64,000 nt of DNA from Endobacter medicaginis (GCF_014192375.1 NZ_JACHXV010000012.1:1-64000), one strand, 5' to 3'. Shown: positions 1-64,000, counted from the stretch's first letter. The notes: generated from the letters alone by a model not told the origin. Made by a program: numbers and translations.

Positions 1-60
1 GCAATCGTTCCCGTGTTCGTCGTCATCGTCCTCACCCCTGAGGCGGAGACCGTCCGCTAA
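1..60 (+). CDS. 3' end of an unidentified gene, probably membrane protein
   Basis: Frame 1 is open from the window edge to a TAA at 58-60. It encodes about 19 residues, a hydrophobic stretch (VPVFVVIVL) followed by a charged tail (TPEAETVR). A last membrane segment plus short cytoplasmic tail would look like this, as in MFS or APC-type transporters, but nothing identifies the family. Its stop overlaps the stop of the oppositely oriented acetyltransferase fragment. It may also be a chance open stretch. Confidence 0.3.
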   Translation, partial: AIVPVFVVIVLTPEAETVR

Positions 61-497
61 CGGAGTGTCTCAAACAACCGTGGGGCGGAGGACCTGATCA
101 ATGTGATGGACTTCGCATTGCCGGGTTGCACGTTCGCCTCCAGTCGATGCAGCCCCAGATCATCGAACGCGTGCTTCACCACCTTCGCCACGGCGGCTGT
201 CATGAGACCACGACCGCACCAGTCGATCATACCGTAATAGCCCAGATAGGCACTCCGGAACGCACCCCATACAATCTCCGTGAGAGTGATCACGCCAACG
301 ATCGTCTCGCTGCTCGTCTCGCGGGCCACGAAACCAAGATTCGGGCCGGTCAGGATCCGGCCATACCAGGCCTCGAAACCCTGCCGATCCGTAAAGGGCG
401 TCACCCACGGGGCATGATGCCGGCGGCTCGCCGTGTTCGAAGCGATCAGGTCGTCGGCGTCAGAATATCTGACAGGAGCGGTAATGACGTGCAGCAT
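57..497 (-). CDS. GNAT-family N-acetyltransferase, RimJ/RimL-like, C-terminally truncated
   Basis: The 146-residue protein has the RimJ/RimL-type acetyltransferase layout. The acceptor-side N-terminus is followed by GVITLTEI, the central GYYGMIDWCGRGLMTAAV acetyl-CoA loop region (about residues 86-103), and HRLEANVQPGNAKSITLI. Family members normally continue after the last motif with about 35-45 residues containing a GFxxEG strand. Here the reading instead ends in SAPRLFETLR and a stop. Neither other frame of the following 100 bases restores the missing segment, so the gene appears cut by a rearrangement rather than by a simple frameshift. Substrate is unknown and activity doubtful. Confidence 0.7.
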   Translation of the reverse strand: MLHVITAPVRYSDADDLIASNTASRRHHAPWVTPFTDRQGFEAWYGRILTGPNLGFVARETSSETIVGVITLTEIVWGAFRSAYLGYYGMIDWCGRGLMTAAVAKVVKHAFDDLGLHRLEANVQPGNAKSITLIRSSAPRLFETLR

Positions 498-536
498 GTC
501 CGGGTTCGTAGCACGAGCAGCGCCGGTATCAGACCG

Positions 537-1949
537 TCAGGAGGTGGCAACGGCGAACTGCCGGGCGACGGCGCGCGCGATGTCACGTGGCTGGGCGGCC
601 ACCTGCGGCAGGCCCATCAGTTCGCCATGCGCGCTGCGGGCCAGCGGGCCAGCGACGAACAGGTAGGGGTGCGGACGGCCTTCGGCGCCGATCGCCCGGT
701 TGTCGGCGGTCACGTCGAGGCCGAGGCCAAGTCCGTCCTCACGGACCAGCCCGGCGGCGGCAAGGCTGGCGAGCACCGGGCTGGTGGCGACGACCAAGCC
801 GTGACCCGGGCCGGTACAGTTGACGACGTGGTCGATGTCGAGCGTCTGCGCGCTGCCGCCGCGCGGAGTCCATGTGGCACGCAGCGTAGCCCGCAGTCCG
901 GCGGCGACAGGCTCCACCGAGCGCAGCCGGCCGGTCAGGATGTGGAGCTGGCCGGCCGCACGCAGGCGACGCACCGTGGCGTCGATCTGCGGGGCGGCCT
1001 GGAAACGGTGGGTGTCCCAGAACGCGCGCGCATGGCGCAACAGGCGTCGCTTCTCGTTCTTGGGCAAGGCGCGCCACAGGATCGGCGCATCTCGGCGCAG
1101 GGCGTCGATCGCGTCTTCCCACGGACGGCCGAGGACACGCAACTCGGCGATGGTCGCGCGGATGCGGCGCAGCAGCGCGAGCGCCGTGGTGGCCGGCGCG
1201 GTGGCGAAGTCTCCATACGCTTCCACGGCCTGTTCGGTGCGCGGACGCGGCAGCAGACCGTGGCGCGACAGCGCGGTGATCGTGCCGCGATGCCCGCGAG
1301 ACGCGAGCGAGGCGATCACGTCCGACGCGGTCAGGCCGGTGCCGACGATCAGCACATGCGACGCCGCCCCGATACCGCCCACCGCACCGTCGGCCCACGG
1401 GTCGGCAACCAGGGCAGCAGGGGGCACCGCGCGCAGGAAAGGCGGTGTTGCCGGCGGCGGGTGCGCGACCGCGAGAACCAGCCGGTCGGCGACAAGATCG
1501 CTGCCGTCATCGAGAGCGATCGTGAATCCCTCGCCCGCGGGTGCGACCGCGACCGCCCGCGCGCGGAGATGGCGCAGCGCGATGCGCGGCGCGGCCTCAC
1601 GGGCGAGCGCGTCGAGCGTCTCGGCCATATAGGCACCGAAGCGGCCGCGCTGCGGATACAGTCGCCCGTCCGGCAGGGCGGCATCGGGATCGCGCGCCGC
1701 CTCGTCCGCTTCCTCCAGCCAGCGATGGAACTGCGTCGGGTCCTCGGCGAACAGCGCCATGCGATTGGCGGCGACGTTGATGCGGTGCTGCGGATCGGTG
1801 CTGCCATAGGCGACCCCCGCGCCGAGACGGGCGCGCGGCTCGATGATGGTCAGCTCCGCCTGCAACGCCGGATGGTCGCGCAGCAGGTGGATGGCAAAGG
1901 CAGCCCCAGAGAAGCCGCCGCCGATGACGACGATGCGCAGCGCGGTCAT
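537..1949 (-). CDS. FAD/NAD(P)-binding protein (NAD_binding_9 type)
   Basis: The 470-residue protein opens with a Rossmann dinucleotide motif, VVIGGGFSGAAFA (about residues 7-19). An acidic residue follows at the end of the second strand (IIEPRARLGAGVAYG), and HRINVAANRMALFAED comes next. This is typical of the PF13454-like FAD/NAD(P) proteins. A second dinucleotide site, HVLIVGTGLTASDVIASLA, lies about mid-protein. The gene starts 3 nt downstream of the stop of the flavin monooxygenase at 1953-3344, so the two are co-transcribed. The role is inferred from context: oxidoreductase or flavin-handling partner in sulfur-compound breakdown. Substrate is not recognisable. Confidence 0.8.
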   Translation of the reverse strand: MTALRIVVIGGGFSGAAFAIHLLRDHPALQAELTIIEPRARLGAGVAYGSTDPQHRINVAANRMALFAEDPTQFHRWLEEADEAARDPDAALPDGRLYPQRGRFGAYMAETLDALAREAAPRIALRHLRARAVAVAPAGEGFTIALDDGSDLVADRLVLAVAHPPPATPPFLRAVPPAALVADPWADGAVGGIGAASHVLIVGTGLTASDVIASLASRGHRGTITALSRHGLLPRPRTEQAVEAYGDFATAPATTALALLRRIRATIAELRVLGRPWEDAIDALRRDAPILWRALPKNEKRRLLRHARAFWDTHRFQAAPQIDATVRRLRAAGQLHILTGRLRSVEPVAAGLRATLRATWTPRGGSAQTLDIDHVVNCTGPGHGLVVATSPVLASLAAAGLVREDGLGLGLDVTADNRAIGAEGRPHPYLFVAGPLARSAHGELMGLPQVAAQPRDIARAVARQFAVATS

Positions 1950-1952
1950 CGC

Positions 1953-3344
1953 CTATTCGGCCGCCTCGGCGTGCGCAAGCGGGGCGAAGCGGTAGCGATC
2001 GGCAGGATGCTCCGCGCCCAACCGGTCGCCGCGGCCGAACAGCTTCTCGCGCAGCGTGCCGGGCCGGTAGCGCGTCTTGTAGCGGCCACGACGCTGAAGC
2101 TCCGGCACGACATGATCGACGAAATCCTCGAAGGTCTCCGGGGTGACAGCATAGGCGAGGTTGAAGCCGTCGACACCGGTCTCGTCGATCCAGCGCTCCA
2201 GCCCGTCGGCGACCGTCTGCGGGCCACCGACGAGCGTGGCGCCCAGCCCCCCGATCGCGGCATGCGCGCCGACCTCGCGCGCCGTCCACACCCGGTCCGG
2301 ATCGGCGACGGTGAGCGCGTCCACCGCCGAATGAATGGCGTCATTGCGGATCTGGCGGATCGGCTCGTCGGGATCGAGGCGGGAGAAATCGATGCCGGTC
2401 CAGCCCGACATCAGCGTCAGCGCGCCCTCCGCGTCGGCATAGCGACGATACTCGTGCGCCTTGGCCTCCGCAGCCTCGTCATCGGGCCCGGTGATGACGG
2501 TCAGCAGCGCGAAGATCAGCACGTTGCCCTCCGGGCGCCCGAGCGCGCGGGCGCGCTTGCGGATATCGGCCACAGCAGGAGCGATCACCTGCGGCGACGG
2601 TCCGGCCACGAACACGCATTCGGCATGACCGGCAGCGAAGGCACGGCCTTTCGACGAGGCGCCGGCCTGATACAGCAGCGGCGTGCGCTGCGGCGAGGGT
2701 TCGCACAGATGCAACGCGTCGACGCTGAAGTGCTCGCCGCGATGCTCGATCCGGCGCACCCGCGACGGATCGGTGAACACCCCCGAGACCGGATCGCGCC
2801 GCATCGCATCGTCGGCCCAGCTTCCCTCCCAGAGCTTGTAGACCACTTCCATGTATTCTTCGGCGATCTCGTAGCGGGTGTCATGCGCGGTCTGGTCGCG
2901 CCCGGACGTGCCGCGCGCCGCCGAATTGAGATAGCCGGTGACGATGTTCCAGCCGATGCGGCCGCGGGTGAGATGATCCAGCGTCGACATCCGCCGTGCG
3001 AACACGAACGGGTGTTCGTAGGACAGCGTCGCGGTCAGCCCGAAGCCGAGATGCTCGGTGACCGCGGCCATCGCCGGGACCACCATCGCCGGATCGTTGA
3101 CCGGCACCTGGGCGGCGTGGCGCAGCGCGGCATCGGCATTGCCGCCATAGACGTCGTACACGCCCAGCACGTCGGCGAGAAACAGCCCGTCGAACAGGCC
3201 GCGCTCGAGAACCCGGGCGAGATGCGTCCAGTATTCGAGCGTGTTGTAGCTCGCCGAGCGGTCGTGCGGGTGCCGCCACAAGCCCGAGGCCTGATGGCCG
3301 ACGCAGTTCATGTCGAAGGCGTTCAACCGAATCTCGCGTGCCAT
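1953..3344 (-). CDS. LLM-class flavin monooxygenase, NtaA/SnaA/DszA family
   Basis: The 463-residue protein belongs to the two-component, FMNH2-dependent monooxygenases (NtaA/SnaA/DszA/SoxA type), which cleave C-N or C-S bonds using reduced flavin from a separate reductase. Visible family motifs are REIRLNAFDMN at the N-terminus, GLWRHPHDRS, GRIGWNIVTGYLNSAAR, LHLCEPSPQRTPLLYQAG and the C-terminal GRYKTRYRPGTLREKLFG. I chose ATG at 3344 over an upstream ATG at 3383 because AGAGG lies 10 nt before it and the family starts at this point. It is a paralogue of 6203-7534. No flavin reductase gene is seen nearby. Confidence 0.88.
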   Translation of the reverse strand: MAREIRLNAFDMNCVGHQASGLWRHPHDRSASYNTLEYWTHLARVLERGLFDGLFLADVLGVYDVYGGNADAALRHAAQVPVNDPAMVVPAMAAVTEHLGFGLTATLSYEHPFVFARRMSTLDHLTRGRIGWNIVTGYLNSAARGTSGRDQTAHDTRYEIAEEYMEVVYKLWEGSWADDAMRRDPVSGVFTDPSRVRRIEHRGEHFSVDALHLCEPSPQRTPLLYQAGASSKGRAFAAGHAECVFVAGPSPQVIAPAVADIRKRARALGRPEGNVLIFALLTVITGPDDEAAEAKAHEYRRYADAEGALTLMSGWTGIDFSRLDPDEPIRQIRNDAIHSAVDALTVADPDRVWTAREVGAHAAIGGLGATLVGGPQTVADGLERWIDETGVDGFNLAYAVTPETFEDFVDHVVPELQRRGRYKTRYRPGTLREKLFGRGDRLGAEHPADRYRFAPLAHAEAAE

Positions 3345-3378
3345 CTGCGTGTATTCCTCTGGGCCTGCGTCACGCAAA

Positions 3379-3425
3379 GTCATATCCGCTTATGACATTC
3401 GGTCAACGTGTTTATAGTGTTGACA
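3379..3425. promoter_or_regulatory. Divergent promoter region of the sulfur-scavenging cluster
   Basis: The 134-nt gap between the two divergent starts holds a TTGACA at 3420-3425 facing right; its -10 is poor. Facing left, a TTGACC (complement of 3401-3406) is followed after 16 nt by TATGAC (complement of 3379-3384). The two -35 hexamers lie back to back, which would allow one regulator to control both arms. Assigned by eye only. Confidence 0.35.
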
Positions 3426-3478
3426 CGCTCATTGGTCGTTGTTTCTTCTGCGACCCCAAACAGAGACGGATTTGTGCG

Positions 3479-4747
3479 ATGACGGTCACGGCCGCTCCTA
3501 CCAGCCCGGGCCACGATCCGCGTATCGAGGCCCTCCGCGCCCGGTTCCGGCCGGTCTTCGCGCGCATTGCCGAGGGCGCGGTGGCCCGCGAGCAGCAGCG
3601 CCAACTGGCCTACGACGCGGTGGGCTGGCTGCGCGAGGCCGGGTTCACTGCCCTGCGCGTGCCGGAAGACTTCGGCGGCGGCGGCGTGCGGCTGACCGAG
3701 CTGTTCGCGCTGATCACAGAATTGGCGACGGCGGATTCCAACCTGCCGCAGATCATCCGGGCGCATTTCGGCTTCGTCGAGGCGCTGCTGGCCGAGCCGG
3801 ACCGCGCGAAGGTCGCCCCGTGGCTGCGTCTGGTCGCGGACGGCGCGATCTTCGGCGCAGCGATGGCCGAACAGGCCTCCGTCACCTCGGTCACCACCAC
3901 GCTCACTCCCCGGCTGCAGGGCGGCTGGCGTCTCGACGGCCACAAATACTACTCCACCGGCACGCTGTATGCCGACTGGATCTCGGTGATCGCCGCCGAG
4001 GGCGACGACCGCGTGCTGGTGGCGATCGAGGCGGACGCACCCGGCGTCGAGCGGGTCGACGACTGGGACGGGTTCGGCCAGCGCCTGACCGGCAGCGGCA
4101 CTACCCGCTTCGACGGCGTCGACGTGCCCGCCGACCGGGTGATCGCCCGCAACAGGCTCGCCGAACTGCCCTCGGAGCCGTTCTTCACCGCCTTCTGGCA
4201 GCAGTTCCACCTCGCCACCCTCGCCGGCATCGGCCGCGCCATCCTGCGCGATGCGATCGCCTTCACCCTGCCCCGCAGCCGCACCTTCTACCGCCCCGGC
4301 CGCTCGGTGCCGCGCGAGGATGCGGTGGTGCAGCGGGTGATCGGCCGGCTCTCCGCCCTCGCCTTCTCGGCCGAGACCCTCGCCGCCCGCGTCGCCGCCA
4401 GCCTCGATGCGGTCGCCGAACTGCACCGCAGCGGGCCGCGCCGCGACGCAAGGCTGGTTGCCGTCGAGATCGAGGCCTACCAGGCCCAGCAGATCATCCT
4501 CGAACAGGTGCTGGAGGCGGCGAACCTGCTGTTCGAGGTCGGCGGCGCCTCCGCCGTCAGCCAGACCCGCGCGCTCGACCGTCACTGGCGCAACGCCCGC
4601 GTGCTGGCCTCGCACAACCCCGCCAACCAGCGCGAGCGCGACCTCGGCGACTGGTATCTCAACGGCGTGCTGCCGGCCGATTTGTGGGCCCGGAACCATG
4701 CCGCCCAGGCCTCCTCTGCCCAGCAGGCGGAGCCGGCCGCTCGATGA
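3479..4747 (+). CDS. SfnB-type acyl-CoA-dehydrogenase-like monooxygenase
   Basis: The 422-residue protein has the acyl-CoA dehydrogenase fold: N-terminal helical domain, middle beta domain (AMAEQASVTSVTTTL, then GHKYYSTGTLYADWISV) and C-terminal helical domain. The sequence resembles the SfnB/DszC flavin monooxygenase branch, which uses reduced flavin on organosulfur compounds rather than oxidising acyl-CoA. The ATG at 3479 follows a GAGACGGA purine stretch; an upstream in-frame extension lacks a ribosome site. The stop overlaps the ATG of the MFS gene. Together with the flanking LLM monooxygenases this suggests sulfonate or sulfone scavenging under sulfate limitation, an inference from family and context. 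Confidence 0.82.
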   Translation: MTVTAAPTSPGHDPRIEALRARFRPVFARIAEGAVAREQQRQLAYDAVGWLREAGFTALRVPEDFGGGGVRLTELFALITELATADSNLPQIIRAHFGFVEALLAEPDRAKVAPWLRLVADGAIFGAAMAEQASVTSVTTTLTPRLQGGWRLDGHKYYSTGTLYADWISVIAAEGDDRVLVAIEADAPGVERVDDWDGFGQRLTGSGTTRFDGVDVPADRVIARNRLAELPSEPFFTAFWQQFHLATLAGIGRAILRDAIAFTLPRSRTFYRPGRSVPREDAVVQRVIGRLSALAFSAETLAARVAASLDAVAELHRSGPRRDARLVAVEIEAYQAQQIILEQVLEAANLLFEVGGASAVSQTRALDRHWRNARVLASHNPANQRERDLGDWYLNGVLPADLWARNHAAQASSAQQAEPAAR

Positions 4748-6195
4748 GCGCCCTGGTCTCGAACGCCGACGACGTCTCGCGCCTGGTCAACGAGGGCCCG
4801 CGCCACGGCAGCCATGCCCGCATCGTCGTGCTGCTCGCCCTGGGCGGCATCTTCCTCGACGCCTACGACCTGACCACGCTGTCCTACGGCATCGGCGACG
4901 TTCAGCGGCATTTCCACCTCTCCGACGCCGGCACCGGGCTGGTCGCGGCGGCGCTGAACGCCGGCACCATCCTCGGCGCGCTGATCGGCGGCTGGCTGAC
5001 CGACCGTTTCGGCCGCTACGCGATCTTCATGGCCGACATGGCGTTCTTCGTCGTCGCCGCCCTCGCCGCCGGCTTCGCGCCGAGCGCACCGATCCTGATC
5101 GCCGCCCGGCTGGCGATGGGATTCGGCGTCGGCATGGACCTTCCCGTCGCGATGGCGTTCCTCGCCGAGTTCTCCAGACTCGACGGTCCCGGCAGCAAGG
5201 CGCAGCGGGCGGCTGCCTGGTGCCCGACCTGGTATGCGGCGTCGTCGGTGTGCTTCACGCTGATCTTCGCGCTGTATTTCGCCCTGCCCGCGCAGCATGT
5301 CGACTGGCTGTGGCGCGCCTCGCTCGCCTTCGGCGCGGTGCCGGCGCTGGTCATCATCGCGGTGCGCAGCCGCTTCATGGCGGAATCGCCGGTCTGGGTC
5401 GCCAAACGCGGCCAGCTGGCCCGCGCGGTCGCGATCCTGCGCGACAGCTACGGCATCGACGCGGTGCTCGACCCGCACGCGCAGGTCACGCCCGAACGCA
5501 AGCCACGGCCGAGCTATCTCGTGCTGCTCAAGCCGCCCTATCTGCGCCGTTTCGTGCTCATCAACGGCTTCGGCGCCGCCAGCGCCTTCGCCTATTCGGC
5601 GATCGCGTTCGGCCTGCCTGGCATCCTGTCGGGCGTGCTGCATCAGGGCCGCCTCGGCGTGCTGGCGGTGTCGCTGGTGATGAACCTCGCCTTCGCCTTC
5701 ACCGGCGGGCTGCTCGGGGTGCGGCTGACGCGCTCGCTGCCCTCTCTGTGGCTCACGGTGGCAGGCTACGCCGTCCAGCTGGGAAGTGCGGTCACCCTCG
5801 CCCTGATCGGCATTCCGCACGATGCGGCGCAGACCGCCGGCGCGCTGGCAGCGCTGGCCGCGTTCCTGTTCGCCCAGGGCTTCGGCCCCGGCTGCCAGTG
5901 CATGGTCTATCCGACGCTGTCCTATCCGACGATGCTGCGCGGCACCGGCGTGGGTCTCAGCCGCGCGATCTCGTCGCTGGCGACGACGGTTTCGCTGATG
6001 CTGCTGCCGGGGCTGAACCACCATCTCGGCACGCAGGCCTTCTGGGTGGTGGCATGCGCCCCCGCCCTCGGCATCGCCATATTGCTCGCGATGCGCTGGG
6101 AGGTGTTCGGCTACGATGCGGATGCCGATCCGGCGCTGCAACACACGGCAGACCGTGCCTTCTGGCGGCCCGGCGTCGCCCAGGCAGCGGAGTAG
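4744..6195 (+). CDS. MFS transporter (metabolite:H+ symporter type)
   Basis: The 483-residue protein has about 12 hydrophobic segments. The first helix carries DAYDLTTLSYGIGDV, typical of the aromatic-acid/metabolite:proton symporter branch, and the A-like motif GGWLTDRFGRYAIF follows helix 2 (about residues 84-97). A long central loop begins near residue 220. The gene overlaps the stop of the SfnB-like gene by four bases (ATGA) and is followed after 7 nt by the second LLM monooxygenase. Import of the organosulfur or related substrate oxidised by the neighbours is the likely job; the substrate cannot be read from sequence. Confidence 0.85.
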   Translation: MSALVSNADDVSRLVNEGPRHGSHARIVVLLALGGIFLDAYDLTTLSYGIGDVQRHFHLSDAGTGLVAAALNAGTILGALIGGWLTDRFGRYAIFMADMAFFVVAALAAGFAPSAPILIAARLAMGFGVGMDLPVAMAFLAEFSRLDGPGSKAQRAAAWCPTWYAASSVCFTLIFALYFALPAQHVDWLWRASLAFGAVPALVIIAVRSRFMAESPVWVAKRGQLARAVAILRDSYGIDAVLDPHAQVTPERKPRPSYLVLLKPPYLRRFVLINGFGAASAFAYSAIAFGLPGILSGVLHQGRLGVLAVSLVMNLAFAFTGGLLGVRLTRSLPSLWLTVAGYAVQLGSAVTLALIGIPHDAAQTAGALAALAAFLFAQGFGPGCQCMVYPTLSYPTMLRGTGVGLSRAISSLATTVSLMLLPGLNHHLGTQAFWVVACAPALGIAILLAMRWEVFGYDADADPALQHTADRAFWRPGVAQAAE

Positions 6196-6202
6196 TCCGC
6201 CC

Positions 6203-7534
6203 GTGTCGACGCCACCGCGCGAGATCCGGCTCAACGCGTTCGCGATGCACACCATCACCCATCAGTCGCCCGGGCTGTGGCGGCATCCGCGCGACCGCTC
6301 GCGCGAGTTCAAGCGCCTGCCGCTCTGGCTCGATCTCGCCCGCCTGCTGGAGCGCGGCCTGTTCGACGGCATCTTCCTCGCCGACGTGCTCGGCCCCTAT
6401 GACGTGTTCGGCGGTGACGCGCGCGCGGCGATCCGCTCCGGCGCCCAGTTGCCGGCGCATGATCCGATGCTGCTGGTGCCGGCGATGGCAACGGTGACGC
6501 AGCATCTCGGCTTCGGCATCACCGCCTCGCTCAGCTACGAGCCGCCCTATCTGATGGCACGCCGCTTCTCCACCCTCGACCACCTCACCGACGGCCGCGT
6601 CGGCTGGAACATCGTCACCGGCTATCTCGATTCCGCCGCCCGCGCGCTCGGCCTCGACGCGCAGCGCGCACATGACGACCGCTACGCCTATGCCGAGGAG
6701 TATATGGACGCGATCCTCGCGCTGTGGCGCGACAGCTGGGCACCGGACGCGGTGCGCGCCGACGCCCAAGGCTACGCCGACCCCGACCGCGTGCAGGTCA
6801 TCACGCACCGCTCGCCGAATCTCCGCATGCAGGCTCTGCATCTGTGCGAACCGTCGCCGCAGCGCATCCCCGTCCTCTACCAGGCCGGCAGCTCGTCGGC
6901 GGGCCAGGCTTTCGCCGCGCGTCATGCCGAATGCGTGTTCGTCTCCGGCCCCTCCGCATCGGTGATCGCGCCGCGGGTGGCGAAGCTGCGCACCGCCCTG
7001 CGCGCGGCAGGCCGCGATCCGGCTGCGGTGAAGGTATCCGCGCTCGCCACCGCGATCGTCGCAGACACCGACGCCGAGGCCCGTGCGCTGCTCGACGACT
7101 ACCGCGCCCATGTCGATCCCGAAGGCGCACTCGTGCTGCTATCGGGCTGGACGGGGGTGGACTTCGCCGGCATCGGCCTCGACGACGAGGTCCGCTTCAT
7201 CGCCAGCGAGGCCGGCCGCTCGGCGATGGAGAATTTCACCCGCGCCGACCCGTCGCGCGCATGGAGCGTGCGCGAGGTCGCGGCCCATGTCGGCATCGGC
7301 GGCGCCGGCCCGGTGTTTGCCGGCAGTGCCGCCACCGTCGCCGACGCGATGGAGGCGTTCGTCGACGCAACCGGCATCGACGGCTTCAACCTCGCCTATG
7401 CCGTGCTGCCGGAAAGCTTCGAACAGGTGGTCGATCTGCTGGTGCCCGAACTCCAGGCACGCGGGCGCTACAAGACGGCCTATACGGAGGGCACGCTGCG
7501 CGAGAAGCTGTTACGCGAAGAGGTTCTTTCTTAA
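6203..7534 (+). CDS. Second LLM-class flavin monooxygenase, NtaA/SnaA/DszA family
   Basis: The 443-residue protein is a paralogue of the one at 1953-3344. It shares REIRLNAFAMH, GLWRHPRDRS, GRVGWNIVTGYLDSAAR, LHLCEPSPQRIPVLYQAG, AFAARHAECVFVSGPS and the C-terminal GRYKTAYTEGTLREKL. I take the GTG at 6203 as start because the family N-terminus begins there and CGGAG lies just upstream; the frame stays open further upstream into the MFS gene. It is the last gene of the rightward arm. Two related monooxygenases in one cluster suggest two substrates or two successive steps. The stop codon lies inside the hairpin at 7522-7545. Confidence 0.87.
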   Translation: MSTPPREIRLNAFAMHTITHQSPGLWRHPRDRSREFKRLPLWLDLARLLERGLFDGIFLADVLGPYDVFGGDARAAIRSGAQLPAHDPMLLVPAMATVTQHLGFGITASLSYEPPYLMARRFSTLDHLTDGRVGWNIVTGYLDSAARALGLDAQRAHDDRYAYAEEYMDAILALWRDSWAPDAVRADAQGYADPDRVQVITHRSPNLRMQALHLCEPSPQRIPVLYQAGSSSAGQAFAARHAECVFVSGPSASVIAPRVAKLRTALRAAGRDPAAVKVSALATAIVADTDAEARALLDDYRAHVDPEGALVLLSGWTGVDFAGIGLDDEVRFIASEAGRSAMENFTRADPSRAWSVREVAAHVGIGGAGPVFAGSAATVADAMEAFVDATGIDGFNLAYAVLPESFEQVVDLLVPELQARGRYKTAYTEGTLREKLLREEVLS

Positions 7535-7545
7535 AAGAAAGAACC
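7522..7545 (+). terminator. Terminator-like hairpin overlapping the LLM stop codon
   Basis: GGTTCTTTCTT (7522-7532) pairs perfectly with AAGAAAGAACC (7535-7545), an 11-bp stem. The TAA stop of the monooxygenase at 7532-7534 lies at its apex. The stem is A/T-rich compared with the surrounding DNA. It could stop transcription on either strand. Confidence 0.5.
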
Positions 7546-7568
7546 AAAGAACTTCGAAAGCTGCGAGC

Positions 7569-7598
7569 GGTTCGAGGGCGAGCGTCCGCCCCCGAACC
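7569..7598. repeat. GC-rich hairpin between two pyrimidine-rich hairpins
   Basis: GGTTCGAGGGCG (7569-7580) and CGCCCCCGAACC (7587-7598) form a 12-bp stem with one mismatch and a 6-nt loop. It sits midway in the 116-nt convergent gap between the monooxygenase and pirin, flanked on each side by an 11-bp Y-rich hairpin. The ordered triplet looks like a mobile intergenic repeat unit rather than a plain terminator. Confidence 0.55.
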
Positions 7599-7625
7599 TT
7601 CCCAAAACGGACGAAAATCTTTTTG

Positions 7626-7649
7626 CTTCTTTTTCTTCAGAAAAAGAAG
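7626..7649 (-). terminator. Terminator-like hairpin for pirin
   Basis: CTTCTTTTTCT (7626-7636) pairs perfectly with AGAAAAAGAAG (7639-7649). Read leftward it lies one base after the pirin stop codon. It is followed by GCAAAAAGATTTT, A-rich then T-rich, as expected near a factor-independent terminator. Confidence 0.5.
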
Positions 7650-7650
7650 A

Positions 7651-8349
7651 TCACGCCGCATCCACCATCACGATCTCGCTGTCTTCCAGGGCGGTGATGC
7701 GCACCACATCCTCACCCTCGATCGCCGCACCGTCGCGGGCGCCGACGCGCTGCCCGTCGATCTCGATCGCGCCCGTCGCCGGCACCAGATAGGCACGGCG
7801 ATCTCGGCCGAGCGTGTATTGGGTGCTCTCGCCGGCCTTCAGTGTCGCGCCGAGCACGCGGGAATCGCTGCGGATCGGCAGGGCGTCGTTGTCATTGTCG
7901 AATCCCGAAGCCAGCACGACGAACTGTCCGGCGCGGTCGCCCTTCGGAAACGGCTTCTGGCCCCAGGCCGGCTTCTCGCCGGTGCTGCGCGGCAGGATCC
8001 AGATCTGGAAGATGCGTGTGGTCGTGTCCTCGAGATTGTATTCGGCGTGGGTGATGCCGGTGCCGGCCGACATCACCTGCACGTCGCCGGCCTCGGTCCG
8101 GCCCTGGTTGCCGAGATTGTCCTTGTGGGTGATCGCACCCTCGCGGACATAGGTGATGATCTCCATGTCGCGATGCGGATGCGGCGGAAAGCCGGATTTC
8201 GGCGCGATGGTGTCGTCGTTCCACACGCGCAGGTCGCCCCAGTGCATGCGGGCGGGGTCGTGATAGCCGGCGAACGAGAAATGATGCTTCGCGTCGAGCC
8301 AGCCGTGGTTGGCGCCGCCGAGGCGGTCGAAAGGACGGATGTCGATCAT
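7651..8349 (-). CDS. Pirin family protein
   Basis: The 232-residue bicupin has the pirin signature. The N-terminus HHFSFAGYHDPARMHWGDLRVWNDD leads into the metal-site segment FPPHPHRDMEIITYV, with two histidines, then a third ligand region in GTGITHAEYN, and EDTTTRIFQIWILP. Pirins bind iron and act as quercetinases or as redox-responsive co-regulators; which applies here is unknown. The start at 8349 has AGGAG 9 nt upstream; the frame extends a further 49 codons without a better site. It is transcribed divergently from a LysR regulator, which is a common pirin arrangement. Confidence 0.9.
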   Translation of the reverse strand: MIDIRPFDRLGGANHGWLDAKHHFSFAGYHDPARMHWGDLRVWNDDTIAPKSGFPPHPHRDMEIITYVREGAITHKDNLGNQGRTEAGDVQVMSAGTGITHAEYNLEDTTTRIFQIWILPRSTGEKPAWGQKPFPKGDRAGQFVVLASGFDNDNDALPIRSDSRVLGATLKAGESTQYTLGRDRRAYLVPATGAIEIDGQRVGARDGAAIEGEDVVRITALEDSEIVMVDAA

Positions 8350-8456
8350 GGATCGGATCTCCTGCGAGGCCTGTTCGGGCCCGGGGCCGATCCCCGGCGT
8401 CGATCCTCGCGTCGGACGGTGATGTAGCGCAGGACAGACGTTCGCATAATCCATAT

Positions 8457-8481
8457 AAAACTGTCGGAACCGTTCAGTTTT
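8457..8481. promoter_or_regulatory. Inverted repeat in the pirin-lysR intergenic region
   Basis: AAAACTG (8457-8463) and CAGTTTT (8475-8481) are perfect 7-bp arms separated by 11 nt. They lie 14 bp before the LysR-family ATG and in an A/T-rich island of the 145-nt divergent gap. LysR regulators bind T-N11-A type dyads and usually repress themselves while controlling the divergent gene, so this is a good operator candidate. Confidence 0.5.
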
Positions 8482-8494
8482 CTGGAACACCGCC

Positions 8495-9424
8495 ATGAGT
8501 CGCGCCGGAACCCCGACCTATGACCAGCTCCGCATCTTCCTGGCCGTGGTCGAGGCAGGCGGTTTCGCGGCAGCGGCGCGCCGGCTGGGGCGGGCGGTAT
8601 CGGTCGTCAGCTACGGCATCACCCATCTGGAGGCGCAGCTCGGCGTGACGCTGTTCGAGCGCGAGGGCGCGCGCAGCCCGGGCCTGACCGAGGCCGGACG
8701 CTCGGTGCTGGCCGAGGCGCAGGCGATCGCGTCGGGATTCGACGCGCTCACCGCCAAGGTGCAGGGGCTGCTGGACGGGCTGGAAGCGGAGCTGCACCTG
8801 GCGGTGGATGTGATGCTGCCGGCGGACAGGATCGGCGTCATCCTGCGTGCATTCGCCACGCGGTTTCCGACCGTGTCCCTTCGCCTGCACGTCGAGGCAC
8901 TCGGCGGGGTGGCGGCGCGGGTCGCGTCGGGAGGCGCCACCCTGGGTATTTCCGGGCCGGTCGGGCTGGAGGCACCCGGACTGGACCGCGAGCAGGCGGG
9001 CTGCCTGGCCCTGCTGCCGGTCGCCGCCCCCGATCATCCGCTGGCCCGCCTGCAGCCGATCCCGCCCGGGGCGGTCCGGCAGCATGTGCAGCTGGTGCTG
9101 AGCGATCCGTCCGGGGCGACGCGGGGGCGCGACTTCGCGGTGCTGAGCCCCGACACCTGGCGGCTGAGCGACCTGGGCGCGAAAGCCGCACTGCTGCGCG
9201 AAGGCATCGGCTGTGGCAACATGCCGCAGCCGGCGATCGCGAACGACCTGCTCACCGGCACGCTGGTGCGTCTCGAAATCCCGGAATCACCGGGCGGCCT
9301 GTATCGCTTCTTCGCCATCTGGCGACGCGACCACCCGCCCGGACCGGCGGCGACGTGGCTGCGCGCCCAGTTCGTCGCCCATTGCGCGACCGATGTCGCA
9401 CCGCCCGGCCTGGCCGAGCTGTGA
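8495..9424 (+). CDS. LysR-family transcriptional regulator
   Basis: The 309-residue protein has an N-terminal winged helix-turn-helix (YDQLRIFLAVVEAGGFAAAA, then SVVSYGITHLEAQLGVTLFER, about residues 9-52), followed by a periplasmic-binding-like effector domain starting near residue 92. It is divergent from pirin and upstream of an efflux operon with the same orientation. It could therefore regulate either or both; aromatic-acid efflux operons of the aaeXAB type are classically preceded by a LysR gene (AaeR). The effector is not predictable. Confidence 0.9.
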   Translation: MSRAGTPTYDQLRIFLAVVEAGGFAAAARRLGRAVSVVSYGITHLEAQLGVTLFEREGARSPGLTEAGRSVLAEAQAIASGFDALTAKVQGLLDGLEAELHLAVDVMLPADRIGVILRAFATRFPTVSLRLHVEALGGVAARVASGGATLGISGPVGLEAPGLDREQAGCLALLPVAAPDHPLARLQPIPPGAVRQHVQLVLSDPSGATRGRDFAVLSPDTWRLSDLGAKAALLREGIGCGNMPQPAIANDLLTGTLVRLEIPESPGGLYRFFAIWRRDHPPGPAATWLRAQFVAHCATDVAPPGLAEL

Positions 9425-9488
9425 ACGTCCCTTGCCGACGGCGTCCCGCCATGTCGTGATGCGCGGAGCGAATGACCGGCGAGGCAGG

Positions 9489-11348
9489 ATGAGCGGGGCG
9501 ACGGCGCGACGCGGCGCATGGACCGCCCTGCGGCAGTTGCTGCCCGAAGATGTGCTCGAATCCGTCCGTCTCGGCCTCACCGCCATCGCGGCGATCTACC
9601 TCGCGATGCTGTTCGAGCTCCAGGACCCCGAATGGGCCGGCTGGACGGTGCTGTCGGTGTCGCTGGCGACGCGGGCGAGCTCGCTCAGCAAGAGCCTGTG
9701 GCGCGCGATCGGCTCGGTGGTGGGCGCCACCGTGTCGCTGCTGATGATGGCCGCCTTCGCCCAGGACACGCTGGCCTTCGACCTAGCACTCGCCGCCTGG
9801 CTCGCTTTCGTGACGCTGTTCGCCACCGTCGAGCGCGGCCAGCGCAGCTACGGGTTCGCGCTGATGGGCTTCACCGTGCCGATCATCGCGCTCGGCACGA
9901 TCCAGACGCCAGACAACGTGTTCCATGTCGCGTTTGCGCGCTGCTCGGCGCTGCTGCTGGGCATCGCCTGCGCGCATGTCTCCTCGGTCTGCGTCGCACG
10001 CAGCGTGCAACACGTCGGGCGGGATCTGGCCGCACAGATGGAGGCCACCGCCGCCACCTGCGCGCACTGGCTGGGCGGCATCCGCGACCGCACCGAACGC
10101 GGCGCGGCGCCGCTTGCCGACATCCTTGCCCTCGACGAGGCGATCGCCGGGGCGATGGTGGAGCAGCCGAGCCTGCGCACCGGCGGCCGGTTCGTCGTCA
10201 TCGTGCCTTATCGGCTGCTGCGGCTGTGTACACAGGGGATGCTGGCGCGGTGGCTTAACACACCGGATTTCGCCGCCACCGCGCGGCTGCTGGCGATGCC
10301 CGAACACCTGCGCACACCCGGCACCTGGCTGCGGCGCATCGCTGTGGTCGCCCGGCTGTTGCGAGAGGGACGTCGGATCGGGCTCGCCTATGCGCCGGCG
10401 CGCCCGCTGGCGGTCGATCGCGACTGGGTGCAGGCACGCAACAACGCCATCCGGACCGCGATCGCGGTCTCGCTCGCCAATGCGCTGTGGTATGCGACCG
10501 GCTGGTCGTCGGGCCATGTCGCCGTGGTGTGGGCAGCCCTGCTGTCGACCCTGTTCGCCGCCCGCGCCGACGCCGCGGACGCGGCGCGCAACTTCCTGCT
10601 CGGCGGGCTGCTCGCAGCCCTGGTGGGTGTCACGACGCACTACACCGCCCTGACCCTGACCGGGCATTTCGGATTGCTGGCGCTCTCGCTGCTGCCGATG
10701 CTGATGCTGGCCGCGATCGGCCGGCTCGATCCGCGCGCGGCGATCGCCGGCGGCTATGCGATGGTGGTGCTGACCTTCGTCGGCCTGCACAATGTCAGCA
10801 CCTTCGATCTCGGCGCCGATCTCAACGCAGTGCTGGCCAATCTCGTCGGCATGGCGATCGCGGTCGCCGCCTTCACCGCGCTGCCACCGCCCGCCGACGC
10901 AGCCCGCCTGCAGCGCCGCGCCCGCCGCCGCATGGCGCGCGACCTGCGCCGTGCGGCCTGCGCGCGGCTGTGGCTGTCGGCACCGGGGAACCGGCGCATC
11001 CCCGGCCGGTTCATTGGCCCCGTCTCCAGCCATCTCGCCTTCGATCATCTGTGGCTCGGCCGCATGGCGCGGCGCCTCGCACGCCTGCCCGATTCGCAGG
11101 ACGGCGAGCCGGTGCTGCTGTGCGGCGCGCTGCTGATCGCGATGCGCCGCCAGACGCCCGCGCTGTGGGGGCAGGCGGGGCCGGCGCTGTGGCAGGCGCG
11201 TCTCGAGGCGGGTGCCGCGCTCGCCGAACTCGCCTCGCGCACGGAGGACGCGCTGTCGCGCCAGCGTCTGGACCTGCTGGTCCGGCTGGTCGATGCTCTT
11301 CCGGCGAACTGGCCCGGCCTGCTGCCGGGAGCTGGAGACCGGACCTGA
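9489..11348 (+). CDS. FUSC-family inner-membrane efflux protein (AaeB-like)
   Basis: The 619-residue protein has the duplicated FUSC architecture. A first membrane bundle (VRLGLTAIAAIYLAMLFELQ, about residues 25-44, through about 150) and a cytoplasmic middle are followed by a second bundle beginning near residue 320 (NAIRTAIAVSLANALWYATG). A soluble tail completes it. FUSC proteins such as AaeB and PET-type transporters export aromatic acids together with a periplasmic adaptor. I chose ATG at 9489 behind GAGGCAGG; the frame is open upstream through the LysR gene. The next two genes, DUF1656 and an HlyD-like adaptor, complete the set. Confidence 0.87.
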   Translation: MSGATARRGAWTALRQLLPEDVLESVRLGLTAIAAIYLAMLFELQDPEWAGWTVLSVSLATRASSLSKSLWRAIGSVVGATVSLLMMAAFAQDTLAFDLALAAWLAFVTLFATVERGQRSYGFALMGFTVPIIALGTIQTPDNVFHVAFARCSALLLGIACAHVSSVCVARSVQHVGRDLAAQMEATAATCAHWLGGIRDRTERGAAPLADILALDEAIAGAMVEQPSLRTGGRFVVIVPYRLLRLCTQGMLARWLNTPDFAATARLLAMPEHLRTPGTWLRRIAVVARLLREGRRIGLAYAPARPLAVDRDWVQARNNAIRTAIAVSLANALWYATGWSSGHVAVVWAALLSTLFAARADAADAARNFLLGGLLAALVGVTTHYTALTLTGHFGLLALSLLPMLMLAAIGRLDPRAAIAGGYAMVVLTFVGLHNVSTFDLGADLNAVLANLVGMAIAVAAFTALPPPADAARLQRRARRRMARDLRRAACARLWLSAPGNRRIPGRFIGPVSSHLAFDHLWLGRMARRLARLPDSQDGEPVLLCGALLIAMRRQTPALWGQAGPALWQARLEAGAALAELASRTEDALSRQRLDLLVRLVDALPANWPGLLPGAGDRT

Positions 11349-11349
11349 G

Positions 11350-11562
11350 ATGCTGCCGCTGCACGAGATCGACCTGCTCGGGATCTACGTCTCGCCGGTG
11401 GCGCTCTGCGTGGCCGTCGCCCTGCCGGCAGCGCTGCTGCTGCGCCGGCTGCTGGACCGCACCGCGATCAACCGCTTCGTGCGCAACCGCGCACTGGTCG
11501 ATCTGTGCATGCTGATCTGCATCGGCTCGCTGCTGGTGTTGTCGCTGCGATTCGGCGCCTGA
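11350..11562 (+). CDS. DUF1656 small membrane protein (AaeX-like)
   Basis: The 70-residue protein begins one base after the FUSC stop. It has two membrane segments (VSPVALCVAVALPAALLL and LVDLCMLICIGSLLVLSL) separated by a basic loop, and the HEIDLLGIYVSP N-terminus characteristic of DUF1656. Such proteins are consistently encoded between FUSC pumps and their membrane-fusion proteins. Their function is unknown; a structural role in the complex is likely. Confidence 0.88.
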   Translation: MLPLHEIDLLGIYVSPVALCVAVALPAALLLRRLLDRTAINRFVRNRALVDLCMLICIGSLLVLSLRFGA

Positions 11563-11563
11563 G

Positions 11564-12523
11564 ATGAGCGACACCGCACCCGACGCCCGGCGGAGCCTGC
11601 GCGACCTCAAGCCGCCGGCGGTGTTCAACTTCGCCGTCACCGTGATCGCGCTGCTCGCCGCCGTCACCCTCGCCGTATTGGCCTGGCGCTACTACGAATA
11701 CACGCCCTGGACCCGCGACGGCCGCGTGCGGGTCTACACGGTGGAGGTGGCACCGGAGGTGTCGGGCACGGTGGTGGACCTGCCGGTCACCGACAACCAG
11801 TTCGTCCATGCCGGCGACCTGCTGTTCCGCATCGATCCGGGCACGTTCAGCAACGACGTCACCCAGGCCGAGGGCAGGCTGGCTGCCGCACGCGCGCAGG
11901 CCGCCTATCTGGGGGCGGATGCGGCCCGCAACGCCGCCCTGCCCGACATCGCCGCCTCCGCCCAGCAGCGCCAGGATTCGCGCGGTGTCGCCACCCATGC
12001 CGAAGGTGCGGCCCTCGATGCGCTCGGCGCGCTCGCCCAGGCGCAGCTCAACCTCAAGCGCACCGAGATCCATGCCGCCGTCGATGGCTGGGTGACGGAC
12101 CTGCTGCTCCAGAAGGGCAGCTACGCCCGCGCGGGGCAGCGCGCGGTCACTCTGGTCAATGCAACGAGTTTTTGGGTGGACGGCTATTTCGAGGAAACCC
12201 AGCTAGCGCGCATCCATCCGGGCAACGCCGCCCGGATCGTGCTGATGGGTGCCCCCGCACAACCGCTCTCGGGGCGGGTGATGGGCATCGGCCACGCGAT
12301 CGAGGTCAACAATGCGCGGCCCGGCGTGCAGGGCCTTCCCAGCGTCGAGCCGATCTTCACCTGGGTCCGGCTCGCACAGCGCATCCCGGTGCGCATCGCG
12401 CTCGATCCGCCGCCCTGCGGCGTGGTTCTGGCCGGCGGCATGACCGCGAGCGTCACGGTTCTGGATCGCAAGGCGGCAAACCCGACCGCACCGCCGCGCT
12501 GCGACGAGGCCCAGGAGCGGTGA
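11564..12523 (+). CDS. HlyD/EmrA-type membrane fusion protein (AaeA-like)
   Basis: The 319-residue protein has one N-terminal membrane anchor (VFNFAVTVIALLAAVTLAVL, about residues 19-38). A biotinyl-lipoyl-like half (YTVEVAPEVSGTVVDLPVTD) follows, then an alpha-helical hairpin and the barrel segment GWVTDLLLQKGSYARAGQ with SFWVDGYFEETQL. It would link the FUSC pump to an outer-membrane channel in the periplasm. It starts one base after the DUF1656 stop. No outer-membrane factor gene is present in the operon, so a TolC-like channel elsewhere is implied. Confidence 0.9.
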   Translation: MSDTAPDARRSLRDLKPPAVFNFAVTVIALLAAVTLAVLAWRYYEYTPWTRDGRVRVYTVEVAPEVSGTVVDLPVTDNQFVHAGDLLFRIDPGTFSNDVTQAEGRLAAARAQAAYLGADAARNAALPDIAASAQQRQDSRGVATHAEGAALDALGALAQAQLNLKRTEIHAAVDGWVTDLLLQKGSYARAGQRAVTLVNATSFWVDGYFEETQLARIHPGNAARIVLMGAPAQPLSGRVMGIGHAIEVNNARPGVQGLPSVEPIFTWVRLAQRIPVRIALDPPPCGVVLAGGMTASVTVLDRKAANPTAPPRCDEAQER

Positions 12524-12525
12524 CA

Positions 12526-13308
12526 TCAGGGACGGTAGAGCTCGAATCCGTCGTCGCGCGCCACCGCGGCGATGGTGATGCCGGCTGCCTTCGCGGTGCG
12601 CAGGGCGAGCGCGGTCGGTGCTGAGACCGCCACCACCAGCCCCGCCCCCATGCCTGCCGCCTTCTGCACCAGCTCGACGGAGATGCGCGAGCTGAGTGCG
12701 ACGATCCCCGCCGACACATCGACGCCGCGCACGGCCAGCGCACCCCGCAGCTTGTCGAGCGCGTTGTGCCGGCCGACATCCTCGCGCAGCGCGACCAGCC
12801 CCTCGGCTTCGGTCCAGAACGCGGCGGCATGTGTCGCATGCGTCTCGCGTCCCAGCACCTGGTGCGGGCGCAACACGGCGATCGCGGCCTCGATCGCCTT
12901 CGCCGACCAGTCGGGTGCCGCACCGACACGCGGCGGCGGTCGCATCGCGGCATCGAGACTTTCCAGTCCGCACAAGCCACAACCGGTCGCCCCGGCCAGA
13001 CGCCGCCTGCGTGTCTCCAGACGCGCCATCAGCGCATGGTCGATGGTCATGCGCAGCTCGACACCTTCGCCGGGCGTGACGATGTCGAGACGCCCAATCT
13101 GGCCGGGATGATCGACGATGCCCTCGGCGAGCGAGAAGCCGAGCGCGAAATCGGCAAGATCGGCCGGGGTGGCGAACATCACCGCATGGCTGAGCCGGTT
13201 GTAGCTCAGCGCGATCGGCGTCTCCTCGGCGACGAGACGATGGCCGGGCCGCCAGGCGCCGTCACGCCAGACCGACGGTGCTGAAGCGACCGTCGGCGGC
13301 GGGATCAT
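12526..13308 (-). CDS. fdhD: Formate dehydrogenase accessory sulfurtransferase FdhD
   Basis: The 260-residue protein matches FdhD, which transfers sulfur to the bis-MGD cofactor so that formate dehydrogenase becomes active. The substrate-carrying cysteine pair lies in TGCGLCGLESL (about residues 108-118). Other conserved parts are ALSYNRLSHAVMFATPADL, VGRHNALDKLRGAL and GIVALSSRISVELVQKAA. The ATG overlaps the glmS stop by four bases, so it is translated from the glmU-glmS transcript. No formate dehydrogenase subunit is encoded in the window, so its target must be elsewhere. Confidence 0.95.
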   Translation of the reverse strand: MIPPPTVASAPSVWRDGAWRPGHRLVAEETPIALSYNRLSHAVMFATPADLADFALGFSLAEGIVDHPGQIGRLDIVTPGEGVELRMTIDHALMARLETRRRRLAGATGCGLCGLESLDAAMRPPPRVGAAPDWSAKAIEAAIAVLRPHQVLGRETHATHAAAFWTEAEGLVALREDVGRHNALDKLRGALAVRGVDVSAGIVALSSRISVELVQKAAGMGAGLVVAVSAPTALALRTAKAAGITIAAVARDDGFELYRP

Positions 13309-15128
13309 TCCACCGTGACCGATTTGGCGAGATTGCGCGGCTGGTCGACATCGGTGCCCTTCAGCAGCGCCACCTCATAGGCCAGCATCTGCACCGCGAT
13401 CGCGTGCAGGATCGGGGCGACGAACGGATCGACGGTGGGCACCACCACGATCTGCTCGGCGATGTTGAGCAGTTTCGGCGCGCCGTCGGCGTCAGTGAAG
13501 GCGAGGATGCGCGCGCCGCGCGCCTTGGCTTCCTGGAGGTTGGAGGCGGTCTTCTCGAACAGCCGTCCGCCCGGCGCGATCGCCACCACCGGCACGGTGC
13601 GGTCGATCAGCGCGATCGGGCCGTGCTTCATCTCGCCGGCGGCATAGGCCTCGGCATGGATGTAGCTGATCTCCTTGAGCTTCAGTGCGCCCTCGAGCGC
13701 GATCGGAAACGCCGCTCCACGGCCCAGATACAGCACGTCGCGCGCTTCCGCGACGACCTGCGCCATCGCCTGGATATCTTCACGCAGGGTGAGAAGTTCA
13801 CTGGCGCGGCCCGGAAGATCGGTAAGTGCGGCGGTCAGCGCACCGGCACGCTCCTCGCCCAGCGTGCCGCGCGCGGTGCCTGTGGCGATCGCCAGACAGG
13901 CCAGCACGCAGAGCTGCGCGGTGAAGGCCTTGGTCGAGGCGACGCAGATCTCGGGGCCGGCCACCGTCTCCAGCACCGCGTCGCTTTCGCGCGCCATGGT
14001 GCTTTCCGGAACGTTGAGCACCGAAAGCACGTGCTGGCCGGCGCCATGCAGGCCGCGCAGGGCGGCGAGCGTGTCGGCGGTCTCGCCGGACTGGCTGATG
14101 AGCAGACCCAGGCCGCCCTCGGGCAGCGGCGGCTCGCGGTAGCGAAGTTCGCTGGCCACATCGGCATCGGTCGGCAGCCGCGCGATGCTTTCCAGCCAGT
14201 GCCGGCCGACAAGCCCGGCATAATAGGCCGAGCCGCAGGCGGTCATCGTGATGCGCGGGATGGTGGCGAGATCGAACGGCAGTTCGGGCAGCACCACCTG
14301 GCGCGTGGCCGGATCGAGCATCCGGCGCAGGGTCTGGCCGATCACCGACGGATGCTCGTGCAATTCCTTTTCCATGTAGTGCCGGTAGCCGTCCTTGCCG
14401 ATCGCGCCGGCGGCGAGGGCGACCGCCTTGATCTCGCGGTTCACCGGCCGGTCGTCGAAATCAAAGATCTGCGCGCCGGTCTTGCTGACCACGGTCCAGT
14501 CGCCGTCGCGCAGATAGGTGATGCGACGCGCCAGCGGCGACAGCGCGAGGCTGTCGGAGCCGAGGAACATCTCGCCCTCGCCATAGCCGATCGCCAGCGG
14601 CGCGCCATGCTGCGCGCCGATCATCAGGTCGGGGTGGCCGGCGAACACCATCGCCAGCGCATAGGCCCCTTCGAGGCGCCGGAACGCGGTGAGGGCTGCC
14701 TCGCGCGGCGCCATGCCACGGGCGAGATGCAGGTCGACGAGCTGGGCGACGGTCTCGGTATCGGTCTCGGTGGAGAACACCTGCCCCTCGGCCTCGAGCT
14801 CGCTGCGGAGCTCCGCATGATTCTCGATGATGCCGTTATGCACCACCGAGACGCGCGAGGTGCCGTGTGGATGCGCGTTGCCCTCGGTGGGCGCGCCATG
14901 CGTCGCCCAGCGCGTGTGCCCCACGCCGACCACGCCGGGCAGCGGCATGCGGTCGAGCACGGCGGCGAGGTTGGCGAGCTTGCCCTCGGCGCGGCGACGG
15001 TCGATATGGCCGTCGATCAGCGTGGCGATGCCGGCGGAATCATAGCCGCGATATTCCAGCCGGCGCAGCGCCTCGAGCAGCACGGGCGCTGCGGGCGCGT
15101 TGCCGATGACGCCGACGATGCCACACAT
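13305..15128 (-). CDS. glmS: Glutamine-fructose-6-phosphate aminotransferase (isomerising)
   Basis: The 607-residue enzyme makes glucosamine-6-phosphate from fructose-6-phosphate and glutamine, the entry step to UDP-GlcNAc for peptidoglycan and LPS. The N-terminal Ntn glutaminase starts MCGIVGVIG with catalytic Cys2 after Met removal. Two SIS sugar-isomerase domains follow (LISQSGETADTLAAL and VLYLGRGAAFPIALEGALKL), and the chain ends DQPRNLAKSVTVE as in the family. I set the start at MCGIVG, 31 codons inside the longer frame, because Cys must be at position 2. It begins one base past the glmU stop. No glmS ribozyme-like leader is possible in this arrangement. Confidence 0.97.
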   Translation of the reverse strand: MCGIVGVIGNAPAAPVLLEALRRLEYRGYDSAGIATLIDGHIDRRRAEGKLANLAAVLDRMPLPGVVGVGHTRWATHGAPTEGNAHPHGTSRVSVVHNGIIENHAELRSELEAEGQVFSTETDTETVAQLVDLHLARGMAPREAALTAFRRLEGAYALAMVFAGHPDLMIGAQHGAPLAIGYGEGEMFLGSDSLALSPLARRITYLRDGDWTVVSKTGAQIFDFDDRPVNREIKAVALAAGAIGKDGYRHYMEKELHEHPSVIGQTLRRMLDPATRQVVLPELPFDLATIPRITMTACGSAYYAGLVGRHWLESIARLPTDADVASELRYREPPLPEGGLGLLISQSGETADTLAALRGLHGAGQHVLSVLNVPESTMARESDAVLETVAGPEICVASTKAFTAQLCVLACLAIATGTARGTLGEERAGALTAALTDLPGRASELLTLREDIQAMAQVVAEARDVLYLGRGAAFPIALEGALKLKEISYIHAEAYAAGEMKHGPIALIDRTVPVVAIAPGGRLFEKTASNLQEAKARGARILAFTDADGAPKLLNIAEQIVVVPTVDPFVAPILHAIAVQMLAYEVALLKGTDVDQPRNLAKSVTVE

Positions 15129-15129
15129 C

Positions 15130-16458
15130 TCAGACGGTCTCCTTGTTCGCCTTGCGCGCGCGCAAGGATTGTTTGAGGGCAGCACCTCGACCTTCGAGCT
15201 CGGTCTGCTGCGCGCGGCCAAAGGCCAGCGCGCCGGGGCTGACCGAGCGGGTGATGACGCTGCCGGCGGCGATCAGGCTATCGTCGCCGAGGCTGACGGG
15301 TGCGACCAGCACGCTGTCGGAGCCGACGAACACATCCGCGCCGATCGTGGTGCGGTGCTTGAAGGTGCCATCGTAATTGCAGGTGATGGTGCCGGCGCCG
15401 ATATTGCTGTTTGCACCGATGCTGGCATCGCCGAGATAGGCGAGATGGTTGGCCTTCGCCCCCGCGCCGAGTTCGGTCGCCTTGAGCTCGACGAAATTGC
15501 CGACATGTGCCCCCTCGCCCACCACCGTTGCCGGCCGCAGTCGGGCGAACGGGCCGACCAGCGCGCCAGCCCGGACCTCGCAACCTTCCAGATGCGAGAA
15601 CGACCGGATCTCGGCCGGCCCGTGCACGGTCACGCCGGGTCCGAACACCACGTTGGGATGCACCACCACATCCGGGCCGAGCACGGTGTCGTAGCTGAAG
15701 AACACGGTCTCGGGCGCGCGCAGGCTCACCCCCGCCTCCATCGCCGTCTCGCGCATCACCTGCTGGAAGGTCGCCTCAGCGGCGGCGAGTTCGGCGCGCG
15801 AGTTGACGCCGCGCAGTTCTGCCTCCGGCGCCTCCACCGCCTCCACCCGCGCACCCTCGGCACTGGCGGCGGCGATCGCATCGGTGAGGTAGTATTCGCC
15901 CTTGGCGTTGTCGCAGCCGACCGCGGCCAGCCAGCGGCGCAGGGCGGCGGCCTCGGCGCAGATCACCCCGGCATTGCAAAGTCCGATCGCCCGCTCCGCC
16001 TCGGACGCGTCCGCCCATTCGACGATCCTCCGCACCTGCCCGTCCTCGACCACCACGCGGCCATAGCGCCCCGGATCGGCCGGCCGCATCGCCAGCAGCA
16101 CCAGATCGGCCGAGCCACGCGCCTCGCGCAGCCGCGACAGCGTCGCCGGCGTGATGAGCGGGTTGTCGGCATACAGGATCGCCACATCGCCCTCGCCGAA
16201 CAGGGCTTCCGCCATGCGAGCGGCATGCGCGGTGCCGAGCCGGTCGGTCTGCACAACGGTCGGATGCGGGGCGGCGATCGCCTCCAGCGCCTCCATGCCG
16301 GGGCCGACGACGACCACGATGCGGTCGAACCGCGCCTCGGCGGAGGCGATCAGATGCGCCAGCATCGGCCGTCCGCCGATCGGATGGGCGGCCTTGGGGA
16401 GGGCGGATTTCATCCGGGTCCCAAGACCCGCGGCAAGGATGATAGCGGTCGCTGGCAT
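15130..16458 (-). CDS. glmU: Bifunctional GlmU: GlcN-1-P acetyltransferase / GlcNAc-1-P uridyltransferase
   Basis: The 442-residue two-domain enzyme performs the last two steps to UDP-GlcNAc. The N-terminal pyrophosphorylase starts AIILAAGLGTRMKSALPKAA. The C-terminal left-handed beta helix carries the acetyltransferase: GPFARLRPATVVGEGAHVGN, KANHLAYLGDASIGANSNIG, AGTITCNYDG. The ATG at 16458 follows GAGG closely; an upstream ATG at 16467 is possible. It is the first gene of glmU-glmS-fdhD, divergent from the phosphatase gene with a 77-nt gap that should hold both promoters. Confidence 0.96.
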   Translation of the reverse strand: MPATAIILAAGLGTRMKSALPKAAHPIGGRPMLAHLIASAEARFDRIVVVVGPGMEALEAIAAPHPTVVQTDRLGTAHAARMAEALFGEGDVAILYADNPLITPATLSRLREARGSADLVLLAMRPADPGRYGRVVVEDGQVRRIVEWADASEAERAIGLCNAGVICAEAAALRRWLAAVGCDNAKGEYYLTDAIAAASAEGARVEAVEAPEAELRGVNSRAELAAAEATFQQVMRETAMEAGVSLRAPETVFFSYDTVLGPDVVVHPNVVFGPGVTVHGPAEIRSFSHLEGCEVRAGALVGPFARLRPATVVGEGAHVGNFVELKATELGAGAKANHLAYLGDASIGANSNIGAGTITCNYDGTFKHRTTIGADVFVGSDSVLVAPVSLGDDSLIAAGSVITRSVSPGALAFGRAQQTELEGRGAALKQSLRARKANKETV

Positions 16459-16535
16459 GATCCTCATCGGCCTACGGCCGGGCCCCTGCGCTGTCAAATG
16501 GCCAGCAGCCGGCCTACGATCAAGTTCGATTGCCG

Positions 16536-17225
16536 ATGGTTACGCCCCCCATGCCCTCCAGTCCGTTCAGCCCACCGCCCCTGCTGGTCTTCGACCTCGA
16601 CGGCACCCTGGTCGACTCGCTCGACGACCTCACCGCCGTGCTGAACAGGCTGCCGGCGCGGGCCGGGCTGCCCGCACTCGACGCCGATATCGTGCGGCCG
16701 ATGGTCGGCGACGGCGTCGGCGCTCTGGTCGCGCGCGCCATGACGCATGACGGGCGTGTGGCGACCCCGACCGATGTGACGGACTACCTCGCGATCTATG
16801 GTGCGGCCACCGCGGTCCGGACACGCCCCTTCGAGGGCATTCCCGACATGCTGGAGGCCTGCGCGCGCCGCGGCTGGCGGCTGGCGGTCTGCACCAACAA
16901 GCCGCACGCCGCCGCCCGCACCTTGCTCGAGTCGCTGGGCCTGCGGGCCTATTTCGCCGCGATCGGCGGCGGCGACAGCTTCACCAGCCGCAAGCCCGCC
17001 CCCGGCCACCTTGTCGCCACCATCGCCGCCGCCGAAGGCGCGCTCGGCCGGGCGGTGATGATCGGCGATCACCACAACGACATCGCCGCCGCCGCCGCCG
17101 CCCACGTGCCGTCGATCTTCGCCAGCTGGGGCTACGGCACGGCGGCGATGGGTGCGGCGGCCGATGCCGTGGCGACACGGGTGGCCGACCTGCCCGAGCA
17201 CGCCGCCCGCCTGCTCGGAGCATGA
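16536..17225 (+). CDS. gph: HAD-family hydrolase, phosphoglycolate phosphatase-like
   Basis: The 229-residue HAD subfamily IA enzyme has motif I DLDGTLVDSLDDL (about residues 16-28), motif II in CTNKPHAAART, and motif III/IV RKPAPGHL with IGDHHNDIAAA. The order and length match Gph, which removes phosphate from 2-phosphoglycolate, though related sugar-phosphate phosphatases look similar. Motif IV reads GDHHND instead of the usual GDSxxD. Start is uncertain between ATG 16536 and ATG 16551; neither has a good ribosome site. The stop overlaps the permease ATG. Confidence 0.8.
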   Translation: MVTPPMPSSPFSPPPLLVFDLDGTLVDSLDDLTAVLNRLPARAGLPALDADIVRPMVGDGVGALVARAMTHDGRVATPTDVTDYLAIYGAATAVRTRPFEGIPDMLEACARRGWRLAVCTNKPHAAARTLLESLGLRAYFAAIGGGDSFTSRKPAPGHLVATIAAAEGALGRAVMIGDHHNDIAAAAAAHVPSIFASWGYGTAAMGAAADAVATRVADLPEHAARLLGA

Positions 17226-18508
17226 CGCCGCCGCAAGCCGCCCCTCTGCCGCCGGCGCGCATCGTCTCGCTGGGGCTCCAGCATGTGATGGTGATGTATG
17301 CCGGCACCGTCGCGGTGCCGCTGATCGTCGCCTCGATGATTGGCCTGACCGGCGGCCAGACGGCGCTTCTGGTCGATGCCAGCCTGCTGACCTCGGGCCT
17401 CGCCACCCTGCTGCAGACGCTCGGCCTGTGGCGTTTCGGCGGGCGGCTGCCGCTGATCCAAGGCTGCTCGTTCGTCATGTTGTCGCCACTGGTGCTGATC
17501 GGCCAGCGCTACGGGCTGCCGACCGTGTTCGGCTCGGCGATCGCCTGCGGCCTGTTCACCATCCTCGCCGCCCCGCTGTTCGGCCGCCTGCTGCGGTTCT
17601 TCCCGCCGCTGGTGATCGGCTGCGTGATCACCATCATCGGCATCTCGCTGATGCCGGCGGCGGCGCTGTGGATCGGCGGCGGCAATCCGGCAGCACCCGG
17701 ATTCGGCGCGCCGGCCAATCTCGCCCTCGGCTTCGCCACCCTCGCCCTGCATTGCCTCACGCGCGGCATCCTGCGCAGCTTCAGCATCCTGTCCGGCATG
17801 ATCGCCGGCACGCTGGCAGCACTCGCGTGCGGGCTGTGCGATTTCTCCGCCGTCGGCGACGCGGCCTGGATCGGTCTCGCCACACCCTTCGCCTTCGGCC
17901 CACCCCGCTTCGCCGCCGTGCCGGTCCTCGTCGCCTGCCTCGGCATGCTGGTCGTGATGACGGAGACCACCGGCAACGTGCTGCTGATCGATCGGCTGCT
18001 GGGTCGCGAGACCACGCCGCTGAGGCTGGCCGACAGCCTGCGCGCCGACGGGCTGGCGAGCGTGCTCGGCGGCTGCCTCAACAGCTTCCCCTACAATGCG
18101 TTCTCGCAGAATGCCGGGCTGATGATGCTCACCGGCGTCGCGCGACGCTCGGTGCTGGTGGCCGCCGGGCTGATCCTGATCGGGCTCGGGCTGTTCCCGA
18201 AGCTCGGTGCGATCGTGGCCGCAATCCCGCGCCCGGTGCTGGGCGGCGCCGGTATCCTGATGTTCGGCATGACGCTGGCCGCCGGTATCCGGCAGTTGCG
18301 CGAGGTCGATCTCGACCGCGATGCCAACATGCTGGTCATCGCCGTCTCGATCGGCGTCGGCGTGCTGCCGATGTCGCTGCCACGGCTGTTCGACGCGATG
18401 CCAGACGCGATGCGACTGATCCTCGACAGCGGCATCTTCCTCGGCGGCCTGGCCGCTGTCCTGCTCAACGCGCTCCTGAACCGGAAAGGATCACCACGCC
18501 TTGACTGA
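17222..18508 (+). CDS. NCS2-family nucleobase permease
   Basis: The 428-residue protein has about 14 hydrophobic segments of the uracil/xanthine permease family. The N-terminal SLGLQHVMVMYAGTVAVPLI is near diagnostic. Substrate-contact regions follow: QGCSFVMLSPLVLIG in TM3, FTETTGN-like VMTETTGNVL in TM8, and the NCS2 signature SFPYNAFSQNAGLMMLTGVA (about residues 287-306). It imports a purine or uracil with protons across the inner membrane. It overlaps the phosphatase gene by four bases and the deaminase by eight, so uptake and deamination of the base are coupled. Confidence 0.9.
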   Translation: MTPPQAAPLPPARIVSLGLQHVMVMYAGTVAVPLIVASMIGLTGGQTALLVDASLLTSGLATLLQTLGLWRFGGRLPLIQGCSFVMLSPLVLIGQRYGLPTVFGSAIACGLFTILAAPLFGRLLRFFPPLVIGCVITIIGISLMPAAALWIGGGNPAAPGFGAPANLALGFATLALHCLTRGILRSFSILSGMIAGTLAALACGLCDFSAVGDAAWIGLATPFAFGPPRFAAVPVLVACLGMLVVMTETTGNVLLIDRLLGRETTPLRLADSLRADGLASVLGGCLNSFPYNAFSQNAGLMMLTGVARRSVLVAAGLILIGLGLFPKLGAIVAAIPRPVLGGAGILMFGMTLAAGIRQLREVDLDRDANMLVIAVSIGVGVLPMSLPRLFDAMPDAMRLILDSGIFLGGLAAVLLNALLNRKGSPRLD

Positions 18509-18980
18509 CCGGACCACCGATCTCGACTTCCTGCGCCTGTCGAACGAGGTCGGCAGGCGTGCCACGACCCTCGGCCATCATCCGTTCGGTGCCGTGCTGG
18601 TCGGGCCGGACCGCCGCACGGTGCTGATGACCCAGTGCAACATCGATACCGTCAACCACGCGGAATCGACGCTTGCGCGCATCGCGGCGAGCAACTGGCC
18701 GGCGGAGGTGCTGTGGGACTGCACGCTGTATACCGCCGTCGAGCCCTGCTGCATGTGCGCGGGCACCATCTACTGGGCCAATATCGGCCGCGTGGTCTAC
18801 GGGATGAGCGAGAAACGGCTGCTCGAATGCACGGGCGACCACCCCGAGAACCCGACGATGAGCCTGCCATCGGCCACCGTGTTCGCGCATGGCCAGAAGC
18901 CCATCACCCTCGAGGGCCCGTTCCCGGAGATCGAGGCCGAGACGTTGGCCTTGCAACGGGACTTCTGGTCGACCCGATGA
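18501..18980 (+). CDS. Nucleoside/guanine deaminase-type CDA-fold enzyme
   Basis: The 159-residue zinc deaminase has the HAE motif (NHAESTLARI, about residues 51-60) and the PCxxC motif (AVEPCCMCAGTIYW, about residues 80-93). The C-terminal region resembles guanine deaminase/nucleoside deaminases more than TadA. The start is a TTG eight bases inside the permease gene, preceded by GGAAAGGA with a 10-nt spacer; no ATG gives the full domain. The pairing with an NCS2 permease suggests purine or cytosine salvage. Confidence 0.85.
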   Translation: MTDRTTDLDFLRLSNEVGRRATTLGHHPFGAVLVGPDRRTVLMTQCNIDTVNHAESTLARIAASNWPAEVLWDCTLYTAVEPCCMCAGTIYWANIGRVVYGMSEKRLLECTGDHPENPTMSLPSATVFAHGQKPITLEGPFPEIEAETLALQRDFWSTR

Positions 18981-18984
18981 GTGC

Positions 18985-20085
18985 TCAGGCGAGTGCTGCG
19001 CGACCCAGGGCGGGATCGTCGGTGAAGAACCCGTCGATGCCGGTCGCGAGATAGCGCCGGATCTCGGCGATCGAGCCCTCCGGATTGCGTGCCGCAGGGC
19101 CGGAATCGTTGCGGAAATCGGCGGCGAGAAAGACGTTTTCCGGACGGAATGTGTACACATGCACCGCCAGCCCGGCGGCGTGCGCATCGCTCACCAGGGC
19201 GGTCGGCGCGGCGAGGCGCTGGTCGGGGCCGAGCGGGATCACCGAGCGGGTGGAGGGGCCGATGATGTCGGCATAGGAGGCAACCTCGCGCAGGCCGGCG
19301 GGTGTCATCATCTCGCCGAACGTACCTGGCTGACCGGGGATCGTGATGTCGTGAGCCTCACCCATGAGCTGCATGAAGCGCAGGTTGCGGCGGCTGTGCC
19401 CGAGGATGTCGCGGACGTGGCGCAGGCCCTCGGCATAGAAGCACTGCAGCTCGACCGGCGCGGTCTGCGTGTAGCTGTGGGCGGAGATGACATCGACGAA
19501 GCGCTGCTCGGTGGGCAGGCCGAGGGCGCGGAAATCGCGCACCGATTTGAGCTCCGGGATCAGCCCGATCGGCCTGCCCCGGGTGGCGGATTCGGCGGCG
19601 ACGAAGTCGATGATCTCCTCGAAGGTCGGGATCTGGAATTGCCCGTCATAGACGGTGTTCTGCGGCCGTATCTTCGGCAGTCGCTCCTTCGCGCGCAGCG
19701 TCTTGAGTTCGGCGAGGGTGAAGTCGACCGTGAACCAGCCGGTCTGGGTCTTGCCATCAATGGTGCGCGTGGCGCGACGCGCGGCGAATTCCGGCCGGCC
19801 CGCAACATCGGTGGTGTCGGCGATGTTGCTCTCGTGGCGTGCGACCAGCACACCGTCCTTCGTCGGCACCAGATCGGGCTCGACGAAATCCGCCCCGTCG
19901 GCGATCGCCTTGGCGTAGGAGGCCAGCGTGTGTTCGGGCCGCAGCGCCGGAGCACCACGATGGCCGATCACCAGCGGTTTGCCGTCTGCGGCACGGTCGC
20001 GCCCCACCACCGGTTCGGCGGCGGCGCGGCCGACCATCGAGGCGGCGAGCGCAGAGCCCATCAGCCCGCGTCTGGTGAACTTCAT
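18985..20085 (-). CDS. glpQ: Periplasmic glycerophosphodiester phosphodiesterase
   Basis: The 366-residue GDPD-fold enzyme hydrolyses glycerophosphodiesters to glycerol-3-phosphate and an alcohol. The active site is visible: VIGHRGAPALRPEHTLASY with His42-Arg43, FVEPDL with Glu69/Asp71, and ARHE with His84, then GLIPELKSV. A twin-arginine-like leader (TRRGLMGSALAASMVGRAAA) indicates periplasmic export. The length fits the GlpQ type rather than cytoplasmic UgpQ. It starts 10 nt after the TonB-receptor stop, so it is the second gene of a receptor-enzyme operon. It ends four bases from the convergent deaminase. Confidence 0.92.
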   Translation of the reverse strand: MKFTRRGLMGSALAASMVGRAAAEPVVGRDRAADGKPLVIGHRGAPALRPEHTLASYAKAIADGADFVEPDLVPTKDGVLVARHESNIADTTDVAGRPEFAARRATRTIDGKTQTGWFTVDFTLAELKTLRAKERLPKIRPQNTVYDGQFQIPTFEEIIDFVAAESATRGRPIGLIPELKSVRDFRALGLPTEQRFVDVISAHSYTQTAPVELQCFYAEGLRHVRDILGHSRRNLRFMQLMGEAHDITIPGQPGTFGEMMTPAGLREVASYADIIGPSTRSVIPLGPDQRLAAPTALVSDAHAAGLAVHVYTFRPENVFLAADFRNDSGPAARNPEGSIAEIRRYLATGIDGFFTDDPALGRAALA

Positions 20086-20095
20086 GGCGTTCTCC

Positions 20096-22462
20096 TCAGA
20101 AATGCGCGGTCACGGTGAGGAAGTACATCCGCGGCGCGATCGGGAAGGTGTTGTAGGTCCCCGACGCCGCGCCGACCACCACCGTCGACACGCCGCGCTG
20201 GTTGTTGAGATTGGTGATGTTTCCCTGCAGATAGATGTCGTGCAGGAACGTCTGCGCGCGCGGCAGCTCGATGCGGTACCCCGCCTGCAGGCCGAGCAGG
20301 AAGAAGCTCTTGACCGAGAGATCGTTGGTGTAGGTGGCGTAGCGCTTGCCGACGTAGTCGCCGGTGAGCTGGGCGTCGAAATCGCCCCAGTTGGCGGAGA
20401 TCACGCTCTTGTTCATCCATTCCGGGCTGCCCGGAACCTTCTTGCCGGCGGTCGGCACCAGGGCGGTGCCGGAGGTGTAGTCATTGTCGTAGCGCGAATT
20501 GTTGTAGGAAATCGCGTCATAGACCGACAGATGCGGGCCGAAATGCAGCGTGCCGGCGAGGTCGACGCCGTCGGTGGTGACGGACCCGACATTGGCGATG
20601 ATCGCCGCACCGCCGACGATCGAGGAGATCACCGGGGTGGCGCTGATGCTGAGCAGGCGGTTGGAGAAATCGACGTGGTAATACTCCGCCTGGCCCTCGA
20701 AACCGGTCAGCCAGCCCAGATCGAGACGATGCTGCGAACGCAGCCCGGCTTCGTAGGTCCATGAGGTCTCGGGCTTGCCGGTCTGCTTGAACAGGTCGAA
20801 CGCCGCCTGGCTGCCGAGGCTCCAGGGCGACAGCCCGCCGGCACCATAGGTCATGAACTGGCGCGCATTGCGCTGGATGTTGGCAAACAGCTGCTCGCCA
20901 TGGGTGACGTTCCAGGTCAGGCCGAATTCCGGCAGGAACGCCTCGGTGGTGTCGATCGAGCCCACCGGCAGCAGGCCGGTGGAGCCGACCAGCGAGCCGA
21001 GTTTCGGCTGCACCGGGACCTGGCCGTCGGCGAACTGCATCGAGCTCTTCAGCCCCGCCGTGGCGACGATGGTCTTCGTCACCTGGATGCGGTCGTCGAT
21101 ATGGGTCTGGAATTCGGTGGTGGCGATCTGGCTGCCATACTGGGTGATCAGCGGGCCCGTCGGACGCTCGTACGGCGTCGACGGGTCGTTTGCGAATAGC
21201 GGATACCAGCGGCGGAACTGCGAGGATTCGTTGTGCTCGACCCAAGCGCCGATCTCGATCGTGTTGCGTCCGGCCGTCCAGTCGAGCGCGGTCAGATAGC
21301 CGCCGCGATTGATGAGGTATTCGGTGGTGCGTGTCGCGTAGCCCGAGCCGCCGAAGATCTGCTTGAGGTTCTGACCGGGGAAATACACGTTGAACAGCGC
21401 CGGCAGACCGGCCGCCGTGATCGGACCCGCGACCACGCCCGCGCCGTCATCGTGGTGGTAGTAGATCTGGTTCGACCAGTGCAGATGGTCGGAGAACCGA
21501 TGCGTCCATTTCAGGTAGCCGAGATAATCGGTGCGCTGCGCGTCGGAATAGTAGTTGCGATAGTTCGACCCGGCCGCGGCAGGTGTGGCACCGGTGGCGG
21601 AGAGATAGTTCAGCGCGGCGTTGAAATCGGGATAGAGGAACGGTCGCACATAGGGCGCGCTCTTCTCGCCGGCGACATGCACGGTGCTGTCCTCGTTCGG
21701 CTCGACCTTGTCGGACCAGTCGAAATAGCCCACCAGGCGATCGTTGCCCGCATCATGGACGAACTTGGCGTTCACCTGATAGCCGCCCTGGTGGCCGGCG
21801 AAATCCCATGCCCGCGCATCCTGCCGCGCAAAGGACACATACGCCGTGTTGCCATTGCCGAAATCGCCGCTGTCGATGCGCGCATAGGTGCGAAAGGTGC
21901 TGAACGAGCCGAAACTCTGGCCGATCGTGCCGCCGAAGCGGTGTTTCGGATCTGAGGTGAACGTGTCGATGGTGCCGCCGAGATTCGAGGTCGAGGCGGT
22001 GGCGAGATCGCCCGCGCCCGACGACAGCGTCACCTGCCCGACATTCTCGCTGATCACCGCGCGCTGTGGCGAAAGACCGTTGTAGTTGCCGTAGTTCTGA
22101 TCGCCCAGCGGCACGCCGTCGAGCGTGTAGCCGAGCTGCTGCTGGTTGAAGCCGTGGATGTAGAGCGTGATGTTCTGCTCGTTGTTCCCCCACGGATCGG
22201 CGGTCTGATAAACCACGCCGGGCAGCGTCTCCAGGGCCTTGAGCGGATTGATGCCGGGCAGCAGCTTCTGCATCTCCGCGCCCGAGATCGTCACCGCCGA
22301 ACGCGAGGTGCGATGCGCGAGCACGACGATCGAATCGCTGCTCTCCTTCGTGGTCGGCTTCGCCTTCCTGCTGTTGGCGTCATCGGCATGGGCGATGCCG
22401 CCGAGCGACAAGGCACTCGCCGCCAGCAGCACGCGACGCAGCATCAATTTCCGGCGAAACAT
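20096..22462 (-). CDS. TonB-dependent outer-membrane receptor
   Basis: The 788-residue protein has a cleavable signal peptide (basic start, LLAASALSLGGIAHA), a TonB-box-like SIVVLAHR near residue 38, and a plug domain (ETLPGVVYQ, ITLYIHGFNQQQLGYTLDG). A long beta barrel ends in a C-terminal phenylalanine. ATG at 22462 has TGAGG 7 nt upstream; the frame begins 15 codons earlier. The partner gene glpQ suggests it imports a phosphodiester compound for release of glycerol phosphate in the periplasm. Such pairs are often phosphate-starvation controlled, but I find no convincing Pho box upstream. Confidence 0.9.
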   Translation of the reverse strand: MFRRKLMLRRVLLAASALSLGGIAHADDANSRKAKPTTKESSDSIVVLAHRTSRSAVTISGAEMQKLLPGINPLKALETLPGVVYQTADPWGNNEQNITLYIHGFNQQQLGYTLDGVPLGDQNYGNYNGLSPQRAVISENVGQVTLSSGAGDLATASTSNLGGTIDTFTSDPKHRFGGTIGQSFGSFSTFRTYARIDSGDFGNGNTAYVSFARQDARAWDFAGHQGGYQVNAKFVHDAGNDRLVGYFDWSDKVEPNEDSTVHVAGEKSAPYVRPFLYPDFNAALNYLSATGATPAAAGSNYRNYYSDAQRTDYLGYLKWTHRFSDHLHWSNQIYYHHDDGAGVVAGPITAAGLPALFNVYFPGQNLKQIFGGSGYATRTTEYLINRGGYLTALDWTAGRNTIEIGAWVEHNESSQFRRWYPLFANDPSTPYERPTGPLITQYGSQIATTEFQTHIDDRIQVTKTIVATAGLKSSMQFADGQVPVQPKLGSLVGSTGLLPVGSIDTTEAFLPEFGLTWNVTHGEQLFANIQRNARQFMTYGAGGLSPWSLGSQAAFDLFKQTGKPETSWTYEAGLRSQHRLDLGWLTGFEGQAEYYHVDFSNRLLSISATPVISSIVGGAAIIANVGSVTTDGVDLAGTLHFGPHLSVYDAISYNNSRYDNDYTSGTALVPTAGKKVPGSPEWMNKSVISANWGDFDAQLTGDYVGKRYATYTNDLSVKSFFLLGLQAGYRIELPRAQTFLHDIYLQGNITNLNNQRGVSTVVVGAASGTYNTFPIAPRMYFLTVTAHF

Positions 22463-22509
22463 CTCGAGCCTCAGGTTCGTTCGCAAACCCGCGCTGCGTA
22501 GAGCCATCG

Positions 22510-22536
22510 TTGTCCGACCTCAACGAGGCCGGACAA
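22510..22536. repeat. Inverted repeat between cax and the TonB receptor
   Basis: TTGTCCGACCTC (22510-22521) and GAGGCCGGACAA (22525-22536) form a 12-bp stem with one mismatch and a 3-nt loop, 19 nt past the Cax stop. There is no T-run on the leftward strand, so it is either a non-canonical terminator for cax or an operator for the receptor operon. Confidence 0.5.
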
Positions 22537-22554
22537 TGTTTCATCGAAACGTCA

Positions 22555-23637
22555 TCACCCGGCGGCGAAGAAGAACGCCATGGCGAGGAGCGCATACAGC
22601 CCGATCAGCAGCACGCCCTCATACCAGGTGGTCTCGCCATCGGCGGTCACCGCGCGCACCACGAAGGCGGTGCCGCCGATGGCCAGCAGGTCGAGCGGAT
22701 TGCCGAACACCAGGTTCATCGGCGTGCCGATCAGCCACGACACCAGCACCAGAATCGGGGCGACCACCATCGCCATCTGGATCGCCGAGCCGATGCAGAT
22801 GTTGAACACCATCGTCATGCGATCGTCGCGCGCGAACACGATCGCGGCGAACAGATCCGCCGCCGTGCCGACCAGCGCGAGCACCACCACGCCGAGGAAC
22901 ATCGACGACAGATGCAGCAACTCCGCCGTCTGTTCGAGCGAGCGCGAGACAAGCTCGGCCTCGAGCGCGACAACCGCGGTGACCACCACCAGCACGGTGA
23001 GCGAGCGTGCGACGCTCCAGCCCTGCGTCGTTCCACCCTCGCCCGTCTCCTCGCCGTCCTTGGCGGCGGTAAACACCCGGCGATGGGTGACGAGTGTGTA
23101 GACGAGATTGATCAGATACAGCGCGATCAGCACCACCGCGACACCGAGCGAAAGATGCTCGTCGGCGATCGCCACGATCGGCCTGGCCACCGCCGCGCGC
23201 TGCGTCGCGTCGAACACCGCCGGCAGCAGCAGCGCGATCAGCACCACGGTCAGCATCGTCGACAGCAGGCCGATCGCGTCGCGGTTGAAGAGCTGCTTCT
23301 CGCGCCCGATTCCGCCGGCCAGCATCGCCATGCCGAGACCCAGCAGCCCGGTGCCGATGATCGAGCCGGTGACCTGCGCCTGCACCACCGCCGCCTGGCC
23401 GCCCGTCAGCACGAACAGGGCGAGCAGCAGTTCGGCGATGCTGCCGAACGAGACATTGAGCAGCGAGCCGAGCGCGCCGCCGACCCGCTCGGCCAGATGC
23501 TCCGTCGCCTCGCGCACCCGGTCGGCCAGCACGGCGGTCGCCACCGCGCCGGCAGCGAACACCCACACAGGGGGTGCCTGAAACCAGGCCAGGGCCAGTG
23601 AGACCGGGACGATGAGGAGGAGAAGGAGGCGCAGCAT
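22555..23637 (-). CDS. Cax-type cation:proton antiporter with altered selectivity motifs
   Basis: The 360-residue inner-membrane protein of the CaCA superfamily has about 11 membrane segments and two alpha-repeat regions. The first repeat reads LLNVSFGSIAELLLALFVL (about residues 59-77) and the second GTAADLFAAIVFARDD (about 257-272), followed by FNICIGSAIQMAMV. In Ca2+/H+ exchangers the repeats carry GNxxE and GNxxEH; here both asparagines are replaced (S, T) and the second glutamate is aspartate with no histidine. Ion specificity may differ from Ca2+. I start at ATG 23637; an upstream ATG at 23688 exists, neither with a clear ribosome site. Confidence 0.82.
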   Translation of the reverse strand: MLRLLLLLIVPVSLALAWFQAPPVWVFAAGAVATAVLADRVREATEHLAERVGGALGSLLNVSFGSIAELLLALFVLTGGQAAVVQAQVTGSIIGTGLLGLGMAMLAGGIGREKQLFNRDAIGLLSTMLTVVLIALLLPAVFDATQRAAVARPIVAIADEHLSLGVAVVLIALYLINLVYTLVTHRRVFTAAKDGEETGEGGTTQGWSVARSLTVLVVVTAVVALEAELVSRSLEQTAELLHLSSMFLGVVVLALVGTAADLFAAIVFARDDRMTMVFNICIGSAIQMAMVVAPILVLVSWLIGTPMNLVFGNPLDLLAIGGTAFVVRAVTADGETTWYEGVLLIGLYALLAMAFFFAAG

Positions 23638-23708
23638 CGTCACAATGTAACGAAGTCCGACCGCGTTGGAGACAGCTAAACTGCGCATCCCGACCCAAGG
23701 AGCCCAGT

Positions 23709-24269
23709 TTGCGCGACAGCCGGATCGCCTTCCGTTTCCGCCCCGTCGAAGGCGGGCGTACGACCGAGCCGTCGATCGGCTTCGGTGCCGACACCATCCG
23801 GCTGCCGGTCGAGATCAGGCTGCACGAGGCACCGCGCCCGGCGGAGACATCGAAGGGACCGCCCGCCCGGCTACCATCGGCGAAGCCATCCGTCATGCCG
23901 GGTGCGGGGCGCAACCACCCCGACCGCGACAACAACCCGCTCGACATGCGTTCGGGGGCGACCACGCGCCGTTTCGGCTCCACCACCGATGATGGCGGCT
24001 TCGCGGTATTCGACAGCGCGCAGACCGGGTTCGCCGCTGCCGCCTCGCGCTTCGACCGCATCGGCGGCACGCTCGACCATATCGTCTCGGTGTGGTCGCC
24101 CGCGGCGGACAACAACGACACCGCCGGCATGCAGAAGCAGATCGCCGCCGCCGCAGGACTGTCAGGCAGCCAGTACTGGCACGACCTGTCCGATGCGCAG
24201 AAGCGCGCCTTCCTGCAGGCCTACGCCCGGCGCGAGGGCTATCACGGCGGCGGCCCGCAGGCCGGCTGA
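23709..24269 (+). CDS. Uncharacterised protein with a phage structural/NPGNIR-like domain
   Basis: The 186-residue protein starts at a TTG with an excellent AAGGAG six bases upstream. The first 80 residues are basic and low-complexity. The rest (NNPLDMRSGATTRRFG, GGFAVFDSAQTGFAAAASRF, VSVWSPAADNNDTAGM) resembles the NPGNIR-type domain found in phage structural or virion-associated peptidoglycan-hydrolase proteins. In these, NPxxIR, GFAxF and a WxPxxDNxT stretch recur. No catalytic residue can be assigned. No other phage gene is adjacent; Cax is divergent and DUF3108 convergent. Assignment rests on motif memory only. Confidence 0.55.
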   Translation: MRDSRIAFRFRPVEGGRTTEPSIGFGADTIRLPVEIRLHEAPRPAETSKGPPARLPSAKPSVMPGAGRNHPDRDNNPLDMRSGATTRRFGSTTDDGGFAVFDSAQTGFAAAASRFDRIGGTLDHIVSVWSPAADNNDTAGMQKQIAAAAGLSGSQYWHDLSDAQKRAFLQAYARREGYHGGGPQAG

Positions 24270-24271
24270 GC

Positions 24272-25078
24272 TCAGTCGAGCGGCTCGGCCTTGACGAGGA
24301 ACAGGTTGCCGTAGCCGAGCATCGGGTTCTCGAATCCGCCGCGGATCGGCACCGGCACATTCACCGCGCTGCCCTGCGGCACCGCGATCGAGGCGGTGCC
24401 GTGCATCGGGCGGCGGGATTTCGCCTCGTCGTCGTCATGCAGGATGCCGCCGACCTGGTTGGCGACGAAGTCGCAGCGCTGCGCGGGGCCTGCATAGGGC
24501 GAGCGGTCGGTGCTCTCGACCTGCACCTGGCCGGCATCGGTCGCGACCACCTTCGACAGCCGCAGCCCGTCGAACACCGTCGCCTGCTCGGCGCAGCCAT
24601 GCCCGTCCAGCACGCCATGCAGCATCAACACCACCGCCGAGAGCGTATCGATGCTGCCGCGCGTCGCCTCGGCCGCGATCGGGTCGCGGTCCAGCTCGGC
24701 TGGGGTCTGCAACACCACCTGCGGGTCGCCGTCGTGATAGACCAGCTCGGAGTGGCGCTGCGCACCGCGTGTATAGCCCTGGCTGTCGAAGCGGTCCGGC
24801 ACCACGCGCGCGCCGTCGAACCGGCCGGTCGCCTGGCTGACCACCTCGCTGCGGTTGATCATGTTGGCGATGCCGGTGGTGTGGTACGACAGCACGATCG
24901 AATAGCCGGACGGCGTCAGACGGAGCTGTGCGACCATCTGCATGGCCCGCAGCCCATGTGCATAGACGTTGTAGGTCAGCTTGAAATTGCCGGTCGCTCC
25001 CGGGGCAGCGACCGCAGGGCGGATCGGCAGCAAGGCGAGCCCGGCCGCCAGCGTGGCGGCAGAAAGAGGGCGCAGCAT
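24272..25078 (-). CDS. DUF3108 periplasmic protein
   Basis: The 268-residue protein has a signal peptide (LSAATLAAGLALLPIRPAVA) and then the DUF3108 pattern. This comprises FKLTYNVYAHGLRAMQMVAQ, a region with RSEVVSQATGRFDGARVVPDRF, HSELVYHDGDPQVV, SIDTLSAVVLMLHGV and CEL-type QRCDFVA. The domain forms a beta-rich periplasmic fold with unknown function, often near outer-membrane or cell-envelope genes. It converges on the NPGNIR-like gene with two bases between stops. Confidence 0.85.
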   Translation of the reverse strand: MLRPLSAATLAAGLALLPIRPAVAAPGATGNFKLTYNVYAHGLRAMQMVAQLRLTPSGYSIVLSYHTTGIANMINRSEVVSQATGRFDGARVVPDRFDSQGYTRGAQRHSELVYHDGDPQVVLQTPAELDRDPIAAEATRGSIDTLSAVVLMLHGVLDGHGCAEQATVFDGLRLSKVVATDAGQVQVESTDRSPYAGPAQRCDFVANQVGGILHDDDEAKSRRPMHGTASIAVPQGSAVNVPVPIRGGFENPMLGYGNLFLVKAEPLD

Positions 25079-25124
25079 CGTGTCTCCTCGTGGTCCGGTA
25101 ATGGGCGGGTGACGACTTCAGCCT

Positions 25125-25790
25125 TCAGGCGTAGTCGTATTTGCCGCCGCGGGCGAGAGCCGCCTGATAGGCCGGACGCGCCTGGATGCGATCGAGCCAG
25201 CCGCGCAGGGCGGGGAAGTCCGACAGTCCGACCCGAGATTTCGCCGCCTCGACCGGGAAGCTCATCATCACGTCGGCGGCCCCGAACGCCTCGCCGGCGA
25301 ACCAGCCGCCCTTGGCGACAGCGCTTTCGGCGTAGGCGAAATTGTCCCGGATCTTGGGGCCGTAGAACTTCGCCTCCAGCCCCTTGCGGATGGCGCCGGC
25401 CACGGGACGGATGAAGAACGGGGCCTGTTTCGCCGTAACCGACATCACCAGGCTCATCACCAGCGGCGGCATCACCGTGCCTTCGGAAGCGAACATCCAG
25501 TAGAGATAATCCGGCCAGGCCGGGCTGTCGGGAGCGATGGAAAAGCGATGCTCCGGATCGAACCGGTGCAGCAGCCAGGTGACGATCGCACCGGTCTCGG
25601 CCAGCACCAGCCCTTCGCCATCGGTCAGCACCGGCGACAGGCCGAGCGGATGCACCTTGCGCAGCTCCGCCGGCGCGCGCTGGTCGGGCCCGCGCTGGTA
25701 GCGCACCAGCTCATAGGGGACGCCAAGCTCCTCCAGCAGCCAGAGCACGCGCTGGGAGCGCGAATTGTTCAGGTGATGGACGGTGAGCAT
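25125..25790 (-). CDS. Glutathione S-transferase
   Basis: The 221-residue protein has a thioredoxin-like N-terminal domain (LTVHHLNNSRSQRVLWLLEE; NSRSQR supplies the glutathione-activating Ser/Asn region) with the cis-proline and ETGAIVTWL glutathione-binding loop (about residues 65-73). An all-helical C-terminal domain contains FAGEAFGAADVMMSFP. It belongs to the beta/YliJ-like bacterial GSTs. Substrate is unknown. It lies alone on the leftward strand between DUF3108 and bestrophin, with short gaps that permit co-transcription. Confidence 0.9.
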   Translation of the reverse strand: MLTVHHLNNSRSQRVLWLLEELGVPYELVRYQRGPDQRAPAELRKVHPLGLSPVLTDGEGLVLAETGAIVTWLLHRFDPEHRFSIAPDSPAWPDYLYWMFASEGTVMPPLVMSLVMSVTAKQAPFFIRPVAGAIRKGLEAKFYGPKIRDNFAYAESAVAKGGWFAGEAFGAADVMMSFPVEAAKSRVGLSDFPALRGWLDRIQARPAYQAALARGGKYDYA

Positions 25791-25821
25791 GGGCGTTTGC
25801 GGTCCGGTTCTTGTGAGTATC

Positions 25822-26727
25822 TCACCACAGAACGCCCTTGACCGGCTGAAGTGGCGCGGGGACGTCCTTTTCTCCCATCGCCTGCAGCAGGTCGATCTCG
25901 ATGGTGCGGCACATCGCCGTCATCGGCACGTCGTTCTCCCGGTTCTCGAACGGGTCCTGGAGGTCATCGCCGATCTGCATCACGCCGATCACCATGAAGC
26001 CGACCACGGTGGAGGCGAGCGGGGTGTAGAGCCGCAGCGAGTCGACGAAGCCGACCGGCAGCAGCAGGCAGAAGATCTGGGTGAAGATCCATGGCAGGAA
26101 GCCGTACTGGGCCGGCAACGGGGTGTTCTTGATCCGCTCCATGCCCCCTTGCGCGTTGGAGAGGTCGACCATGGTGGATTCGATGCGGTGCATGCGCATG
26201 CTGTCGGTCCAGCCCCGCGCACGCGCCTCGGCCACCAGCTTGGCCGAACCGTCGAGGATCGCATTCGGCACGTTGGCGACATGGCGCATCCGCTGCGCCT
26301 CGTCGGGCGGCAGGAAACGGTCGATGTCGTCGTACTCCTTGAGCTTGCGCAGATGGTTGCGCAAGGCATGCGCGAACGCGATCTGTCGGCGCACCAGCGC
26401 CTGGACCAAAGCGCGTTCCTCGAGCCCGCTCGCATCGTCGAGCAGTGTCAGTGCCTCGCGCGCGAAGCTGCGTGAGGCATTGATCGTCGCCCCCCATAGC
26501 GTCCGCGCCTCCCACCAGCGCGCGTAGGCGGTGGTGTTGCGGAACGATAGGAACAGAACCAGCACGGTGCCCAGCAGCGGCAGCGGCAGGCTGGGCAACT
26601 CGAGCCAGCTCGCGCCGAGATAGACGTAGGAAATGGTCACCACCACATCCCAGGCGAACAGCACCACGATCGCCCAGCCGATATAGTGGAGCGTGTGGTA
26701 CAGCTTGGCTTCTTTGGGCAGGATCAA
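25822..26727 (-). CDS. Bestrophin-family ion channel
   Basis: The 301-residue membrane protein matches the bacterial bestrophin/UPF0187 family. An N-terminal membrane pair (HYIGWAIVVLFAWDVVVTIS, about 14-33, then PLPLLGTVLVLFLSFRNTTA) is followed by ARWWEARTLWGATINASRSF, the family hallmark. A later membrane pair near residue 215 has GFVDSLRLYTPLASTVVGFM. Bestrophins form pentameric anion or cation channels in the inner membrane. The start is a TTG at 26727; no in-frame ATG precedes the first helix. It is divergent from the APC permease. Confidence 0.9.
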   Translation of the reverse strand: MILPKEAKLYHTLHYIGWAIVVLFAWDVVVTISYVYLGASWLELPSLPLPLLGTVLVLFLSFRNTTAYARWWEARTLWGATINASRSFAREALTLLDDASGLEERALVQALVRRQIAFAHALRNHLRKLKEYDDIDRFLPPDEAQRMRHVANVPNAILDGSAKLVAEARARGWTDSMRMHRIESTMVDLSNAQGGMERIKNTPLPAQYGFLPWIFTQIFCLLLPVGFVDSLRLYTPLASTVVGFMVIGVMQIGDDLQDPFENRENDVPMTAMCRTIEIDLLQAMGEKDVPAPLQPVKGVLW

Positions 26728-26768
26728 GCGGATGGTCCGTTCACTGTTGCAATCGGTTACACGATAGC

Positions 26769-26785
26769 ATGACGCATCGCGTCAT
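26769..26785. promoter_or_regulatory. Perfect 7-bp dyad in the bestrophin/APC divergent region
   Basis: ATGACGC (26769-26775) and GCGTCAT (26779-26785) flank a 3-nt centre, 42 bp from the bestrophin start and 114 bp from the APC start. Its position between two divergent transport genes suits a regulator-binding site. No regulator gene is adjacent. Confidence 0.4.
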
Positions 26786-26861
26786 CCGCGCAAGGGTGCG
26801 TCTGACTGGACGCCGCACCAGCCGGAGGTTGCCATACCTGCGCCGCGAGCCTGCATCGCGT

Positions 26862-26890
26862 CTATCGCATGGCGCGGCATTTCGCGATAG
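26862..26890 (+). promoter_or_regulatory. Hairpin covering the APC permease ribosome site
   Basis: CTATCGC (26862-26868) pairs with GCGATAG (26884-26890), 15 nt apart. The right arm abuts the AGGA ribosome site (26889-26892), just before the ATG at 26899. Folding in mRNA would shorten access to the ribosome site, so it may tune translation. Confidence 0.35.
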
Positions 26891-26898
26891 GATGCGCC

Positions 26899-28455
26899 AT
26901 GGACCAGACCGTGACCGTTCCCGCCGCTCCTGCCAAGGCGCCCCACCGTCTGCTGCTGCGCAAGACCGCGGTCCAGGTCGAACAGGAATCCGCCAGCCAG
27001 AATCTCCGCCGCAAGCTCGGCCCCGTGCATCTGGTGATGCTCGGCATCGGTGCCACGATCGGCGCCGGCGTCTATGTCATGACCGGCTCGGCGGCGGCGA
27101 TGTATGCGGGTCCGGCGGTGGTGATGTCGTTCCTCATCGCCTCCTTCGCCTGCGTGTTCGTCGGCCTGTGCTACGCGGAACTCGCCTCGGTGATGCCGGT
27201 GGCCGGCTCCGCCTACACCTATGCCTACACGGTGATCGGTGAGCTCGGCGCCTGGACGGTGGGCTGGCTGATGCTGCTCGAATACGGTGTGTCAGGGGCT
27301 GCGGTCGCCACCGGTCTGGCCGGCTACGGCGCCTCGCTGCTGAAGGATTTCGGCATCATCATTCCCGCCTTCTGGATCACACCCACCATCCAGGCCGAGC
27401 CGACCGCGCATGGCATCCATCTCATCATCGGCCAGGGCATCGACATCCCCGCAGCCCTCGCCATTGCTGTCGCCGGCGCGATCCTGATCCGCGGCATCTC
27501 GGAATCGGCGACCGTCACCGCGGTGATCGTGGTCATCAAGGTCTCGGTGCTGCTGCTGTTCGTCGCCTTCGGCCTCTCCTGGGTCGATACCGCGCTGTGG
27601 CACCCGTTCATCCCGGCCAACGAGGGTGGTTTCCGCTTCGGGGTCGCGGGCATCTTCCGCGCGGCTTCGGTGCTGTTCTTCGCCTATTGCGGGTTCGAGG
27701 CGGTCTCCACCGCGAGTGCGGAAGCGCGGACGCCGAAGCGCGACGTGCCGATCGGCATCATCGGCGCGCTGGTGGTCTGCACGCTGCTCTACGTCATCGT
27801 TGCCCTGGTGCTGACCGGGCTTGTCTCGTACCGCGACCTCAACGTCGCCGATCCGCTGGCGATCGCGGTCAATGCGATGCACCGGCCGGGGCTGGCGATG
27901 ATCGTCAAGATCGGTGCGGTGTGCGGGCTGTGTTCGGTACTGCTGGTGATGGCCTATGGGCAGACACGCATCTTCTACACCATCTCGCGCGACGGGCTGA
28001 TGCCGAAGCTGTTCAGCGACCTCCATCCCCGCTTCGCCACGCCCTGGAAGGGCACCATCCTGCTGGGCGGATGCATGATGGTACTGGCCGCCCTGCTGCC
28101 GATCGACATCCTGTCGGACCTGGTCAGCATCGGCACCACCCTCGCCTTCGCCATCGTCTGCCTCAGCGTGATCTGGCACCGCAACGCGATGCCCGACGTG
28201 CATCGTCCGTTCAGGGTGCCGTTCGGGGGGGTGCGTATCCGCGGCTTCTGGATCGGCATCGTGCCAGTGATCGGGCTGGTGATGTGCGGCGTGATGCTTG
28301 CGCCGCTGATCGCCGACATGATCCGCAGCCTGTTCCACGGCAATCCGGTGCCGTTCTGCCTGCTCGCCGGCTACGCCATCCTTGGCGTGGCGATGTATCT
28401 GATCTACGGCCTGCGCAACTCGCGCCTCGCCGCCCAGCACCGCGCGGTCGGCTGA
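26899..28455 (+). CDS. APC-family amino acid permease (cationic amino acid transporter type)
   Basis: The 518-residue protein has about 12-14 membrane segments. Helix 1 carries VMLGIGATIGAGVYVMTG (about residues 47-64), the unwound GxG amino-acid backbone site, and helix 2-3 has CYAELASVMPVAGSAYTYAY. Helix 6 has FFAYCGFEAVSTASAEARTP. The layout and long extra C-terminal helices match the YfnA/CAT subgroup that carries branched or cationic amino acids. Start chosen at ATG 26899 behind AGGA; a longer frame adds ten codons. Substrate not determinable. Confidence 0.9.
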   Translation: MDQTVTVPAAPAKAPHRLLLRKTAVQVEQESASQNLRRKLGPVHLVMLGIGATIGAGVYVMTGSAAAMYAGPAVVMSFLIASFACVFVGLCYAELASVMPVAGSAYTYAYTVIGELGAWTVGWLMLLEYGVSGAAVATGLAGYGASLLKDFGIIIPAFWITPTIQAEPTAHGIHLIIGQGIDIPAALAIAVAGAILIRGISESATVTAVIVVIKVSVLLLFVAFGLSWVDTALWHPFIPANEGGFRFGVAGIFRAASVLFFAYCGFEAVSTASAEARTPKRDVPIGIIGALVVCTLLYVIVALVLTGLVSYRDLNVADPLAIAVNAMHRPGLAMIVKIGAVCGLCSVLLVMAYGQTRIFYTISRDGLMPKLFSDLHPRFATPWKGTILLGGCMMVLAALLPIDILSDLVSIGTTLAFAIVCLSVIWHRNAMPDVHRPFRVPFGGVRIRGFWIGIVPVIGLVMCGVMLAPLIADMIRSLFHGNPVPFCLLAGYAILGVAMYLIYGLRNSRLAAQHRAVG

Positions 28456-28622
28456 AACGCCCGCTGCTCATACCGCGCAGGAACCTGGTTGAAACCCTGT
28501 GCTTCGCGCTGACCGAGTTCGTCATCAGTTCGGCGCTGTCGGGCAACATCGTGATCGGCGTGATGGGGGCGATCTTCGCGGCCCTGTGCAGCCGGCTGCT
28601 GCTGGCGCGCCGGCGACGCAGG
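28456..28622. other. Convergent gap with an orphan one-helix coding fragment
   Basis: This 167-nt space between the APC permease and DUF4396 stops contains a rightward open frame. It reads LTEFVISSALSGNIVIGVMG, then a helix and a run of arginines (RRRRR), and continues antisense into the DUF4396 gene. It has no usable start codon or ribosome site. It resembles the end of a small membrane protein and may be a remnant. No hairpin terminator is obvious. Confidence 0.3.
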
Positions 28623-29339
28623 CTACATCCCGTCCTTGATGCCAAGCCTGACCAGGAACCAGTTCATCGGGTAGGACGTGATATAGCCGCAGGTCATCGC
28701 ACACTGCATGACGAACCAGAATTCGACGCTATCGGTGTGCAGGCTCAGGCCGAGAGCGGGAAAGACCCGGAACCGTGCAACGGCCATGCAGCCATACATG
28801 CCGATCTGCCAGGCGATCAGGGACAGCGTATCGGCCTTGATCGCCGCCCATAGCCCGGGGCCGAACGACAACCCGCGCATCGGCGCGATGGCGAAATACT
28901 GAAACACCACGCCGAACGCGTAGGCGAAGATGAAATCGACCACCCAGGTGGCGAAGATCCGGTCGCCGAACAGGCTTCCCCAGCCGAACGCCACCGCGAC
29001 TGCCGGCACGGCGAACACCAGCCACTCGGCGATGATGTCGCCGAGTGTGCATCCGGCCCCGCAATGCAGCGTATCGTTGGCGACCGAGAGCGCGAAGGCC
29101 GCGCCCGTCTTCGGACCGTCCTGGTGATGATGGTGATGCGACCCGTGCCCGCCCACCGGCGCGCGGCTGCGTCCATACAGCCAGCACACCCACAACCCGC
29201 CAAACAGCGCGCAGACCGGCCAGACAACGTTCATGATCGCCATCGGCTGCGGACGCCTCGAAACGTCCACGGCCAGTCCGACCGCGCATACGCAACCCAG
29301 GGCGAGAAAACCAATCGCCAGCCCGTGCAGCCAATCCAT
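28623..29339 (-). CDS. DUF4396 membrane protein with a histidine-rich loop
   Basis: The 238-residue protein has about six membrane segments, starting LAIGFLALGCVCAVGLAVDV. After helix 2 comes a cytoplasmic or periplasmic loop GGHGSHHHHHQDGPK (about residues 63-77). Then come the DUF4396 core (FALSVANDTLHCGAGCTLGDI, with a CGAGC cysteine pair, and EWLVFAVPAVAV) and a C-terminal segment with MTCGYITSYPMNWFLV. The histidines and cysteines suggest transition-metal binding. Family function is unknown. Downstream orientation is away from gyrB. Confidence 0.85.
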   Translation of the reverse strand: MDWLHGLAIGFLALGCVCAVGLAVDVSRRPQPMAIMNVVWPVCALFGGLWVCWLYGRSRAPVGGHGSHHHHHQDGPKTGAAFALSVANDTLHCGAGCTLGDIIAEWLVFAVPAVAVAFGWGSLFGDRIFATWVVDFIFAYAFGVVFQYFAIAPMRGLSFGPGLWAAIKADTLSLIAWQIGMYGCMAVARFRVFPALGLSLHTDSVEFWFVMQCAMTCGYITSYPMNWFLVRLGIKDGM

Positions 29340-29438
29340 ACCCGCCCCGCTTCCTGCGTCCTCAGGAGCAGCTACGCGGCAGACTGCCGATCCTTTCCCT
29401 CGAGGCAGGCGAAAAACCCGGCGCGCCGGGTGGAACGA

Positions 29439-31938
<2,500 letters not shown>

Positions 31939-32012
31939 ATCACCGAATCACCAGCCGCACGCAACCAAAACGTCCTGTTTTTTCAGGCAGAAACGCCACG
32001 GACGCGAGGTTG

Positions 32013-33158
32013 TCAGGATGTCAGTTCGCCGGATGCGACGCGAATGAACTGTGCGCGTCCGCGCAACGCGTCGAACACCGCTGCATCGGTGCCACTGACC
32101 AGCACCGGGCCGGGCAGGGCTGCGAGGGTCGCCAGCAGGGCACCGCGGCGGTGTTCGTCGAGATGCACCATGGGCTCGTCGAGCAGCAGCAGCGGCGGCA
32201 GCCCGCGCAGGGCGGTGATCGCCCGCGCATGCGCCAGCACCACGCCGATCAGCAGCGTCTTCTGCTGGCCGGTGCTGGCCAGCGCGGCATCCGTCCCCGT
32301 CGCCGCCTCGACAAGCGCCATGTCCGAACGATGCGCGCCGATCGAGGCGGTGCCTTGCGCACGATCGGCGGCCCGGGACGAGGCGAGGCCTGCACGGAGC
32401 GCGTCCTCCACGGCCAGCGCCGAGCCCGAACGCAACCGCTCGCCGATCGCGCAGACCAGCGCGAGACGCGGGCGGGGAAAAGCGTCCATCCCGGGCAGGA
32501 GACCAGCCGCGTCCGACGCCACCGCATTGAGCCGCCGCACCAGATCCGCGCGGGCGGCCGTCACCGCCACCGCATGGCGCGCGATCGAGGCCTCCAGCGC
32601 ATCCAGCCAGCCGGGATCGGGCACAGCGCTGCCACCCAGCAACCGGTTGCGTTGGGCCAGCGCGGCGTCGTGGGCGGCAACCTCGCGCGCATGGCCGGGT
32701 TCGAGGGCGAGAACCAGACGGTCGAGGAATCGGCGGCGCGCCGACGCGCCTTCGCTGAACAGCCGGTCCATCTGCGGCGTCAGCCACACTGCGGCGAGGC
32801 GCTCGGCGACCTCGTCGCGGTTGCGCGGGGCGGCGCCATCGAGGCTGAACACCCGCCGGCCGGCGCGCTGCGGGTCTCCTGCCGTGCCCAGACGCCAGTC
32901 CTGCCCATCCTGCTCGAAGACCGCCGCCACGCCCCACTGCGCGCCCGGCTCGGCCTGCTGGCGCAGCAGATGCCCGCCCCGCGCGCCCCGCAGCCCGCGC
33001 CCCGGCACCAGCAGCGACACCGCCTCGAGCAGATTGGTCTTGCCGCTGCCGTTCTCGCCCGACAGCACCACCAGCCGCTCCGGATCGGTCCAGACCAGCC
33101 GCGCATAATTGCGAAAATCAGTCAGCGACAACCGCTTCAGACGCTGCATGGCCGCCAT
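32013..33158 (-). CDS. recF: DNA replication/repair protein RecF
   Basis: The 381-residue SMC-like ATPase loads RecA at gaps with RecO and RecR. Walker A is SGENGSGKTNLLEA (about residues 33-46), the ABC-like signature is in STGQQKTLLIGVVLAHA, and Walker B is LLLLDEPMVHLDEHRR. The N-terminus LKRLSLTDFRNYARL is typical. Start is either ATG 33158 or the ATG three codons later. It begins 20 nt after the dnaN stop, preserving the ancestral dnaA-dnaN-recF-gyrB order. Confidence 0.97.
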   Translation of the reverse strand: MAAMQRLKRLSLTDFRNYARLVWTDPERLVVLSGENGSGKTNLLEAVSLLVPGRGLRGARGGHLLRQQAEPGAQWGVAAVFEQDGQDWRLGTAGDPQRAGRRVFSLDGAAPRNRDEVAERLAAVWLTPQMDRLFSEGASARRRFLDRLVLALEPGHAREVAAHDAALAQRNRLLGGSAVPDPGWLDALEASIARHAVAVTAARADLVRRLNAVASDAAGLLPGMDAFPRPRLALVCAIGERLRSGSALAVEDALRAGLASSRAADRAQGTASIGAHRSDMALVEAATGTDAALASTGQQKTLLIGVVLAHARAITALRGLPPLLLLDEPMVHLDEHRRGALLATLAALPGPVLVSGTDAAVFDALRGRAQFIRVASGELTS

Positions 33159-33178
33159 GGGCAGCCCCGCAGGCGGCG

Positions 33179-34330
33179 CTACACGCGCATCGGCATCAGC
33201 ACATACAGGGCCGAGGGATTGCCTGCGTCACGCACCAGCGTCGGCGCATTGCCGTCGGAGAAGGCGAACTCGACATCCTTGTCGATCTGGTCGGTGATAT
33301 CGTTGAGGTAACGGGCCTGGAAGCCGATTTCCAGCGGGGTCGCGTCATACTGCGCGCGGCCCTCGTCGAGTTCCTCGCTGGCGGTGCCCTGATCGGGGCT
33401 GGAGGCCGACAGAACCAGCAGGTTCTTCGACAGGGCAAGCTTCACCGGGCGCGAGCGCTCCTGGCTGATCGCCGCGACCCGGCTGACGGCATCGGCGAAA
33501 TCGCGCTTGCCGACGCGCAGGATGGAGGCGTTGTCGCGCGGGATGACGCGCTCGTATTCGGGGAAGGTGCCGTCGATGAGCTTCGAGGTCAGCGTGATGT
33601 CGCCGACATCGAACTGGATGCGGGTTTCCGACAGGCTGACGGTCACGCCGTCCTCGATCTCGTCGAGCAGCTTGCGCAATTCGAGCACGGTCTTGCGCGG
33701 GATGATGACGCCGGGCATCTCGGCCGCACCCTCGGGGAGTTCGGTCTCGACGCGGGCGAGGCGATGGCCGTCCGTCGCCACCGCGCGCAGCATCGGCCCC
33801 TGCCCGAGCGATTTCGCATCCGCCGCAGCAACATGCAGATAGATACCGTTGAGATAGTAGCGCGTCTCTTCGGTGCTGATCGCAAACCGGGTCCGATCGA
33901 CGAGGGCGCGCAGCACGGCCCCCTGGATGACGAAGCGATGCGGCAGCGTGCCGGTGGACATCGACGGGAAGTCCTCCACGCCGAGCACGTTCATCGAGGT
34001 GGCGAAGCGCCCGGCGCGGAGTGCGAGCGGCGCATCGGTGCCGGCCTGCGACAGCTCCACGGTGGCGCCGTCGGGCAGCTTGCGCACGATCTCGTGGAGC
34101 ATCGCCGCCGGCACGGTGGTGGCACCTGGCCGGGCGATGTCGGCCTTGATCCGTTCGAGGACCGCGATCTCCATGTCGGTCGCGGTCAGCACCAGCTCGC
34201 CTTCGGCGCCGGCATCGCGGGCCGACAGCACAACGTTGGCGAGGATGGGAATGGTGTTGCGCTTCTCGGCCACGCTCTGGACATGGGCGAGCGCCTTGAG
34301 CAGCGTGCCGCGTTCGACCTTCAGCTTCAT
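33179..34330 (-). CDS. dnaN: DNA polymerase III beta sliding clamp
   Basis: The 383-residue clamp starts MKLKVERGTLLKALAHVQSV, and contains VAEKRNTIPILANVVLSA and the family C-terminus GNPSALYVLMPMRV. Three clamp domains of about 125 residues each fit the length. The ATG at 34330 lies 2 nt after AGGTGAG; the open frame reaches 67 codons further but is not conserved. The 166-nt space to dnaA contains the dnaA 3' hairpin and presumably a dnaN promoter. Confidence 0.98.
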   Translation of the reverse strand: MKLKVERGTLLKALAHVQSVAEKRNTIPILANVVLSARDAGAEGELVLTATDMEIAVLERIKADIARPGATTVPAAMLHEIVRKLPDGATVELSQAGTDAPLALRAGRFATSMNVLGVEDFPSMSTGTLPHRFVIQGAVLRALVDRTRFAISTEETRYYLNGIYLHVAAADAKSLGQGPMLRAVATDGHRLARVETELPEGAAEMPGVIIPRKTVLELRKLLDEIEDGVTVSLSETRIQFDVGDITLTSKLIDGTFPEYERVIPRDNASILRVGKRDFADAVSRVAAISQERSRPVKLALSKNLLVLSASSPDQGTASEELDEGRAQYDATPLEIGFQARYLNDITDQIDKDVEFAFSDGNAPTLVRDAGNPSALYVLMPMRV

Positions 34331-34448
34331 CTCACCTGCCCCGATGGCCGGACCACACCGATTCCGGCCGCACTCCCTTGACGTGATTTCTACCAGAACC
34401 CCCGCGAGTCGGCTAGCGGCGGTCATTTCGCCTTCAAAAGCAGATCCC

Positions 34449-34500
34449 CTGAGCGCGTCTGGAATGGTCAGATGGCCGCTCCAGGCGCGTTCACGCTCAG
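34449..34500 (-). terminator. Nested hairpin at the dnaA 3' end
   Basis: Outer arms CTGAGCG (34449-34455) and CGCTCAG (34494-34500) enclose inner arms CGCGTCTGGA (34454-34463) and TCCAGGCGCG (34480-34489, one mismatch). The dnaA stop at 34497-34499 lies in the outer arm. No T-run follows, so it may attenuate or stabilise rather than terminate. Confidence 0.4.
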
Positions 34501-35993
34501 CTTTCGAGCATGCGGCGCAGGAGCTCGACATCCTCGGCGAAGGTCGCGTCGGTTTCCATGAGCTGCTGCACGCGGGTCACGGCGTGCATCACCGTGGTAT
34601 GGTCGCGATCGCCGAAGCGACGGCCGATCTCCGGCAGCGAGCGGCCGGTAAGCTGCTTGGCGAGATACATCGCCACCTGACGCGGCCGGGCGACCGCACG
34701 CGCACGACGCTGCGAGGTCATTTCCGTCAGTCGGATGTGGAAATGCTCCGCCACCCGCTTCTGGATCTCCTCGATCGTCAGGCGACGGTCATGGGCGCGC
34801 AGGATGTCGTGCAGCACTTCCGGCACCGTCTCGATGCTGATCGGCGCGCCGACCAGCTTGGCGCGTGCGATCAGCCGGTTGAGCGCGCCTTCGAGCTCGC
34901 GGACATTGGTGGTGATCTTGTGGGCGAGGAATTCCATCACCTTGGGCGGCACGCTCACCTGGGCCGAGTTGGCCTTCGCCGACAGGATCGCCATGCGCAG
35001 CTCGAAGGTGGTGGCATGCACGTCGGCGACCATGCCGCAGCCCAGCCGGGTGCGCAGCCGGTCCTCGATGCCGGACAGGTCGGAGGGCGACTTGTCCGAA
35101 GACACCACGATCTGCTTGCCGGCATCGACCAGGGCATTGAAGGTATGGAAGAACTCCTCCTGGGTGCTCTCCTTGCCGATCAGGAACTGCAGGTCGTCGA
35201 TCATCAGCACGTCGACCGAACGGAGCTGTTCCTTGAACTCCATGGTCGATTGCGAGCGGATCGCGGCGATGAAGCGGTACATGAATTTCTCGGCCGACAT
35301 GTAGGCCACGCTCACCCGGCCGGATCGGGTCAGCTCGCCGCCGATCGCATGCATCAGATGCGTCTTGCCCAGGCCGACGCCGCCATAGAGGAACAGCGGG
35401 TTGAACCCCGGGCTGGAGGGCCGCTCGGCGACGCGGCGCGCACAGGCATAGGCGAACTCGTTCGGCTTGCCGACCACGAAGCTGTCGAAGGTGTAACGCT
35501 CATCGAGCGGGGCTGCGAGGTCGTTGGTGACGGAGCGGGTCGCCGCGGCCTGCTGTTGCGACGGTGCGGCCTGCACTATCGCCGCCTCGCTGGCGGCGGC
35601 GACCGCCGGACGGGTGCCGCTGATCGCCCCGCCGGGCCTCGGCGCAACACCGAAGATCACCCGGGCCACCCCGGGCATCTCGGCGCGGACCAGGCTTTCG
35701 ATCAGATCGCCATGGTGGCCGCGCACCCAGTCGCGGAGGAACGGCGAGGGCAGCGTCAGGGTCAGTTCGTCGCCGTCGCAGGCGCCGGGGGCCAGCGCGC
35801 GCAGCCAGGTCTCGAATTCCCGCTCGCCGACACGCGCCGGCAGCGCCGCTGCCACCCGCGCCCAGCCGCGGGTGATCTCGCCCGGCAGGAAGCCGGAGGT
35901 ACCGTCGTCGTGGAGACCGTCATCGACCGCGAGCGAAGAAGTCATCAAACGATTACCGGCAACCACGTCGCGCCCACCACTTCCAGCATTCAT
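34497..35993 (-). CDS. dnaA: Chromosomal replication initiator DnaA
   Basis: The roughly 498-residue initiator has domain I (WARVAAALPARVGEREFETWL), an alanine/glutamine-rich linker, and domain III AAA+ with Walker A GGVGLGKTHLMHA (about residue 200) and Walker B VLMIDDLQFLIGK. Domain IV carries the DnaA-box-binding signature RSLPEIGRRFGDRDHTTVMH. Possible starts are TTG 35999, ATG 35993 and ATG 35945; none has a clear ribosome site, and I give 35993. A 481-nt gap separates it from rpsT upstream. Confidence 0.97.
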   Translation of the reverse strand: MNAGSGGRDVVAGNRLMTSSLAVDDGLHDDGTSGFLPGEITRGWARVAAALPARVGEREFETWLRALAPGACDGDELTLTLPSPFLRDWVRGHHGDLIESLVRAEMPGVARVIFGVAPRPGGAISGTRPAVAAASEAAIVQAAPSQQQAAATRSVTNDLAAPLDERYTFDSFVVGKPNEFAYACARRVAERPSSPGFNPLFLYGGVGLGKTHLMHAIGGELTRSGRVSVAYMSAEKFMYRFIAAIRSQSTMEFKEQLRSVDVLMIDDLQFLIGKESTQEEFFHTFNALVDAGKQIVVSSDKSPSDLSGIEDRLRTRLGCGMVADVHATTFELRMAILSAKANSAQVSVPPKVMEFLAHKITTNVRELEGALNRLIARAKLVGAPISIETVPEVLHDILRAHDRRLTIEEIQKRVAEHFHIRLTEMTSQRRARAVARPRQVAMYLAKQLTGRSLPEIGRRFGDRDHTTVMHAVTRVQQLMETDATFAEDVELLRRMLES

Positions 35994-35999
35994 GCTCAA

Positions 36000-36474
36000 G
36001 ACACAGAAAACCCGCCGCGCAACTGCACGTCAGTCAAATCTGACTTGAAAGGGAATAATTTGACTTAAGTAAAAGCGGTCGAGACCGGATCAGACAAACG
36101 ACCGCAGAACTCGACAGAACGCACCAGCATCACTCACGTCCCGGAGCCTCTTATCAAACGTTCGACCCAAAAATTGCGTGTCTTTTCAGCGATTTGGACA
36201 TCGAACGCGATCCCGGAGGCCCGCAAGACGATACCCTGATCCGCTCAATCGCGACCGTCTTCGGATGGTAGGCCAGCGCTCATTCGGAGGCAACGGGAAT
36301 CTGGCCCCAATGGCGTGTCAATAATGACAATGCTCGTCAGAGCAATAAAGAAGAGAAATAACAGCTTAAAATCATTACAAACGAGAACGGACCGAGAGAT
36401 ACCTCCCGGTCCGTTCGTTTAGATCATTCCTGATGGGGCCGAGCAGCCGCCGCGGCGGCATCGGCACCCGGCCT
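36000..36474. other. AT-enriched dnaA-rpsT gap: dnaA leader and possible origin region
   Basis: This is the only gap above 300 bases. The segment around 36320-36385 is strikingly A/T-rich for this genome. It contains TGTCAATAATGACA (TGTCA/TGACA arms, about 36337-36350). Near dnaA, TGACTT occurs twice (36041-36046 and 36061-36066) in another A/T-rich patch. No 9-mer close to the DnaA box consensus TTATCCACA is visible on either strand, so origin function is not shown. The rpsT terminator lies at 36386-36415. No open frame here looks real. Confidence 0.45.
36386..36415 (-). terminator. rpsT terminator hairpin
   Basis: AACGGACCG (36386-36394) and CGGTCCGTT (36407-36415) make a perfect 9-bp stem with an inner GAG/CTC extension. 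It lies 60 nt downstream of the rpsT stop in the leftward direction. The following bases, CTCGTTTGTAATGATTTT, are T-rich. Confidence 0.6.
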
Positions 36475-36744
36475 TCAGGCGCCGGCGAGCGCCTTGATGC
36501 GGGCCGAAAGGCGCGAGACCTTGCGCGACACGGTATTGGCATGCACCACACCCTTGCCGGCGGCGCGCTGCATTTCGGGCTGTGCCGCGCGCAGGGCGGC
36601 AACGGCGGCCTCCTTGTCGCCACCGGCGATCGCGGTCTCGACCTTCTTGATGAAGGTGCGCATGCGCGACTTGCGGGCGGCATTGCGCTCGGTGCGAACG
36701 GCGGTCTGACGGATGCGCTTGCGCGCGGAAGCAGTGTTGGCCAT
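36475..36744 (-). CDS. rpsT: 30S ribosomal protein S20
   Basis: The 89-residue, alanine/lysine/arginine-rich helical protein starts [20 protein letters not shown] and continues [17 protein letters not shown]. It ends in the usual [21 protein letters not shown]20 binds 16S rRNA helices at the bottom of the small subunit. Length and sequence are standard. It is monocistronic between its own promoter (36853-36880) and terminator (36386-36415), the usual position next to dnaA in related alphaproteobacteria. Confidence 0.98.
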
Positions 36745-36852
36745 GCGTGTTCTGCGTTTCGGTCCTGAGGAGCGCCGTGAGGCGCGATCGATACAAGGCG
36801 GCCGACAGTCTCCTGACCCTCAGGGCCAGGCACCACGGCGAGAGGGGCGCCT

Positions 36853-36880
36853 TTTAGAAGCCCGGCGACCCCTGAGTCAA
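36853..36880 (-). promoter_or_regulatory. Probable rpsT promoter
   Basis: Read leftward, TTGACT (complement of 36875-36880) and TCTAAA (complement of 36853-36858) are separated by 16 nt. This is a good housekeeping-sigma match in a GC-rich genome. Transcription would begin near 36846, giving a leader of about 100 nt before rpsT; S20 mRNAs often have such leaders. The -35 lies at the end of mutM. Confidence 0.55.
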
Positions 36881-36886
36881 CCATTT

Positions 36887-37729
36887 TCACCCGTGAGGCT
36901 GGGCGCGCTCGCAGAAGAAGGTGCTGCGCCCGGACTGCGTCTCGCGACGGATGCCCGGGCAACGCGCCCCGCAGGCCGAACAGCGCTCACCCTCGCGGCC
37001 GTAGACCTGCCACTGGGCCTGGAAATAGCCCAGCTCGCCGTTCGGCTGCACGTAGTCGCGCAGCGACGACCCGCCCGCCGCTACCGCGGCAGTCAGCACG
37101 CTCACGATCGCGCGACGCAGCCGGCCGATCTCGCGCGGGCCGAGCGACGCGCCGCTGCGGAACGGCGATAGTCGTGCCGCGAACAGCGCCTCGCACACAT
37201 AGATGTTGCCCAGGCCCGCGATCAGCCTCTGGTCGAGCAGGAGCGCCTTGAGCGGCGCGCGGCGGCCGGCCAGGCTTGCGGCCAGCACCGCATCGGTAAA
37301 GTCCGCCGACAGCGGCTCGGGCCCCAGTGCGGCCAGCAGCCTGTGGATCGCCCCGCCCTCCGGCTCGATCAGGTCCAGGGCTCCGAACCGGCGCGGATCG
37401 ACTAGCCCGAGTCGCCAGCCATGCGCCGTGTGCAGCACCACATGCTCGTGCGGGTGCGCTCCGGCTGCCGTCTCCGGCGCGCTGATCACCATGCGCCCCG
37501 ACATGCCGAGATGCAGCAGCAGGCCCGCGCCGCGATCGAGCCGGATGAGGATGTACTTGCCGCGGCGGGTCAGCCCGGTGACGCGCGCGCCCTTCGCCAC
37601 CGCGACCAGACCGGGCGGAATCGCCCAGCGCAGATCGGCGCGCCTGAGCTCGATATCGGCGATGACCTGGCCCAGCAGCGGACCGGCCATGCCGCGCATC
37701 GTGGTCTCGACTTCGGGGAGTTCCGGCAT
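36887..37729 (-). CDS. mutM: Formamidopyrimidine-DNA glycosylase (Fpg/MutM)
   Basis: The 280-residue enzyme excises 8-oxoguanine and formamidopyrimidines and nicks the DNA. The catalytic N-terminal PELPEVETTMRG supplies Pro1 and Glu2 after Met removal. The lysine of RRGKYILIRL (about residue 59) and the helix-two-turn-helix GLGNIYVCEALF follow. A C-terminal zinc finger has CSACGARC and a final Cys in STFFC. All four zinc cysteines are present. It is divergent from ubiE with 31 nt between starts. Confidence 0.97.
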   Translation of the reverse strand: MPELPEVETTMRGMAGPLLGQVIADIELRRADLRWAIPPGLVAVAKGARVTGLTRRGKYILIRLDRGAGLLLHLGMSGRMVISAPETAAGAHPHEHVVLHTAHGWRLGLVDPRRFGALDLIEPEGGAIHRLLAALGPEPLSADFTDAVLAASLAGRRAPLKALLLDQRLIAGLGNIYVCEALFAARLSPFRSGASLGPREIGRLRRAIVSVLTAAVAAGGSSLRDYVQPNGELGYFQAQWQVYGREGERCSACGARCPGIRRETQSGRSTFFCERAQPHG

Positions 37730-37760
37730 GGCTGGGGTTCAGGCTATAGACTGGCCGGAC

Positions 37761-38537
37761 ATGAGCGCCAATGCCCCTCCCCCGTCCAACAACCCCGAGC
37801 TGGCCGGCACCGTCGACTTCGGCTACCGGCAGGTGCCGAGCGGTGAGAAGAAGCCGATGGTGCGCGCGGTGTTCGACAGCGTCGCACGGCGCTACGACAT
37901 CATGAACGACCTGATGTCGCTCGGCATCCACCGGGTCTGGAAGCGCCGTCTGCTGACCCTGCTCGCGCCGCGCCCGCATCTCGAACTGCTCGATCTCGCG
38001 GGAGGTACCGGCGATATCAGCTTCGGCTGGCTCGCCGCCGGCGGCGGTCCGGCGATCCTGTCCGACATCAACGCGCAGATGCTCTCGGTCGGCCGCGAGC
38101 GTGCCGCAGAGCGCGCGATGATCGGCGATCTGCGCTTCCTGGTCGCCGACGCGGAAGCACTTCCGCTGCCGTCGGCCAGCGTCGACCGCGTCACCATCGC
38201 TTTCGGCCTGCGCAACTGCACCGACAAGTTGGCCGTGCTGCGCGAGGCGCGCCGTGTGCTGCGGCCGGGCGGGCGGTTCTTCTGCCTCGAATTCTCCACC
38301 GTGCAGGTCGCCGCCCTCGCGCCGGTCTATGACGCCTGGTCGTTCAAGGTGCTGCCGCGGCTCGGCTCGGCTGTCGCGGGCGATGCCGAGAGCTACCAGT
38401 ATCTCGCCGAGAGCATCCGCACCTTCCCCCGCCAGGAGGTGCTCGCCGAGATGATGCGCGAGGCCGGGCTGGAACGCGTGAGTTACGAGAACATGAGCGC
38501 CGGCATCGTCGCGATCCATTCCGGCTGGCGGCTGTAA
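37761..38537 (+). CDS. ubiE: Ubiquinone/menaquinone C-methyltransferase UbiE
   Basis: The 258-residue SAM-dependent methyltransferase performs the C-methylation of the ubiquinone (and demethylmenaquinone) ring. SAM motif I is ELLDLAGGTGDISFGW (about residues 75-90). The UbiE signatures YDIMNDLMSLGIHRVWKRR and RVTIAFGLRNCTDK are present, and SYENMSAGIVAIHSGWRL ends the chain. I set the start at ATG 37761; the frame extends upstream only as antisense of mutM. In relatives ubiB follows ubiE, but here coaBC follows directly after 5 nt. Confidence 0.97.
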   Translation: MSANAPPPSNNPELAGTVDFGYRQVPSGEKKPMVRAVFDSVARRYDIMNDLMSLGIHRVWKRRLLTLLAPRPHLELLDLAGGTGDISFGWLAAGGGPAILSDINAQMLSVGRERAAERAMIGDLRFLVADAEALPLPSASVDRVTIAFGLRNCTDKLAVLREARRVLRPGGRFFCLEFSTVQVAALAPVYDAWSFKVLPRLGSAVAGDAESYQYLAESIRTFPRQEVLAEMMREAGLERVSYENMSAGIVAIHSGWRL

Positions 38538-38542
38538 GGCAG

Positions 38543-39793
38543 GTGAACGCGCCCCACACACCCGACCGGCTGGCCGGCAGGCGCGTCCTGATCGTCATCA
38601 GCGGCGGTGTGGCGGCGTTCAAGGCGCTCGAACTGATCCGGCTGCTGGTCAAGCGCGGCTGTTCGGTGCGCACGGTCCTGACACGGGCGGGGGCTGAGTT
38701 CGTCACCCCGCTCAGCATCGCCGCGCTGAGCGCCGGCGAGGTGCACACCGAGCTGTTCTCGCTCACCGAGGAAAGCCGGATGGGCCATATCGAGCTGTCG
38801 CGCGCGGCCGACCTGCTGGTGGTGTGCCCGGCCAGTGCGGACATCCTCAGCGCCATGGCCACGGGGCGTGCCCACGACCTCGCCACCACCCTGCTGCTGG
38901 CGACCGACAAGCCGGTGCTGGTCGCCCCCGCGATGAACGTCCGCATGTGGCTGCACCCCGCCACCACCGCCAATGTCGCCACCCTCATCGAGCGCGGGGT
39001 GATGATGGTCGGCCCCGACGAGGGGGTGATGGCCTGCAACGAATACGGCCCCGGCCGCCTCGCCGAACCCGAGGCGATCCTCGCCGCCATCGAGCAGGCG
39101 CTGGAACCCACCCCCGCCCCTGCCCCGCTGCGCGGCCGTCGCGCGCTGGTGACCGCCGGGCCGACGCACGAGCCGATCGACCCGGTGCGCTATCTCGCCA
39201 ACCGCAGCTCCGGGCGCCAGGGGTATGCGATCGCCGCCGCGCTGGCCCGGCTCGGCGCCCAGGTCACGCTGATCAGCGGCCCGACCGCGCTGGCGGCGCC
39301 GGCCGGGGTCGAACGCGTGTCGGTCGAGACCGGCCGTCAGATGCGCGATGCGGTGTTCGCCGCACTGCCCGCCGAGATCGCGGTGATGACCGCCGCCGTC
39401 GCCGACTGGCGCATCGCCGATCCGGCCACCGACAAGATCAAGAAGCGCCCCGGCGGCACGCCGCCCGAACTGCGCCTGCTGCCCAATCCCGACATCCTCG
39501 CCGAGCTCTCGGCCCCCGGCCCCGACCGCCCGCGCCTGGTGATCGGCTTTGCCGCCGAGACCTCGAAGGTGGGTGAGAACGCGCGCGACAAGCTCGCCCG
39601 CAAGGGCTGTGACTGGCTGGTCGCCAATGATGTCAGCGGCGACGTCATGGGGGGGGCGGACAATGCGATCGAGCTGCTCACCCCGCAGGGCTCCGAGCAC
39701 TGGTCACGCCGCAGCAAGGAGGCGATCGCCACCATGCTCGCCGGCCGCATCGCGACCGCGCTCGGACCTCGGACGCCCGGGCCTCAGAAATAG
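38543..39793 (+). CDS. coaBC: Phosphopantothenoylcysteine synthetase/decarboxylase
   Basis: The 416-residue bifunctional enzyme makes 4'-phosphopantetheine for CoA. The CoaC half has GGVAAFKALELIRLL and GHIELSRAADLLVVCPAS with the catalytic His, then DKPVLVAPAMNVRMW. The CoaB half has VTAGPTHEPIDPVRYLANRS, AAVADWRIADPATDKIKK and IGFAAET. The start is a GTG five bases after ubiE, behind GGCAGG. Its end overlaps the convergent VOC gene by ten bases. Confidence 0.96.
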   Translation: MNAPHTPDRLAGRRVLIVISGGVAAFKALELIRLLVKRGCSVRTVLTRAGAEFVTPLSIAALSAGEVHTELFSLTEESRMGHIELSRAADLLVVCPASADILSAMATGRAHDLATTLLLATDKPVLVAPAMNVRMWLHPATTANVATLIERGVMMVGPDEGVMACNEYGPGRLAEPEAILAAIEQALEPTPAPAPLRGRRALVTAGPTHEPIDPVRYLANRSSGRQGYAIAAALARLGAQVTLISGPTALAAPAGVERVSVETGRQMRDAVFAALPAEIAVMTAAVADWRIADPATDKIKKRPGGTPPELRLLPNPDILAELSAPGPDRPRLVIGFAAETSKVGENARDKLARKGCDWLVANDVSGDVMGGADNAIELLTPQGSEHWSRRSKEAIATMLAGRIATALGPRTPGPQK

Positions 39794-40176
39794 GGCGCGT
39801 CGGTCAGGCGCTGCGAGATCCACCAGATCGTGCCGGCCGGGTCGCGTACCCCGCCCTGGCGGTCGCCATAGGGCATGTCGGCCACCTCCATGATCCGCTC
39901 GGCCCCGGCCGCCTCCGCCTGCGCCATCGCCGCATCGGCGTCCGCCACATAGAGATAGAAGGCGGCACGCGACGCCTCGAACGCTGTCGAGGCCTCGCTG
40001 ACCATCAGCGTCACGCCGAACACGTCGATCTGGGCATTGGCGATCCGCCCGTCCGGCGCCCGGCTGCATCCGATCTCGCGTGCGCCGAACGCCGCTGCAA
40101 GGAAACCCAGATAGTCGTCCGCTCCGTTCACGAACAGATAGGGCGTGACGACGCTGAACCCGGCAGGAACACGCAT
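39784..40176 (-). CDS. VOC-superfamily protein (PhnB/glyoxalase-like)
   Basis: The 130-residue protein has the PhnB-type vicinal-oxygen-chelate fold. It starts VTPYLFVNGADDYLGFLAAA, followed by AQIDVFGVTLMVSEAS, AFYLYVADADAAMAQAEAAG and MPYGDRQGGVRDPAGTIWWI. This is the standard pattern of the family often annotated as glyoxalase/bleomycin-resistance related. Metal ligands are incomplete and a substrate cannot be named. It reads toward coaBC and overlaps its end by ten bases, unusual but plausible given the perfect family ends on both sides. Confidence 0.85.
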   Translation of the reverse strand: MRVPAGFSVVTPYLFVNGADDYLGFLAAAFGAREIGCSRAPDGRIANAQIDVFGVTLMVSEASTAFEASRAAFYLYVADADAAMAQAEAAGAERIMEVADMPYGDRQGGVRDPAGTIWWISQRLTDAPYF

Positions 40177-40186
40177 CGCGACGGCC

Positions 40187-40540
40187 TCAGAGGATCTTGT
40201 TGATCAGGCTGGTGCCGAGACCGAACCCGGCACCGTTTTCGAACGCACGGCCGAAATTCGAGTTCAGCAGCCCGCCGAGCAGCCCGCCGATCCCGGCCTG
40301 GGACTGCGGCGCCGAGGCCAGCAGGGCGTGGATGGATTGCAGCAGGCCGCCGATCTGCTCCTGTTCGCCCTTCAGGGCGAGCGCCAGTTCGCGCAGGTCG
40401 AGCGACCATTCGCGTGCCCGCGGATCGCCGGAATCGGCCGCCGACTGGAGCTTGCCGCCAAGCGTCTGCACGGCCTGCGCCGCTTGCTGCGCCTGGGCCT
40501 GCAACTGCTGGAACTGCTGGTCGATGGTCTGCACGTCCAC
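40187..40540 (-). CDS. Unrecognised 117-residue helical protein
   Basis: I do not recognise the family. The GTG at 40540 has GGAGAG five bases upstream. The first half is glutamine/alanine-rich and probably coiled coil ([20 protein letters not shown]), with a helical middle around [20 protein letters not shown]. The tail is glycine-rich and amphipathic ([18 protein letters not shown]). No signal peptide or Cys. It lies upstream of the VOC gene on the same strand with a 10-nt gap and divergent from dut. Confidence 0.6.
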
Positions 40541-40668
40541 ACGAACTCTCCGGCTGGCAGGATGTCGTGCCGCAGGCGACCATAGCCGCCGCCGCGTGTC
40601 CACCTCTTGCCCCCTGCCCGGCCCAGGCGGCAGAACGGGCCCGCCCACGCAGAAGACAGGACACGCCC

Positions 40669-41124
40669 ATGACCGCGCCGACCCGCACCATCGCCGTCCG
40701 CCGGCTGCCGCATGGCGAGGGGCTCGACCTGCCCGCCTACGCCACCGAGGGCGCGGCGGGCATGGACCTGCTCGCCGCCGTCACCGAGCCCATCACCCTG
40801 CCGCCCGGCGGCCGCGCGCTGATCCCGACCGGGCTCGCCATCGCGTTGCCGCCCGGCCATGAGCTTCAGGTGCGCCCGCGCTCCGGGCTGGCGCTCAAGC
40901 ACGGCATCACGTTGCCCAACAGCCCCGGCACCATCGACGAGGATTATCGCGGCGAGCTGCAGATCATCGTGATGAACGCCGGTGACGCGCCCTTCGAGAT
41001 CACGCGCGGGATGCGCATCGCCCAGGGCGTGCTGGCCCCGGTGCTGCGCGCCACCTGGGAGGAAGTCGACACCCTGCCCGAGACGATGCGCGCCCAGGGC
41101 GGATTCGGCAGTACCGGGCACTGA
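40669..41124 (+). CDS. dut: Deoxyuridine 5'-triphosphate nucleotidohydrolase
   Basis: The 151-residue trimeric dUTPase hydrolyses dUTP to dUMP and pyrophosphate. All five motifs are present: [34 protein letters not shown] (with the catalytic Asp), [13 protein letters not shown] and the C-terminal GGFGSTGH arm that closes the site. ATG at 40669 follows ACAGGA; the long upstream extension is antisense of the previous gene. It ends 4 nt before an SMR transporter. Confidence 0.97.
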
Positions 41125-41128
41125 GCCG

Positions 41129-41458
41129 GTGGACTGGCTGCTGCTGGGGCTCGCCATCGGCGCGGAGGTGGGTGCCACCACCGCGCTCAAGCTCTCCGCC
41201 GGCTTCACCCGGCTGGTGCCCTCGGCCGTCACCGTGCTCGGCTACGGTGTCGCGTTCTATTGCCTCGCACTGGCCCTGCGCACGATCCCGACCGGCATCG
41301 CCTATGCTGTGTGGTCGGGCGTGGGCATCGTGCTGGTCGCGGCCATCGCCTGGATCTGGCAGGGCCAGCGCCTCGGCGTGCCTGCGCTGGCCGGCATCGC
41401 GCTGATCCTCGCCGGCGTGCTGGTGATGAACCTGTGGCCGGACCGCACGCGCGGATGA
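41129..41458 (+). CDS. SMR-family small multidrug/guanidinium transporter
   Basis: The 109-residue, four-helix protein has the SMR pattern. Helix 1 is LLLGLAIGAEVGATTALKLS with the proton/substrate glutamate at residue 13. GFTRLVPSAVTVLGYGVAFY follows, then helix 3 TIPTGIAYAVWSGVGIVLVA, with the GIAYAVWSG core. SMR proteins act as dual-topology dimers, exporting quaternary cations or guanidinium. The GTG start lies four bases after dut, so it is likely translated from the dut message. The partner relation is not functionally obvious. Confidence 0.9.
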   Translation: MDWLLLGLAIGAEVGATTALKLSAGFTRLVPSAVTVLGYGVAFYCLALALRTIPTGIAYAVWSGVGIVLVAAIAWIWQGQRLGVPALAGIALILAGVLVMNLWPDRTRG

Positions 41459-41472
41459 CGCTTTGATGAAGC

Positions 41473-41528
41473 CTGTCGCAGCGGCGCCACAGCCTCCGTG
41501 GCGCAGTGGTGACAGCCCGCAGGGGCTG
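41473..41528 (+). other. Two hairpins between the SMR gene and the ABC permease
   Basis: GCGCCAC (41484-41490) pairs with GTGGCGC (41498-41504), framed by CTGTC (41473-41477) and GACAG (41511-41515). A second hairpin is CAGCCC (41513-41518) with GGGCTG (41523-41528). Neither has a T-run. They may be a terminator for dut-SMR or a leader structure for the ABC operon that starts 46 nt later. Loops do not match guanidine-II ACGR loops. Confidence 0.4.
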
Positions 41529-41573
41529 CGCTAAAGGCGCAAGGGACATCGGACCAGACGGCGCGGGGCGAGC

Positions 41574-43298
41574 ATGTGGACACCAAGAGCCTCCGCCAAC
41601 GCCGCCGTGCGCACCACGCCCAACGTCTTCGACCTGATGGCGATCCTCATCATGCTGGGGGCGGCGATCACCATCGCCGGGGTCGCGCGTCACACGCTCG
41701 CGCCGCTGAGCGCGCCCGGGGCGGCTGAAATCCATCTCGACCCCGCTTTCCTGCCCGGCTACGCGGTGCGCACCACCGCGCGGATGTTCGCAGCCCTCGG
41801 CCTGTCGCTGCTGTTCACCTTCACCTATGCGGTGCTGGCGGCGAAGAGCCGGCGCGCGGGGCTGATCCTGGTGCCGGTGCTCGACATCCTGCAGTCCATC
41901 CCGATCTTCGGCTTCCTGACCTTCACCGTGGTGTTCTTCATGGGGCTGTTCCCCGGCCGCGTGCTGGGCGCGGAGCTGGCGGCGATCTTCACCATCTTCA
42001 CCTCGCAGGCCTGGAACATGGCGTTTTCCATGTATCAGTCACTCACCACGGTGCCGCGCGAACTGGACGAGGCGTCGCGCTGCTTCGGGCTGTCGGCCTG
42101 GCAGAAATTCTGGCGTCTCGAGGTGCCGTTCGCCATTCCCGGCCTGGTGTGGAACACCATGATGTCGATGTCGGGCGGCTGGTTCATGGTGGTCGCGTCG
42201 GAGGCGATCTCGGTCGGCGACGTGCATGTCGTGCTGCCGGGCATCGGCTCCTATGTGGGTGCGGCGATCGCCGCACAGGACATCCATGCGGTGTTCTACG
42301 CCATCGTCGCGATGCTGGTGGTCATCATCGCCTATGACCAGCTCATCTTCCGCCCCGTCGTCGCCTGGTCGGCGCGCTTCCGCTACGAGATGACCCAGGG
42401 TGCGGTCGCACAGGATCCGTGGATGCTGACGCTGCTGCGCCGCACCCGGCTGCTGGCCGCGGGCGGACGCATCTTCGGCAGCATGGTCAGCGCGTTCGCC
42501 GGGCTGCGCATCGGCCCGCGTGCGGGGTTCGACCGCAAGCCGCTGCTGCCGCCGCAGGCGATGAACGTCATCTGGGCAGCTTCCCTCGTCACGCTGGTCG
42601 GCTTCGCGGCCTGGCAGATCGCGATGTATGTGCATCACTCGGTGAGCTGGCACGAGGTCGGCCGCGCGGTGCTGTATGGATTTTACACCATGCTGCGGGT
42701 GATCGCGATGATCGCGCTCGCCACCCTGATCTGGGTGCCGGTCGGCGTCTGGCTCGGCCTGCGCCCGGCCTGGGCGCGTCGCGCGCAGCCGGTCGCGCAG
42801 TTCCTCGCCGCCTTCCCCGCCAACCTGTTCTTCCCGCTTTTCGTGGTGGTGATCGTCGCTTTCCACCTCAATCCCGACATCTGGCTGACGCCGCTGATGG
42901 TGCTCGGTACGCAGTGGTACATCCTGTTCAACGTCGTTGCCGGTGCGGCGGCGTTTCCGGGCGAACTGCTGGAAGCCTCGCGCAATTTCAACGTGCGCGG
43001 CTGGCTGTGGTGGCGCAGCGTGATCCTGCCGGGCATCGCACCCTATTACATCACCGGCGCGATCACCGCCTCGGGTGGTGCGTGGAACGCCTCGCTGCTG
43101 GCCGAGGTCGCGAGCTGGGGCCACACCACGCTGCACGCGCACGGCATCGGCGCCTACATCACCGACGCCACCACCGCCGGCGAGACCGCGCGCGTCGCGC
43201 TGGGGATGGTGGTGATGACGCTGTTCGTGCTGAGTTTCAACCGCATCGTCTGGCGCCCGATGTATGCCTATGCCGCCCGCCGGCTGACCTTTGCCTGA
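41574..43298 (+). CDS. Fused double permease of an anion-type ABC transporter (COG4986-like)
   Basis: The 574-residue protein contains two binding-protein-dependent permease modules in one chain. Each has its own EAA-like loop: ELDEASRCFGLSAWQKFWRL near residue 164, and LLEASRNFNVRGWLWWRSVI in the second half near 466. About 12 hydrophobic segments are seen. This duplicated permease is known next to nitrate/sulfonate/bicarbonate-type ATPases. The start at 41574 sits behind GGGGCG. The ATPase follows after ten bases; no substrate-binding protein is encoded nearby. Confidence 0.88.
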   Translation: MWTPRASANAAVRTTPNVFDLMAILIMLGAAITIAGVARHTLAPLSAPGAAEIHLDPAFLPGYAVRTTARMFAALGLSLLFTFTYAVLAAKSRRAGLILVPVLDILQSIPIFGFLTFTVVFFMGLFPGRVLGAELAAIFTIFTSQAWNMAFSMYQSLTTVPRELDEASRCFGLSAWQKFWRLEVPFAIPGLVWNTMMSMSGGWFMVVASEAISVGDVHVVLPGIGSYVGAAIAAQDIHAVFYAIVAMLVVIIAYDQLIFRPVVAWSARFRYEMTQGAVAQDPWMLTLLRRTRLLAAGGRIFGSMVSAFAGLRIGPRAGFDRKPLLPPQAMNVIWAASLVTLVGFAAWQIAMYVHHSVSWHEVGRAVLYGFYTMLRVIAMIALATLIWVPVGVWLGLRPAWARRAQPVAQFLAAFPANLFFPLFVVVIVAFHLNPDIWLTPLMVLGTQWYILFNVVAGAAAFPGELLEASRNFNVRGWLWWRSVILPGIAPYYITGAITASGGAWNASLLAEVASWGHTTLHAHGIGAYITDATTAGETARVALGMVVMTLFVLSFNRIVWRPMYAYAARRLTFA

Positions 43299-43308
43299 GG
43301 ATCGTCCG

Positions 43309-44631
43309 ATGGATCATGTCGTGACCGCCGACACCGAACTGGTCCGCATCCGCGGGGTAAGGCAGGCCTATCACAAGGACAGCAACGCCGACCTCGTGGT
43401 GCTGGACGACGTCAGCCTCGACCTCAAGGCGGGCGAGATCGTCGGGCTGCTGGGCCGGTCGGGCTCGGGCAAGTCCACCCTGCTGCGCATCGTTTCCGGC
43501 CTGCTCAAGCCGACCTCCGGGGATGTGCGCTGGCGTGGCCAGCCGTTGCGTGGCCCCGCCGACGGCGTGGCGATGGTGTTCCAGAGCTTCGCGCTGTTTC
43601 CCTGGCTCACCGTGCAGGCCAATGTCGAGCTGGGTCTGGAAGCCAAGGGTGTGGCGCGGGCCGAGCGCGAGCGGCTTGCCGAGGAAGCGATCGACCTGAT
43701 CGGTCTCGGCGGCTACGAGAACGCCTTCCCCAAGGAGCTGTCCGGCGGCATGCGCCAGCGCGTCGGGCTGGCCCGCGCGCTGGTGGTGCATCCCGACCTG
43801 CTGCTGATGGACGAGCCGTTCTCGGCGCTGGACGTGCTGACCGCGGAGAACCTGCGCACCGACCTCATCGAGCTGTGGTCGGAAGGGCGCCTGCCGGTGA
43901 AATCGGTGCTGATCGTCACCCACAACATCGAGGAGGCGGTGCTGATGTGCGACCGCATCCTGGTGTTCTCCTCCAACCCGGGCCGCGTCGCCCATGAGCT
44001 GACGGTGCCGTTCGCCCATCCGCGCAACCGCCACGACCCTGCCTTCCGCGCCCTGGTGGACCGTATCTACGGGCTGATGACGCGTCGCCCGGTCGAACCG
44101 CCCGCCGCCGGTCCCGGCGAGGAGAAGGCGGGTCCGGCGAAATGGACCGCGCTGGCGCCGCTGCCGACCAACCTGATGGCCGGCCTGCTGGAGACCCTCG
44201 CCGCCGAACCCTATCGCGGCCGCGCCGACCTGCCGCAGCTCGCCTCCGCCCTCCAGCTCGAACTCGACGAGCTGCTGCCCCTTGGTGAATCGCTCCAGAT
44301 GCTGAAATTCGCCGTGCTGGAGGAGGGCGACATCAAGCTGACCGACGCCGGCCGCGCCTTCGTCGCTGAGGAGAACGACGACCGCAAGACGCTGTTCGCG
44401 CAGAGCCTGCTCGCCAACATCCCCCTCGCCGCCGCCATCCGACAGGTGCTCGACGAGCGCTGGAACCACCGTGCCCGCGCCGAACGCTTCCGCGACGAGC
44501 TCGAGGACCACATGTCGCCCGAATACGCCCAGGAGACGCTGCTGACGGTGATCGGCTGGGCGCGCTACGGCGAGCTGTTCAACTACGACGACGAATCGGA
44601 CCAGTTCTTCCTCGAGGAAGAGGACGACTGA
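43309..44631 (+). CDS. ABC ATPase of nitrate/sulfonate type with AAA-associated C-terminal domain
   Basis: The 440-residue protein has an N-terminal ABC domain: Walker A GLLGRSGSGKSTLLRIVSG (about residues 45-63), Q-loop VFQSFALFPWLTV, signature LSGGMRQRVGLARAL and Walker B LLLMDEPFSALD. After residue 270 a separate acidic helical domain (LMAGLLETLAAEPYRGRADL through the end, EEEDD) matches the AAA-associated C-terminal domain. It would energise the fused permease. ATG at 43309 follows GAGG. It ends one base from the convergent reductase gene. Confidence 0.9.
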   Translation: MDHVVTADTELVRIRGVRQAYHKDSNADLVVLDDVSLDLKAGEIVGLLGRSGSGKSTLLRIVSGLLKPTSGDVRWRGQPLRGPADGVAMVFQSFALFPWLTVQANVELGLEAKGVARAERERLAEEAIDLIGLGGYENAFPKELSGGMRQRVGLARALVVHPDLLLMDEPFSALDVLTAENLRTDLIELWSEGRLPVKSVLIVTHNIEEAVLMCDRILVFSSNPGRVAHELTVPFAHPRNRHDPAFRALVDRIYGLMTRRPVEPPAAGPGEEKAGPAKWTALAPLPTNLMAGLLETLAAEPYRGRADLPQLASALQLELDELLPLGESLQMLKFAVLEEGDIKLTDAGRAFVAEENDDRKTLFAQSLLANIPLAAAIRQVLDERWNHRARAERFRDELEDHMSPEYAQETLLTVIGWARYGELFNYDDESDQFFLEEEDD

Positions 44632-45693
44632 TCAGGGGATCAGCCGCCTCTCGCGAAGCTGAGCGAACAGGGCGAAGAAGGCATCGTCGGTCGGCTGGTA
44701 GTCGAGGAAGCCGAGCCGGCGGCTCTTCGACATGTCCGTCACCACCTCGATCGGCCGGCCGAGATCGGCATCAGTGTGCCACGGCGAGACCAGCCGCGAC
44801 AGCTCCGGCTCGACCAGCTTCTCGCGTTCGGCGATCCGCCGCCAGGCGTCGGCATCGTCCGCCATCTGCGCCTCCAGCGGCCGCACCACGCCGTCGAACG
44901 CCGCCGGTTCCAGCCCGAACCAGCCTGCGATGCGGCCCCACATCCAGCGCCAGCGGAAGACGTCGCCGTCGACGACGTTGAACGCCTCGTTCGCCGCCGC
45001 CGGGGTCTGCGCCGCCCAGGCGAGATGGCGCGCAAGCAGCCCTGTATCGGTCATGTCGGTCAGCCCGTCCCACTGCACCGCGGAGCCGGGAAAGCGGAAC
45101 GGCCGGCCGAGCGCGCGACACAGTGTGGCGTAGACCGCAAGCGTGGTGCCCATGTTCATCGCGTTGCCGACCGCCTCGCCGATCAGCGTATGCGGCCGGT
45201 GCACGCTCCAGGTGAAGCCGTCGCGGGCGGCGGCCTCGAACAACTCATCCTCCTGCGCATAGTAGAAGTTCTCGACATCGAGACGCGGCATGTCCTCGCG
45301 CAACGGCGTCGGCGGTGGGGCGCCGGTGCCATAGGCCTCGAACGGGCCGAGATAATGTTTCAGCCCGGTGACCAGCCCGACATGGCGTACGCTGCCGGCC
45401 GGGGCGAGGGCGGACAGCAGGTTGCGCACCATCGCCGCATTGACGCGGATGTTCTCCGCCTCCGTCGGCTGGCGCGACCAGGTGGTGATGAACACCGCAT
45501 CGGGTGTCAGCCCCGACAGCGCCTCGCGCACCCCCTCCGGATCGCCGAGATCGACGGTTACGGGCAGCAGGCCCGGTAAGGCCACCGGGCGCCGGCTCAG
45601 CCCATGCACCCTCCAGCCAAGCGACAGCATATGGCGGGCCGCAGCCGAGCCGGCGATGCCGCTGGCGCCGACGATGAGAACCGTGCGTGTCAT
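44632..45693 (-). CDS. PRISE-like short-chain reductase (SDR superfamily)
   Basis: The 353-residue extended SDR starts with the NADPH motif VLIVGASGIAGSAAARHML (about residues 5-23) and an arginine pair HGLSRRPV that favours NADPH. The active-site features VGLVTGLKHYLGPFE and ENFYYAQEDELFEAA match the progesterone-5-beta-reductase/iridoid-synthase-like (PRISE) family. There the Tyr lies in YYxxED rather than YxxxK. SVHRPHTLIG and LAVYATLCRALGRPFRFPG agree. It probably reduces the double bond of small enones; the physiological substrate is unknown. It is followed by msrA in the same direction upstream by 8 nt. Confidence 0.87.
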   Translation of the reverse strand: MTRTVLIVGASGIAGSAAARHMLSLGWRVHGLSRRPVALPGLLPVTVDLGDPEGVREALSGLTPDAVFITTWSRQPTEAENIRVNAAMVRNLLSALAPAGSVRHVGLVTGLKHYLGPFEAYGTGAPPPTPLREDMPRLDVENFYYAQEDELFEAAARDGFTWSVHRPHTLIGEAVGNAMNMGTTLAVYATLCRALGRPFRFPGSAVQWDGLTDMTDTGLLARHLAWAAQTPAAANEAFNVVDGDVFRWRWMWGRIAGWFGLEPAAFDGVVRPLEAQMADDADAWRRIAEREKLVEPELSRLVSPWHTDADLGRPIEVVTDMSKSRRLGFLDYQPTDDAFFALFAQLRERRLIP

Positions 45694-45701
45694 CTCCGCG
45701 C

Positions 45702-46280
45702 TCAGGCCCTTGCCGTTTCCTTCAGCCGGTCGGCGAACGCCTTGCGGAACTTCACCACCTTGGGGGCGACGACGGCCTGGCAGTATCCGGAGTACGGATT
45801 GCGGGCGAAATAGTCGTCATGCTCCTCCTCCGCCGGCCAGAACACCGCAGGACCGGCGATCTCGGTGACGATCGGGTTCGCCCAGATGCCCTCGGCGGCG
45901 ATCTCGTCGCGCACCGCCTGCGCGGTCGCCCGCTCGTCGTCATCGCCGGTGAAGATCACCGAGCGGTACTGGGTACCGATATCGTTGCCCTGCCGATTGA
46001 GCGTGGTGGGATCATGGATGACGAAGAAGATCCGCAGCAGGTCGGCATAGCTCACCTGCTCCGGGTTATAGGTCACCTGCACCACCTCGGCATGGCCGGT
46101 GGAACCGGTGCAGACCTCGCGATAGGACGGGTTCGACGTGTGGCCGCCGGCATAGCCCGACTGCACCTTCGTCACCCCGCGCAGGTCGCGATAGATCGCC
46201 TCGACGCACCAGAAGCAGCCCCCGCCAAGCAGTGCCACCTTCTCCTGAGGTGCGGGATTCGGGGTCCGGACGTCATCCAT
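45702..46280 (-). CDS. msrA: Peptide methionine (S)-S-oxide reductase
   Basis: The 192-residue enzyme reduces methionine-S-sulfoxide using a catalytic cysteine in GGCFWCVEAIYRDL (about residues 20-33). The MsrA hallmarks GYAGGHTSNPSYREVCTGST, HAEVVQVTYNP, HDPTTLNRQGNDIGTQYRSV and the C-terminal YCQAVVAPKVVKFRK are all present. The resolving cysteine in GYCQ is conserved. No export signal, so it is cytoplasmic. It is upstream of the PRISE-like gene and divergent from the DUF2934 gene. Confidence 0.97.
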   Translation of the reverse strand: MDDVRTPNPAPQEKVALLGGGCFWCVEAIYRDLRGVTKVQSGYAGGHTSNPSYREVCTGSTGHAEVVQVTYNPEQVSYADLLRIFFVIHDPTTLNRQGNDIGTQYRSVIFTGDDDERATAQAVRDEIAAEGIWANPIVTEIAGPAVFWPAEEEHDDYFARNPYSGYCQAVVAPKVVKFRKAFADRLKETARA

Positions 46281-46395
46281 GAGTAGCTTCCTTGCTCTTG
46301 CGCGTGCTCAGATGGTGCCGACCGACAACCCGGTCAACCGCGCTGCGTTGCACAGACCCGGCAATCCTTGCCGCACTTTCGAGGCACGTCCACCC

Positions 46396-46827
46396 ATGGC
46401 CAGAAAAGCGAAAACCCCTGCAAATCCCCTCGAGGACTCGCCAGCGCGCGACAACCGCATCCGTGAGCGCGCCTACCACCTGTGGGATGAGGAAGGCCGT
46501 CCGCATGGTCGCGACGTCGAGTTCTGGGAACGCGCCACGGCACTGATCGGCATGGAAGACAGTGCAGGATCGGGCCAGTTGCCTGCGACCGGCCCGTCAC
46601 CGACCGAGACCGTGATCGAGGAGGCCTCGATCCAGGAGAATCTCGGCGAATTCCCCGCTCAGCTCACCGACCAGGGCGACGTCACCCCGACACCGAAGCC
46701 GCGCCGGGCGAAGGCCGCGGCCGCTGAAGCTCCGCCACCCGCCAGCACCAAATCGGCGACAGCGGACAAGGCTGCCGCAAAGACGCCGGCGAAGAAACCG
46801 GTCAAGGCACCCGCAGGCAAGTCCTGA
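46396..46827 (+). CDS. DUF2934 protein with a lysine/alanine/proline-rich tail
   Basis: The 143-residue protein has the short DUF2934 motif RIRERAYHLWDEEGRPHGRD followed by EFWERA (about residues 21-46). After it comes a disordered tail, histone-H1-like in composition, ending AAAKTPAKKPVKAPAGKS. DUF2934 has no known function. The basic tail could bind nucleic acid. The ATG at 46396 starts with MARKAKTP; longer upstream frames overlap the divergent msrA. GAGG is 11 nt upstream. Confidence 0.75.
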   Translation: MARKAKTPANPLEDSPARDNRIRERAYHLWDEEGRPHGRDVEFWERATALIGMEDSAGSGQLPATGPSPTETVIEEASIQENLGEFPAQLTDQGDVTPTPKPRRAKAAAAEAPPPASTKSATADKAAAKTPAKKPVKAPAGKS

Positions 46828-46846
46828 GCGGCGAGCCACTGTCGCG

Positions 46847-47758
46847 TCAGAACCGGTCGCGAAACCGCTCCGGCAGCCGCCACAACGCCATCGGCGCGAG
46901 ATCGAGCGCATAGCGATAGGTACCGCCGCTCCAGGCCCTGTCACTGTCGGTGATGGCGGCGGTCCAGCGGCGCAGTTCCGCATCCTCGGCATCCAGCCGA
47001 CGGGCCGGATCGCCGGGCAGCCCCGCCATGCCGCGCAGCATCGCCAGCCAGTCCGCGTCCGCCATGCGCTGGTGCGAGCCCGCCCCCGCCTCCGCCCAGG
47101 GCTGCGCGCGGGTACGGGCGAGGCGGGCCAGCCCGTCGGCCTCGTCGGCGAAGCGAAGATGGAACAGATGCAGGTCGCCGAACACCGGCGGCGCCTCGAT
47201 GCAGTGGAAGCCCGGCGCCCAAGCCACCGGCCGCCGGATCAGCACCGGCTTGCACAGCGCCGAGGAGAAGCGCAGCCAGTGGCGCTGCCGGCCGGCCGGC
47301 CGGCTCCAGTCCAGCGTCGCCTCGTCGGAGGCGCGATGGATCACCTCATAGCCATGCGCGGTGATCACCGCGGGTGCGGACGGGTCCGCGGCGAGCGCGG
47401 CCGCGTAATCCGCCAACCCCGCATGACGATCGGGATCGGCAACGACGATCTCGTCGCTGTCGGTGTACATCACCGCCGGGTAATAGCCGAGCAGCGCCGA
47501 GCACAGCGCCGAGACGAAGGCGGCGCGCCGTGTGTCGTCCTGCGGCGAGCGCGGCAGGCGGATCACGTTGACCCCCGCCCCGACCCCCGCCCGCCAGCGC
47601 GCCATCAGCACCGGATCGGAGCCATGATCGATGACGGTGCAGTTCGCGGCCCCCAGCTCGCGCACGTAATGGCGCGTCCAGAACGGCAGATGCGTGGGCT
47701 CGTCGAACACCATGGTGACCGCCGCCAGCTCCGGGCGATCCGCAGTTCTTCCCGTCAC
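46847..47758 (-). CDS. Glycosyltransferase family 2-like protein
   Basis: The roughly 303-residue protein resembles the Glyco_tranf_2_4 type. It starts LAAVTMVFDEPTHLPFWTRH, with the DxD-like metal site in YTDSDEIVVADP. Later stretches include ITAHGYEVIH and HLFHLRFADEADGL. No membrane segment. The start is uncertain: GTG 47758 has GGGGAG upstream, GTG 47803 would begin 8 nt after the preceding lipoprotein stop, and an ATG at 47854 would overlap it. It is the last gene of the SleB operon. The acceptor sugar or lipid is unknown. Confidence 0.7.
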   Translation of the reverse strand: MTGRTADRPELAAVTMVFDEPTHLPFWTRHYVRELGAANCTVIDHGSDPVLMARWRAGVGAGVNVIRLPRSPQDDTRRAAFVSALCSALLGYYPAVMYTDSDEIVVADPDRHAGLADYAAALAADPSAPAVITAHGYEVIHRASDEATLDWSRPAGRQRHWLRFSSALCKPVLIRRPVAWAPGFHCIEAPPVFGDLHLFHLRFADEADGLARLARTRAQPWAEAGAGSHQRMADADWLAMLRGMAGLPGDPARRLDAEDAELRRWTAAITDSDRAWSGGTYRYALDLAPMALWRLPERFRDRF

Positions 47759-47810
47759 GCCCGGCGCACTCCCCTGTGCCGGCGGACGGTGATCCGCCTG
47801 CACGGGGGCG

Positions 47811-48257
47811 TCAAGGCCGGGCAGACGGGCGCGCCGCCAGCACCCGTGCGTCATAGCCCGCCGGCAGCGGCGAGCGCCGCGGCTGGCGAAGGCATTCGCA
47901 CACCAGCGGCGCACAGGCGGCATCCGGCCCGCTGAGCGCGCCGGTGGTGCCGGTATAGTGCACCTCGGCCACCCGCGAGCCGGAGATCCGCAGCACCAGA
48001 TGGCAGCCGCCACCGCCGCCCAGCGACAGTGACAGATCGTCGAGAAATTTCAGCGAGATCGCAGCCCCTGTGGCGCTGTAATCGTAGGTGAACAACTGCT
48101 CCTGAGGATCGAGCCAGGCGATCCGTGCCGGGATGCCGGCACAGGCCTGCACGTCCACCGCCGACATGCCGACCAGTGCGTGGCGGGCCTGCCGCGCCTC
48201 GATCGCCGCGCAGCCCGTCAACCCGATGCAGGCGAGCAGGAGTGCCACCCACCTCAT
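47811..48257 (-). CDS. Small lipoprotein, paralogue of the one at 62717-63319
   Basis: The 148-residue protein has a lipoprotein signal (LLLACIGLTGCAA, lipobox LTGC). The mature part reads RHALVGMSAVDVQACAGIP, a hydrophobic glycine-rich core (SLSLGGGGGCHLVLRISGSR), then VAEVHYTG and GPDAACAPLVCECL. The cysteine pattern and the RHA/M-S/VD-C-GIP/GG-C/RVA-V-YTG/PDA-CA order match the lipoprotein encoded before hisB. Function unknown. Its ATG overlaps the previous stop by four bases, so it is translated with the cysteine-peptidase-like gene. Confidence 0.75.
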   Translation of the reverse strand: MRWVALLLACIGLTGCAAIEARQARHALVGMSAVDVQACAGIPARIAWLDPQEQLFTYDYSATGAAISLKFLDDLSLSLGGGGGCHLVLRISGSRVAEVHYTGTTGALSGPDAACAPLVCECLRQPRRSPLPAGYDARVLAARPSARP

Positions 48258-49039
48258 TGATGCGCCCCCACCTGGCCGAGCGCACGCAGGTCGCCGGCGA
48301 GGGTCGCGAAATCGAGATCACCAGGGCTGGTGCCGCGCGGCCCCAGCCACTCGCCCGGCGCGAACACCGCATAGGCCTCGTCGCAATAACGATCGAGAAA
48401 CGCCCAGGATGCCTTCTGCACCCCGCCCCAGGTAATGAGCGATACCTCCGCCTCGTCATAGCCGGCGACCAGCACCGCATGGCCGCCCCAGGAGCCCGGC
48501 CGATCGAGCGCATCGTCGCCCGCAACCGGTTCCCAGACCGTCTGGGTCTGGGCGCGGCGCGGCAGGTCGAGCCCGAGATAGGCCGAGCCGAACAGTTGCA
48601 CCGCCTGGCGGATCGCCTCGCGGTCACCCGCCGCAAGCCGCGCCCAGACCCCGCACTCGACCCCCTGAGGGCGCAGTCGCACCCCCTCGCGGGCGAACCA
48701 GCCCAGCACGTCGGTCTCCACCGCCCCCGCATCGGTCTCCGGCCGGCCTGGCACGTAGCCGCCGACGATGCCGTAGCAGTGCTCGACGGTGGCATCGTCC
48801 ATCACCAGCGGCGTCCCGCCGCCAAGCTGCGTGCGCTGCACGATCGCGTTGGCCAGGGCCGCGATGGTGCAGCAGCCGAGGCGGTCGTTGCAGAACATCC
48901 GCCAGCCGATGCCCGTGGCGCGGTCGAGCCGCGCAGGGGCTGGCGGCGGTGCCGCGCGCAGGTAGCGCGCCAGACGGGGGGCCGGCGTGCCCGGCGGCGG
49001 CGCCCGCCGCCCCAGGCGGCCGCGCGCGGGCGGCACCAC
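48254..49039 (-). CDS. Papain-like cysteine-peptidase-fold protein
   Basis: The 261-residue protein (if started at the GTG two bases after the preceding stop) has a proline-rich basic N-terminus. Candidate catalytic features of a papain-like fold follow: Cys in LGCCTIAALANAI (about residues 55-67), His in SWGGHAVLVAGYDEA (His187), and TWGGVQKASWAFLDRY. In the last, the usual Asn-Ser-Trp-Gly is Thr-Trp-Gly. Similar proteins occur in phage and peptidase collections, but the assignment is by motif only. No signal peptide. It overlaps the lipoprotein gene downstream by four bases. Confidence 0.6.
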   Translation of the reverse strand: MVPPARGRLGRRAPPPGTPAPRLARYLRAAPPPAPARLDRATGIGWRMFCNDRLGCCTIAALANAIVQRTQLGGGTPLVMDDATVEHCYGIVGGYVPGRPETDAGAVETDVLGWFAREGVRLRPQGVECGVWARLAAGDREAIRQAVQLFGSAYLGLDLPRRAQTQTVWEPVAGDDALDRPGSWGGHAVLVAGYDEAEVSLITWGGVQKASWAFLDRYCDEAYAVFAPGEWLGPRGTSPGDLDFATLAGDLRALGQVGAHQ

Positions 49040-49041
49040 CC

Positions 49042-49521
49042 TCAGGGTGACCCCGCCAGCGTCACCCGCATCTGCATCGGCCCGACACCGATGAAGGCAT
49101 CGAGCAACGCATCGGCGATGGCGAGCGCGGCACTCACCGGCGGCGGCAGCGTGCCGGGCGGGATGATCGCCGCCAGGGCGGCGAGTGCGGTGCGCACGTC
49201 GCGCGCCAGCGTCTGCAACCTGGCGAGATCGAGTGCGCCCACCGCGCCGGCATGCGCCGCCTGCGCGGCCAGCGGCGCCGCGAGTGCGGCGACCGCGAGC
49301 TGCGCCTCGCTCTCGAGCAGCTTCGTGCGTGTCGGATCGAGCCGGCCGGCCGCGACCAGCGTGTCCGCCTGCGCACTGAGCACCGCACATGCGGTGCGCG
49401 CGTCGCTCGCGAGCTCCGCATAGTCGAAGCTCCTGGCTCCCCCATCCGCGCAGCCGCCGAGCCCCGCCGGCAGCAGCGCGCCCATCGCCATCGCGGCGAT
49501 CCGCAGCCTTGCGCGGCTCAT
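49042..49521 (-). CDS. Alanine-rich lipoprotein of unknown function
   Basis: The 159-residue protein has a lipoprotein signal sequence (AMAMGALLPAGLGGCADGG, lipobox LGGC) and an almost entirely helical alanine/leucine-rich body (LASDARTACAVLSAQADTLV; ALDLARLQTLARDVRTALAA). The C-terminus contains DALLDAFIGVGPMQM. I do not recognise the family. Its position, one gene after a one-TM holin-sized protein and an SleB hydrolase, suggests an outer-membrane spanin-like or wall-associated role. That is an inference from context only. ATG overlaps the previous stop (ATGA). Confidence 0.65.
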   Translation of the reverse strand: MSRARLRIAAMAMGALLPAGLGGCADGGARSFDYAELASDARTACAVLSAQADTLVAAGRLDPTRTKLLESEAQLAVAALAAPLAAQAAHAGAVGALDLARLQTLARDVRTALAALAAIIPPGTLPPPVSAALAIADALLDAFIGVGPMQMRVTLAGSP

Positions 49522-49754
49522 CGTCCGCCCTCCGACATCGTCACCGGGTGCGCCGCACCCGGCTGGGCCAGATTGCGGGCGTTGAGCCAGTTGGCGCCGA
49601 TCGCGCTGAGGATGCGCCGCGGCAGCACCCAGGGCGAGCCCGACGGCGGCTGCGGCAGCATCGCATCGAGCACCGCGCACAGGCCGATCGCCGCCAGAGC
49701 AGGCACCGCCAGGCGCGCCGGCAACAGCGACAGGATATAGCTGACCGGGTCCAT
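49518..49754 (-). CDS. Holin-sized one-helix membrane protein
   Basis: The 78-residue protein begins MDPVSYILSLLPARLAVPAL, with one strong hydrophobic segment (about residues 5-32), then proline-rich SGSPWVLPRRILSAIGANWL and a polar tail. Size and topology are those of small holin-like or scaffold proteins, but one helix gives weak evidence. The start overlaps the SleB stop by one base and its stop overlaps the lipoprotein ATG, so it is strictly coupled to both. Confidence 0.6.
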   Translation of the reverse strand: MDPVSYILSLLPARLAVPALAAIGLCAVLDAMLPQPPSGSPWVLPRRILSAIGANWLNARNLAQPGAAHPVTMSEGGR

Positions 49755-50239
49755 CAATGGTGCACCTCCCGGCCGGCCTGTGTGGCGGGTGCGCTGCCCG
49801 ACACCGCCACCGGACCGCCGCCATGCACGCCGACCTGATAGAAGGCATGGCGTCCGCGGGTGCAGCGGAACCGCTCCCAGGTGGCCCAGAACGGCCGGTC
49901 CGAGCCGAGCGCGAAATAGGAATCCGCGCCGCGCACGATATCGGGCAGCATGCCGGCCTCCAGACGCTGCGCCATCAGCAGCGCGGAGCGAAAGGCCGGG
50001 TCGCGCTCGCCGACCGCGAGCATCGCATCGTGATTGGGATCTTCCTCGTTCCAGCACGAGAACTGGTGGATGCCGTGGCAGGAGGCGGTGCAGACGGAGG
50101 CGATATCGTGCCCCCACCAGCCCGGCTGAGCCACGCGCGCGGCGATGGTGTTGAGGACGGCCTGCATGCCCGCGGCACCTTCGCCACGCGCCTCGCCCCA
50201 GGCAGTACGGGCGGCCAGTTGAACGGGATCGCTCATCAT
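49754..50239 (-). CDS. SleB-type cell-wall hydrolase
   Basis: The 161-residue protein matches the Hydrolase_2/SleB domain, which cleaves peptidoglycan. LAARTAWGEARGEGAAGMQA contains the catalytic glutamate region, VLNTIAARVAQPGWWGHDIA follows, and HQFSCWNEEDPNHDAM is the family core. No signal peptide is visible, so it would need a holin-like route or act in the cytoplasmic-side wall zone. ATG at 50239 (or 50236) lies behind AGGGA. It heads a run of six leftward genes with overlaps. Divergent from the ATP-grasp operon with 227 nt between; no gene is visible there. Confidence 0.85.
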   Translation of the reverse strand: MMSDPVQLAARTAWGEARGEGAAGMQAVLNTIAARVAQPGWWGHDIASVCTASCHGIHQFSCWNEEDPNHDAMLAVGERDPAFRSALLMAQRLEAGMLPDIVRGADSYFALGSDRPFWATWERFRCTRGRHAFYQVGVHGGGPVAVSGSAPATQAGREVHH

Positions 50240-50466
50240 TGTTCCCTGTCGGTGAAGGACGCAGCCACATCGGGCTGGATCGTCCTTCCGGCCGCCGATG
50301 ACCCGCCTTGGCGGTTCGGCATGGGCCGGAAGCCCGAACATCCCCGGATTATCCGTGACCCAGCGGGCGGAACAAAACGAAACAAACACAGATCGATACA
50401 GAACCGCGGCTTGCACCCCCCGCCCGTGCCGCTACCATCCGGTCGACGCCCACCGCACGGACGACG

Positions 50467-51585
50467 ATGCCGGCCTCCATCACGCTTCCCCACGGCCCGG
50501 CGGCGTCGCTGCCGGCACGCGCCGCCACCGATGCGGCCGGGCCACGCATCCTGTCGAGATGGGAGTTCCTGCCCGGCTGGGCGGTCTACACGCCGCTGGT
50601 CGTGCAATGGATCGCGCTCGGTCTGCGCCACGGCAGCTTCGCACTTCCCTGCCTGAGCAATCCGACCATCCCGACAGGCGGCATGGTCAACGAGAGCAAG
50701 GCCGACATCCTCTCCCGGCTCGGCGACCCGCCCCCCGACTTCATCGCCCGCTGGGCGACGCTCACCGCCGGCGCGAGCGCGCTCGCCGAGGCGGAGGCGG
50801 CGATGACGCGTCTCGGCCTCGCGTTTCCGGTGGTGCTGAAGCCGGATATCGGCTGCCGGGGCGCGGGGGTGAAGCTCGTCGGCGATCACGCAAGCCTGGT
50901 CCGCGCGCTGGCCGCCTTCCGCCCCGGTGTCGCGCTGATGCTGCAGTATCTGGTGCCGCACGAGGGCGAGGCGGGCGTGTTCTGGTCGCGCGCGCCGGGG
51001 GCGTCGAAGGGCGAGATCCTGTCCATCACCCTCAAGCACTCGCCACGCGTCACCGGCGACGGTGTGCGCACGCTGCGCGCCCTGATCGAGGCGCATCCGC
51101 GCGCCGGGAAGGTCCCGCATCTGTATCTCCCCCGCCTGGCCGACCGGCTCGACGAGGTGCCGCCGGCGGGAGAGGAGGTGCGGCTGGTGTTCACCGGCAA
51201 TCATTGCCGCGGCTCGGTGTTCACCGACGCGACCTCGCTCGCCACCGACGCGCTGCGCGAGAGGTTGGAAGCGATCCTGTCCGGCATCGAGGAGTTCCAC
51301 CACGGCCGCGTCGACCTGCGCTTCGCCGATCTCGACCGGCTGCTCGCCGGCCACGACTTCACCCTCATCGAGATCAATGGCGTCGGCTCGGAGGCGACCC
51401 ATGTCTGGGACGCGCGCACGACGCTGCGCGAGATCTTTGCCAGCCAGGCCCGCATCACCGCGCGCGCCTTCGCCATCGGCAATGCCAACCGCAGACGCGG
51501 CTGGCGCAGCCCGGGTATCCTCGACCTGCTGAAGCAGTGGCGCCGTCAGGTGCGGCTGGTGCGCGACTATCCGCCCGGAGACTGA
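50467..51585 (+). CDS. ATP-grasp ligase-like protein
   Basis: The 372-residue protein starts, after a poorly conserved stretch, with WEFLPGWAVYTPLVVQWIAL. This WEF-P-W motif is followed by LSNPTIPTGGMVNESKADIL. Next comes an ATP-grasp fold: FPVVLKPDIGCRGAGVKLV (about residues 119-137) and FTLIEINGVGSEATH (metal and phosphate ligands). ATP-grasp enzymes join a carboxylate to an amine or thiol via acyl phosphate. The exact substrates are unknown. It lies six bases before the SBP of the peptide-type ABC transporter, so the ligase is in the same operon. Confidence 0.8.
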   Translation: MPASITLPHGPAASLPARAATDAAGPRILSRWEFLPGWAVYTPLVVQWIALGLRHGSFALPCLSNPTIPTGGMVNESKADILSRLGDPPPDFIARWATLTAGASALAEAEAAMTRLGLAFPVVLKPDIGCRGAGVKLVGDHASLVRALAAFRPGVALMLQYLVPHEGEAGVFWSRAPGASKGEILSITLKHSPRVTGDGVRTLRALIEAHPRAGKVPHLYLPRLADRLDEVPPAGEEVRLVFTGNHCRGSVFTDATSLATDALRERLEAILSGIEEFHHGRVDLRFADLDRLLAGHDFTLIEINGVGSEATHVWDARTTLREIFASQARITARAFAIGNANRRRGWRSPGILDLLKQWRRQVRLVRDYPPGD

Positions 51586-51591
51586 ATAGAG

Positions 51592-53082
51592 ATGCCTCGC
51601 CCCGCCCTCGCCGCCTGCTGCGCGCTCCTCGCCCCCAGCCTGACCCTCGCCGCGCCTGCCGCCGCGGCCACGCCGGACACGCTGAACATCGGGCTTCAGC
51701 TCGAACCGCCCTCACTCGACCCGACCACCGGCCCGGCGGAAGCGATCCGCGACATCGTCTACGACAACGTCTTCGAAAGCCTCACCAGGCTCGACGAGCA
51801 CGGTTCCGTCCAGCCCCAGCTCGCGAAACGCTGGAGCATCGCCGATGGCGGCCGGCGCTACGAGTTCGCTCTCGACACCGGTGCGAGCTTTTCCGACGGC
51901 ACGCCGTTCGACTGCGCCATCGTGAAGTTCAGTCTCGACCGAGCCCGTGCCCCCGACAGCCTCAACCCGGAGCGCGCGTTCTATGCGCCGATCGCCTCGA
52001 TCTCCTGCCCCGCCCCCGACCACGCGGTAATCACGCTTTCGGCCCCCGACAGCGAGTTCCTCTACCACCTCGCCTGGGCCGCCTCGGCCATGGTCGCGCC
52101 CGCCACGGCGGCCACCAACGCGCAGCACCCGGTCGGCACCGGGCCCTATGTTCTGGAGAACTGGAAACGCGGCTCATCCATCACGCTGAGCCGCCGCGAG
52201 CATCTGCGCGCACCGATCCCCGCCATCGCGCGGGTCAGTTTCCACTTCATCGCCGACCCGCTGACCGCCGCCGACGCTCTCGACGGCAACCGTCTCGACG
52301 GCTACGTCAACTTTCCCAACACCGACATGCTGTCGCGCTTCCAGGGCGACCCGCGCTTCACCGTCCTGGTCGGGCGTTCGCCGATCAAGCTGATCTGGGC
52401 GCTCAACGAGGCGCGGGCCCCCTTCAACGACCTGCGCGTGCGCCTCGCCCTCGCCGCCGCGATCGACCGTTACGCCATCGTCACCGGCTACGCCAACAAC
52501 TTCGCCACCGTGATCGGCAGCCACGACACGCCCGAGGATCCCGACTATCTCGATCTGTCGGCGCACGCGCCGTACGATGTCGGCCACGCACAGGATCTTC
52601 TCAGACAGGCCGGCGTCGCCGCGGGCACGGTGATCGAGATCGCGCTGCCGCCGACCGACTATGCTCACAAGGTCGGCGACATGCTCGCGGCCTATCTCGC
52701 CCAGGTCGGGCTCGTGGCGAAGCTGGTGCCGATGCAGTGGCCGCAATGGCTCGGCGACGTCTACGGACATGCGAACTACCAGACCACGGTGATCGCCCAT
52801 ACAGAGCCGCGCGATCTCGATATCTATGCCCGGCCGCACTACTATTTCGGCTATCACGACACGGTCTATGACGCTCTGTTCGCGCAATACCGCACCACCA
52901 CCGACCCCGCCGCGCAGCACGCGCTGTGGCAGAAGCTCCAGCAGCGTCTCGCCGACACCCAGGCCAACGTGTTCATCGCCGCGCTGCCACGAATCTCGAT
53001 CTGGAACGCCAGGCTGCGCGGCATGTGGCGCGACGAGCCGATCCCGCTGAACCGGATCGCCGACCTCTCATGGACGCCCTGA
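51592..53082 (+). CDS. Periplasmic peptide-type substrate-binding protein (SBP family 5)
   Basis: The 496-residue protein has a signal peptide (LAACCALLAPSLTLAAPAAA) and the SBP_bac_5 fold: LNIGLQLEPPSLDPTTGPAE near the mature start, VYDNVFESLTRLDEHGSVQP, then RWSIADGGRRYEFALDTGAS. HPVGTGPYVLENWKRGSSIT and FNDLRVRLALAAAIDRYAIV are family hallmarks. It should capture a peptide, opine or similar amide for the two permeases and ATPases downstream. Its end overlaps the permease start by 13 bases. Ligand specificity cannot be read. Confidence 0.9.
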   Translation: MPRPALAACCALLAPSLTLAAPAAAATPDTLNIGLQLEPPSLDPTTGPAEAIRDIVYDNVFESLTRLDEHGSVQPQLAKRWSIADGGRRYEFALDTGASFSDGTPFDCAIVKFSLDRARAPDSLNPERAFYAPIASISCPAPDHAVITLSAPDSEFLYHLAWAASAMVAPATAATNAQHPVGTGPYVLENWKRGSSITLSRREHLRAPIPAIARVSFHFIADPLTAADALDGNRLDGYVNFPNTDMLSRFQGDPRFTVLVGRSPIKLIWALNEARAPFNDLRVRLALAAAIDRYAIVTGYANNFATVIGSHDTPEDPDYLDLSAHAPYDVGHAQDLLRQAGVAAGTVIEIALPPTDYAHKVGDMLAAYLAQVGLVAKLVPMQWPQWLGDVYGHANYQTTVIAHTEPRDLDIYARPHYYFGYHDTVYDALFAQYRTTTDPAAQHALWQKLQQRLADTQANVFIAALPRISIWNARLRGMWRDEPIPLNRIADLSWTP

Positions 53083-54026
53083 CCACCCTGCGGTCCTTCG
53101 CCTCCCGGCTGCTGTGGCTGGCGCTCGCCCTGCTGGCCTGCTCGGCGATCACCTTCGCGATCCTCGATATCCTGCCCGGCGATCCGGCCCGCGCGATGCT
53201 GGGCATGAACGCCACCGACGAGGCGCTCACCGCCCTGCATGCGAAGCTCGGCCTCGACCGTCCGCCGATGATGCAATACCTCGCCTGGCTCGACGATCTC
53301 GCCCATCTGCGCCTCGGCACCTCGATGACCTACGACATCCCCGTCGCCCAGCTTCTCTCCGGACGCCTCGCCATCACCCTGCCGCTCGCCGCCGGGGCGA
53401 TGACGATCGCACTCAGCCTGGGCCTGCCGTTCGGCGCGATCGCCGCAAGGCGGCGCCACCGCGCCGACGGCGTGATGCTCGATGCCGCCGCGCAACTCCT
53501 GCAATCAGTGCCCGATTTCTGGCTCGGCATCGCGCTGGTCGGCATCTTCGCCCTGCACTGGCGCTTCGCCCCGTCGGGCGGCTTTCCCGGCTGGGCGCAT
53601 CCCGCCGCCGCCCTCGGCGCCCTGGTCCTGCCGGCCCTCGCCCTCGCCCTACCGCAGGCCGCGGTGCTGATGCGCGTGATGCGCTCCGCCCTGATCTCGA
53701 TCGAGCCGCAGGACTTCATCCGCAGCGCGCGTGCGCGGGGCCTGTCTCCCGCCCGCATCTTCCTGCGCCACGCACTGCCCCATGCGCTGCTGCCGGTGCT
53801 GACCATCGCCACGATGCAGATCTCGTTCCTGATCGGCGGCGCGGTGGTGGTCGAGACCGTGTTCGACCTGCCGGGCCTGGGGCGGATGCTGTTCGACGCG
53901 GTCGGCAATCACGATCTCGTGGTGCTGCGCGACCTCGTGCTGCTGGTCGCCGCTGCCATCACCCTCCTCTCGATGCTCGCCGAATGGCTGGCGACCCGGC
54001 TCGACCCGCGCGGCCAGCCCCGATGA
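53070..54026 (+). CDS. Peptide-type ABC permease, DppB-like
   Basis: The 318-residue permease starts with a cytoplasmic DALTTLRSFASRL and helix 1, then the DppB signature ITFAILDILPGDPARAMLGM. EAA-loop residues are in QDFIRSARARGLSPARIFLR, and ALLPVLTIATMQISFLIGGA with VVETVFDLPGLGRMLFDAV completes the typical C-terminus. Six membrane segments. The start at ATG 53070 lies inside the SBP gene. It pairs with the DppC-like gene 11 nt after its stop. Confidence 0.93.
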   Translation: MDALTTLRSFASRLLWLALALLACSAITFAILDILPGDPARAMLGMNATDEALTALHAKLGLDRPPMMQYLAWLDDLAHLRLGTSMTYDIPVAQLLSGRLAITLPLAAGAMTIALSLGLPFGAIAARRRHRADGVMLDAAAQLLQSVPDFWLGIALVGIFALHWRFAPSGGFPGWAHPAAALGALVLPALALALPQAAVLMRVMRSALISIEPQDFIRSARARGLSPARIFLRHALPHALLPVLTIATMQISFLIGGAVVVETVFDLPGLGRMLFDAVGNHDLVVLRDLVLLVAAAITLLSMLAEWLATRLDPRGQPR

Positions 54027-54036
54027 GCCGACCCCG

Positions 54037-54837
54037 ATGAACCGCCCCGACCCGCGCCTGCTGCTCGGCGCCACCTGCCTCGCCGGACCGATCGCCCTCG
54101 CCCTGCTGTCGCTCGCCTGGACTCCGTTCGCAGTCAACGGCCTCGACATCGCCCACCGACTGCTCCCGCCCGACGCCGCACACCCGTTCGGCACCGACGG
54201 TTTCGGCCGCGACCTGCTCTCGCGCAGCATGGCCGGGCTGCGCGCCACCATCGCCACCGCCTTGGCCGCAACCGGGCTCGGGGCCGCGATCGGCATCCCG
54301 CTGGGCATCACCATTGCCGCCAGCCACGAACGTCGGAGCGCCCCGCTGCGCCGCCTCGCCGACCTCGTCTTCGCGTTTCCGCCGGTGCTGACCGCCGCGA
54401 TGCTTGCCGCCCTCTGGGGTGGGAGCGCCGCCGGAGCGGTGGTGGCGATCGGCGCGTTCGATGTCCCGGTCTTCGCCCGCATCGCCGCCGCCGCCGCCCT
54501 GCCGGTGCTCGCACAGGACTTCATCGCCGCCAGCCGTCTCGCCGGGCGCGGGCCGCTCGGCGTGCTGTGGTGGCACATCCTGCCCAACATCGCCGCCCCG
54601 CTGATCGTACAGGCCTCGCTCCAGGCCGGCATCGCCGTGCTGGCCGAGGCCGGGCTGACCTATCTCGGCTTTGGACTACCGCCCCCCGCCCCCTCGCTCG
54701 GCGGCATGCTCAAGGACTACCAGAGCGCGCTCGGCGCCGCCCCCTGGCTGGTGCTCATCCCAGGCGCGCTGGTGACCCTGCTGGTGCTGGGCTGCAATCT
54801 GCTCGGCGACGGGCTGCGCGACAGGCTTGCACGCTGA
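54037..54837 (+). CDS. Peptide-type ABC permease, DppC-like
   Basis: The 266-residue permease is DppC-like: LLPPDAAHPFGTDGFGRDLL (the DppC N-terminal motif), SRSMAGLRATIATALAATGL, EAA-loop residues in QDFIAASRLAGRGPLGVLWW, then LAEAGLTYLGFGLPPPAPSL. Six membrane segments are predicted by eye. Its stop shares bases with the ATG of the first ATPase (TGATG). Confidence 0.93.
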   Translation: MNRPDPRLLLGATCLAGPIALALLSLAWTPFAVNGLDIAHRLLPPDAAHPFGTDGFGRDLLSRSMAGLRATIATALAATGLGAAIGIPLGITIAASHERRSAPLRRLADLVFAFPPVLTAAMLAALWGGSAAGAVVAIGAFDVPVFARIAAAAALPVLAQDFIAASRLAGRGPLGVLWWHILPNIAAPLIVQASLQAGIAVLAEAGLTYLGFGLPPPAPSLGGMLKDYQSALGAAPWLVLIPGALVTLLVLGCNLLGDGLRDRLAR

Positions 54838-55742
54838 TGCTGCTCGAACTCGACGGGTTCGGGGCGACGCTCGGCTCCCTCACCCTACTGCGTGGCATCG
54901 ACCTGTCCCTCAGCCCCGGCGACAGCCTCGCTTTGGTCGGCGAATCCGGCTCCGGCAAGACCACCCTCGCCCTTGCCCTGATGCGCCTGCTGCCCGAGGG
55001 CGCGCAGCTGCACGGCCACGCCCGCCTCGACGGCACCGACCTCACCCGGCTGCACGAAGCCGACATGCGCCGTCTGCGCGGCCGTCGCATCTCCATGGTG
55101 TTCCAGGAACCCCTGCGCGCGCTCGACCCGCTGATGCGCGCCGGGCGGCAGATCGCCGAAGCCGGCGGCGACCCTGCTGCCCTGCTGGCGCATGTCGGCC
55201 TGTCGCCACAGACCGCCCGCGCCTGGCCCCACCAGCTTTCCGGCGGCCAGCGCCAGCGCGTGCTGATCGCCACCGCCATTGCCGCCCGGCCCGCCTTGCT
55301 GATCGCCGACGAGGCCTCGACCGCGCTCGATCCCGCCACCCAGGCGCAGGTCCTCGCCCTGCTCGACCGTCTGCGCGCCGAGCACGCCATGGGCCTGCTG
55401 CTGGTCAGCCACGATCTCGGCCTCGTCGCGGCCACCGCGGCCCGCCTCGCCGTGCTCTACGCCGGCCGGCTGGTCGAAACCGGCCCGACGGCCGAGCTGC
55501 TCGCCCGACCCGCCCACCCCTACACCGCTTCTCTTGCCGCCTGCTCGCTGCACCTGCGCACCCCGCCCCCCGACACCATCCTGCCGACCCTCCCCGGCCT
55601 GCCGCCCGGCCCCGCCGACACCCTGCCCGGCTGCCGCTTCGCGTCCCGTTGCCCGCGCGCCGAACCCGACTGCCTGGAAGCGGAACCGCCGCTCGCCACG
55701 CTCGACGCGACCCGCGCCGTCGCCTGCCTGCACCCGCTGTGA
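54837..55742 (+). CDS. Peptide-type ABC ATPase, DppD-like
   Basis: The 301-residue ATPase has Walker A LVGESGSGKTTLALALM (about residues 33-49), Q-loop SMVFQEPLRALDPLM, signature HQLSGGQRQRVLIATAI and Walker B ALLIADEASTALDP. It also has the oligopeptide-transporter C-terminal extension PGCRFASRCPRAEPDC (about residues 259-274), whose cysteines are typical of DppD/OppD. It pairs with the second, shorter ATPase; its stop overlaps the next GTG (GTGA). Confidence 0.92.
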   Translation: MLLELDGFGATLGSLTLLRGIDLSLSPGDSLALVGESGSGKTTLALALMRLLPEGAQLHGHARLDGTDLTRLHEADMRRLRGRRISMVFQEPLRALDPLMRAGRQIAEAGGDPAALLAHVGLSPQTARAWPHQLSGGQRQRVLIATAIAARPALLIADEASTALDPATQAQVLALLDRLRAEHAMGLLLVSHDLGLVAATAARLAVLYAGRLVETGPTAELLARPAHPYTASLAACSLHLRTPPPDTILPTLPGLPPGPADTLPGCRFASRCPRAEPDCLEAEPPLATLDATRAVACLHPL

Positions 55743-56464
55743 ACGCGGTCCTCACCCTGCGGGGCATCACCGCGCGACGCGGTGGCCACGACATCCTGCG
55801 CGGCATCGATCTCGACATCGCGCCGGCCGAGACGCTCGGCCTGATCGGCGCCTCCGGGGCCGGCAAATCCACCCTTGCCCGCATCGTCCTCGGCCTCGAC
55901 CGCCCCGATGGCGGCCAGCGCCACCTTGCCGCCGCCGGCGTGCAGGCCGTCTTCCAGGACCCGCAGGGCTCGCTCGACCCCACCCACAGCATCGCCCGCA
56001 TCGTCGCCGAACCGCTCGCCACACGCCGCGTCCGGCGCCCCGAGCGTGCCCGCCGCACCCTCGCCGCACTCGAGGCCGTCGGCCTGCCCGCCACCCTCGC
56101 CACCCAACGCCCCGGCTCGCTGTCCGGCGGCCAGCGCCAGCGCGTCGCCATCGCCCGCGCGCTGATCGCCGACCCTGCCCTGCTGGTCGCCGACGAACCG
56201 GTCTCCGCACTCGACGTCTCGGTGCAGGCGCAGGTGCTCAACCTGCTGCGCGACGCCAGACGCGAACGCGGCCTGTCGATGCTGTTCATCAGCCACGACC
56301 TCGCCGCCATCCGCCATCTCTGCCAGCGCGTCGCCGTGCTGCATGATGGCCGCATCGTCGAGTGCGCGCCGGCCGAGACCCTGTTCGCCACCCCGCGTCA
56401 CGACGCGACGAAAGCCCTGCTCACCGGCCGCCCCTTGCCGGCAGACGCGGCTTTGGGCAGGTGA
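55739..56464 (+). CDS. Peptide-type ABC ATPase, DppF-like, short form
   Basis: The 241-residue ATPase has Walker A LIGASGAGKSTLARIVLG, Q-loop AVFQDPQGSLDPTHS, signature LSGGQRQRVAIARALI and Walker B ALLVADEPVSALD. It lacks the cysteine-bearing C-terminal extension present in the preceding ATPase, so it is shorter than the 320-residue DppF usual length. GTG start overlaps the preceding stop. With the DppBC-like pair and the SBP it makes a full importer. Confidence 0.9.
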   Translation: MNAVLTLRGITARRGGHDILRGIDLDIAPAETLGLIGASGAGKSTLARIVLGLDRPDGGQRHLAAAGVQAVFQDPQGSLDPTHSIARIVAEPLATRRVRRPERARRTLAALEAVGLPATLATQRPGSLSGGQRQRVAIARALIADPALLVADEPVSALDVSVQAQVLNLLRDARRERGLSMLFISHDLAAIRHLCQRVAVLHDGRIVECAPAETLFATPRHDATKALLTGRPLPADAALGR

Positions 56465-56468
56465 AAGG

Positions 56469-57494
56469 ATGCGCAACTGCCTCACAGACATCTCCGGCCT
56501 GCGCGTCGGCCACGCCCATGACGAGACCCTGCGCTCGGGTGTGACCGCGGTCATCTTCGACCGCCCGGCCATCGCCGCCGCCTCGCTGCTCGGCGGCGCG
56601 CCGGCGGTGCGGGATACGGCCCTGCTGGCACTCGAGAACGCCGTCGAACGCATCGACGCGATCGTGCTCTCGGGCGGCTCCGTCTACGGGCTCGACGCGA
56701 CCTCCGGCCTGCACGCCGCCTGGCGCGCGGACGGCTGGGGCCTGCCCGCCAACCCGCGCCCGGTGAACGTCCCGGTCGTGGTGCAGGCCAGCCTGTTCGA
56801 CCTCACCAATGGCGGCGCGAAGGACTGGACCGGCCCCAGCCCTTACCTCGCGCTCGGCGAACACGCCGTCCGCAACCTCACCGCCGACCGTTCACCGCTC
56901 GGCTCCATCGGCGCCGGCTTCGGGGCGACCACCGCCGATCTGCGCGGCGGCCTCGGTGCCGCGAGCAGCCTCACCCCGCAAGGCCACACCATCGCCGCGA
57001 TGGTCGCCGTCAACGCCGTCGGCAGCACCACGCTCGCCGGCACCCGCCATTTCTGGGCCGCTACCTTCGAGCGCGACGGCGAGTTCGGCGATGCCGGCTG
57101 GCCCAGCCCGCTTCCCCCCGGCCTCGACCGCTTGCGTGTCAAGCAGCCCGACGCCTGGGGCACCACCACCGCCGCCCCGCCGACCGGCACCGTGATCGGG
57201 ATCGTCGCCACCGACGCGGCCCTGACCCCCGCGCAGGCGCATCGCCTCGCCATCGCCGCCCAGGACGGGCTCGCCCGCGCCATCCTGCCCACCCATCTCG
57301 CCCGCGACGGCGACGTGATGTTCGCCGCCAGCACCGAGGCCGCCCCGCTCGCCGCGGATCGCGACACCTTCACCGAACTCTGTCTCGCCGCCACGCTCAC
57401 CACCGCCCGCGCCATCGCCCGCGGCGTGCACGCCGCCGCCCCGTCCCCCGGCCCCGGCTGTCCGCCGAGCTGGTCGGAACGCTTCGCGCCATGA
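56469..57494 (+). CDS. P1-family (S58/DmpA-type) peptidase
   Basis: The 341-residue N-terminal-nucleophile-type hydrolase matches the P1/DmpA family. It has GLRVGHAHDETLRSGVTAVI at the start, VLSGGSVYGLDATSGLHAAW, GSIGAGFGATTADLRGGLGA, and a candidate self-cleavage site GTVIGIVATDAALTPAQA where Thr241 occupies the nucleophile position (Ser in DmpA). Family members cleave N-terminal L-amino acids, D-amino-acid esters or beta-amino-acid peptides. It lies five bases after the ABC ATPase and overlaps the hydrolase by four. It should process the imported amide. Confidence 0.88.
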   Translation: MRNCLTDISGLRVGHAHDETLRSGVTAVIFDRPAIAAASLLGGAPAVRDTALLALENAVERIDAIVLSGGSVYGLDATSGLHAAWRADGWGLPANPRPVNVPVVVQASLFDLTNGGAKDWTGPSPYLALGEHAVRNLTADRSPLGSIGAGFGATTADLRGGLGAASSLTPQGHTIAAMVAVNAVGSTTLAGTRHFWAATFERDGEFGDAGWPSPLPPGLDRLRVKQPDAWGTTTAAPPTGTVIGIVATDAALTPAQAHRLAIAAQDGLARAILPTHLARDGDVMFAASTEAAPLAADRDTFTELCLAATLTTARAIARGVHAAAPSPGPGCPPSWSERFAP

Positions 57495-58372
57495 GCGGCT
57501 GGACCCGCCGCCCGCCTGCCTATCAGGGACGCAACGCCGGCGAGCCGAGCGACCTGCACGAGATCCGCCAAGGCCGCGCCCTTTCCGTCGCCCACCGCCC
57601 GGGCAGCGACCTCACCCTGGTGTTCATCCACGGCACCGGCGGCAACCGGCGCCAGTTCGACCCGCTCTGGACCCATTACGCCGAAACCGGCGCCACCCTG
57701 CTCGCCTGGGACGCCCACGGCCATGGCGCCTCGCCGCGCTTCGACCCCCGCCTGCCGCACACGCTGGCCACCGACGCCCTGCTCGACGACGCCGAGACCC
57801 TGCTCAACCGGCACGCCACCGGCACCACGATCCTGATCGGCCACTCCCTCGGCGCGCGCATCGTGCTGTCGCTGCTGCTGCGTCTCGCCCGCACCGGGCG
57901 CCTCGGCCAGATCGACGCCGCGCTGCTGATCGCCCCCTCAGACCTTGGCATGATCACCCGCGCCGGCCTGTTCGGCCCCTTCGCCCGCCTGCCCGGTCCC
58001 GCGCTGGAGTGGCTGCGCCCGCTCGCCGGGCGGATGTTCCGCGACCGCGCGTGGCACCCCGACACTGATCCCGCCCTGATCGCCGAGCAACGCGCCCAGA
58101 CCTCCGGCAACTCGCTGGCGATGATCACCGCCCTGCTGACCCAGGCCACACCGATCGACCCCGCCGCGCTCGCTGCACTCACCCTGCCGATCACCATCCT
58201 CGCCGGGCAGGCCGATCGCCTCGTCCCCCGCGATGCCGCCGGCACCATCGCCACCGCGCTGCCCGACACTACGATCGAGATTATCCCCCGCGCCGGCCAC
58301 CAGATCATGCTCGAACGCCCGGACGCCTGCATCGCCGCCATCGAGCGGCTTCGTGCCAAAGTGCAGCCATGA
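57491..58372 (+). CDS. Alpha/beta hydrolase
   Basis: The 293-residue protein shows the alpha/beta-hydrolase fold: oxyanion-hole FIHGTGGNRRQFDPLW, nucleophile elbow LIGHSLGARIVLSLLL (Ser119), a likely acid in ILAGQADRLVPRDA, and the C-terminal His in RAGHQIMLERPDAC. The triad order and spacing fit esterases, amidases or C-C hydrolases. No signal peptide. It overlaps the peptidase gene and is coupled to the TPR gene. An esterase or amidase step on the imported compound is plausible. Confidence 0.88.
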   Translation: MSGWTRRPPAYQGRNAGEPSDLHEIRQGRALSVAHRPGSDLTLVFIHGTGGNRRQFDPLWTHYAETGATLLAWDAHGHGASPRFDPRLPHTLATDALLDDAETLLNRHATGTTILIGHSLGARIVLSLLLRLARTGRLGQIDAALLIAPSDLGMITRAGLFGPFARLPGPALEWLRPLAGRMFRDRAWHPDTDPALIAEQRAQTSGNSLAMITALLTQATPIDPAALAALTLPITILAGQADRLVPRDAAGTIATALPDTTIEIIPRAGHQIMLERPDACIAAIERLRAKVQP

Positions 58373-58390
58373 ACCGTGCAGCCATGAGCC
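58361..58390 (+). repeat. 15-bp tandem duplication carrying two start codons
   Basis: GTGCAGCCATGAACC (58361-58375) and GTGCAGCCATGAGCC (58376-58390) are adjacent copies with one difference. The first copy holds the hydrolase stop and the first ATG of the TPR gene (58369); the second holds another in-frame ATG (58384). Confidence 0.8.
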
Positions 58391-59814
58391 CCGCGCCGCA
58401 TCTCGACCCGCTCGGCAACCCCGTCTCCCCCGGCGAACCCGCCACGCTGGCCGCCATCGACGCCTTCGTCCGCGGCTTCCTCGGCTACCGTCCAGAAATC
58501 GCCGACATCCTCGCTGCCGCCGAGGCCGAGCCCACCCACGCCCTCGCCCAGGCCTATGCCGGGCTGCTGCACCTGCTGTCCGAGACCGGCTCCATCCCCG
58601 AGCCCGCCCGCATTGCCCACGCCCGCGCCGACGCCGCCCGCACCACGGCCACCCCGCGCGAGGCCTGCGCGATCGATGCGCTGTCCGCCTGGCTCGCCGG
58701 CGACATTCCCGCCTGCCAGGCCGCCTGCCGCCGCGCCCTGGCACTGGCCCCCCGCGACCTCGCGATGCTCAAGCTGCACCAGTACCACGACTTCAATCGC
58801 GGCCAGTTCCTCTCGATGCTCCGCGCCGCGCTCGACGTCGCCGACGCCAACACCGATCAGCCCGCCTGGTGGGGCATGGCCGCCTTCGCCTACGAACAAT
58901 GCCACCTGATGGACGACGCCGAGCGCGCCGCCCGCCACGCACTCAGCCTCGACCCCGCCGAACCCTGGGCCCAGCACGCGCTGGCCCACTGCCTGCTCAC
59001 CACCGGTCGAATCGACGACGGCATCGCCTTCCTCGAGGCCGCCAGTCCCGGCTGGGCCAGCCTCACCTCGTTCATGGACACCCACCACTGGTGGCACCTG
59101 GCCCTGTTCTACATCGCCCGCGGCCGCTTCGCCGACGCGCTCGCCGCCTACGACCACCACGCCTGGGCCCGCGAACGCACCTTCTCCCAGGACCAGATCG
59201 GCGCCGTCTCGCTGCTGGCCCGACTCGAGTGCGCCGGCATCGACGTCACCCCGCGCTGGGATGATCTCGGCACCCACCTCGCCGCCCGCGCCACCGACAC
59301 CGACCAGCCCTTCCTGAGCTTGCAATATCTCTACGGCCTCGCCCGCGCCCGCCGCCCCGAAGCCCACACCCTGCTCGCCGCCATCACCCGCCGCGCCGAG
59401 ACCGCGCCCGCTGACCTGCACACCGCCTGGGCCGAAATCACCCTGCCCGCCGCCCGGGCCCTGTTCGCCCACGCCACCGGCGACCACGCCACCACCGTCA
59501 CCCTGCTTGGCCCGGCCCTCGCCCGCCTCGACACCATCGGCGGCAGCCACGCCCAGCGCGACCTGTTCGAACAACTCTTCCTCGACGCCCTGCTCCAGGC
59601 CGGCCACGATTCCCGCGCCCAACAGATTCTCGAACACCGCCGCCAGTCCGACCCCACCGACGTCCCGATCAACCGGGCCCTGGCCGCCCTCTACACCCGC
59701 GCCGCCCTCCCCGGCCCGGCGGCAGCAGCTGTGGCCCGCGTGACGCAGGGGCTCCGCCCCTGCACCCCGGCAGGGGGCTCGGCCCCCTGCACCCGCGATC
59801 AGTCATCTCCCTGA
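58369..59814 (+). CDS. TPR protein, TTC38-like
   Basis: The 481-residue protein resembles the tetratricopeptide-repeat protein 38 family. DAERAARHALSLDPAEPWAQ, then HALAHCLLTTGRIDDGIAFL and DTHHWWHLALFYIARGRFAD with EALAAYDHH-type motif are conserved. The repeats occupy most of the protein. Two ATGs (58369 and 58384) lie in a tandem duplication. The last 25 or so residues (TQGLRPCTPAGGSAPCTRDQ...) are read out of the palindromic repeat at 59739-59916 and are not family sequence. The role next to the ABC importer is unknown; it may be an accessory scaffold. Confidence 0.82.
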   Translation: MNRAAMSPAPHLDPLGNPVSPGEPATLAAIDAFVRGFLGYRPEIADILAAAEAEPTHALAQAYAGLLHLLSETGSIPEPARIAHARADAARTTATPREACAIDALSAWLAGDIPACQAACRRALALAPRDLAMLKLHQYHDFNRGQFLSMLRAALDVADANTDQPAWWGMAAFAYEQCHLMDDAERAARHALSLDPAEPWAQHALAHCLLTTGRIDDGIAFLEAASPGWASLTSFMDTHHWWHLALFYIARGRFADALAAYDHHAWARERTFSQDQIGAVSLLARLECAGIDVTPRWDDLGTHLAARATDTDQPFLSLQYLYGLARARRPEAHTLLAAITRRAETAPADLHTAWAEITLPAARALFAHATGDHATTVTLLGPALARLDTIGGSHAQRDLFEQLFLDALLQAGHDSRAQQILEHRRQSDPTDVPINRALAALYTRAALPGPAAAAVARVTQGLRPCTPAGGSAPCTRDQSSP

Positions 59815-59916
59815 GGGGATGGGCTGCGCCCATCCCCTCAGGGAGATCATTGGCCGGATTGCAAAGGGCTGAGCCCTTTGCCGGGGGGTGCGGGGGGCAG
59901 AGCCCCCTGCGTCACG
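59739..59916. repeat. Composite palindromic repeat of five hairpins
   Basis: Ends CGTGACGCAGGGGCT (59739-59753) and AGCCCCCTGCGTCACG (59901-59916) are inverted copies differing by one base. Inside are GCAGGGGC/GCCCCTGC (59745-59763), GCAGGGGGC/GCCCCCTGC (59770-59790), a perfect 20-bp stem (59805-59824 with 59828-59847), GCAAAGGGCT/AGCCCTTTGC (59861-59881) and GCGGGGGGC/GCCCCCTGC (59890-59910, one mismatch). It overlaps both flanking gene ends. Comparable GC-rich intergenic palindromes are common in Acetobacteraceae, from memory. It could terminate transcription from both sides. Confidence 0.8.
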
Positions 59917-61357
59917 CCGCCGCGGCGGTCTCCCAGCCGAGGCCGACGAGGGCGATGCGGTTGCCGGGCTGGATCACGATGGCGCCGAGCTGTTCGAGAT
60001 AGGCGAGCTGGCGCCGGGCGCGGGCGAGCGAGTGGGTGCCGTAGGCGTGGGCCAGGGCGGCGTCGTCCGGACAGGGGGCGGCGCGCAGCGCGTGGGCGGC
60101 GAGCAGCAGGAAGATCGGCTGGAGGTCTTCGGGCAGGGTGTCGGCGCGCTCCGCGACCAAGGTCCAGGGTGGGGTTTCGGCGGTTGCTGCGTCGATGCCG
60201 GCGCGCAGCGCACCGACCAGCCGGCGGGTGCGCATGGGGTCGAGGCTGTCGATCGGCAGGGCCTCGATGCGCAGGCGGGTGTGGAAGGCCTGGATCACGG
60301 CCGCCAGCGGTCGGGTTTCGGTCTCGGCGGCGACCAGCCGGGTCAGGGTCTCGATGGCGCGGCTGGCGAGAGCCTCGCGCTCGGCAGGGTCGATCGGCGG
60401 GGGGGCAACGGGCTCGGCAGGACGCGCGCGCGCCAGTTCGGCGAGCACGTCGACGGGGGCGGCGGTCGGCGTGCGGCGCGGCCGGGCCGCGGCGGGACCG
60501 GGGTCGGGGGCGGCGAGGATCAGCGCGCGGACGGATTCCGCAGCGATGGCGGGCGGCGGGGTGAGCACGGGGCCGCTGCCGCGTGAGGCGGTCTCGACGG
60601 CGCCGATGCGGACCCGGATCGGGCGCCGGGAGAGGGCGGGGCCGAGGGCGATGAAATCGCCTCGCGCGAGGTCGCGGAACATCTCGGCCTGGCGGCGCTC
60701 GAGGCCGAGCAGATCGGCGGCGCGGGCCATGTCGATGTCGAGGAAGGTGCGGCCCATGAGGAAGTTCGACGCTTCGGCGGCGACGTTCTTGGCCAGCTTG
60801 GCGAGGCGTTGGGTGGCGATCACGCCGGCCAGACCCCGCTTGCGGCCGCGCGACATCAGATTGGCCATCGCGCCGAGGGAGAGGCGACGGGCCTCGTCTG
60901 AGACCTCGCCGGCGACCGCAGGGGCGAAGAGCTGGGCCTCGTCCACCACCACCAGCACCGGGTACCACTGCTCGCGCGGGGCATCGAACATGCCGTCGAG
61001 GAAGGCGGCCGCGCGGCGCATCTGGCCGTCGGCGTCGAGTCCTTCGAGATCGAGGATCACCGACACTCGATGTTCGCGCATCAGCAGTCCGGCGGCATGG
61101 AGCTGGGCTTCGGACTGGCTGGCGGCGTCGATGACGAGATGGCCGAAGCGCTCGGCCAGCGAGACGAAGTCGCCTTCCGGGTCGATCACCGCCTGTTGCA
61201 CGAACGGTGCGCTCTGCTCCATCAGCCGGCGCAGCAGGTGCGACTTGCCGGAGCCGGAATTGCCCTGCACCAGCAGGCGGGTGGCGAGCAGCTCCTCGAG
61301 ATCGAGCGGGACGGTGCCGCCGTGTGTCCCCTCCCCCAGCCCGATGCTGATCGCCAT
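59912..61357 (-). CDS. HerA/FtsK-like ATPase (DUF87 type)
   Basis: The 481-residue ATPase has Walker A VQGNSGSGKSHLLRRLM (about residues 30-46), EGDFVSLAERFGHLVIDA, Walker B VLVVVDEAQLFAPAV (about residue 140), and SRGRKRGLAGVIATQRLAKL with the arginine/sensor region. This is the HerA-like hexameric translocase core. The C-terminal half is a basic, alanine-rich region containing a winged-helix-like HSLARARRQLAYLEQLGAIV near the end. No NurA nuclease or Mre11/Rad50 partner is nearby. The last codons lie in the palindromic repeat (stop at 59912-59914). Confidence 0.85.
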   Translation of the reverse strand: MAISIGLGEGTHGGTVPLDLEELLATRLLVQGNSGSGKSHLLRRLMEQSAPFVQQAVIDPEGDFVSLAERFGHLVIDAASQSEAQLHAAGLLMREHRVSVILDLEGLDADGQMRRAAAFLDGMFDAPREQWYPVLVVVDEAQLFAPAVAGEVSDEARRLSLGAMANLMSRGRKRGLAGVIATQRLAKLAKNVAAEASNFLMGRTFLDIDMARAADLLGLERRQAEMFRDLARGDFIALGPALSRRPIRVRIGAVETASRGSGPVLTPPPAIAAESVRALILAAPDPGPAAARPRRTPTAAPVDVLAELARARPAEPVAPPPIDPAEREALASRAIETLTRLVAAETETRPLAAVIQAFHTRLRIEALPIDSLDPMRTRRLVGALRAGIDAATAETPPWTLVAERADTLPEDLQPIFLLLAAHALRAAPCPDDAALAHAYGTHSLARARRQLAYLEQLGAIVIQPGNRIALVGLGWETAAAA

Positions 61358-61393
61358 ACCGACTCCGTGTGTTGTGCTGTGCGGCCGGACTGT

Positions 61394-62650
61394 CTAGCCG
61401 GATCGCCCCGCCGCGAGCCAGTCCAGCGCGCCCTGGGCCGCCGCGAGGCCGGAGGCGAAGGCCGCCTGCAGCAGGTAGCCGCCGGTGGGCGCGGTCCAGT
61501 CCAGCATCTCTCCGGCGACGAACACCCCGGGGCATGCGTGCAGCATCAGCCGCCCGTCGAGCGAATCGAGTGTGACGCCGCCGGCCGAGGAGATGGCGCG
61601 ATCGAGCCCGGCGGCACCGCGCAACGGCAGTTCGAGCGACTTGATGCGCCCGGCGAGAGCGGCGGGGTCGGCGGGAATCGGCGCTGTGCCGCCCGCCCCG
61701 TCCTCGCGCAGCAGCGACGCGGCGACGGGAGCAAGCCTGAGCGCGCGGCGCAGCCGATTGGCGAGCGACAGGCCGCTGCCGGCACGGGTCAGGCGGGTGG
61801 CGATCTCGCCCGCGCTCATCCGTGGCCGCAGATCGATGCGCAGCATGAGCGGGGCGCCGGCGGCGAGGGCGATCGGCAGCTCCGGCCCGAGTCCGTAGAC
61901 CGCGCCGCCTTCGAGCCCGGCGGGCGTGAGGATCGCATCGCCCTCCGACGCCCGATCGCCGACCGACAGCCCGACATGCTTGAGCGGTGCGCCGGCGAAG
62001 TGTGTGCGCAGATGGGCCGACCACTTCAGCAGCAGCCCGCAATTGACCGCCCGTGCCGGCGCCACCTCGACCCCTTCGTCGGCGAGCATGCCTGGCCAGG
62101 CGGGATCGGCGCCGAGCTTCGGCCAGGTCTGGCCGCCCAGGGCGAGCACGGTCGCGTCCGGCGCGGCGATCTCGCGCCGCCCCTGCGGTGTATCGAAGCG
62201 CAGCGACCCGTCCTCGGCCCGGCCGAGGAAGCGATGGCGCGTCTCAATCCGCACCCCGAGCCCGTCGAGCCGCGCGAGCCAGGCGCGCAGCAGCGGCGAG
62301 GCCTTCATCGCGCGCGGAAAGACCCGTCCGGAACTGCCGATGAAGGTCTCCGCCCCCAGCCCGTCCGCCCAGGCGCGGAGTTCGGCAGCCCCGAACCGCG
62401 TCAGCAGGGGCGCGATGAACGCCGATGCCGCGCCGTAACGGGCGAGGAAGGCGCTTTCGGGCTCGGAATGGGTCAGGTTGAGTCCGCCGCGCCCGGCCAT
62501 CAGCAATCTCCGTGCCGGGCTGGGCAAGCGCTCGTAGACCGTCACCCGCACACCTGCGCCGGCCAACCGCTCGGCCGCCATCAATCCGGCCGGACCGGCT
62601 CCCACCACCGCGATGTCGACCAAACCGGCCTCTCCCGACGCAATTTCCAT
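61394..62650 (-). CDS. HI0933-family flavoprotein (TIGR03862-like)
   Basis: The 418-residue FAD-binding oxidoreductase has the dinucleotide motif IAVVGAGPAGLMAAERLAGA (about residues 13-32), the family hallmark MAGRGGLNLTHSEP (GGGRCNxTN equivalent), and ALGGQTWPKLGADPAWPGML. The last has the Gx(T/S)WP pattern. The end region GVTLDSLDGRLMLHACPGVF, then VAGEMLDWTAPTGGYLLQAA places FAD. Electron acceptor and substrate unknown. The start is set at ATG 62650; upstream ATG 62701 is possible. Divergent from the lipoprotein gene by 66 nt. Confidence 0.85.
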   Translation of the reverse strand: MEIASGEAGLVDIAVVGAGPAGLMAAERLAGAGVRVTVYERLPSPARRLLMAGRGGLNLTHSEPESAFLARYGAASAFIAPLLTRFGAAELRAWADGLGAETFIGSSGRVFPRAMKASPLLRAWLARLDGLGVRIETRHRFLGRAEDGSLRFDTPQGRREIAAPDATVLALGGQTWPKLGADPAWPGMLADEGVEVAPARAVNCGLLLKWSAHLRTHFAGAPLKHVGLSVGDRASEGDAILTPAGLEGGAVYGLGPELPIALAAGAPLMLRIDLRPRMSAGEIATRLTRAGSGLSLANRLRRALRLAPVAASLLREDGAGGTAPIPADPAALAGRIKSLELPLRGAAGLDRAISSAGGVTLDSLDGRLMLHACPGVFVAGEMLDWTAPTGGYLLQAAFASGLAAAQGALDWLAAGRSG

Positions 62651-62716
62651 CTGGCGCAGGCGCCCCGCCTCCCGCAGGCTGGCCGCCGACCTGACCACCA
62701 TCCCGGAGCCCGCCGC

Positions 62717-63319
62717 TTGACCCGTCCCAACCCGATCGTGCCGACCGTCGCAACGCTGTTTCTGGCTCTGGCGCTCGGCGCCTGCTCGGTCAAGGATTCG
62801 ATGGTCGCGCGTCATGCCCCGGCCGAGATGACCGGTCTGTCGGAGGTCGATCTTGAGAGCTGCATCGGCGTGCCTGACCAGCATGCGAGCTTCGGCAGCA
62901 CGACCGTCGACACCTGGAATTTCTCATCCGCCTCCTCGACGAGCTACACGATCCCGATCATCGGCGGGCTGGGCCAGTCGAACGGCGGCAACTGCAAGGC
63001 CACCTTCCGCATCGAGGACGGCCGCGTCGCCCGGGTGATGTATTCGGGCGAGAAGAACGCCCTGTTCGCGCCCGACGCCTATTGCGCCTCCATCGTGCGC
63101 ACCTGCACCGAGTGGCTGTATCGCCACCCGCAGCCCCGCCACCTCAAGCTGCCGGCCGAAGCGTCCAGCGTGCCGGCCGAGCGCGTGCTGCCCGGCGCAC
63201 CGCAGGCGCAGGCAGGCGCCGGCGCGGGCGAGACCATCGCCGCAGGCACCGGCGAGGCCGCGCCCGAACCCGGGCATGGCGGCAACCCCGGCTTTCCTGT
63301 AGGAACCGCGCCGAGATGA
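62717..63319 (+). CDS. Lipoprotein upstream of hisB, paralogue of 47811-48257
   Basis: The 200-residue protein starts at a TTG with GGAG nine bases upstream and has a lipoprotein signal (TVATLFLALALGACS, lipobox LGAC). The mature part RHAPAEMTGLSEVDLESCIG, then VPDQHASFG, GGLGQSNGGNCKATFRIEDG and RVARVMYSGEKNALFAPDAY has the same conserved order as 47811-48257. A longer alanine/glycine-rich tail follows. Its stop overlaps the hisB ATG by four bases, so it is translated with the his operon, an odd partner for histidine synthesis. Confidence 0.78.
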   Translation: MTRPNPIVPTVATLFLALALGACSVKDSMVARHAPAEMTGLSEVDLESCIGVPDQHASFGSTTVDTWNFSSASSTSYTIPIIGGLGQSNGGNCKATFRIEDGRVARVMYSGEKNALFAPDAYCASIVRTCTEWLYRHPQPRHLKLPAEASSVPAERVLPGAPQAQAGAGAGETIAAGTGEAAPEPGHGGNPGFPVGTAPR

Positions 63320-63915
63320 CCCAGCGTTGCGCCACCCTGTCCAGAACCACGGGCGAGACCGCCATCGAGCTCACCCTCGAACTCGACCCCGCGCAGCCGG
63401 GCGACGGCCGCATCGACAGCGGGATCGGCTTTCTCGACCACATGCTCAGCGCCTTTGCCCGGCATGGCCGCTTCGGCCTGTCGGTCGCGGCAAAGGGCGA
63501 CCTGCATGTCGATTTCCATCACACGACCGAGGACATCGCCATCGTGCTCGGCCAGGCCTTCGAGATCGCACTGGGCGACAAGCGCGGCATCACCCGCTAC
63601 GGCCACGCGGTGGTGCCGATGGACGAGGCCCGCGTCGAGGCCGCGATCGACATCTCCGGCCGCCCGTTCCTGGTCTGGGACGTGCGTTTCCGCCACGACA
63701 AGATCGGCCAGATGGACACCGAGCTGTTCGAGGAGTTCTTCCGCGCGCTGTCGTCGAACGCCCGCATCGCGCTCCACGTCACGCAGGGAGCCGGCACCAA
63801 CGATCACCACGTCGCCGAGGCCTGCTTCAAGGCCGTGGCGCGCGCGCTCGGCCAGGCGGTGTCGATCGACCCGCGCGCCGGCAACGCGGTGCCGTCCACC
63901 AAGGGCGTGCTGTGA
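63316..63915 (+). CDS. hisB: Imidazoleglycerol-phosphate dehydratase
   Basis: The 199-residue enzyme dehydrates imidazoleglycerol phosphate in histidine synthesis. The manganese-binding histidine pairs are in IGFLDHMLSAFARHG, VDFHHTTEDIAIVLG and GTNDHHVAEACFKAVARALG. The length matches the monofunctional bacterial form (no N-terminal phosphatase). ATG overlaps the lipoprotein stop and the stop overlaps the next GTG, so it is embedded in a tightly coupled operon. Confidence 0.97.
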   Translation: MTQRCATLSRTTGETAIELTLELDPAQPGDGRIDSGIGFLDHMLSAFARHGRFGLSVAAKGDLHVDFHHTTEDIAIVLGQAFEIALGDKRGITRYGHAVVPMDEARVEAAIDISGRPFLVWDVRFRHDKIGQMDTELFEEFFRALSSNARIALHVTQGAGTNDHHVAEACFKAVARALGQAVSIDPRAGNAVPSTKGVL

Positions 63916-64000
63916 GAACCGTCACTCTCCACACGCCGCCCGCCGGGCGCCGCGAGCACCTGCCGGTGGCGGTGGCCGACCGGTTCTCGTGGTGGACGCT
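63912..64000 (+). CDS. 5' end of a DUF2628-type membrane protein gene
   Basis: A GTG overlapping the hisB stop (GTGA) opens a frame that runs off the window. It reads VRTVTLHTPPAGRREHLPVA, then VADRFSWWTL. DUF2628 proteins begin like this (a short strand, then RFSWW leading into the first membrane helix) and sit between hisB and hisH in several Acetobacteraceae, from memory. Only about 30 residues are available, so the call is tentative. Confidence 0.55.
   Translation, partial: MRTVTLHTPPAGRREHLPVAVADRFSWWT

Follow-up and report, generated by a model that had tools for sequence, protein, structure and literature searches.

The locus analysed here, a run of tightly spaced genes in the chromosome of Endobacter medicaginis, raises the questions of how many of these genes form a unit, where that unit came from and whether the host has a use for it. 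It lies in a stretch of 64,000 nucleotides, hereafter called the window, which covers most of a 72.7-kb contig. A first-pass annotation had proposed a coupled module of six genes, encoding a wall hydrolase, a one-TM protein, two lipoproteins, a papain-like protein and a glycosyltransferase. All six open reading frames are present, on the minus strand between positions 50239 and 46847, and five of them are indeed coupled through the junctions it had described, which are, in order from the hydrolase gene to the gene of lipoprotein 2, TGATG, ATGA, a 2-nt gap and ATGA. The GC content at codon position 3 is 0.83-0.89 in these five genes, with a host mean of 0.88, and because they follow the host codon-position pattern they can be regarded as coding sequences rather than chance frames. 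No sigma-70-like promoter was found upstream of the cassette with a scan that is weak for this organism.

The sixth gene (47758-46847, minus strand), which encodes a GT2-like glycosyltransferase, does not share this organization. It starts 52 nt past the end of the lipoprotein 2 gene, its product scores 24.1 bits against PF13704, under the curated cut-off of 27.5, and relatives of it are present in 38 of the 100 sampled genera of the family. Furthermore, in three other genera (G085, G070 and G055) the gene is located within an msrA-DUF2934-GT block whose order is that of the window and which adjoins a permease gene but not the cassette; G055 does carry the cassette on the same contig as this gene, at a distance of about 98 kb. 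This conserved host neighbourhood rules out the glycosyltransferase as a sixth member. The coupled module consists of five genes, and the glycosyltransferase gene is a flanking host gene that marks its boundary.

The first gene of the module (50239-49754, minus strand) encodes a SleB-type wall hydrolase of 161 aa in which no signal peptide was seen. The protein matches PF07486 (Hydrolase_2) with an E-value of 7.7e-9 (36.5 bits, cut-off 27), as well as the endolysin families PHROG 938 (4e-11) and PHROG 15649. It has kept the WGEARGE motif, which is invariant among its close relatives, and at least 560 relatives are present in IMG/VR, the best of them 59% identical. On its sequence, we assign the product as a phage endolysin of the PF07486 Hydrolase_2 type.

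The second gene (49754-49518, minus strand), TGATG-coupled to the hydrolase gene, encodes a protein of 78 aa with a single hydrophobic segment at about residues 5-23, corresponding to one predicted transmembrane (TM) helix. No Pfam, PHROG or NCBIfam family matched this protein, holin families included, and one of its relatives gave a value of 0.0096 with PHROG 8494, a family of unknown function. On the other hand, its small size, a helix number within the range of one to three, and its place next to an endolysin gene are those looked for in a holin, and its relatives keep this place, being encoded beside endolysins in both prophages and viral contigs. We therefore consider the 78-aa protein a candidate holin.

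The product of the fourth gene (49039-48254, minus strand, GTG start) is a papain-like protein of 261 aa, again with no signal peptide seen. It matches PHROG 19005, annotated as of unknown function, with an E-value of 3.8e-40 over positions 22-255 of 260, and it has no match with any Pfam family, C1 included. Its AlphaFold (AF2) model has a pLDDT of 85 and a pTM of 0.85; the best Foldseek match of the model is xylellain (3ois, E 2.6e-9), with other papain-family proteases also near, and a profile search agrees with this result (8e-6 against 3ois). According to the model, the protein has a papain fold with a Cys-His pair. It shares with xylellain and the C1 proteases the catalytic Cys and His residues as well as the Gly-x-Cys and Trp-Gly motifs. 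It differs from them in two respects besides the lack of a Pfam C1 match and of a signal peptide: the oxyanion Gln is replaced by an Asn (Asn51) that, like Cys57 and His187, is invariant in the 22 aligned sequences; the position of papain Asn175 is occupied in the window copy by an Ile (ITWG), whereas some relatives, and only some, have NSWG or NTWG. The Cys57-His187 pair is predicted to be catalytically active.

The nearest relatives of the papain-like protein are 51-53% identical to it. Relatives were detected in 38 viral contigs, in the Komagataeibacter phages phiKM1, phiKX1 and phiKX2, and in a Caudoviricetes isolate, and no plasmid matched. A collection scan with a closer alignment set, 20 diverse rows having been too variable, showed that the family also occurs far beyond the Acetobacteraceae, in MAGs labelled as Acidobacteria, Bacteroidetes, Actinobacteria, Elusimicrobia and other groups. 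A predicted lipoprotein gene lies within the two upstream same-strand genes of 12 of 36 family copies and immediately downstream of 7 of the 36, against a baseline of 5.3% of all called genes, as counted with a crude lipobox rule that misses some lipoproteins.

The third and fifth genes encode lipoproteins. Lipoprotein 1 (49521-49042, minus strand; 159 aa) is Ala-rich, has the lipobox LGGC and matched no family apart from one sub-threshold match; in an alignment with 11 relatives of phage or prophage type, the sole conserved residues are Met1 and the lipid Cys. Its C-terminal hydrophobic stretch is weak, with a mean of 1.78 in the window copy and 1.3-1.9 across the set, too weak for the protein to be called a unimolecular spanin. 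Many of the phage or prophage relatives of lipoprotein 1 (L050, L073, L079, L080, L081, L083 and L260) start with an SRRxxL run that resembles a twin-arginine motif and precedes the lipobox, which suggests Tat export of a phage lipoprotein.

Lipoprotein 2 (48257-47811, minus strand; 148 aa) has the lipobox LTGC and four conserved Cys residues in addition to the lipid Cys. In G055, G131, G180 and G142, the gene of its relative comes right after that of the papain-like protein, and relatives are also carried by the viral contigs L257 and L260; these viral copies were recovered via the hydrolase scan, lipoprotein 2 by itself having given no matches in a scan of viral sequences. Its match to the Rz-like family PHROG 1804 reaches an E-value of 0.22 only. 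A BamE/SmpA-type identity was also considered and set aside, as the structure search with its model (pLDDT 78) gave no significant match, BamE ranking 42nd with an E-value of 0.33. The family is present in 57 of 102 sampled genera. A host lipoprotein with 34% identity to lipoprotein 2 (E 9e-17) is encoded within the window itself (62717-63319, plus strand), its gene overlapping the start of hisB at 63316, and a third relative is located elsewhere in this genome (G000:C3:246195-246605).

Neither the one-TM protein nor the two lipoproteins matched a described family at a useful E-value, spanin families included, and no Rz-like inner-membrane partner for the two lipoproteins was found. Moreover, family profile searches with the four non-hydrolase proteins gave no match to known secretion or division families. 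A spanin-like or late accessory role of the two lipoproteins seems likely.

The origin of the module becomes apparent from the places where its relatives occur. In the prophage on G008:C7, genes for major head, head-closure, adaptor and DNA-ejection proteins are followed by hydrolase, TM protein, lipoprotein, a 175-aa protein and papain-like protein. The G142 prophage has baseplate wedge and tail fibre genes followed by TM protein, papain-like protein and lipoprotein 2, and the order in G033 is tail fibre, TM protein, GH108 endolysin, TM protein, lipoprotein and papain-like protein. Among the viral contigs, L257 and L260 have hydrolase, TM protein, lipoprotein 1 and lipoprotein 2 behind baseplate and tail-fibre genes that were recognized by eye, and L205 carries a Hydrolase_2 endolysin gene and two TM protein genes before the papain-like gene, which in many phages is the last or near-last late gene. 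Since this gene order is found repeatedly after virion genes, in prophages as well as in viral contigs, the unit corresponds to the tail-end or lysis segment of tailed phages. The endolysin-holin-spanin-like origin proposed in the first-pass annotation is thus upheld, and we consider it probable, at roughly 0.8, that the five genes are a lysis or tail-end cassette derived from a temperate tailed phage and orphaned in the chromosome. The same recurrence, together with the spread of papain-like relatives over the 38 viral contigs and distant phyla, makes it most improbable that we are dealing with a native, non-phage wall-remodelling operon of the Acetobacteraceae, a view to which the widespread host paralogues of lipoprotein 2, including the one beside hisB, would lend support.

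The composition of the segment varies. The five-gene set is not obligate, because at L076 the hydrolase and TM genes are present without the remaining genes; elsewhere, TM protein, lipoprotein and papain-like genes occur without the hydrolase gene. The expectation that the six genes are always together therefore fails, the glycosyltransferase gene being in any case unrelated. Just before the hydrolase gene, four phage-type loci (L257 4486-4986, L260 4532-5011, L073 6453-6785 and L076 8658-9077) have a gene, missing in the window, for a coiled-coil protein with a hydrophobic segment at the C-terminus. A remnant of this gene was considered upstream of the window hydrolase gene, but no convincing match was obtained beside it.

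With regard to the orphan state, no capsid, portal, terminase, integrase or other phage gene was recognized among the called genes of the window, as had been reported for capsid, portal and tail genes, nor in the remainder of the 72.7-kb contig. Phage genes elsewhere in the genome were sought with three families. A 5.4-kb contig (L255, G000:C48) carries capsid, protease and tyrosine recombinase genes as well as a portal gene that an internal TAA interrupts, and a 9.3-kb contig (L256, G000:C35) has a terminase match. These portal and terminase matches bear on the possibility that the cassette acts in trans, releasing a particle encoded elsewhere, such as a gene transfer agent (GTA), a tailocin or an unlinked prophage. 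Lysis genes of GTAs can indeed be unlinked from the structural cluster, as in RcGTA. However, the portal gene is interrupted and lies near an integrase gene, TerL_nuclease is absent from this genome as well as from G055, G131 and G180, and the marker GTA_TIM (PF13547) gave no matches in this genome and G055, the Caulobacter control being positive. On the absence of GTA_TIM we reject a GTA lysis locus, and the gene transfer agents that the first-pass annotation had named as one setting for such gene sets are not supported here; lysis in trans as a whole appears quite improbable.

Has the host retained the cassette for a purpose? The window genus is represented by one genome, and the values for selection come from the copies of relatives. 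In the genus that we refer to as g56 (G055, G131 and G180), three species carry all five genes, intact and identically ordered, at a single orthologous site, the downstream flank being common to all three and the upstream flank to two. The dN/dS values are 0.22-0.43 for the hydrolase (that of G055 compared over a shortened frame, the full frame being open further upstream), 0.34-0.41 for the TM protein, 0.23-0.37 for the papain-like protein and 0.18-0.31 for lipoprotein 2, and higher, 0.46-0.93, for lipoprotein 1; as these are Nei-Gojobori estimates for proteins that are 39-79% identical and partly near saturation, they are evidence of constraint, but exact rates should not be read from them. 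The dS values of the cassette genes are like those of the host genes on either side. Directly upstream, two of the species have beta-helix (PF13229) genes resembling tail spikes (L080 12568-17563; L079 36-2576), and the third has a GDSL autotransporter gene in their place. The g56 cassette thus resembles that of the window in gene content and order, and no capsid or portal gene was seen in the stretches read; it differs in its chromosomal site, in protein sequences that are about 20-40% identical to those of the window, and in the tail-spike-like genes upstream in two of the three species.

A second site, at hemH, was found in three genera (L045 6197-11912; L047 8214-14528; L046 7251-10115). 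Here the TM and papain-like genes are kept, with dN/dS values of 0.13-0.31, a lipoprotein gene is present in two of the genera, and the hydrolase gene is absent. Both flanks are common to two of the three genera. In the papain tree, in which the wrongly cut row L080 was disregarded, the copy at the third locus, L046, groups with a prophage-type copy, and repeated entry at the hemH site may have occurred. The proposal that the module is domesticated is therefore supported in relatives, where g56 and hemH show conservation of the site together with purifying selection, and this suggests, without proving it, host use there.

In the case of the window copy, the main competitor of a host function is that the cassette is a young, functionless relic: the other genes of the prophage would have been deleted, and the remaining five, on their way to being lost, would have stayed open because they are recent or by chance. 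Other copies of the family are visibly decaying, with stops in the hydrolase gene in G008:C37 and C7 and in papain-like or lipoprotein 2 matches in G189 and G168, and phage relics, with the interrupted portal gene, exist elsewhere in this genome. On the other hand, the five window genes are all open, tightly coupled and of host codon-position pattern, and equivalents persist under purifying selection in g56 and at hemH. According to published counts, degraded prophages lose their lysis genes preferentially (PMC7744054), which is a point against a retained orphan cassette. A lysis segment that is kept alone, and in relatives at fixed sites and under selection, is the opposite of this usual loss and points to host use. 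For the window copy, we regard the relic and a host function as about equally likely, each with somewhat less than an even chance.

The hemH site, where the TM, papain-like and lipoprotein genes have outlasted the hydrolase gene, would also fit a role in superinfection exclusion, in which related phages would be kept from using their receptor, or from getting their DNA into the cell, by the phage-encoded lipoproteins and the small membrane protein. Lysogenic-conversion genes are common next to integrase genes, and in phiKM1 the papain-lipoprotein pair lies away from the tail genes and adjoins the integrase gene. However, the window and g56 cassettes still include the hydrolase, no lipoprotein family of the receptor-blocking kind was detected, and there was no PADLOC family match, on which ground a defence-system reading was rejected. 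Superinfection exclusion is accordingly an unlikely reason for the retention of the cassette.

How might an orphaned lysis cassette work? In the phage, the one-TM protein would gather in the inner membrane and open it in a holin-like manner, and the signal-less hydrolase would then cross the opened membrane and cut peptidoglycan. The two lipoproteins would work at the outer membrane, as spanin-like or late accessory proteins, and the cytoplasmic papain-like enzyme would cut some protein or amide bond. In the host, low and regulated expression could affect envelope or wall turnover, in a manner like that of DLP12, and the cassette would survive. By this analogy, an envelope or wall function of the window copy is conceivable, if somewhat short of probable, and we consider such a function probable for those copies that have become fixed in other genera. 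More tentatively, and on balance doubtfully, the Acetobacteraceae may have repeatedly fixed a phage late segment, consisting of a holin-like TM protein, a lipoprotein, the PHROG 19005 papain-like enzyme and a lipoprotein, at stable sites, with the endolysin optional, a non-lytic envelope function, and the papain-like enzyme as the retained core.

Compared with the temperate phages of Acetobacteraceae (G008:C7 and G142; phiKM1, phiKX1 and phiKX2, PMC8566455), the cassette has the same genes and order that these phages have behind tail or capsid genes, with the papain-like protein and then a lipoprotein at the end. It differs in having no virion, replication or integrase genes nearby, and in lacking the coiled-coil/TM protein that often precedes their hydrolase. 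Its nearest precedent is the SRRz/Rz1 module of DLP12 in Escherichia coli K-12 (PMC7918800), also a phage lysis operon kept in the chromosome and also composed of a membrane protein, a wall hydrolase and a lipoprotein. Deletion of the DLP12 lysis module raises vesicle release (PMC7918800), and the proposed host role, wall upkeep and vesiculation, has been tested there, whereas for the window cassette we infer it only. The DLP12 module is located inside a recognizable cryptic prophage, has a different endolysin and an Rz/Rz1 spanin pair, and contains no papain-like protein. PHROG 19005, a widespread phage family that we found described only as of unknown function, can now be read, on the basis of the model, as a putative papain-fold enzyme of the late or lysis region.
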